Virus record (IMG/VR): IMGVR_UViG_3300028917_000273
Location: 1 to 23,203 of that record
Strand: one strand, 5' to 3'
Length of the DNA stretch: 23,203 nucleotides
Origin: a virus
Shown here: positions 1 to 23,203 of the stretch, piece after piece
Position numbering within the stretch: the stretch's first letter is position 1
Layout: each line of letters opens with the position of its first letter
Position numbers and translations under genes: made by a program
The notes under the pieces: generated by a model
The model's input: the letters and a program-made list of their open reading frames with translations, nothing else
Told to the model about the DNA's origin: nothing
Database searches by the model: none

Positions 1-2
1 CA

Positions 3-1838
3 GTACAACCAGTACCGACTCCTGAAGAAGAAATGGCCCTTCCAGAGGGTCCAAAACCACCAGAGGAATTAGTTTCACCAGAAACACATGACAAATTAAT
101 TGATGAATTATTAGAAGAAGATAAAAAAGAGGAAGAAGAAATTCCACAAAAAGAAATTCTTGAGATTCAAAGACAAGATAGTGAAATTTCGAAAAAAGCA
201 ATTGAGCCTCTCGAAACTGTTCCTGATAGACCAGTTGGAGTTGAAAAAGATACATTTCCACCCGTTGATTTTGGAACAGTTCAAGAACCAGATTATGGTG
301 AACTAAAACCTTTAGATACTCGTGATATGGATGCTATTCCTTTAGATAAACCAATGATGGAATTAAAAAAGAACGACCGTGTTTATGTAATGAGTAATCC
401 CGAAACAGGAGAAGACGGTTTTGAAGGTACATTTGTTTCTAAATTTTCACAACATGGTGATGATTATGCTTATGTTGAAACAAACGACCATCAAATAAAA
501 GAAGTCAAATTAGAACGGGTAACAAAAGCTGGAGTTAAAAAAGAAGTAGAAATTGAAAAGAAAGCTGTTGAAGTAAATCCTTTGGAACTTGATTTTGTAA
601 AATTGGAAAAAGATTTTGATGAAATTCTTGCCCGTGAAAAAGAAGAAGTAGAAATTAAAAAAGCAGAAGAACACAAACGAAAATTAAAAATTGAAGCAGC
701 AGCAAAAGAAAAAGCACTCAAAGTTCGTACTCAAAAAGAGTTGGAGTCAATTAAAAAAGAAGTAGAACAAATTGAAAAAGAAGCTGTTCCAAAGTGGCTG
801 GAAGATGTAACAATGAAAACAATGGATTTTGTGACAGGACCTATGATGGAAATGGGCAAAGATCCTAGAATCTTAGAACTTGAGAAGAAGTTGAAAAACA
901 AAGAGATTACTGAAGAACAATTTAATGAAATGAAACATAAACTTTATCATCCTCAAGAAGTGGCTGCTTCTCAAGAAAAAGAAGCTTATTCATTTACGTG
1001 GAAACCAACAATTGATCAAAAAATAGTACAACAAGTAATTGATCAAATTAATAAAATGAGTCCTGAAACAACTGGAGCACAATTAACAGAAACTGGTTAT
1101 GTTTACATTTTTGATGAGGGTGGAAGTCGCGCTGAATCCATTGAAGGTTTAATTCAAAAAGTTGAACCAAATTGGAAAGTTGGTTCACAAGAAAAAGAAG
1201 CTCAACCACCAATGGAACAACCAAAAGTTGAAGAAGTACTTCCAGAGACAAAATTTAAACAATACAAAAAAGCCCCACCAATGGGAAGGGAACCAACTCC
1301 TATTCCAGCCGTGCCTGAGGTAGAGAAAGTTTACAGAGAAGTTCAAACATCTCAACATGCTTTACAGGATATTGAAAATTTAATTTCTCAAGCGAGAGCA
1401 AAACTTGCTGCTGAAATTAAACGAGTAGAAGAACAAGGTCAAAAAATTATGCATGAAGATGTTTTAATGAGAAATATTAATAAGTTAGCTCAACTTGTTG
1501 AAGCAACTCAGAACAAAGTTGTTGACCTTGGTGACCAATTAGTAACTTTGATACAAGAAGAAAGAAAGAAACCATATAAAGTACCTGAAAAAGAGTTGAT
1601 TGCAAAAATTGAAGCAAAATTTCCAGAAGTTAAAAAGTTTATTACTCAAGTTCAAAAAGGTGCTCAAAGTTTAGCTACAACTGAAAGTATTAGAGAATTA
1701 ATTTTCTTTCCTAAAAAATCACATAAACTTTCATTTAGGGAAGTTGTTGCAGAATCTGCAATAGATGTAATGAAAAATATGTATGAGAATTTAGTCGGAG
1801 CATTTAAAACATTGTTGCGATTAGAATTTCCTGAATAA
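3..1838 (+). CDS. Large charged coiled-coil phage protein with SHOCT-like segment, 5' end outside window
   Basis: The frame is open to the left edge of the window. The first ATG (33) has no ribosome binding site and is preceded by protein-like Pro/Glu codons, so the gene most likely starts outside and this is a 5'-partial entry. Numbering from that ATG: an acidic Pro/Glu-rich start; a small beta-rich SH3/KOW-like stretch near residues 112-165 (KKNDRVYVM...); a Lys/Glu coiled coil at about 190-255; a SHOCT-like segment at about 277-305 (LELEKKLKNKEITEEQF); a compact domain at 320-383 (TETGYVYIFDEGG, EPNWKV) bracketed by two copies of SQEKEA; and a helical C-terminal third. No enzyme motif is visible. 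SHOCT segments are known as short oligomerisation or tethering helices. Its place just upstream of the packaging genes suggests a structural or assembly role, but that is inference; the function is unknown. Confidence 0.7.
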   Translation, partial: VQPVPTPEEEMALPEGPKPPEELVSPETHDKLIDELLEEDKKEEEEIPQKEILEIQRQDSEISKKAIEPLETVPDRPVGVEKDTFPPVDFGTVQEPDYGELKPLDTRDMDAIPLDKPMMELKKNDRVYVMSNPETGEDGFEGTFVSKFSQHGDDYAYVETNDHQIKEVKLERVTKAGVKKEVEIEKKAVEVNPLELDFVKLEKDFDEILAREKEEVEIKKAEEHKRKLKIEAAAKEKALKVRTQKELESIKKEVEQIEKEAVPKWLEDVTMKTMDFVTGPMMEMGKDPRILELEKKLKNKEITEEQFNEMKHKLYHPQEVAASQEKEAYSFTWKPTIDQKIVQQVIDQINKMSPETTGAQLTETGYVYIFDEGGSRAESIEGLIQKVEPNWKVGSQEKEAQPPMEQPKVEEVLPETKFKQYKKAPPMGREPTPIPAVPEVEKVYREVQTSQHALQDIENLISQARAKLAAEIKRVEEQGQKIMHEDVLMRNINKLAQLVEATQNKVVDLGDQLVTLIQEERKKPYKVPEKELIAKIEAKFPEVKKFITQVQKGAQSLATTESIRELIFFPKKSHKLSFREVVAESAIDVMKNMYENLVGAFKTLLRLEFPE

Positions 1839-1847
1839 GGATTAAAA

Positions 1848-2120
1848 ATGACAGAGTTAATTTCTATTTTATTGAATCCAAAAGTTATAGCTATTATTGG
1901 GCCAGCCGGAGCAATACTGTTAGGTGTTGCTATTGTTATGTATAGGTTGGCAATGCAATTTATTAAAAAATATGAGGAAGTTCAAGAAAAGAGAATTACA
2001 GAAGCGCAAGCTATGCAGAAAGAATATTTTGAATTAGCAAACGATTGGGAAAAGACACTCAATGCTGTTCTGCGAGCATTAGGAAAAAAGAATAGTAATG
2101 GAGGGTCTAATAATGTTTAA
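1848..2120 (+). CDS. Small protein with one membrane segment and a helical tail
   Basis: 90 residues. Start ATG 1848 follows AAGG in the end of the previous gene at a usable distance. Residues about 14-38 form one strongly hydrophobic segment (IAIIGPAGAILLGVAIVMY), followed by a charged amphipathic helix rich in Lys, Glu and Gln. The positive residues lie after the membrane segment, so the tail probably faces the cytoplasm. One membrane span with a coiled tail fits a holin-like, spanin-like or membrane-tethering protein, but nothing in the sequence decides between these, and lysis genes are not otherwise visible nearby. The last 8 bases overlap the next gene. Function unknown. Confidence 0.65.
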   Translation: MTELISILLNPKVIAIIGPAGAILLGVAIVMYRLAMQFIKKYEEVQEKRITEAQAMQKEYFELANDWEKTLNAVLRALGKKNSNGGSNNV

Positions 2121-2280
2121 AAAAGCTAAAGAACTTGAACAGAAAGAAACAGAAGTGTTCAAGATTCAGGAAAAAATCAAAAAGCATAAAAAGAAAATTT
2201 GTCAAAAGTTAGTAAAAGTTCAAAAAACTTTAAATAACGATAATTTATTATTAGAAAAATTCAATATAGAAGGTTGTTAA
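2113..2280 (+). CDS. Very small Lys/Glu-rich helical protein
   Basis: 55 residues, MFKKAKELEQKE..., probably one long charged helix. The ATG at 2098 lies in the same frame, but ATG 2113 is preferred because GGAGGG (2100-2105) sits seven bases before it. It overlaps the previous gene by 8 bases, and its stop TAA shares its last base with the ATG of the next gene. This tight coupling suggests one transcript and coupled translation. It has no recognisable domain; function unknown. Confidence 0.55.
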   Translation: MFKKAKELEQKETEVFKIQEKIKKHKKKICQKLVKVQKTLNNDNLLLEKFNIEGC

Positions 2281-2465
2281 TGTTTTGTAATAGATGTGAA
2301 GGTGAATTTTTTATACAAAAGACAAGTTTAGAAATGGGACCGGTAATCGGAACATCAGGCATTCACACAACTTGGACAATTTGGCAATGTTTAGAATGTG
2401 GTCTAACAAAGTTAGTTCGTAAAGATGCGCAACGAAAGGATATTTCGATCAATGAAAATTCTTAA
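2280..2465 (+). CDS. Small zinc-ribbon-like protein
   Basis: 61 residues starting at ATG 2280 (TAATG overlap with the preceding stop), with AGAAGG at 2268-2273 as ribosome binding site; a TTG two codons earlier is less likely. Two Cys pairs, CNRC near the N-terminus and CLEC near residue 37, are spaced as in a small zinc ribbon, with aromatic residues between them (TTWTIWQ). The end overlaps the terminase start by 14 bases. A zinc ribbon next to terminase could bind DNA or protein, but the actual role is unknown. Confidence 0.6.
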   Translation: MFCNRCEGEFFIQKTSLEMGPVIGTSGIHTTWTIWQCLECGLTKLVRKDAQRKDISINENS

Positions 2466-4911
2466 TCAATTTTTAGACACTTTAAAAAAGAGACTTTCTA
2501 CCATTTTTTCTACGGTTGAAAATCCATCTCTGTGGGCATTAGATCGTCTTGGAATAGATCTATATGACAATCAGATTGAGATTATAGATGCCGTTTGTGA
2601 TTTAAATGAAGACAAAGTTGCTATCGTACAAGCTAGAGGAAGTGGAAAGACCTTTTCAGTTGCTTTAAGTATTATCAAACTTTGTTTAGACATTCCCAAA
2701 TTTAAAGTTGGTGTTTTTGGTCCTAAGGCAGAACAAGCAGCCCGAATCATAAAAGTAATTCGTGAAGAGATTGTAAAACCTGGTAGTGCAATTTATGAGA
2801 CAATAAAATGGAAGGATTCAACAAATTCTAGATTGTCTTTTGTTAATGGCTCTGAAGTTCTAGCAATCTCCGCCGGAGAAGCAACTATGCAAGAGGGTTA
2901 TCACTTTCATATAGTAGTTTTAGACGAGTGTCACAGAATTTCTGATGTATCAGTCAATCAACGAATTGTACCAATGTTAGGGAGTTACAAAATAGCCAAG
3001 ATAGTAAAACTTGGTGTTTCAATGTACAAACAAAACTTTTGGAAAAGTTGTACTCATCCACAAACAGCCTATAAAGTTTTGATGAGAGATTGGAGAGAAT
3101 GTCCAATTTTATTAAAAGCTGGATCAATTGTTTATCAAAGTAGAGAGTACTCAAAATATGTTATAGACCAAATGCCTTTACGATTGAAAGAAAGTTATTT
3201 TCCAGACAGACCTGATTTGCATTATGATGGAGCAATGACAGAATTTGATTTTAATACTCAGTATGAAATGAAATGGGCTGATGATATTAATTTAGAATTA
3301 TCATCAGAAGATCAGACAGCTTTAATTGAAAGTGATCACGAAATTTTAAAAAGAGCTAATCCATCTTTACAAGAACAATTTTTCTTTGGCTTGGACACAG
3401 CATCTGGAACATTATATCCAGGTAAAAAAGATTTAGATTATACAGCATTGGCTATTTGGAGAAAGAAAAACGATAACGTTAAAGAAAAAGTTGCTGCATT
3501 TGAGTGGCAAGGAGATCCTTTAACACAACTATCAGAAATTGAAACAATTATTAATCCAAAAGATGGATTGTTTCCTTGTATGTTTGGTTTAGCCGATTAT
3601 AGTAATATTGCTCAAGGTGCTGTTGAGCAATTTAAAGCAAAAGGAATTCCTATTGACGGAATAATTTTTCAACAAATAAATGATAAAATTGAAGCACCAT
3701 CAGATATGCATGACGACCATTGTTGTTTTTCTGGAAATACAAAAATAAGATTATTGGATGGAACAACAAAAACAATTGCTGAATTATCTGACAATTTATT
3801 AGAAGATACTTGGGCATATAGTGTAGATCAAAATAATCATATAGTTCCTGGTAAGATAAGTAGAGCATGGAAAGTTGGTAATAAAGAAACACTTAAAATT
3901 ACTTTAGACAATAACGAATTTTTTGAATGTACACCAGATCATAAAATAATGTTAAGAGATGGAAGTTACAAAGAAGCAAAAGATTTACAACCAAATGATA
4001 GTTTAATGCCTTTGTATACTAAAAAAGAGGTTTTATTTAATAATTTAGAGTATGAATTTACGTATGATCCCGGAAAGGAAATTTTTATTCCAACACATAG
4101 AATAGTTGTATCCGTTCCTGAGAAGATGGTTCCACATCACAAAAACTTTAATCGTTTTGACAACAGACCAACTAATATTCAAATAGTTACATCAAAAGAA
4201 CATTGGCAAATACATGGAAAAGTAGCAAAGGAAACAAATAAAAGAGTTTGGAGTCAATTAAATAAAGAACAACGGATTAAGAGGTTAACTCCATCGTGGA
4301 AAAAATTAAAAGAGTTATATCAAAATCCAAAATGGATGAAATTTCTTTCAGAATCTATTAAGAAAAATTTACCACCTGTTGATCGTGAAATAGCAAGAGA
4401 GAAAGCAAAAAAACAATGGGAAGGAATTTCTTATCAAGAAAGACTAGAAAGAATGAAACCAATTATAGAAGCTGGAGCAAATGCTCGTAGAGGAAAATCT
4501 AGTTGGAATAAAGGTAAAAGAATAATTCATATAACGAATTGTCAAAATTGTCATAAAGAATTTGATTATCGTTTTTCAGAAATTCGTAAATTTTGTTCTA
4601 CATATTGTTGTCAACAATTTCAAAAACAAAAATTTGTTTTTAATCATAAAGTTGTAAAAATAGAAAAAAGTATTAAACAAGATGTGTATGATATAACGGT
4701 TGAGGTTTATCATAATTTTGCTTTAGATTGTGGTGTATTTGTACATAATTGTAGTGATGTATTGGCCGTTTGGGCTATGGACAAAACAGACCAATTTAAG
4801 AGAGGTACAGTAGCTACTTATCAAATACCCAAACCTGTCACAGGAGTTTCTACAGTTTTAGGAAGAGGAATACCTACAAATCAACCAAAAGAGAACAGGT
4901 ATCTTCAATGA
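2452..4911 (+). CDS. Terminase large subunit containing an in-frame intein
   Basis: DNA-packaging motor: an ATPase that pumps DNA into the prohead through the portal and a nuclease that cuts concatemers. Seen: Walker A (QARGSGKT, about residues 60-67), Walker B (VVLDECH, Asp158-Glu159), and an RNase H-fold nuclease start (FFGLDTASGT, Asp315). A second acidic site is at GLADYS and the third at HDDHCCSD once the intein is removed. The precursor is 819 residues; removing 342 intein residues leaves 477, a normal terminase length. ATG 2452 is preferred (AAAGGA 2435-2440); an in-frame ATG at 2425 would add nine residues and has no clear ribosome site. The intein splits the third catalytic acid motif, so unspliced protein should lack a working nuclease. 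Gene order (terminase, portal, protease, capsid) supports the call. Confidence 0.95.
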   Translation: MKILNQFLDTLKKRLSTIFSTVENPSLWALDRLGIDLYDNQIEIIDAVCDLNEDKVAIVQARGSGKTFSVALSIIKLCLDIPKFKVGVFGPKAEQAARIIKVIREEIVKPGSAIYETIKWKDSTNSRLSFVNGSEVLAISAGEATMQEGYHFHIVVLDECHRISDVSVNQRIVPMLGSYKIAKIVKLGVSMYKQNFWKSCTHPQTAYKVLMRDWRECPILLKAGSIVYQSREYSKYVIDQMPLRLKESYFPDRPDLHYDGAMTEFDFNTQYEMKWADDINLELSSEDQTALIESDHEILKRANPSLQEQFFFGLDTASGTLYPGKKDLDYTALAIWRKKNDNVKEKVAAFEWQGDPLTQLSEIETIINPKDGLFPCMFGLADYSNIAQGAVEQFKAKGIPIDGIIFQQINDKIEAPSDMHDDHCCFSGNTKIRLLDGTTKTIAELSDNLLEDTWAYSVDQNNHIVPGKISRAWKVGNKETLKITLDNNEFFECTPDHKIMLRDGSYKEAKDLQPNDSLMPLYTKKEVLFNNLEYEFTYDPGKEIFIPTHRIVVSVPEKMVPHHKNFNRFDNRPTNIQIVTSKEHWQIHGKVAKETNKRVWSQLNKEQRIKRLTPSWKKLKELYQNPKWMKFLSESIKKNLPPVDREIAREKAKKQWEGISYQERLERMKPIIEAGANARRGKSSWNKGKRIIHITNCQNCHKEFDYRFSEIRKFCSTYCCQQFQKQKFVFNHKVVKIEKSIKQDVYDITVEVYHNFALDCGVFVHNCSDVLAVWAMDKTDQFKRGTVATYQIPKPVTGVSTVLGRGIPTNQPKENRYLQ
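3724..4749 (+). mobile_element. Class 1 intein with HNH homing endonuclease in terminase
   Basis: 342-residue protein intron. The N-terminal splice block is CFSGNTKIRLLDG with Cys1. Block B has TPDH (Thr70, His73), block F is VYDITV with Asp at the F:4 position, and block G ends VFVHN followed by Cys+1. These are the residues of the classic class 1 splicing pathway, with all key residues present. The endonuclease part is HNH type: PHHKNFNRFDNRPTN with a further His in SKEHW (intein residues 137-160). A DNA-recognition region follows with a NUMOD3-like GKSSWNKGK and a Cys-rich element (CQNC ... FCSTYCC), probably a zinc finger. Exteins join as HDDHC|CSDVLAVWAM, which reads as a continuous terminase nuclease motif. 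Confidence 0.93.
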
Positions 4912-4941
4912 AAAAACAATTTTGTTTAATAGGAAAATATA

Positions 4942-5166
4942 ATGATTAGACCTGATAAAGCATTAAAAGAAATAATTTTAAATCTAACAACGGTAAGTGA
5001 TATGTTAGAATATATTCGTGATAAATTTGCAAATGAAAATGTAAAACGCCATTTATTGCAAAGTCAAGAAAATTTAGTGAAAACAATTCAACACTTAAAA
5101 AATGGCGAGAAGCTAAATAAAACTATTACATTCAAACAAAGAAACGAAGAGTTAGAAGGAGAATAA
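4942..5166 (+). CDS. Small helical protein between terminase and portal
   Basis: 74 residues; ATG 4942 follows AGGAAA (4931-4936). The predicted fold is all helical: NLTTVSDMLEYIRDKF, then ENVKRHLLQSQENLVKTIQ, then a charged end. The gene lies 30 bases after terminase and one base before the portal gene, so it is probably co-transcribed and coupled to portal translation. Many phages place a small terminase or a packaging helper near this position, but it has no recognisable DNA-binding helix-turn-helix, so I do not assign that role. Function unknown. Confidence 0.65.
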   Translation: MIRPDKALKEIILNLTTVSDMLEYIRDKFANENVKRHLLQSQENLVKTIQHLKNGEKLNKTITFKQRNEELEGE

Positions 5167-5167
5167 T

Positions 5168-7879
5168 ATGGGACGACCAAAGGGAAGTAAAAATAGACCA
5201 AAAATAACATTGAAAGGTACTTATACTCAAGGTGGAGTGTTGGGGAATAGATCTTTAACGGCTGGATTAGTAAAAGAGGGTGGTTATGATGTAACAATGA
5301 AACCATCTTTCTTTTATTCACCAGAATTGACAACTGAATCATGGTTATTACCTAAATCTCGTCAAGAAATTTTAAAATGGGCTCGTATTTTCTTCAATTT
5401 AGAACCATATGTACAATCCATTGTAATGATGCATGCTTATTATCCATTTTCAAAATTTACTATTAGTACTCCTGACAAATCAATAACAGAATTTTATAAA
5501 GATATGGCATTCAATGAAGGTTTTGATTTGTTTAAATTTATTCTTCAAGCAAGTTTGAGTTATCAAAAATTTGGTGAAGCTATTATGTTTGGTAATATGG
5601 AGAAAGGTAAGGATAAATTACACCGTTGGACAAAATTTATTTTATTAGAACCCGAATTGGTTGAAATTAAAAGTGATCTTTTGTCTAATGATGTTTCATA
5701 TGAATTAATTCCTACTGAAGAATTAAAGAATTTGGTCAAGTCTGTCAAACCAGAAGATGCAGAACGTAAAAAGAAATTACAAGAAGATACACCTGCCGTT
5801 ATTGAAGCCGTTATACAAGGGAGAAATATTCAATTAGATCCAGAACATGTTTCACACGTTGCAAGGTTGACAGATCCATCAGCAACTCGTGGAACTAGTC
5901 CTATTCAATGTTTGTTTAAAGTTTTAATTTACCAAGATTGGATCCGTTTGGCTCAATCGGCATTTGCCCAAAGATATATCTTTCCAGTAGAACTTTGGAC
6001 AATAGGAGATTTACCATCAGGTCATATGCCAAGTGAGCAAGATTTATCAAATTTTAGAGACATTATTAATCAAGCAATTCAAAACCCACCTTTTACTATG
6101 GTATTTCCTCCTATTGTAAAGTATGAAGCCTTAAGTACATTGGGAAAACAATTTCCTATTAACAATGAGTACGATTATATTCACGACCAATTATTAGTTG
6201 GTATGGGAGTAAATAAAAATATCATTTTAGGCGAAGGTCCTAGTTTTCCATTATCAGAAGATTCAAGAGTTTTAACTAAAGATGGGTTGAAATATCATTG
6301 GGAACTAACTGAAAATGATTTAATTGCCTCATTTAATTCAAAAACAGAAGAACTAGAATATGTTCCGTTTGTTGATAAGTTAGTAATTCCTTATGAAGGA
6401 GATATGATTCATTTTAAAACTTCAAGAGTTGATCATTTAGTGGCTCCAAATCATAATTGTTGGAACAGAAAAGACAATCAAAGTGAGTGGCAATTAATAA
6501 AAGCAAAAGATGTAAAAACAGAAACACAATTTAGATTAGGAGTTAATTGGGAAGGAAAATTATTAGGTGATGTAAATGTTTTAGGCCACAAAATTCCAAC
6601 AAATCTTTTTATGAAATTAGTTGGTTATTTTGTTTCTGAAGGTTCTTCTGTTTATAAAGAAGGAAGAGATTATCAAGTTTGTGTGTCCCAAGGTGTTAAA
6701 AGTGATTGTTATCAAGATATTGATCAAACGTTTCAACAATTACCATTTAAAGTTCACAAATATTTTGATAAACAAAAATATTATTCTCGAAAAACAAAAC
6801 AAACTGAAATATGTGAAATGACTGACTGGAGATTATTTGGAAAAGATTTAACACAATATTTTAGAGAATCTTTTGGAGAAAATTCATACTCAAAACGAAT
6901 TCCATCTTGGATTAAAGAATTATCAAAAGAGCACTTGAAAGTTCTTTTAGACGCCCTTATTAAGGGAGATGGAAATGAAGACCACTCCTCATCTCAATGG
7001 GGACATACTTCAACATATTATACGTACACTACTAAATCACGGCAGTTGTGTGATGATGTTGTAGAAATTGCATTAAAATGTGGATTTGTTCCCACTTTTA
7101 GATATCTAAAAAATGAATATGTTGTGTATTTTAGTGATAGTTACCAAAAAGAGAAAGGAACGTTTTTCTTATGGGACAATAAAGAAAAAGGTATCGAAGG
7201 AAAAATAGCACGGGGAAATGCTATAACAAATGTTCCTTATAAAGGAAATATTTGGTGTATTGCATTAGCCAAAAATGGTTTATTTGTTTCTGAAAGAAAT
7301 GGTCGGTTAGTTATCACAGGTAATTCAAACGTAAAAACAATGGCACTCCATAAATTAATGATGATGTATAAGGTTGTGAGAGATGAGTTTGAAAACTGGA
7401 TAATTAACAAGTTTTTTAGACCTATAGCGATCAAAAATGAATTTTATGCGACTGTAGGCAAACAAAAGAAATTGATTCTTCCCCAAATTACTTGGAACAA
7501 ATCACTAGATATTGAAGAAGAAGAGGCTGAAAGACAATTCTTTTTGGATATGCATCAGAAAGGTTATCTATCTACTGAAACATTGTTTAGTAAATTTCCT
7601 ACAATTGATTATAATACAGAGCAAAAACGTTTGGAAAATGAAATTGGTACAGTGTGGGATAAGGGTGGTAAAGATAGTAGGTTACCAGCTAAAATTTCAA
7701 AACCAACTCCTCCATCAGGTACAGGTCCGGCTGGGATAGTGAGGCCAACTCCAATTGAACCAATTGAACCTACATTACCAGAAGGTGAAGAAATGGAAGG
7801 GGTTGAAGTACCACCAGAAACTCCAATTACAGAAACAACAGCACCAGAGGTAATTCCTCCAGAAGAACCAGGAGTATAA
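5168..7879 (+). CDS. Portal protein containing an in-frame intein
   Basis: Dodecameric ring at the capsid vertex through which DNA enters and to which terminase and neck bind. Precursor 903 residues; removing the 359-residue intein leaves 544, normal for portals. Seen: a helical/beta core with SQKFGEAIMFGN, DPEHVSHVARL, TRGTSPIQCLFKVLI and LVGMGVNKNIILGEGPSF. After splicing this reads on into SNVKTMALHKLMMMYKVVRD, which matches the long stem helix region typical of phage portals. The C-terminal 70 residues are Pro/Glu-rich and probably disordered. The N-terminus MGRPKGSKNRPK resembles an AT-hook, unusual for a portal. The ribosome site is AAGGAGAA just before ATG 5168. Placement directly after terminase supports the call. 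The family assignment rests on context and pattern, without a profile search. Confidence 0.88.
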   Translation: MGRPKGSKNRPKITLKGTYTQGGVLGNRSLTAGLVKEGGYDVTMKPSFFYSPELTTESWLLPKSRQEILKWARIFFNLEPYVQSIVMMHAYYPFSKFTISTPDKSITEFYKDMAFNEGFDLFKFILQASLSYQKFGEAIMFGNMEKGKDKLHRWTKFILLEPELVEIKSDLLSNDVSYELIPTEELKNLVKSVKPEDAERKKKLQEDTPAVIEAVIQGRNIQLDPEHVSHVARLTDPSATRGTSPIQCLFKVLIYQDWIRLAQSAFAQRYIFPVELWTIGDLPSGHMPSEQDLSNFRDIINQAIQNPPFTMVFPPIVKYEALSTLGKQFPINNEYDYIHDQLLVGMGVNKNIILGEGPSFPLSEDSRVLTKDGLKYHWELTENDLIASFNSKTEELEYVPFVDKLVIPYEGDMIHFKTSRVDHLVAPNHNCWNRKDNQSEWQLIKAKDVKTETQFRLGVNWEGKLLGDVNVLGHKIPTNLFMKLVGYFVSEGSSVYKEGRDYQVCVSQGVKSDCYQDIDQTFQQLPFKVHKYFDKQKYYSRKTKQTEICEMTDWRLFGKDLTQYFRESFGENSYSKRIPSWIKELSKEHLKVLLDALIKGDGNEDHSSSQWGHTSTYYTYTTKSRQLCDDVVEIALKCGFVPTFRYLKNEYVVYFSDSYQKEKGTFFLWDNKEKGIEGKIARGNAITNVPYKGNIWCIALAKNGLFVSERNGRLVITGNSNVKTMALHKLMMMYKVVRDEFENWIINKFFRPIAIKNEFYATVGKQKKLILPQITWNKSLDIEEEEAERQFFLDMHQKGYLSTETLFSKFPTIDYNTEQKRLENEIGTVWDKGGKDSRLPAKISKPTPPSGTGPAGIVRPTPIEPIEPTLPEGEEMEGVEVPPETPITETTAPEVIPPEEPGV
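6248..7324 (+). mobile_element. Class 3-type intein with LAGLIDADG endonuclease and Pro1 in portal gene
   Basis: 359 residues, from Pro in GPSF|PLSEDSRVLTKDG to Asn in LVITGN|S. Position 1 is Pro, not Cys or Ser. Block B reads LVAPNHNCW, with His69 and Trp72; Ala replaces the usual Thr. Block F reads IWCIAL with Cys337 at the F:4 position, and block G ends ITGN with Thr357 at G:5 and Gly in place of the usual penultimate His. Trp, Cys and Thr together are the known signature of class 3 inteins, which start splicing from the block F Cys. Two LAGLIDADG motifs are visible, LVGYFVSEGS (124-133, acid Glu131) and LLDALIKGDG (233-242, acid Asp241), so the endonuclease looks intact. Extein residue +1 is Ser. 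Confidence 0.9.
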
Positions 7880-7880
7880 T

Positions 7881-8135
7881 ATGTCATTAAGAAAAGTTGG
7901 ATCACCTGAAAAGTTAGAAATAATAAATAATTCCAAGAAAATTTCGGGATTATCATTAGATCCTAATATTTTTGTGAAAGAAGTTTCTGAGTCATTAGGG
8001 AAAGAAAAGTCCCTTTCGTTGGATCAACTACACGAAAAAGCGAAAGCTATGGGAATTGTAGATTACGACGAAAATACAATGGATCATGTGATACGATTAC
8101 TACAAAGTATAGGAGTAAAAATTACACGGAAATAA
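7881..8135 (+). CDS. Small protein of unknown function after portal
   Basis: 84 residues; ATG 7881 one base after the portal stop, with AGGAG in the end of the portal gene. The second half (LSLDQLHEKAKAMGIVDYDENTMDHVIRLLQSIGVKI) looks like a winged-helix or helix-turn-helix style arrangement: two helices, a short turn, then another helix and a strand. That resemblance is weak. Nothing else is recognisable. It ends before a 129-base non-coding stretch. Confidence 0.65.
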   Translation: MSLRKVGSPEKLEIINNSKKISGLSLDPNIFVKEVSESLGKEKSLSLDQLHEKAKAMGIVDYDENTMDHVIRLLQSIGVKITRK

Positions 8136-8264
8136 TCTACGGGGCTCTTACGGATGTAAACAGTAGGTTATTTCTATAATATTCTACGATTATCTTATAT
8201 ATCGGAACCTGAGGATGGGTCTCGGTCCGGGATTTAATGTATTTAAGAACTGAGGAGATTAGTT
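8136..8264. other. Non-coding stretch with a possible small hairpin
   Basis: 129 bases without a convincing gene. It contains an AT-rich part (8168-8203) with TATAAT-like words but no well-spaced -35 partner. A short imperfect hairpin lies at 8207-8226: ACC, a bulged T, GAG, a seven-base loop, then CTCGGT. No T-run follows, so it is not a standard terminator. The stretch ends in GAGGAG before the next ATG. It may be a leader or processing region; no tRNA-like T-loop is present. Confidence 0.35.
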
Positions 8265-8528
8265 ATGGATGGAAAACAAGAGCAAGAAAAAGCCTATGAG
8301 TCTATAAGTGATTCGGGTGAAAAAGTGCTACATTTGGAAGTGTTGTTGAAAGCTTTGATTCAAAAATGTTTAGGAAAAGCTTTAGATTATGGTAGAATGT
8401 CCGGAATGACTGACCGCAATTTTAAGCAATTTGAACGAACCATCAAAGACGATTTTTATAAAGTGATAGATGATGGTATACTACTTTTGAAAGAGTACGG
8501 ATATATTAAGGATGACCACTCAGAGTAA
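8265..8528 (+). CDS. Small helical protein of unknown function
   Basis: 87 residues; ATG 8265 is preceded by GAGGAG at a good distance. Acidic and mostly helical (EKVLHLEVLLKALIQKCLGKALDYG; FERTIKDDFYKVIDDGILLLKEYGYI). It is the first gene after a 129-base gap, and its last 17 bases overlap the next gene. It lies in the head-gene block; no domain recognised. Confidence 0.65.
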   Translation: MDGKQEQEKAYESISDSGEKVLHLEVLLKALIQKCLGKALDYGRMSGMTDRNFKQFERTIKDDFYKVIDDGILLLKEYGYIKDDHSE

Positions 8529-8883
8529 TTATTCTACATGGTTAAAAAAAATTGTTAAAGTAGCATTGTTACAACATCCATATCTCAAAAAAGAGGCTCA
8601 ACCAGGTAATCGTAGACAAGATTTATCAAGGCCTATTTTAGAAAATTTGTTGCAACAAGGTTATGATACTGTTACATGGGATTCAGGAACGAGTGTTTGT
8701 CCTATATGTAGGGAGTTACACAATCAAAAATGGAGTTTGGCTGATTTTTTAACTGGACTTTTGCATGATGCTCCAATTGCAGAAAAAAGTCACCCAAATG
8801 ATAAAAGTTGTTTTGTTATCATACAAGGGCCCGGATTACAAAGCATTCGAGTAGACTATGATGGTAACATGGAGTATTTGTGA
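8512..8883 (+). CDS. Small head-associated protein with MuF-like Cys/His pattern
   Basis: 123 residues. The centre and end carry DTVTWDSGTSVCPICREL, then SHPNDKSCFVII. The C-P-x-C, then H-P-N-x-x-C arrangement is that of the C-terminal part of MuF-type minor head proteins (usually CPICxxL ... HPNCRC), where it probably binds a metal. Here the usual long N-terminal MuF part is missing; the preceding small genes may replace it, or this is a reduced form. The start ATG 8512 overlaps the preceding gene by 17 bases and has only AAGG directly against it, so translation probably depends on coupling. The position after portal and before the protease supports a head role. The MuF link is inference. 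Confidence 0.7.
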   Translation: MTTQSNYSTWLKKIVKVALLQHPYLKKEAQPGNRRQDLSRPILENLLQQGYDTVTWDSGTSVCPICRELHNQKWSLADFLTGLLHDAPIAEKSHPNDKSCFVIIQGPGLQSIRVDYDGNMEYL

Positions 8884-9623
8884 AGAAAATTTGTGGCGTT
8901 TATCAAATTGTTAATATTATTACAGGGAAAGTTTATGTAGGTTCTTCTGTAGATATAAAATCTCGATGGCAAGAACACACACGGGATTTAAAACTAAATC
9001 GCCATGAAAATCAGAAATTACAGATTGATTGGAATAAGTATACTCGATCTGCATTCAAATTTAAAATTTTGAAGATCAGTAGTGAAGATCAACTATCAAA
9101 AATAGAACAAAATTACTTAAACTCAGTAAAAAACAACTCTTACAATATGGAAAATAAAGTTGTTAGGTGTCCCTCTTCTAAGTTAAAGTTAGTTTATTTA
9201 CGTAAAAAGAACGTTAGAACTACTGATGTTGTTAATTATTACGTTAATGGTCACACAAAATGTGAATGTAGAAAACAATTTGATATCGGTGATGATTTAG
9301 TTACCAGAATCTTAAAAGATTATAATGTTTTAAGAAGCAAACCAGAAGCGTTAAAATTAATGCATCAACTTAAACCAGAAATTGCTAAGAAACAAGGTGC
9401 AAAACGCGTAGGATTATTTTTGGGTGCGAAAAGTTATTGGTTCGGTAAACCCGGGCCTATGTCTGGTAAAAAGATGCCTGAAAAATCTATAGAAAGAGGA
9501 TTAAGAACTAGAACCAAAAGATATGGAGATAATTATCATCCCAAAGAAGCTTTAATAAAAATTAGAAATTTAGCTTTAACTCAACCTCATGATTCAATTA
9601 CAGGACAATTTATTTGTAAATAA
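8880..9623 (+). CDS. Free-standing GIY-YIG homing endonuclease
   Basis: 247 residues, starting at GTG 8880, which overlaps the TGA of the preceding gene (GTGA). The N-terminal domain carries the GIY-YIG pattern: GVY at 6-8, YVG at 19-21, Arg29 in SRWQEH and Glu76 in KIEQNYL, all of the expected catalytic positions. The C-terminal part has a helix-turn-helix-like stretch (DIGDDLVTRILKDYNVL) and NUMOD3-like GKPGPMSGKKM, the DNA-recognition elements common in phage homing enzymes. It would cut genomes lacking the insertion and be copied in by repair. It sits between two head genes without breaking a visible reading frame. It is likely an inserted selfish gene, not part of head assembly. Confidence 0.92.
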   Translation: MKKICGVYQIVNIITGKVYVGSSVDIKSRWQEHTRDLKLNRHENQKLQIDWNKYTRSAFKFKILKISSEDQLSKIEQNYLNSVKNNSYNMENKVVRCPSSKLKLVYLRKKNVRTTDVVNYYVNGHTKCECRKQFDIGDDLVTRILKDYNVLRSKPEALKLMHQLKPEIAKKQGAKRVGLFLGAKSYWFGKPGPMSGKKMPEKSIERGLRTRTKRYGDNYHPKEALIKIRNLALTQPHDSITGQFICK

Positions 9624-9635
9624 TAGGAGTTTATA

Positions 9636-12455
9636 ATGGCTTTAAAAAAGATTGGAACACAGATAGCGATAGCAGATATTAGTACTTCACATGAAGATTT
9701 GATTGCTGAACGAAAAACAGAAGCAAAAGTGTTAGAACCAAAACACAAAGATTTTCTTTACTTTAGAGGAAGAGCAATCTCCGCCGGAGATCAAGGACCA
9801 AAACAAAAAGAACCTAATCCTAATGGGAATGGTGATTATTTTCCCAGAAAAGAATTAGAATCTTCTTATGAGACATTTATTGGGAAAAATTTATTTTTGA
9901 ATCATGAGTCTGAACATCCAATCAAATCTGTTGGCAAAATAGTTGACACTTATCCAGTGGAAGATCCTGAAACAGGAGAATTCTATGTTGAGTGTTTAGC
10001 AAAAATAGATCGGAAACTTCATCCAGAAATAGCTCGTAAAATAGAAACTGGAGAGTTAGATAAAACATCAATGGGTTGTTCTTGTGAGTCCTCAACATGT
10101 TCAATTTGTGGTAAAGTACTTTATTCAGATAGTGATGATAAGTGTGCTCATCTATCACCTACAGGTCTTTTGAAAAATTACGAGGCTGAAGTGAATTTTC
10201 CTGAATATGGAATTGAAAAAGGGAAACCAGCCAAAGCATTTGCAATTAATAAAGGTTTAACATTTAATGAATGGTCAATTGTTAATGTACCGGCTGATTC
10301 TCAAGCAGTTATCAAAACAGTTTTAGCAAATGCTAAAAAACAACTTTCGAAAATAGCATCTTTAACAAAAGAGGAACAACTTGACATAGTGAGTCAAGTT
10401 GAGAAAATTTTGAATCAGTTAGATGAAGACACAAAAACAAAAGTCAAATCTGAAATTTGTGCTTGTGTGATGCCTAAGGAGGATCTTAATATGTCGGACA
10501 AAGCGAAGTCTAAAAGTTCTGAGATAAAAGATGAACAATCAATTGAAAAAACAGTTACGAATGGAACCGAAGAAGAAGTTAACGAAATTTTGAAAAAATT
10601 AAGTGGTTATGAATTAAAGAGACTTGAAGACTCTCTTGAAAAGAAAATGAAGAAAGAAGCAAAAGTTGAAAAAGTTGAAGAACCAAAAAAGGAAGTTCTT
10701 CAAGAAAAAGAAACTTCTGATCCAAAAGAAGAATCTACAATTTTAGAAAAAGTTAACAAAGTAATTGAAAAAGTTAAAGATTCTTTGGCTGCAAAGTTTT
10801 TATCCCATACAATCAAACGTATTGCAGAAGAGGAAATGCTTCCAAAGGAAGAAACTCCTAAAGAAGAAAAAGTTGAAGAACCAAAAATTAATGCCAAGTT
10901 TAATACCAATGAAGATATTTCAAAGGCCACTTGGACAATTTACGAAGGTGAAAAACAACTTCTTCAGGCCACTTTAAAAGATATTTGGGCTGATCAACTT
11001 GATGATGCTTTGAAAACAGAAAAAGATTGGATCGTAGGTATAGAGAAAGATGCAGACGGTCTAACTTATGGTGATGCTTTAATTGCTAGGTTTAAAACCG
11101 ATGGAATAGAGAAAACATCAAAACTTTTAGGAATTGCTTTTGAAGTTATGGACGTCAAAGATAGTAAAGTTGAAACTCCTAAGAAAAGTGATTTTGTAAA
11201 ACCCGGTGAAGAAACTAAAGCAGACAAAGAGGCTGATAAATCAGTAAAAGCTCTTGAAAAAGTTGAAGAGGAATCAAAAGTGGGAGATCATTTAGAAGAG
11301 TCTATTCCAGGTAAAGAGAAAAAAGAAGCTTCACTTGACAAAAAAGTAGCAGAAAGAGCACCAAAAGCTTGGTGGGATATGATGATGGAAGATCTTAAAA
11401 AGCAATATCCGGGTAAGTCAGATGAAGAACTTGGAAAAATTCTAGGTGGTATTTGGTCTAATTATTCAGAAAGTGAACAAAGTGGAATTCTTGAAAAATA
11501 TTCTACTGTAGAAAAAGAAAATTGTGTAGAAGAAAAAGAAGCAGATGTAGAAGATGCCCAAAATGCTCTACCAATTGAAGAAGCTCTTCCAGAAACAAGT
11601 CCTACAATGGAAAAACAATTAGAGGAACCACCTAAAGAAGAAAAAGTTGAAGAAGTAGTAGAAAAACTTCCTGAAGAGAATTCAGAAAGTACTTTTGATA
11701 AACTTAAAGATAAAATTGAAATAGGTGATGGATTTTCAGCCATAAAAGATTTTGAGACAAACGAAATTATCGTTTCTGATGCAGAAGGTAAAGAAGTAAA
11801 AAGATTACCAGATGGTTTTGGAGATGATATAGTTGATGTAATGAAGTTGTTACAAGAAATAATGGGAATCAAACCAACTGAAGAACCTAAAGTAAAAGAG
11901 GTTGTTGAAGAAAAACCAGAAATGAAAATAGAAGAGGTTGAAGAAAAACCAGAAATGAAAATAGAAGAGGTTGTTGAAGAAGAACCAGTGGTTGTTTCCA
12001 AAGAAGAACAAGACCTTGCCAAAAAGGCGGAAGAACTTAAAAAGAAAGAAGAAGTACTTTTGGAGAGAGAGAAACAACTTCAAGCTGCCAAATTTAGTAC
12101 AGCAATTAATAATAGAATGTCTCGTTGTCAACGAATTGTTGAAGCAATGTTTGAACGTGACATGTTAAAGTTAGATGAAAAGATTGTAGAGGCCGAAGTA
12201 GACAAGGGTGAAGAAATGCTTAAAGCAAGAGAAGTAGCTCTTACAAGTGCCGTCAACAATCAAATCAAGACTTTGATGTCTATGGACGACAAATCTTTGA
12301 AAGCGTTCGAAGAGGGTGTCCATAGTACAAATGTAAAGAAAGTGGCTTCTAAAAAGAAGCTTGCAACACCTATCAACCTTGGTTATGAAGAACATTCAGA
12401 GGAAAAAGTAATTTCTTCGATCTTCAAGTCAATGGGAACGCTAAAGAATAAATAA
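9636..12455 (+). CDS. Prohead maturation protease fused to long acidic scaffold
   Basis: 939 residues; ATG 9636 follows AGGAG. Residues 30-235 look like an S78-type prohead protease: FIGKNLFLNHES (candidate catalytic His90), DKTSMGCSC (candidate Ser145) and NEWSIVNVPADSQA (Glu212), the conserved end block of this family. A Cys cluster inserted at 148-172 (CSC ... CSIC ... CAHL) probably binds zinc. After residue 286 the protein is a very long Lys/Glu-rich scaffold with coiled coils, a small Trp-rich domain at about 575-620 (KAWWDMMMEDLKKQYPG ... GGIWSNY), an 11-residue tandem repeat and a basic helical C-terminus. Scaffolds line the prohead interior and are cleaved by the protease. A strong internal start at 10491 should make the scaffold alone. 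Confidence 0.87.
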   Translation: MALKKIGTQIAIADISTSHEDLIAERKTEAKVLEPKHKDFLYFRGRAISAGDQGPKQKEPNPNGNGDYFPRKELESSYETFIGKNLFLNHESEHPIKSVGKIVDTYPVEDPETGEFYVECLAKIDRKLHPEIARKIETGELDKTSMGCSCESSTCSICGKVLYSDSDDKCAHLSPTGLLKNYEAEVNFPEYGIEKGKPAKAFAINKGLTFNEWSIVNVPADSQAVIKTVLANAKKQLSKIASLTKEEQLDIVSQVEKILNQLDEDTKTKVKSEICACVMPKEDLNMSDKAKSKSSEIKDEQSIEKTVTNGTEEEVNEILKKLSGYELKRLEDSLEKKMKKEAKVEKVEEPKKEVLQEKETSDPKEESTILEKVNKVIEKVKDSLAAKFLSHTIKRIAEEEMLPKEETPKEEKVEEPKINAKFNTNEDISKATWTIYEGEKQLLQATLKDIWADQLDDALKTEKDWIVGIEKDADGLTYGDALIARFKTDGIEKTSKLLGIAFEVMDVKDSKVETPKKSDFVKPGEETKADKEADKSVKALEKVEEESKVGDHLEESIPGKEKKEASLDKKVAERAPKAWWDMMMEDLKKQYPGKSDEELGKILGGIWSNYSESEQSGILEKYSTVEKENCVEEKEADVEDAQNALPIEEALPETSPTMEKQLEEPPKEEKVEEVVEKLPEENSESTFDKLKDKIEIGDGFSAIKDFETNEIIVSDAEGKEVKRLPDGFGDDIVDVMKLLQEIMGIKPTEEPKVKEVVEEKPEMKIEEVEEKPEMKIEEVVEEEPVVVSKEEQDLAKKAEELKKKEEVLLEREKQLQAAKFSTAINNRMSRCQRIVEAMFERDMLKLDEKIVEAEVDKGEEMLKAREVALTSAVNNQIKTLMSMDDKSLKAFEEGVHSTNVKKVASKKKLATPINLGYEEHSEEKVISSIFKSMGTLKNK
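10475..10483 (+). promoter_or_regulatory. Strong internal Shine-Dalgarno for nested scaffold
   Basis: TAAGGAGGA lies inside the protease/scaffold gene and matches the 16S rRNA anti-Shine-Dalgarno over eight bases, better than most gene starts in this window. It is placed seven bases before an in-frame ATG (10491). The coding meaning here (MPKEDL) is not conserved-looking, so the match is unlikely to come from protein constraint. Confidence 0.85.
10491..12455 (+). CDS. Nested scaffold protein from internal in-frame start
   Basis: 654 residues, MSDKAKSKSSEIKD..., sharing frame and stop with the protease/scaffold gene. It starts exactly where the protease domain ends and the low-complexity acidic scaffold begins, and it has the best ribosome binding site in the region. 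The arrangement is like lambda C/Nu3, where one gene gives both a protease-scaffold fusion and a more abundant free scaffold. The sequence shows the start and the domain border; that both products are made is inference. Confidence 0.78.
   Translation: MSDKAKSKSSEIKDEQSIEKTVTNGTEEEVNEILKKLSGYELKRLEDSLEKKMKKEAKVEKVEEPKKEVLQEKETSDPKEESTILEKVNKVIEKVKDSLAAKFLSHTIKRIAEEEMLPKEETPKEEKVEEPKINAKFNTNEDISKATWTIYEGEKQLLQATLKDIWADQLDDALKTEKDWIVGIEKDADGLTYGDALIARFKTDGIEKTSKLLGIAFEVMDVKDSKVETPKKSDFVKPGEETKADKEADKSVKALEKVEEESKVGDHLEESIPGKEKKEASLDKKVAERAPKAWWDMMMEDLKKQYPGKSDEELGKILGGIWSNYSESEQSGILEKYSTVEKENCVEEKEADVEDAQNALPIEEALPETSPTMEKQLEEPPKEEKVEEVVEKLPEENSESTFDKLKDKIEIGDGFSAIKDFETNEIIVSDAEGKEVKRLPDGFGDDIVDVMKLLQEIMGIKPTEEPKVKEVVEEKPEMKIEEVEEKPEMKIEEVVEEEPVVVSKEEQDLAKKAEELKKKEEVLLEREKQLQAAKFSTAINNRMSRCQRIVEAMFERDMLKLDEKIVEAEVDKGEEMLKAREVALTSAVNNQIKTLMSMDDKSLKAFEEGVHSTNVKKVASKKKLATPINLGYEEHSEEKVISSIFKSMGTLKNK
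11904..11969 (+). repeat. 33-base tandem repeat in scaffold
   Basis: Two copies (11904-11936 and 11937-11969) encoding VEEKPEMKIEE, followed by a degenerate third start. The repeat is in frame and lies in the acidic low-complexity region. Such repeats arise by slippage and change the scaffold length without breaking the frame. Confidence 0.9.
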
Positions 12456-12593
12456 ATTTTTAAAACAGTAAAGAATAAAGATAAAAGATAAAAGAGAAGT
12501 ACCCAAGTAGATCTTTTTAGATCTTCTAAGATAAGAACTGAACCGGAAAGGTTGTGTCACAAAAAACCTAAAGAAATAAGGAGAAAGGAAAAT
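12456..12593. other. Non-coding stretch before capsid genes with two small hairpins
   Basis: 138 bases. The first 45 are purine/A-rich. A hairpin with 6-bp stems lies at 12509-12524: AGATCT, TTTT loop, AGATCT. A second small one is at 12541-12553 (AACC, GGAAA, GGTT). Then AAGGAG (12578-12583) and AAAGG lead to ATG 12594. No clear -35/-10 pair was seen. The stretch may serve as a 5' leader that stabilises or sets the translation of the abundant capsid proteins. Confidence 0.4.
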
Positions 12594-13067
12594 ATGGCCT
12601 TAAGAGTTATTAGGGAAAACAACCGATCTGAGGGACGTAAACCTGTTACTGGAGTCGCAATTATCGCGGGGCAACCTGTGATTATGGCTGCGAGCAATGA
12701 AGTTAGGACATACAACGATGGTACATTTGCTGCAATTCCTTATGGTATTGCTATCGAAACAACCACTCAACTTCCTATTGCACCTGCTAGCGGACTAGTA
12801 GCCGGTGAGGGTTATGACTACACCAACTTCGCAAGAGGTGGTTTGGTATCTGCTTTCATCACAGGTTCCGAATTGGAACTTTATGACGATGGTCGTGGTG
12901 CTCCATATGTTGCTGGAGATACGTACGCACTCAATGGTCCTGTGTATGCCAAAGAAGATGGCTTAGTCACATCTGCTGTCGGTGGTGGTCGCCAATTAAT
13001 CGGTTCAGTTGTAGATTTTGATGCTGCAACAAATCCAACTAGACTACGCATTAAGTTTAGTATTTAA
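12594..13067 (+). CDS. Head decoration-type (capsid cement) protein
   Basis: 157 residues, MALRVIRENNRSEGRKP.... A TTG start at 12552 in the same frame is rejected because ATG 12594 has a strong ribosome site (AAGGAG, then AAAGGAA) and the upstream codons look unlike the protein. It is Gly/Ala/Thr-rich and predicted to be all beta (VTGVAIIAGQPVIMAAS; GGRQLIGSVVDFDAA), like small beta-barrel decoration proteins that are often encoded just before the major capsid protein. Base composition is markedly more GC-rich than the flanks, a feature shared with the capsid gene, which suggests matched high expression. The decoration role is inferred from position, size and fold type. Confidence 0.65.
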   Translation: MALRVIRENNRSEGRKPVTGVAIIAGQPVIMAASNEVRTYNDGTFAAIPYGIAIETTTQLPIAPASGLVAGEGYDYTNFARGGLVSAFITGSELELYDDGRGAPYVAGDTYALNGPVYAKEDGLVTSAVGGGRQLIGSVVDFDAATNPTRLRIKFSI

Positions 13068-13122
13068 TTCACACACAAGATCTTAAATGACTTGTTAAAT
13101 CTTTATAAGGAGAATAGGTAAT

Positions 13123-14073
13123 ATGACAGAGAAAATTGCCGCTCCTGAGTTTGAGAATCTTACTCCTGCTCAGGTAGAGGAAAAATTAACTCGATTGATG
13201 AATTCTCCGGGCGGTCTTCAAAAGGTCGCTCAACAAATGTTGTCCCCTCTTAAAAGGGATCTTTTGTTCGAAGGTCGAATTCGTCAATTGTTTCAGACGT
13301 ACAAGCTATCTCTGGGCGAAGAAGCAGTATTCGATGCCGATTTAGACGTACCTGCTGCTGCAATCGGTATTAACGGACTTCCACAGGAGCAACAAGTAGT
13401 TGCTGACAGGATCCGTGTTGAAACTTCACCCTTAGCTACACGTCCTTTGATTCGATGGAATGAATCAAACTTTCGTAAGTACGACATTTTAAATCGTACC
13501 CAAGAAAGGGCGAAAGCTTCCATTATGTTGCAAGAAGACACAAAGGGTTATGCTTTGATCGATTTCGCTTCAAATCTTACAGGACAAACTCCTGCAAGTT
13601 CCTTGGCGGGCACGACAGCTGCATCCAACAATCCTACAGTTCTTACGTCTTCAGGAAAACTGGAACAGGAAAAATTGGTTGAGGCTATTGTAACTCTTCG
13701 TTCTAAGTTACAAATGAGTTCAAAGATTTATTTGAACCCATTGAGGACTAAGGACTTGATGCTCTTCAACACAACAGTATCAGGAACAGGAGGAGCTGGT
13801 ATTTTTGCTCCTAACTTCCAAGAGCAAGCAATTAAGTCAGGACAAGTTGGTTCAATCTGGGGTCAAGATGTTCTTGAGTCCGTGGTTGTTCCTATTGCAA
13901 AAGTATTTGTACTTGCTCCGGCTGAGTATCTTGGAGTACTCGCGGTACGTACTGATGTTTCTGTTGAAACAATGAAGGATGTTAGAGAGATGGCTGATAT
14001 CTTTGCAATCTGGGAAGACATTGGATTCCTAGTGCGTTATGCAAAGGGTATTGTCAGAATCGACATTACATAA
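13123..14073 (+). CDS. Major capsid protein
   Basis: 316 residues; TAAGGAGAA before ATG 13123. The order protease/scaffold, decoration, this gene is the standard place for the HK97-fold capsid protein. The protein has an N-terminal helical arm (PEFENLTPAQVEEKLTRLM), then a body with VETSPLATRPLIRWNES, ASIMLQEDTKGYALIDFAS, SSKIYLNPLRTKDLML, GSIWGQDVLESVVVPIAKVF and LAPAEYLGVLAVRTDVSVE. The last resembles the end of the P-domain/A-domain region of capsid proteins. Codons are more GC-rich: 29 of 60 bases are G or C at 13381-13440, against 14 of 60 at 16621-16680. That is expected for the most highly expressed protein of the virion. Two strong hairpins follow its stop. Confidence 0.88.
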   Translation: MTEKIAAPEFENLTPAQVEEKLTRLMNSPGGLQKVAQQMLSPLKRDLLFEGRIRQLFQTYKLSLGEEAVFDADLDVPAAAIGINGLPQEQQVVADRIRVETSPLATRPLIRWNESNFRKYDILNRTQERAKASIMLQEDTKGYALIDFASNLTGQTPASSLAGTTAASNNPTVLTSSGKLEQEKLVEAIVTLRSKLQMSSKIYLNPLRTKDLMLFNTTVSGTGGAGIFAPNFQEQAIKSGQVGSIWGQDVLESVVVPIAKVFVLAPAEYLGVLAVRTDVSVETMKDVREMADIFAIWEDIGFLVRYAKGIVRIDIT

Positions 14074-14087
14074 TTTGTTTTAATATT

Positions 14088-14127
14088 GAGATCAGGTTGG
14101 GTAGTGAAAACTACCTGGCCTGGTCTC
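14088..14127 (+). ncRNA. 18-bp RNA hairpin with GAAA tetraloop after capsid gene
   Basis: The left arm 14088-14105 (GAGATCAGGTTGGGTAGT) pairs fully with the right arm 14110-14127 (ACTACCTGGCCTGGTCTC) around a GAAA loop. All 18 positions pair, four as G-U. The loop is a GNRA tetraloop. There is no T-run directly after it, so it is not by itself a classical terminator. It may protect the 3' end of the capsid mRNA or be an RNase III-type processing site. Confidence 0.85.
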
Positions 14128-14173
14128 ATAACTTAAATGGATCGTAAAGGGTCTATTTAAGTTATTACTTTTT
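14128..14173 (+). terminator. 16-bp hairpin followed by T-run, candidate terminator
   Basis: The arms 14128-14143 (ATAACTTAAATGGATC) and 14150-14165 (GGTCTATTTAAGTTAT) pair at all 16 positions, two as G-U, with the loop GTAAAG. It starts on the base after the first hairpin ends. TTAC and then five T (14169-14173) follow. It could be a full or partial terminator lowering expression of downstream genes relative to capsid; the T-run is short and set off by four bases, so read-through is likely. Confidence 0.65.
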
Positions 14174-14197
14174 GATAAAGAAAAGAGGAGCACAGAG

Positions 14198-14551
14198 ATG
14201 TCAAAGAGATATAAGGTGATTGCTTACGGGGGATATGACGGCTTAAAGTTTCCAGATTTGGTTGTTCGTTTTACGTCAGGATATGCAATTCCTTTACATG
14301 TTAAACAAGATGAATATGTACCCCTACAGATTTTAGATCCTTTTGATATTCAAAAATCATTAATAGTTGGTAGTTTAGGCCGTTATATTAAAGGTGGTCA
14401 AATCATTGTAGAAGATGATGAAGAACCTAAAGAAGAAAAAAAGGAAGAAGAAACTACAAAAATAGAAACACTAAAACAAGAAGAACCAAAAAAAGAAGAA
14501 CTACCAAAACCTTGTCCCAAGTTAAAACTTATGAGGATTTTTGCAAATTAA
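14198..14551 (+). CDS. Small beta-rich protein with acidic tail; possible frameshift product
   Basis: 117 residues; GAGGAG before ATG 14198. Residues 1-70 are beta-rich (YKVIAYGGYDGLKFPDLVVRF; GRYIKGGQIIVEDD). Residues 75-108 are almost only Glu, Lys, Thr and Pro, and the protein then ends in LMRIFAN. The -1 frame stays open through the acidic tail and continues to 14679 as protein-like sequence. An A_AAA_AAG heptamer in the correct phase is at 14437-14443, and A_AAA_AAA at 14488-14494. A shifted product would reach about 160 residues if it slipped at the first site. The gene follows the capsid gene; its function is unknown. Confidence 0.7.
   Translation: MSKRYKVIAYGGYDGLKFPDLVVRFTSGYAIPLHVKQDEYVPLQILDPFDIQKSLIVGSLGRYIKGGQIIVEDDEEPKEEKKEEETTKIETLKQEEPKKEELPKPCPKLKLMRIFAN
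14437..14443 (+). other. A_AAA_AAG heptamer, candidate -1 frameshift site
   Basis: In the zero frame the bases read ..A AAA AAG, the same heptamer and phase as the known dnaX slippery site of E. coli. A purine-rich stretch surrounds it, which also makes chance occurrence likely. No strong stem just downstream was found, so the evidence is moderate at best. Confidence 0.4.
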
Positions 14552-14679
14552 CATTTTTTCTCAAAATAGAGTTTATCAAAAAACATGCGGACAAAGCTCT
14601 ACTCCAACAAATTTTAGAAAAGACAAATTCACCTCAATTACAAAATCACGTACAGATTCGCCTTAGTTTAATTGATTAA
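14512..14679 (+). CDS. Small helical ORF in the -1 frame (separate gene or frameshift extension)
   Basis: From TTG 14512 this gives 55 residues: MSQVKTYEDFCKLTFFLKIE, then IKKHADKALLQQILEKT and an end in QIRLSLID. The sequence looks like a real protein (amphipathic helices, balanced composition) and fills a stretch that would otherwise be 139 bases of non-coding DNA. No good ribosome binding site precedes the TTG, and its first 40 bases overlap the previous gene. It may be a coupled gene, the C-terminus of the previous protein reached by -1 shift, or the remnant of one gene split by an indel. The coding call is stronger than the choice among these. Confidence 0.5.
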   Translation: MSQVKTYEDFCKLTFFLKIEFIKKHADKALLQQILEKTNSPQLQNHVQIRLSLID

Positions 14680-14690
14680 GGAGTTTTTAA

Positions 14691-14948
14691 ATGTATCCAG
14701 AATTAAACCTCTCGTGGGCCGGATGGAAAGCTATCCAAAGTGGTCTATCATTGACTGTTTACTATATTCAAGAAGATGTAAGATATATTCCTTTTTTAGT
14801 AGACACTACAAACAAATTCACATATAGAACAGATATTGATAGAACAAGTCCAAATACAGATCTCACTGACTTTGAAACAAATTTTAAAGCTGGTGGAACT
14901 GAAGAAGACACTATTGACGAAGGTATTGCAGAAGAATTGACACCTTAA
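14691..14948 (+). CDS. Short structural-type protein carrying the shared DFETN module
   Basis: 85 residues; TAAGGAG before ATG 14691. The whole protein aligns by eye with the N-terminal modules of the genes at 16562 and 17883: a strand-helix start (LSWAGWKAIQSG), YYIQEDVRYIPFLV, and TDFETNFKAG (compare DFETNYKTQANQ and DFETNYKDTANQ). Here the module stands alone, followed only by an acidic tail. Shared modules of this type usually serve as a common attachment or assembly unit for appendage proteins; that role is inferred. Confidence 0.65.
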   Translation: MYPELNLSWAGWKAIQSGLSLTVYYIQEDVRYIPFLVDTTNKFTYRTDIDRTSPNTDLTDFETNFKAGGTEEDTIDEGIAEELTP

Positions 14949-14961
14949 TAGGGAGTAATAA

Positions 14962-16557
14962 ATGGCTAGAACACCCCAATATGGAGTTAAGAAAACTGCT
15001 GACGAATTATCGGCACAAGATCCCTCAGCAGTATTGTATGGTGTAACTCCAGACAATAAATTTATACCAGTCAAAATAGATGATGATGGTCGTTTGGAAT
15101 TAGCTTCTGTTACATTAGAACCAGGAGATATAGAAATTGGTGCTGTTGAAATAAAAAATCATAATACAGATGATCGGGTAGCTGTAAACACCAATCATGA
15201 ATTAAGAGTAGAATCTAGATTACATGATAATGATGGAACTGGAATCACATCAACAACCGTCGGAATTAAACAAGGTATTGATGTAAATGTTGTTGGTGGT
15301 GCTGCTTTTAGTGTTTCAGAAGCTGAAGATGATGATATTCCAGCAAATAAACCTAGTGTAGGTTTAATTATTCCTCTTAATTATGCATATGATGGTATTA
15401 GTTGGAAACGAGTTCATCAAACTAGTGGAGCAATGCATAGTCAATTAGTTTCTGCTGGAACTCAAATTTCGGCAACAGGAACTGCATTAAACGTTCACAT
15501 CGTAGGTGGATCTCCAACTGGTCCAACTGATACAGATGATGGAACTGTTGCTGGAGGACAAAATGCTAATTTAGATATTGGGTTAAATTATGGATGGAAT
15601 GGTTCCAATTGGGAGAGATTGAATTCTTCAAGTGGAAAATTACTTGTAGACGGTAGTGGTGTTACACAACCTATTTCTGTAGCAAGTTTACCTTTACCAA
15701 TTGGTGCAGCAACAGAATCTACTTTATCTACCTTTAATGGAAAGTTTATAGACGGAAATGATATTGGAGATGTAACAATAAATAATGGTGGTGGATTATT
15801 AGCTGTCAATATTCAAGATGGTGGTAACAGTATTACTATTGATGGTACAGTAACTGCAAATCAAGGTGGAAATTGGCCTGTCAGATTACAAGATGGTAGT
15901 GGAAATAATTTAACATCTCAATTAAGTGGCACACAGCAAGCTTTGGATGTTGGTATTAATGTTGCTGGAGTGCAGGTAGATCCTAGACAAATAAGAGCAT
16001 TGACTATTGCTGATGTTGTTACAGTTCAACAATTTATTGCAAGTAATTTAAATGCTCAAGTAGTTGGAAATGTAAGTAGTGGTGGAGTTGATTCAGGAAA
16101 TCCGGTAAAAGTTGGTGGAAAATATAGTAAAAATCCTTCAATACTTACTGACGGACAACGAGGAGATATTCAGTTAGGACCTTATGGATCTACTCGTGTT
16201 CTAAATACATATGATGGATTTGGTAGTGTTAGTTGGTCAGATCTTGGAGTCGCAAAAAGTGCTTCAGTAACTCATGATACAGTTATTCCAAATGGAGTTG
16301 TTTGGCATTTACACGATGTTGTTATGGGAGGAGATTTTGCTTACAATACAAATAAACGTAGTCCATACGTAGTTGTGATTTGGGATCCTACTGGCACAAA
16401 TGTCACAATTGCTCAACCATACTCTATGTTTAGTAAATCATTTCCGTTAAAATATAAAATTGTTGGAAATGGAGCAAAAATACTTAGAGTTATTGTAACA
16501 AATGGTGATAATCAAACTTGCGACTTTTTTACACGAATAATTTATTCTGTAGGATAA
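14962..16557 (+). CDS. Fibre- or appendage-like structural protein
   Basis: 531 residues; GGGAG before ATG 14962. Gly/Asn/Asp/Ser-rich and all beta. Two copies of a module are visible: residues about 122-160 (LNYAYDGISWKRVHQTSGAM) and 190-231 (LNYGWNGSNWERLNSSSGKL), each introduced by an Asp-rich stretch. The middle (NWPVRLQDGSGNNLTSQLSG) has the repeated strand-turn character of phage fibre and baseplate appendages. The C-terminal 150 residues form a separate beta domain (VVWHLHDVVMGGDFAYNTN) that may be a host-contact head. The gene lies between two genes with the DFETN module, in an apparent appendage block. Exact position in the virion unknown. Confidence 0.7.
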   Translation: MARTPQYGVKKTADELSAQDPSAVLYGVTPDNKFIPVKIDDDGRLELASVTLEPGDIEIGAVEIKNHNTDDRVAVNTNHELRVESRLHDNDGTGITSTTVGIKQGIDVNVVGGAAFSVSEAEDDDIPANKPSVGLIIPLNYAYDGISWKRVHQTSGAMHSQLVSAGTQISATGTALNVHIVGGSPTGPTDTDDGTVAGGQNANLDIGLNYGWNGSNWERLNSSSGKLLVDGSGVTQPISVASLPLPIGAATESTLSTFNGKFIDGNDIGDVTINNGGGLLAVNIQDGGNSITIDGTVTANQGGNWPVRLQDGSGNNLTSQLSGTQQALDVGINVAGVQVDPRQIRALTIADVVTVQQFIASNLNAQVVGNVSSGGVDSGNPVKVGGKYSKNPSILTDGQRGDIQLGPYGSTRVLNTYDGFGSVSWSDLGVAKSASVTHDTVIPNGVVWHLHDVVMGGDFAYNTNKRSPYVVVIWDPTGTNVTIAQPYSMFSKSFPLKYKIVGNGAKILRVIVTNGDNQTCDFFTRIIYSVG

Positions 16558-16561
16558 TAAA

Positions 16562-17881
16562 ATGTTTGAAATTGATTTAGATTACATTACATTTAAAGAA
16601 AAAATAAATAGTAAAAATTTACTTTGGCAATATGTTGAAGATGTCAAAAAATATGACATTTTTGCTTTTGAAAATTTTATAAAATATAATACAACTGTTT
16701 GGAAAGATTTGACAAACACAATTGGTTTTGATAACGAACAAGAAATACTAAATAAAATAGATTTTGAAACAAATTATAAAACACAAGCAAATCAAAAATT
16801 GATTGCTGATGTTAATGAAGAACCAATAAGTCGACCTACAAGTATATCTGGGATAGACGAACTGGGTTTAAAACAACATATTCGTACTGACTCTTCTGGT
16901 TTTATAATTCCGACAAATAGAGGAATAGTTTCTACTTCAAATTCAACGGCAACTCCTTTGGACTCTGGGGCTACTTATGTAGGAACAAGTGAAGAGGTAA
17001 AAGATTTTGCTACTATAACAGTATTTTTATATTCAGACCAACCATCTGCGTTAAATGGTTTAGTTATTGAGTGGTCGTCCGATGAGATAAATTGGGATGC
17101 AAATGATACCTTTTCATACGATCCGTCAAATGAAGCAAATCGTCTATTTAGTTTTGGATCTGTATCTAAATATTTTAGAATCCGTTACACAAATGGAACA
17201 GAAACCCAAACTGAATTTAGATTACAAACGATTTTACATCCTTTTCAAATTAAATCATCTTCTCATAGAATAGGAGATACATTATCATTAGAAGCCGATG
17301 CCGAATTAGTTAAATCTATATTATCAGCACAAAATGATGAAGATCGATTTGCTAATATAGGGTCTGTAACTTTGTTTAATAGTCATCGATTAAAAACTTC
17401 TGTTTCTGATATCAGATTAGAATTTGCAATAAGGAACAAACTTTATATAATTAGTGCAGATCAAAATTTAGCTGTTGGTAATTCAGAAAATAATGTTTTT
17501 TTAATACGAAATCCTATTGGTAATACAAAGAAAATGTACATATCAGATTCTATTTTTGATGTTGTAACAAAAGATAGACTTTGTATATGGCGAATTTATA
17601 AAAATCCTACGGTTACGAATGTAGGTACTTCTGTAGTTATTTCTTCATCAAGAGTTGGAGGGTCTCCTCCTGCATCAACTATGGAAATATATTCTGATCC
17701 TATTACAAGTAATTTTGGTACAAGAATTAGATCATTTTCAACTGGAACTAATTCTAATTCGACAGATGTCAATTTTGGTCTTGGATTTATTTTAGAACCT
17801 GGAAATGATCTTTTAGTAGTTGGTATTCCTAATGGAAATAATGTAATTGTTTCTTTGTCATTGCAATGGGTTGAGGACTAA
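16562..17881 (+). CDS. Structural protein: DFETN module plus fibre-type beta domain
   Basis: 439 residues; ATG 16562 four bases after the previous stop, with AGGA in the end of that gene. Residues 1-80 are the shared module (NLLWQYVEDVKKYDIFAFEN; KIDFETNYKTQANQ). Residues about 120-220 (STATPLDSGATYVGTSEEV, LNGLVIEWSSDEINWD, FRIRYTNGTETQTEFRLQT) match the jelly-roll type domain common in phage fibres and baseplate upper proteins. The last 200 residues form another beta-rich domain, ending VSLSLQWVED. Probably a virion appendage or baseplate component. Low GC and dense Asn/Lys codons contrast with the capsid gene. Confidence 0.68.
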   Translation: MFEIDLDYITFKEKINSKNLLWQYVEDVKKYDIFAFENFIKYNTTVWKDLTNTIGFDNEQEILNKIDFETNYKTQANQKLIADVNEEPISRPTSISGIDELGLKQHIRTDSSGFIIPTNRGIVSTSNSTATPLDSGATYVGTSEEVKDFATITVFLYSDQPSALNGLVIEWSSDEINWDANDTFSYDPSNEANRLFSFGSVSKYFRIRYTNGTETQTEFRLQTILHPFQIKSSSHRIGDTLSLEADAELVKSILSAQNDEDRFANIGSVTLFNSHRLKTSVSDIRLEFAIRNKLYIISADQNLAVGNSENNVFLIRNPIGNTKKMYISDSIFDVVTKDRLCIWRIYKNPTVTNVGTSVVISSSRVGGSPPASTMEIYSDPITSNFGTRIRSFSTGTNSNSTDVNFGLGFILEPGNDLLVVGIPNGNNVIVSLSLQWVED

Positions 17882-17882
17882 T

Positions 17883-18656
17883 ATGAAATTAGTACAATTA
17901 AATTATAATCAATTTAAATCAATTGTTGAAAGTAAAAATTTAGTTCTTCAATATGTAGAACATGTTGACAGATATGAATTATTTGCTATTGAAGGATCTC
18001 TTTCTTGGGAAACAACAATTTTAAAAGGATCAAACGATGCAACTGATTTTGAAACTAATTATAAAGATACTGCCAACCAACCCCTTTCTGTAAGAATTAA
18101 ATCCAGTTACATTAATAACAAACCAGTTGTACGTTCAGAATCAAGGCCCGATGATACTTCGTCATATTTTACAACTCGTGGAGATAGTGCAACAGGAATA
18201 GGAGATGGATCAAGATTTGAATGGGATTTTTCAAATTCTGATAATGAAGTTTCAGCACCATCTGGTTATAAACGAAAAAGAATAGAGACTAGTTTTGCAG
18301 ATGATGTGTGGGTAAAAGAGGGAACTGTTTATTTTTATAATACTCCGAAAGGTGCTTATATTGATTTTTATGTTGTATGTCCTGATGGTCAATACTATTA
18401 TGATAGAAATGGTGATCCTCAACAAGCTGTTGGTGATGTAATTATTGAACATTATGTAGTTGCTCATCCAATGCAAGATTCTGCTCCAATGGGTGATGAG
18501 TTAAATACAGAAGCTGCTACAATTAATGCTGTTCCACCTTCGTATAAATTTAGAATTGAAATTACAACTCCTGAATCAGATTCGGGGTCAAATGGTTATG
18601 CCGAATTAGAACTATATCGTATTAGGTCTATTTTACGTCCGGGTGAGGAAATTTAA
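17883..18656 (+). CDS. Structural protein with shared DFETN module
   Basis: 257 residues. ATG 17883 is chosen over an in-frame TTG at 17847 because GAGGA sits before it and the upstream part lies inside the previous gene. The N-terminal module (NLVLQYVEHVDRYELFAIEG; TDFETNYKDTANQ) is clearly related to the gene upstream. The rest is beta-rich (GSRFEWDFSNSDNEV; GTVYFYNTPKGAYIDFYVV; YAELELYRIRSILRPGEEI). The stop shares a base with the next ATG (TAATG). It looks like a paralogue that kept the attachment module and has a different C-terminal domain. Confidence 0.68.
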   Translation: MKLVQLNYNQFKSIVESKNLVLQYVEHVDRYELFAIEGSLSWETTILKGSNDATDFETNYKDTANQPLSVRIKSSYINNKPVVRSESRPDDTSSYFTTRGDSATGIGDGSRFEWDFSNSDNEVSAPSGYKRKRIETSFADDVWVKEGTVYFYNTPKGAYIDFYVVCPDGQYYYDRNGDPQQAVGDVIIEHYVVAHPMQDSAPMGDELNTEAATINAVPPSYKFRIEITTPESDSGSNGYAELELYRIRSILRPGEEI

Positions 18657-19174
18657 TGATTCGAAAACAAATGTTACGTCCGGGTGATTTAATTTTTTAC
18701 AGACCAAAAAAAACATGGTCTATTGGTTCTTGGTTTATTGCTTGGGCACAAAATGTAATAGGAAAATCTCCTATTCATAATGTTTCTTATTGTCATGTGG
18801 GAATTATTGATTCTGATACAAATTATCTTCTTGAATCTCGTTGGCCAAGATCAAGGCGCTGGAAAATTAATTGGAAAAAATTAGAAAAACAATATCATCT
18901 TGAACTTTGGAGAATTAGACATGTTAAAAAAGAAGAAATTGAAAAAGCTTTAAATTGGTGTTATGAACATTTAAATGAATGGTATGACTTAGGTCTTTTT
19001 ATTTGGGGTTTGTTCGATTTTAAAAATGCCGAGGTCTGTAGTACTTTTGTAGCGAAAGCTTGGAAAGCAGCTGGTCGAATATTTAAAATTCATAAACAAA
19101 TTCAACCAGATGCAGATTTTCATACACCGGATGAACTTATTGCTAATGAAGACCTTATTAAAAGGATAGCTTAA
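18656..19174 (+). CDS. Permuted papain-fold (YiiX/YaeF-like, NlpC/P60-related) hydrolase
   Basis: 172 residues; ATG 18656 overlaps the previous stop by one base. The N-terminus MLRPGDLIFYRPKK is the typical opening of the permuted NlpC/P60 group. His47 in SYCHVGI and Cys128 in AEVCSTFVAKAW occur in the permuted order (His first, Cys later) and are the likely catalytic pair. YDLGLFIWGLF before the Cys also fits. Members hydrolyse amide or ester bonds in cell-wall peptides or lipids. In a virion gene block it could open the cell wall locally at infection, or act on a virion or host protein. No signal peptide. Family call is fairly secure; substrate unknown. Confidence 0.8.
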   Translation: MIRKQMLRPGDLIFYRPKKTWSIGSWFIAWAQNVIGKSPIHNVSYCHVGIIDSDTNYLLESRWPRSRRWKINWKKLEKQYHLELWRIRHVKKEEIEKALNWCYEHLNEWYDLGLFIWGLFDFKNAEVCSTFVAKAWKAAGRIFKIHKQIQPDADFHTPDELIANEDLIKRIA

Positions 19175-19656
19175 TGGCAAATTTTACAACCAGACAACTT
19201 GAAATAATTCAAAGAGCTAGAAGGTTATTACCTGATAATTTTAGCCGGTATACTAATGACGAAAAGGTGCTCGCCTACGCTGAAGTAATTTTGGCAGACA
19301 TTAATTTATTTCCACCTTTAACCGGTTATACTACGGAAGATTTACCTGATAGTTTACTTCCTGTATTAGACTTTGGTATAACAGTAATGACGGAATTATT
19401 TTTACAAGCAAGAGCTACCTTACAAGATTTTAGTTACAACGATAATGGTCTTTCAATTTCTATTCAACAAGTACCTAATTTAGATGTTAGTTATAAAAAC
19501 ATGTTGGAACTTTATAGAAACATGATTACTAACTACAAAAAGACAGAAGTATTTAGAGTTGGTGGTAAAGGTCTTGGAACACCTCGCTTCCAGTCACAGA
19601 TTGGTCAGTTTTTAAAAATAAGTTTGGGAAGTTCATTTACATGGAACAGTCCTTAA
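19174..19656 (+). CDS. Helical phage protein, possible neck or head-tail connector
   Basis: 160 residues; ATG 19174 overlaps the previous stop (TAATG). Helical with a Pro-rich loop: RQLEIIQRARRLLPDNFSRY, KVLAYAEVILADINLFPPL, LPVLDFGITVMTELFLQARA. This helical pattern, with a beta hairpin (GLSISIQQVPNLDV), is like head-tail connector (gp6-type) proteins, but the match is by eye and weak. The last 16 bases overlap the homing endonuclease gene. Confidence 0.62.
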   Translation: MANFTTRQLEIIQRARRLLPDNFSRYTNDEKVLAYAEVILADINLFPPLTGYTTEDLPDSLLPVLDFGITVMTELFLQARATLQDFSYNDNGLSISIQQVPNLDVSYKNMLELYRNMITNYKKTEVFRVGGKGLGTPRFQSQIGQFLKISLGSSFTWNSP

Positions 19657-20309
19657 TAAATCAAAAAATTAGTAAGAAAGCAAAAGAACGGGCTAAAATT
19701 AAAAATCCAATTGTTAACATTTGGAAAAATTCTGATTGGATTAAAAATAATGTAGAAGCAAGAAAAAGAACACCAAAAATTTTATTTGTACATCCTCAAA
19801 ATCGAAAGGTGTATAAAATAAAGGAAAATGAATTTAGAACACAAGTTCAAATGCATGGAGTTTTGAAATATGCAAAATTACTTAATTGTTCTCAAAATAC
19901 TGTCAGAGAAAGATGTTACAAATTAGGAATACATTTAAAAGAAGGGCCTAGACCAAGTTTAGTTCAAACAATTGAATATAGTAAAAGAATGAGACGACAA
20001 AGATTAACTCAAAAATTTCCAACAAAAGCAACTTCAATAGAAATTAGACTTTGGAAAGAACTAGAAAGTAGAAATATTAAGTTTGAAAAACATAAATCAA
20101 TTTTAAATTTAACTCAACCCGATGCATTTATAGAACCAAATATTTGTATTTATGCCGATGGAGATTATTGGCATAATTTAAAAATTACTAAAAGTCAAGA
20201 CCAATACGTAAACAAAATTTTAAAAGAGAATGGCTACCGAGTATATAGATTTTGGGAACATGAAATAAATCAAGATGTTGGGTCATGTCTTGACAAAGTT
20301 CTAATCTAA
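19641..20309 (+). CDS. Vsr-like (EDxHD) free-standing homing endonuclease
   Basis: 222 residues; ATG 19641 lies inside the end of the previous gene. The C-terminal domain has the Vsr/EDxHD layout: Glu134 in TSIEIRLW, Asp161 in QPDAFIEPN, YADGDYWH (His178), Asp187, and YRVYRFWEHEI at the end of the fold, as in Vsr repair nucleases and phage homing enzymes of this family. The N-terminal part has a helix-turn-helix (KLLNCSQNTVRERCYKLGI) and basic stretches for DNA recognition. It overlaps a structural gene by 16 bases and is followed at once by the next one, as expected for an inserted selfish gene that keeps its neighbours intact. All catalytic positions look present. Confidence 0.88.
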   Translation: MEQSLINQKISKKAKERAKIKNPIVNIWKNSDWIKNNVEARKRTPKILFVHPQNRKVYKIKENEFRTQVQMHGVLKYAKLLNCSQNTVRERCYKLGIHLKEGPRPSLVQTIEYSKRMRRQRLTQKFPTKATSIEIRLWKELESRNIKFEKHKSILNLTQPDAFIEPNICIYADGDYWHNLKITKSQDQYVNKILKENGYRVYRFWEHEINQDVGSCLDKVLI

Positions 20310-20325
20310 CTATCAGGGGAGTAGC

Positions 20326-20850
20326 ATGAATAAAAAATTAAAAATACCGTTCAAGGAGTTGATAGGCGAAAAACCCCTATGTGGTAATTATCGTGTATCA
20401 TTTGAAATTGAAATAAATGAGGATGATGATTTACATGTAGATGATTTGGCCCAAACCATTGCCACTGGCTTCGAAGGACAGTCTACTCTTAATAAAATTG
20501 CTCATTTAGATTTTGAAAAAATTGAATATAACCCTGATATCAAAGTCGGTGATAGAGTAATTTTAACAAAAGCAATCCAAATTGAAGCTTCTGTTGTAGA
20601 TCATGAGCATTATTATACAATTGAAAAAGAACCAACAGAAAATATGTTAGGAACTATGACTATTGAATTACCTAAAGGTAGTCAAGCAATTGTTAATAAG
20701 ATTGGTGAAGATAAAATTGAATTAATTGATTTTGATAATACAGTTACTGTACCAATACAAAATATAGAGACAGAAGAAATTGAGGATTCTATTGTAAATG
20801 TTGACTTTGCCGCTGTTGATAAAAATGCAGTAGAAAAAATGGAGGAATAA
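20326..20850 (+). CDS. Beta-rich protein of unknown function
   Basis: 174 residues; AGGGGAG before ATG 20326. The first 75 residues mix strands and helix (YRVSFEIEINEDDDLHVDDL). Residues 80-150 are SH3/KOW-like beta (KVGDRVILTKAIQIEAS; GSQAIVNKIGEDKIELIDFD), similar in style to residues 112-165 of the first gene. The C-terminus is acidic. It sits between the homing endonuclease and the FN3 protein; no enzyme motif seen. Confidence 0.65.
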   Translation: MNKKLKIPFKELIGEKPLCGNYRVSFEIEINEDDDLHVDDLAQTIATGFEGQSTLNKIAHLDFEKIEYNPDIKVGDRVILTKAIQIEASVVDHEHYYTIEKEPTENMLGTMTIELPKGSQAIVNKIGEDKIELIDFDNTVTVPIQNIETEEIEDSIVNVDFAAVDKNAVEKMEE

Positions 20851-20851
20851 A

Positions 20852-21997
20852 ATGGCTCTTACTCCAGTTAGTCCATCATTAACAAATATAGTCGCTAAAG
20901 GGTTCAAAATTACGGTGAATCCTGATGGTAATCCTCCTGGAACATATTATGCATTTAAAGTTTTATTTAATTCTGATATAAAATATGTTGACGGAACCGG
21001 AAATTTACAAGATACTAAAATTTATTTGGCTGTAACTGAAATAACAATTATTAATGCAATTCCTAATACATATCATACGGTTACATTATTTGCTGCTGAT
21101 GATGCAGGAGGAACAAATGAATCTTCAGAAGGACCTCCAACAAGTGTAACAACGTTAGCTGCAGATCCAGTTGCTCAACCTTACCGAAATATTTTTTCTA
21201 CAACAGTAACTACTGATTGGACTGCAAATGAAAATCCAGATGGAACAGAATATTGGGTAGAACTTTCAACAGATCCAAATTTTATTCTAAATGTAAGTAA
21301 TTCTGGGTGGATTACAGATTTAGGTTATGAATTTACAAATCTATTACCTAGTACAACATATTATGGAAGAGTTAAGGCTAGAAATTCAGTAGTTGTTGAA
21401 ACCTCTTGGATAAGTTTAGGAAGTGTTTTAACATTAGTTGGTCCAGATGTAATTAAACAAGTTCAAGTTTTTAATTTATTAGGAGAGAGAAAATTTTTAA
21501 TTGTTTGGTTACCAAGTTTGGAAACAAATATTGTTAATTACAAAGTTTATAGAAGTCAATCTCCAACAGATGGATTTGAATTAATAACAATTACTTCACC
21601 AAATGTAATTTCTGCATATGATTTTGCTCCATTTACTTTTGGAATTGTTTTCTATTGGAAAGTAACTGCTATAGATGATGGTGGGAATGAAAGTTCATTA
21701 GAATTAACAACTCCTGCTCATGAAAATACATTTCATAGTTTTGAAGAACAACCATTTCCTGTTTCAATACAAACGACTGATGTTGTTACAGGAGAAACTC
21801 CACAAGGTGATGTAGATGGAATCAATACTGTATTCAACACAAATTATCCATATAGAAAAGGTACTTTAGTAGTGTTTTCTGGTGGAGTAAATATGTACAG
21901 AGGTTTAGATTTTACTGAAACTGGTTCACAAGAATTTACATTTACAGATCCGCCTGATATTGGAACAAAGATTAGAATCAATTACGTAAAGTTTTAA
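20852..21997 (+). CDS. Fibronectin type III repeat structural protein
   Basis: 381 residues; GGAGGAATAAA in the end of the previous gene before ATG 20852. Three FN3-like domains: about 1-103 (ending VTTLAADP), 104-197 (WTANENPDGTEYWVELS ... STTYYGRVKARNS) and 198-290 (RKFLIVWLPSLETNIVNYKV ... FYWKVTAIDDGGNES). A C-terminal beta module follows (310-381; DGINTVFNTNYPY, LVVFSGGVNMYRGLDFTE, IGTKIRINYVKF), the type found at the ends of phage fibres and appendages. Such proteins decorate virions and bind surface glycans. Exact partner unknown. Confidence 0.8.
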   Translation: MALTPVSPSLTNIVAKGFKITVNPDGNPPGTYYAFKVLFNSDIKYVDGTGNLQDTKIYLAVTEITIINAIPNTYHTVTLFAADDAGGTNESSEGPPTSVTTLAADPVAQPYRNIFSTTVTTDWTANENPDGTEYWVELSTDPNFILNVSNSGWITDLGYEFTNLLPSTTYYGRVKARNSVVVETSWISLGSVLTLVGPDVIKQVQVFNLLGERKFLIVWLPSLETNIVNYKVYRSQSPTDGFELITITSPNVISAYDFAPFTFGIVFYWKVTAIDDGGNESSLELTTPAHENTFHSFEEQPFPVSIQTTDVVTGETPQGDVDGINTVFNTNYPYRKGTLVVFSGGVNMYRGLDFTETGSQEFTFTDPPDIGTKIRINYVKF

Positions 21998-22021
21998 CAA
22001 TTTTGTTTTAGGAGAGTGAAG

Positions 22022-22930
22022 TTGGCTCCACAACCACGAAAAATAAATTTAGACGAACACGCTATTTTGGGAACATGTACAACTGAGATTTTAGCAGATG
22101 GTGCTGTTGTTAGTAATAAGTTAGCTGTAGGTTCTATTACTGCTGAAAAATTATATGCAGATGTATTTGGTGTTGGTGTTATGCCAAATCCTATTACAAA
22201 TGCTATTGATGTTGAAGTTGATAATGTTACATTAGAAATTAGTGGTTCAAATCAAGTTCAAGTCAAATTAAATAGTATAACTCCTAATTATTTAAACATC
22301 AATAATAATTTAGGATTTAATAATAATCAAGCTTTAGAATTTAGAGTTGAAAATGTAAGTTCAGATCCCCCAGCTGGTAATGCTGGTAGATTAATTTGGA
22401 GAACAGATCTTAATCAACTTCGAGTTGATACTGGTTCCATTTTTATTTCTGTTGGTAGTGGTGGACATGTAATAGAAGACGAGGGTGTTTCATTACCTCA
22501 AAGAACAAATTTAAATTTTGTAGGAAGTGGTGTAACAGTAACAGATGATGTTGGTAATGATAGAACTGTAGTCACAATTCCTACAGGTGGACATGTAATA
22601 GAAGATGAAGGATCCACTTTACCTCAAAGAGCAATTCTTAATTTTGTAGGAAGTGGTGTAACAGTAACAGATGATGGATCAGATACAGTTGTAACAATTT
22701 TAGGAGCTGGAACAACTACAAAAGATTTATTTACAGTAGTAAACCCTTTAGCGAAGACCATAACATTAAGTCATGTACCTATAACAGATTCAGAAATAGT
22801 GACTTTGAATGGATTACTTTTAAGACCTGGATTAAGTAACGATTATACAGTTTCGGGAAACCAAGTGACATTTACAACGGGTGTAACTTTAACTGTTGGA
22901 GACGAGATATTAGTTGTTTATTCATACTAA
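22022..22930 (+). CDS. Fibre-like protein with tandem modules
   Basis: 302 residues from TTG 22022. A GTG at 22016 lies in the same frame but is only one base after GGAG (22011-22014), too close to be used, whereas TTG is seven bases away. The N-terminus (NLDEHAILGTCTTEILADGAVVSNKLAVGSI, shown in part) has the hexapeptide style of trimeric fibre stems. Two copies of a 40-residue module follow (HVIEDEGVSLPQRTNLNFVG and HVIEDEGSTLPQRAILNFVG), then a beta module (LNGLLLRPGLSNDYTVSG ... GDEILVVYSY) like the one ending the preceding gene. Probably a fibre or short appendage subunit, part of a trimer. Confidence 0.75.
   Translation: MAPQPRKINLDEHAILGTCTTEILADGAVVSNKLAVGSITAEKLYADVFGVGVMPNPITNAIDVEVDNVTLEISGSNQVQVKLNSITPNYLNINNNLGFNNNQALEFRVENVSSDPPAGNAGRLIWRTDLNQLRVDTGSIFISVGSGGHVIEDEGVSLPQRTNLNFVGSGVTVTDDVGNDRTVVTIPTGGHVIEDEGSTLPQRAILNFVGSGVTVTDDGSDTVVTILGAGTTTKDLFTVVNPLAKTITLSHVPITDSEIVTLNGLLLRPGLSNDYTVSGNQVTFTTGVTLTVGDEILVVYSY
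22460..22705 (+). repeat. Tandem ~40-residue module with near-identical core
   Basis: Two copies, from 22460 and from 22586. Inside them 37 bases are identical (22514-22550 and 22640-22676), covering NFVGSGVTVTDD. The rest differs at many positions. The identity of the core against more divergent flanks suggests recent exchange between copies or strong constraint. Confidence 0.85.
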
Positions 22931-22981
22931 TTAATAGACAAGATAAGTTTTGACAAAATTTATAAAAAGGAGAAAATAAAA

Positions 22982-23203
22982 ATGGCCGTGACACAAATTC
23001 GTGGTAATACACAAATTATTAACGGTACCATTGAAAATGGACAGATTCATGCTTCTGCCGCTATTGTTTACAGTAAATTAAGTCTTTCTGACTCAATAGT
23101 TAACGCAGATATTAATTCTGCTGCTGCTATTGTTTACAGTAAATTAAGTCTTTCTGACTCAATAGTTAACGCAGATATTAATTCTGCTGCTGCTATAGCA
23201 AGA
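22982..23203 (+). CDS. Tail fibre-type repeat protein, 3' end outside window
   Basis: At least 74 residues from ATG 22982 (AAGGAG, nine bases spacing), still open at the window edge. It begins MAVTQIRGNTQIINGTIENG and continues in repeats of 22 residues (AIVYSKLSLSDSIVNADINS type). This Ala-Ile-x-Tyr-Ser-Lys-Leu pattern is common in trimeric phage fibre stalks, where the repeat forms a stem. It is probably a long fibre shaft gene; the receptor end is beyond the window. Confidence 0.78.
   Translation, partial: MAVTQIRGNTQIINGTIENGQIHASAAIVYSKLSLSDSIVNADINSAAAIVYSKLSLSDSIVNADINSAAAIAR
23060..23203 (+). repeat. 66-base direct repeats in fibre gene
   Basis: 23060-23125 and 23126-23191 are identical in all 66 bases, and a third copy begins at 23192 but diverges after five bases (GCTATAGCAAGA). 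The unit is a whole number of codons (22), so copy-number change keeps the frame. Confidence 0.92.

Follow-up and report, generated by a model that had tools for sequence, protein, structure and literature searches.

A phage portal intein that begins with proline: probable class 3 splicing chemistry in a member of a Cys1 intein family

How could an intein splice that begins with proline? The side chain of Pro1 offers no nucleophile, which rules out the opening step of class 1 splicing. Such an intein interrupts the portal gene of a viral DNA of 23,203 nucleotides (IMG/VR record IMGVR_UViG_3300028917_000273; this whole stretch is called the window below). The original prediction took it for a class 3 intein, on account of a Trp-Cys-Thr set of residues. 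Half of this reading stood: class 3 chemistry through Cys337 is still the best mechanism that we can offer, but membership in the canonical Trp-Cys-Thr (WCT) class is not supported. We put a probability of about 0.7 on the resulting picture, in which the intein would use class 3 chemistry via Cys337 while lying outside the canonical WCT clade, a state which it would have reached through the loss of Cys1.

The interrupted gene is a single open frame (positions 5168-7879) translated into 903 aa, the intein being residues 361-719 of this product. The two exteins, joined without the insert, give a predicted portal of 544 aa which matches phrog_16240 (E 1.9e-33) and shares 32.5% identity with its counterpart in Bacillus phage G; judged by these matches, the host gene encodes the portal of a tailed phage that is a distant relative of phage G. 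The exact insertion point is read from insert-free relatives. Three portals (L028, L029 and L030), which are 64-74% identical to that of the window, are continuous across the site (NKNIILGEGPSFSNVKTMALHK), their reading being an unbroken GEGPSF↓SNVKTM (here and below the arrow marks a junction), and some twenty further insert-free contigs also match across it. As the flanking residues are unlike the ends of the insert, F↓P and N↓S are the sole consistent boundaries, and this makes Pro1, as well as Ser+1, certain. The original prediction had announced an insert at 6248-7324 in a portal gene, Pro at its position 1 and a portal of 544 residues after its removal; the comparison with the three insert-free portals bears out the insert and its exact junctions, and the predicted length agrees. 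The tblastn matches in other phages, which mostly span query residue 2-6 to 359, also back the intein ends. The coordinates are collected in Table 1.

Table 1. Features of the interrupted portal gene, in positions of the window.
Feature	Position	Strand	Basis
Portal N-extein, 360 aa, C-terminal GEGPSF	5168..6247	+	phrog_16240, phage G portal, insert-free homologues
Intein, 359 aa, HINT splicing domain with LAGLIDADG insertion	6248..7324	+	Insert-free comparison, AlphaFold2, fold matches
Pro1 (CCA)	6248..6250	+	Cys in all non-tandem relatives read, L192 (Pro) excepted
Ala66 (B:7)	6443..6445	+	Thr or Ser in 81/81 aligned relatives
His69 (B:10)	6452..6454	+	Invariant in alignments
Cys71 (B:12), position of the class 3 Trp	6458..6460	+	Cys too in same-site L122 and L192
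Trp72 (B:13), other than the class 3 Trp	6461..6463	+	Trp in 20/84 relatives
LAGLIDADG motif 1, VGYFVSEG, acidic Glu131	6620..6643	+	Conserved column
LAGLIDADG motif 2, LLDALIKGDG, acidic Asp241	6944..6973	+	Pfam LAGLIDADG_3, E 4e-4, just under cut-off
Cys337 (F:4), proposed first nucleophile	7256..7258	+	Alignments
Thr357 (G:5)	7316..7318	+	Thr in 8/84 relatives, also in L122 and L192
Gly358-Asn359 (G:6, G:7)	7319..7324	+	Gly(G:6) family-wide
Portal C-extein, 184 aa, starts with Ser+1, SNVKTM	7325..7879	+	Insert-free comparison

A single sequencing error does not explain Pro1, because its codon, CCA, differs by three changes from the TGC found at the same place in L122, an intein described below. 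Contig L001 is identical to the window across the intein; by its sequence (100% identity to the window except in one 126-nt patch) the two probably stem from one virus population, and as independent support L001 counts for little. The patch itself, which is foreign, lies against window positions 3548-3674 and breaks the terminase frame just upstream of an intein in that gene; it is either an assembly chimera or a real patch.

The insert has the marks of a HINT intein: it is in frame, homologues lack it, it carries blocks A, B, F and G, and its predicted fold is HINT. Its AlphaFold2 model (pLDDT 90.2) consists of a HINT domain and a LAGLIDADG domain, and the fold matches over the whole length are homing-endonuclease inteins (Z up to 28, the intein matches together spanning Z 20-28). 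Both LAGLIDADG motifs carry their acidic residue (Glu131 and Asp241), and Foldseek finds LAGLIDADG enzymes; the nuclease is presumably active. A LAGLIDADG nuclease in a class 3 intein and a portal gene as its host had both been considered unusual. Neither is: LAGLIDADG motifs occur in 82.5% of 1701 class 3 inteins (PMC7891396), portal inteins were already listed (PMC5050341), and the relatives found in this analysis very often sit in portal genes.

The residues that matter for the splicing class are P1, A66 (B:7), H69 (B:10), C337 (F:4), T357 (G:5), G358, N359 and Ser+1. Class 3 inteins are defined by Trp at B:12, Cys at F:4, Thr at G:5 and His at B:10, the His and Trp being His65 and Trp67 in the Msm and Mle DnaB inteins (PMC5222942). 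In the window there is no Ser, Thr or Cys at position 1, Cys337 aligns in register at F:4, and Thr357 is at G:5 with Ser+1 after it, all as had been proposed; Ala66 likewise stands where block B should have Thr. But the residues which follow His69 are Asn70, Cys71 and Trp72, hence B:12 is Cys71 and Trp72 is B:13. The Trp three residues after the His is therefore real, while the class 3 Trp sits two residues after it, and Trp72 as the class 3 Trp was ruled out when the intein was aligned to 84 relatives and to seven canonical class 3 inteins. These seven references are the RecB intein of mycobacteriophage ET08 (L032) and phage TerL inteins; six of them have Trp at His+2 (HxW), L038 having no Trp, all seven end in THN, and their block A is two residues shorter than that of the window. 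As general background, some canonical class 3 inteins also begin with Pro. In sum, the window shares with the canonical WCT inteins (Bethlehem DnaB type, ET08 RecB, TerL) the lack of Cys1, Cys(F:4), Thr(G:5), Ser or Thr at +1 and, for many of them, the LAGLIDADG domain, whereas Trp(B:12), the THN ending, the shorter block A and a separate clade are their own. The signatures of the other classes are not found either: Pro1 stands in place of the Cys, Ser or Thr of class 1, and Cys337 at F:4 with Ser+1 in place of the Asp(F:4) and Cys+1 on which class 2 (KlbA) splicing is known to rely (PMC4031507).

Where do these residues come from? With tblastn and pattern scans we found full-length relatives in ThyX of corynephage P1201, in nucleotidyltransferases of C1 mycobacteriophages, in NrdA, NrdB and methyltransferases and in many portal proteins. 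Position 1 is Cys in 84/84 aligned relatives, B:7 is Thr or Ser and B:10 is His in every one of them, and B:12 is always Met, Val, Leu, Ile or Phe where the window has Cys. Cys at F:4 and Gly at G:6 are each found in 76 of the 84, Trp at B:13 in 20 and Thr at G:5 in only 8. Most of these relatives were retrieved with a pattern permitting Cys or Pro only at position 1, so the count is biased there; to avoid this, a second scan used patterns drawn from elsewhere in the intein, and Cys1 was found wherever position 1 could be read, except in tandem inteins of L133 and L146 and in L192, an intein of the same site. The scan of genome contigs found no relatives of the intein, and that of plasmids one distant archaeal record. 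From these alignments, Cys(F:4), Gly(G:6) and Trp(B:13) are traits of the Cys1 family and form no class 3 signature. In particular, the Gly in place of the penultimate His, which had been pointed out correctly (Gly358), is like Cys337 a feature of the family, and neither is an import from class 3. The phage inteins with Cys1 and Cys(F:4) (P1201 ThyX, C1 nucleotidyltransferase, Shivani NrdA, portals) have the xGN↓S/T ending, the LAGLIDADG domain and the block F Cys in common with the window, and differ from it at position 1, which is always Cys, and at B:7, which is always Thr or Ser.

Phylogeny leads to the same family. In trees built after removing the catalytic columns, the window falls inside the Cys1 family, next to portal inteins of another site (support 95/87). 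Joining it with canonical class 3 is rejected (AU p 2.1e-5), while the grouping of class 3 alone is not (AU p 0.39). The splicing-domain profile of the Cys1/Cys(F:4) family gives the window 132 bits, that of class 3 gives it 12 bits. The tree and profile comparison, by which class 1 and class 3 relatives were to be told apart, thus goes against class 3 membership.

The closest characterised relative is the AceL NrdHF intein (PDB 6zgq), which is the best match of the splicing domain both by sequence and by fold (Z 20.4, rmsd 1.9 over 149 residues); the canonical class 3 Msm DnaB intein (6bs8) comes lower, at Z 15.2. Against the Cys1 family profile the AceL NrdHF sequence, as far as it is available, reaches 51 bits; against that of canonical class 3 it reaches 4.5. 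AceL NrdHF has Ala1, Met at B:12, Cys at F:4, Thr at G:5, Gly at G:6 and Ser+1, it splices by the class 3 route with an essential F:4 Cys, and its authors considered it more class 1-like at B:12 (PMC7891396). It shares with the window the lack of Cys1 and of Trp(B:12), Cys(F:4), Thr(G:5), Gly(G:6), Ser+1, the block A spacing and the family as judged by profile. It differs in being split, in having no nuclease domain, in lying in a ribonucleotide reductase gene, and in its Ser at B:7, Met at B:12 and Ala1, where the window has Pro1; moreover, class 3 chemistry is experimental for AceL NrdHF and is predicted from sequence comparison for the window. As a member of the same family which is class 3 by experiment, it is a precedent for splicing without Cys1 in this family. 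It also gives a warning: Ala at B:7 made it fourfold slower, and changing Ala1 to Gly abolished splicing (PMC7891396), which means that position 1 is not free.

Two further inteins sit at exactly the site of the window, GEGP(S/N)F↓SN. In L122 (IMGVR_UViG_3300032053_000038) the portal is 59% identical to that of the window over the compared region and the intein 39%; in L192 (IMGVR_UViG_3300032069_000036) the figures are 54% and 43%. All three inteins have Cys(B:12)-Trp(B:13), Cys(F:4), Thr(G:5) and ITGN↓S. The L122 intein differs from that of the window in that it starts with Cys1 (F↓CVPAED) and has Thr at B:7, hence it is class 1 by signature. The L192 intein starts with Pro1, as in the window, and differs by a Cys of its own at position 2 and by the Thr which it retains at B:7. 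Since Cys71-Trp72, Cys337 and Thr357 have their counterparts alongside Cys1 in L122, the loss of Cys1 is not required for that set, and Cys(B:12), Trp(B:13) and Thr(G:5) are on their own uninformative on class. The tree is (window, (L122, L192)), with support 100/99, which implies that position 1 changed at least twice: for the three same-site inteins known, the Pro1 and Cys1 states need two changes under either polarity, and Cys1 would have been lost twice, or lost once and then regained in L122. Between the window and L192 we obtain dN 0.52, dS 1.32 and dN/dS about 0.4; with dS near saturation the ratio is a rough guide, and it points to purifying selection. What is new here is that a Pro1 lineage exists within a Cys1 family and that its own insertion site holds, in another phage, a relative with Cys1.

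On these grounds the following mechanism is proposed. The ancestor would have belonged to the phage intein family with Cys1, a second Cys at F:4 and the ending xGN↓S/T, and in the lineage of the window Cys1 would have become Pro and Thr(B:7) would have become Ala. Cys337, helped by His69 and Thr357, would attack the Phe(-1)-Pro1 bond, giving a block F thioester; Ser+1 would then take the N-extein, Asn359 would cyclise, and an acyl shift would restore the 544-aa portal, while the nuclease would spread the intein to portal genes free of it. Cys337, His69, Thr357, Asn359 and Ser+1, i.e. the full set for class 3 chemistry, are all present. A Pro at the scissile bond makes a tertiary amide, and in peptide chemistry such an amide twists more readily, which may ease its cleavage by a thiol. 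The Cys-His-Thr triad is the catalytic set of class 3 (PMC7664689). We infer that the intein splices, with Cys337 as nucleophile, and the class 3-like route was most likely reached independently, through losing Cys1. The class 3 mechanism outlives the result of the tree because Pro1 is incapable of the first class 1 step and because AceL NrdHF provides a precedent. Some facts count against this proposal: replacing Cys1 stops splicing in the class 1 inteins tested (PMC3196547), the WCT set grafted onto gp41-1 gave almost no splicing (PMC7664689), and B:12, normally a large hydrophobic residue, is Cys in the window.

An intein which has lost Cys1 and Thr(B:7), both of which act in the first step of class 1 splicing (PMC4031507), could also be impaired or dead, since these are changes that block class 1 splicing. 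The precursor would then stay whole or only be cleaved, and the portal would come from another genome or the virus would be defective; pseudogene inteins do exist, that of Arth_1007 being an example (PMC3196547). We consider this rather unlikely, as the 359 codons are open and the other conserved columns are intact, Pro1 is found in two lineages which are 43% identical with the dN/dS given above, and the insertion interrupts a conserved motif in a gene that is essential. Compared with the 35 columns that are strongly conserved in 81 relatives, the window clearly deviates at 1, 2, 7, 14 and 66 only; the deviations at 7 and 14 are common to L122, the private ones being 1, 2 and B:7, and Cys337, His69, Asn359 and both nuclease acids are retained. 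Such a pattern of losses would not be expected from random decay.

If the intein does splice, Cys337 still has competitors. In a class 2-like route, Ser+1 would directly attack the Phe-Pro1 bond; position 1 offers no nucleophile, and the phages of L122 and L192 have other portal inteins without Cys1 and with Asp at F:4, so that such a route may exist. We hold it to be quite improbable in the window, which has Cys(F:4) and Ser+1 as class 3 does, against the Asp(F:4) and Cys+1 of known class 2. A class 1 start from an inner nucleophile (Ser3 in the window, Cys2 in L192), with the N-junction shifted and one or two extra residues in the portal, is suggested by L192, which reads F↓PC with Cys one residue in. 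It is very improbable: FP or FPL would be left before SNVK, a motif that every insert-free relative has unbroken, the window has no nearby Cys, and the block A spacing is exact for position 1. Scarcely credible, finally, is a canonical class 3 intein with the WCT triplet, in spite of the position 1 without nucleophile, Cys(F:4), Thr(G:5) and Ser+1, given the Trp at B:13, the references with mostly His+2, invariant THN and shorter block A, and the tree and profile scores above. The use of Cys337 after the loss of Cys1 remains our preferred reading.

We must also note several observations on the mobile elements of these phages. The portal frames of L133 and L146 hold two back-to-back inteins at one site (DKLRE↓...↓SKYAQAD), the first starting with Cys and being without His(B:10) and Cys(F:4), the second starting with Ala or Ser and keeping both; the tandem possibly forms a composite active site. 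The portal of L122/L245 has another intein without Cys1, which starts with Gln (EILKW↓QYRGGES...VHN↓C), and L246, on the contig of L192, has one which starts with Tyr (LLPK↓YTSFSTK...TKN↓S); both have Asp near F:4 and a class 2-like look outside KlbA. Portals such as L043, L044 and L046 have up to two related inteins, at DKLRE↓SKF and FE↓AQYDKD, and are an intein hot spot. In the HK97-like portals L058 and L092 related inteins sit at R↓SNAEA; this seems to be the conserved portal motif that reads F↓SNVKT in the window, so that the site may be hit across distant portals. In the window, the neighbouring terminase gene has its own intein (3724-4749), with an HNH nuclease domain and class 1 by signature (Cys1, Asp at F:4, VHN↓C). 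A GIY-YIG endonuclease frame (8880-9623) is probably a free-standing mobile gene, as it is missing at the same place in L029 and L030. A DUF559/Vsr-like endonuclease frame (19641-20309), which overlaps the end of a gene of the structural region, is the fourth nuclease type within 23 kb. Among the tail genes, 18656-19174 has a weak match to permuted papain-like amidases (C92, YaeF/YiiX; E 4e-4, below the cut-off).

What does this mean for the origin of class 3 splicing? Class 3 inteins have been called monophyletic, with one loss of Cys1 from a phage progenitor with Cys(F:4) (PMC3196547). According to the opposing view, class 3 is unlikely to arise directly from class 1, as grafting class 3 residues failed (PMC7664689). 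The inteins of L122 (Cys1) and L192 (Pro1), which are 59% identical, together with that of the window, are a natural test of this disputed question. Taken as a series, L122, L192, the window and AceL NrdHF suggest that a family which had two cysteines lost Cys1 repeatedly. We therefore lean, by a little, towards class 3 consisting of several lineages, in which Cys1 was lost repeatedly from the Cys1 and Cys(F:4) family (giving Ala in AceL NrdHF and Pro in the inteins of the portal site) and the block F Cys took over. If this is true, the portal site with Cys1 in L122 and Pro1 in the window and L192 shows the switch between class 1 and class 3, or its reversal, under way. The classes defined by the sequence triplet and those defined by mechanism would then not coincide, a mismatch which matters for annotation and for the choice of tool inteins with a cysteine-free N-terminal part.

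Follow-up and report, generated by a model that had tools for sequence, protein, structure and literature searches.

What is the role of two long hairpins that lie end to end directly behind the major capsid protein gene of a tailed phage? The question is raised by a 23,203-nucleotide stretch of DNA (IMG/VR record IMGVR_UViG_3300028917_000273, positions 1 to 23,203), here called the window, whose relevant features are listed in the Table. Checking the stems pair by pair bore out the preliminary description of two adjoining, fully paired stems behind a capsid gene: there are no mismatches, six G-U pairs in total and a spacer of 0 nt. An optional 19th pair of stem 1, U14087-A14128, can form, but stem 2 then loses its last pair. 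Hairpin 1 starts 14 nt 3' of the capsid stop codon; 32 nt separate the end of hairpin 2 from the start codon of the next gene (the 14198 gene), and within this interval, about 20 nt 3' of hairpin 2, lies the sequence GAGGAG, which resembles a ribosome-binding site. A minus-strand element was rejected on the ground that every open reading frame of at least 200 amino acids in the window is on the plus strand.

Table. Positions of the hairpins and of the features discussed with them (window coordinates unless a locus is named)
Feature	Position	Strand	Description
Major capsid protein gene	13123..14073	+	PHROG 2522 major head protein, E 8e-32
Hairpin 1	14088..14127	+	18-bp GC-richer stem, GAAA loop; 14 Watson-Crick and 4 G-U pairs
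Hairpin 2	14128..14165	+	16-bp AU-rich stem, 6-nt loop; 14 Watson-Crick and 2 G-U pairs
T-rich trail TACTTTTT	14166..14173	+	T at 6 of 8 positions; listed by the terminator scan; lacking in L004
Next gene (14198 gene), conserved	14198..14551	+	Homologues 3' of the capsid gene in relatives, at differing distances
Insert in L004	1031-2622		Two genes; proteins without clear family
Second set of 3'-bulged hairpins	L010 5489, L012 7430, L013 8759, L015 5628, L016 4730, L018 6508		

The stability of the structure sets it apart from its surroundings. The 101-nt fold that contains both hairpins has an energy of -48.8 kcal/mol (z -11.2), a value equalled by none of 200 shuffles, and the hairpin stretch is by a wide margin the lowest-energy 100 nt anywhere in the window. 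Stems of 16 bp turned up at 0.017 per window, and stems of 18 bp likewise, in 60 Markov versions of the complete window. The abutment by itself is weak evidence, showing little or no excess over shuffled sequence: gaps of at most 2 nt between neighboring hairpin domains were found in 9 of 51 regions from relatives and in 260 of 2040 shuffles; with a stricter strength cut-off the figures were 4 of 51 regions and 79 of 2040 shuffles. Rfam returned no match in the window at its curated score, and weak ones only under the gathering score.

A strong hairpin behind the capsid gene is the rule in this family. Relatives of the capsid protein were found at 56 loci among viral contigs; its distant relatives include gp27 of Bacillus phage G, the major capsid proteins of mycobacteriophages, and proteins of an uncultured 485-kb phage and of actinobacterial phages. 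Five loci whose contigs end before the capsid stop were dropped (L050, L051, L053, L055 and L056), and eight further loci identical over 110 nt downstream were counted once. This left 51 non-redundant regions, namely 43 distinct viral loci, among which L041 stands for the window (the two are identical there), and 8 named records; L113, found later, is uncounted. Of these 51 regions, 48 have a hairpin with an energy of -18 kcal/mol or lower no more than 110 nt 3' of the capsid stop; the same holds for 51 of 216 ends of other genes and for 71 of 306 intragenic stretches. One of the three exceptions is phage G itself, which has a shorter, weaker hairpin followed by a T-run; in the other two (L008 and L048), an insertion intervenes, and a covariance model located the hairpin about 265 nt past the stop. 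These data show the hairpins and their fixed place behind the capsid gene. A pattern search for hairpin 1 hit 15 contigs, in which the tandem fold was present only in L004 and in L182, the contig of L041. Related DNA from cultured phages was limited to weak matches over 14-21% of the query, and a search of genome contigs, which might have pointed to a host, found no relative.

The comparison between the window and L004 bears on what selection has preserved. L004 carries the whole tandem twice, and the gap between the stems is zero in all three copies. Seven of the 16 pairs of hairpin 2 are the same in the window and in L004, two differ on one side and seven on both sides, and none is broken. 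In hairpin 1 the seven outer pairs, including one U-G wobble, are identical between the window and both L004 copies, and the middle of the stem differs in length by three pairs, gained or lost on both arms (the window being the longer). Since the window tandem has this one homologous virus, its own evidence comes from two lineages. Among relatives with one long hairpin, 21 were aligned (alignment A2): 97.7% of cells are paired and both sides have changed in 16 of 21 pairs, whereas sliding one arm by 1-3 columns, a control run alongside shuffling, lowers pairing to 46-51%. The rows were picked for folding as one long hairpin with a bulge in the 3' strand, so this alignment favors that structure.

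A further test exploits the fact that G-U pairs are tolerated by the plus-strand RNA only. When arms were picked by scoring G-U and A-C equally, 43 of 51 distinct hairpins were retained (the other 8 scored too low), and their arms contain 54 G-U and 11 A-C oppositions; merging similar hairpins left 29, with 37 G-U and 8 A-C, in rows that are still somewhat related. The covariation and the excess of G-U over A-C support the view, advanced in the preliminary description from the six wobble pairs, that selection acts on the structure of the plus-strand RNA; the compensatory changes that it proposed to look for in relatives are present. Long inverted repeats can also be operators, and the stretch could in principle be a chance product or a protein-binding palindrome in the DNA. 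The excess of G-U, the compensatory changes and the failure of all 200 shuffles to fold equally well make this highly improbable, and a DNA operator was rejected on the pairing counts and the covariation.

The form in which pairing is maintained differs among lineages. In the window, L002, L003 and L004, a GC-rich hairpin is followed by an AU-rich one at a distance of 0-1 nt. In a group of 18 loci that we call clade B (L011-L020, L024-L029, L052 and L054), there is a single hairpin, about 21 bp long, whose upper part is GC-rich and whose lower part is AU-rich; its 3' strand has a bulge of one base. This bulge is kept in 21 of 21 aligned sequences, and 19 of them have a G-U two pairs inside it. 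Directly after the hairpin, all 18 clade-B loci have an extended -10 element (TGN plus TATAMT; TAGAAT in L020), in most cases 17 nt from a -35-like hexamer that in six loci lies inside the 3' arm of the hairpin. Promoter scores reached a p of 0.05 or better against shuffled controls in 12 of 18 clade-B loci and in 1 of 33 other regions. Behind this promoter are tRNA genes or GIY-YIG endonuclease genes. With a promoter straight after the hairpin, a new transcription unit seems to begin where the capsid unit ends.

Taken together, these properties lead us to favor, with about even confidence, a model in which the tandem delimits the capsid mRNA at its 3' end, acting as a partial, V-shaped terminator and as a barrier to exonucleases. 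Both hairpins would fold in the transcript just past the capsid stop codon and so mark the 3' boundary of the message. RNA polymerase would slow or partly stop there, as at a non-canonical V-shaped terminator, and a part of the polymerases would continue into the 14198 gene, which has no promoter of its own. Stable hairpins at the 3' end would bar 3'-5' exonucleases, with the result that capsid mRNA would outlive and outnumber the mRNA downstream. Partial termination, protection from exonucleases and the ensuing effect on dosage are what we infer from the structure and its location.

Partial termination is favored by the clade-B promoters just after the hairpin and by T-rich trails in some clades and in distant relatives, which have a hairpin with such a trail at the same place (for example GGTCCTTTTTTTCTTG in phage G and GGGTCTTTTCTTG in mycobacteriophage NoodleTree). 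It is weakened by the scarcity of T-runs elsewhere. Beside the inner stem, only 8 of 49 hairpins have six or more T in 8 nt, or 9 of 49 if the outer stem is counted too (duplicates and the hairpins weaker than -13 kcal/mol, those of L008 and L048, were left out). T-run hairpins do occur in these viruses, though rarely: a simple ORF caller delimited 896 gene ends in six long contigs, and 19 of these have one (6 of 85 convergent ends, 13 of 811 codirectional ends). Of the capsid hairpins of the same six contigs, that of G006 has a T-run, four do not, and that of G005 lies beyond the stretch tested. Measured against the canonical standard of a GC-rich stem followed immediately by a U-tract, hairpin 1 of the window has no T-run in its trail, and hairpin 2, to which the terminator scan assigns 3 G-C pairs, is followed by the short trail given in the Table. 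The scan reported hairpin 2 with the trail TACTTTTTGA among 11 hits, and shuffles average 8.0. The earlier proposal of a step-down terminator is weak: the trail does follow hairpin 2, but neither copy of the homologous tandem in L004 has a T-run. A complete terminator would also silence the 14198 gene, as no promoter is seen before it: between hairpin 2 and this gene, a scan of the identical L041 sequence gave a best score of 6.5 with a shuffle p of 1.0.

The main rival to termination is cutting. An RNase III-type enzyme of host or phage might cleave the long stems of a read-through transcript, so that the capsid mRNA would be stable and capped by a hairpin and the downstream mRNA would be a molecule of its own. 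We regard this as a possibility of some weight, though probably not the explanation. The general lack of a T-run would be expected of a cleavage site, as would the ribosome site of the next gene close behind with no promoter between. The clade-B hairpins, with their length of about 21 bp, invariant bulge and nearby G-U, suggest recognition by a protein. The stems of the window are without a bulge, however, and the promoters right behind the hairpin in the 18 clade-B loci better fit the end of a transcription unit; distant relatives have a terminator-like T trail. At RNase III processing sites the double-stranded region spans some 20 bp or more; the window stems measure 18 and 16 bp taken separately and would amount to 34 bp only if stacked. 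Partial termination and cutting could operate together.

Turning to the surroundings of the hairpins, the distance from the capsid gene to the 14198 homologue is 88 nt in L046, as compared with 124 nt in the window and 1.85 kb in L004; it exceeds 3 kb in L012, L016 and L022 and reaches about 9.3 kb in G001. In L004, the two copies of the tandem form an 82-nt repeat, 94% identical, on either side of the two-gene insert. Cassettes in this gap often end in another hairpin. One might thus regard the tandem as mainly a block of homology that admits cassettes between the capsid and 14198-type genes, in the manner of the PeSL elements of T4-like phages. The bracketed insert in L004 and the variable gap speak for such a role; but recombination requires matching sequence rather than covarying stems, L004 is the single clear case, and the window has no insert at this site, which makes the idea unlikely as the principal explanation. 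The 3'-boundary role that we favor fits the hotspot data as well as the place and the pairing.

Clade B and its neighbors have extra bulged hairpins downstream, several of them right before the 14198-type gene. A hairpin also precedes that gene in L004, L009, L012, L016 and L022, which, together with the location of hairpin 2 some 30 nt upstream of the 14198 start codon, might indicate that hairpin 2 is a leader element affecting translation or stability of the 14198 message, hairpin 1 alone belonging to the capsid gene. Such a division of labor appears quite improbable, given that L011, L019, L020, L027 and L049 have no comparable long hairpin just before their 14198-type gene and that the stems leave the ribosome site free. 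As a separate observation, a second set of mutually similar 3'-bulged hairpins (GAATCTACATT-GGAGGGATC...) lies 3' of the capsid hairpin at the positions given in the Table, and several of its members end inserted cassettes.

Several known systems invite comparison. The WebGeSTer classification includes V-shaped non-canonical intrinsic terminators, in which a second hairpin stands directly behind the first downstream of a gene (PMC10453384). The window has this anatomy, with zero gap and a start 14 nt past the stop codon, and would be a candidate member of the class; it differs in the compensatory changes of its stems and in the second copy of the tandem that L004 carries. A terminator hairpin just behind the major capsid gene (gene 10) is described for T7-like phages, in a paper whose account also mentions a hairpin elsewhere in the phage without a poly-T tail (PMC3080317). 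The place is the same, but the phage group is another, and here there are two stems in a family mostly without a T-run. In Mycobacterium tuberculosis, an I-shaped hairpin without a U-trail reduces downstream expression in a reporter (PMC5335608). That hairpin likewise dispenses with a U-tract, but it is a single one in a bacterial operon. The PeSL (promoter-stem-loop) arrangement of T4-like phages has a parallel in clade B, with its stem-loop and promoter at cassette boundaries; the window has the stem-loops but not the promoter, and belongs to a different phage group and to a structural-gene locus. Flanking of a cassette, another PeSL trait, is seen at the L004 tandem and not at the window. 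The RNase III sites of phage T7 are long intercistronic mRNA hairpins at which cleavage has been shown. The hairpins of the window are also long and intercistronic, but their stems are without an internal loop. Full-text searches of open-licence papers bearing on phages brought up no title or abstract about a tandem hairpin that covaries and lies behind a capsid gene, which is no proof of absence.

It is tempting to speculate, although we consider it rather doubtful, that a lineage of large phages related to phage G has a class of structured RNA 3'-boundary elements not described before. These would be free in sequence and conserved in shape (tandem in the window lineage, single and 3'-bulged in clade B); a phage or host protein would read them and make the mRNA end with no need of a U-tract, and they would be copied together with the cassettes that enter behind the capsid gene. 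More generally, this is a clear case in which the end of the message that the phage needs most is, on our reading, set by an RNA shape whose sequence evolves freely, usually with no U-tract; most such elements would be overlooked by standard terminator finders, which require one. If the ends were made by cutting or by a factor, the case would also illustrate how capsid dosage is set in large uncultured phages, and why the accessory genes for tRNAs and homing collect just behind the capsid gene.

Some observations on neighboring and related genes may be added. The insertion of about 260 nt between capsid stop and hairpin in L008 and L048 (approximately 4951-5215) resembles a group I intron core by eye and has no Rfam match at the gathering score. 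In L054 (G009), a group I intron (Rfam RF00028) is found upstream at 2387-2708, and the capsid gene is in four separated pieces, probably split by introns. Within the window, the terminase large subunit gene (2425-4911) harbors an intein that includes an HNH endonuclease (matches to Pfam Intein_splicing, E 7e-23, and to HNH_3); residues 345-608 of the portal protein (5168-7879) match families named thymidylate synthase or of unknown function and are possibly a second intein. A free-standing GIY-YIG homing endonuclease gene lies amid the structural genes at 8880-9623, and the similar genes of clade B are those that sit behind the capsid gene. Finally, a small protein encoded in the structural region (18656-19174) matches PHROG 1128, labelled enoyl-CoA hydratase-like (E 4e-9).
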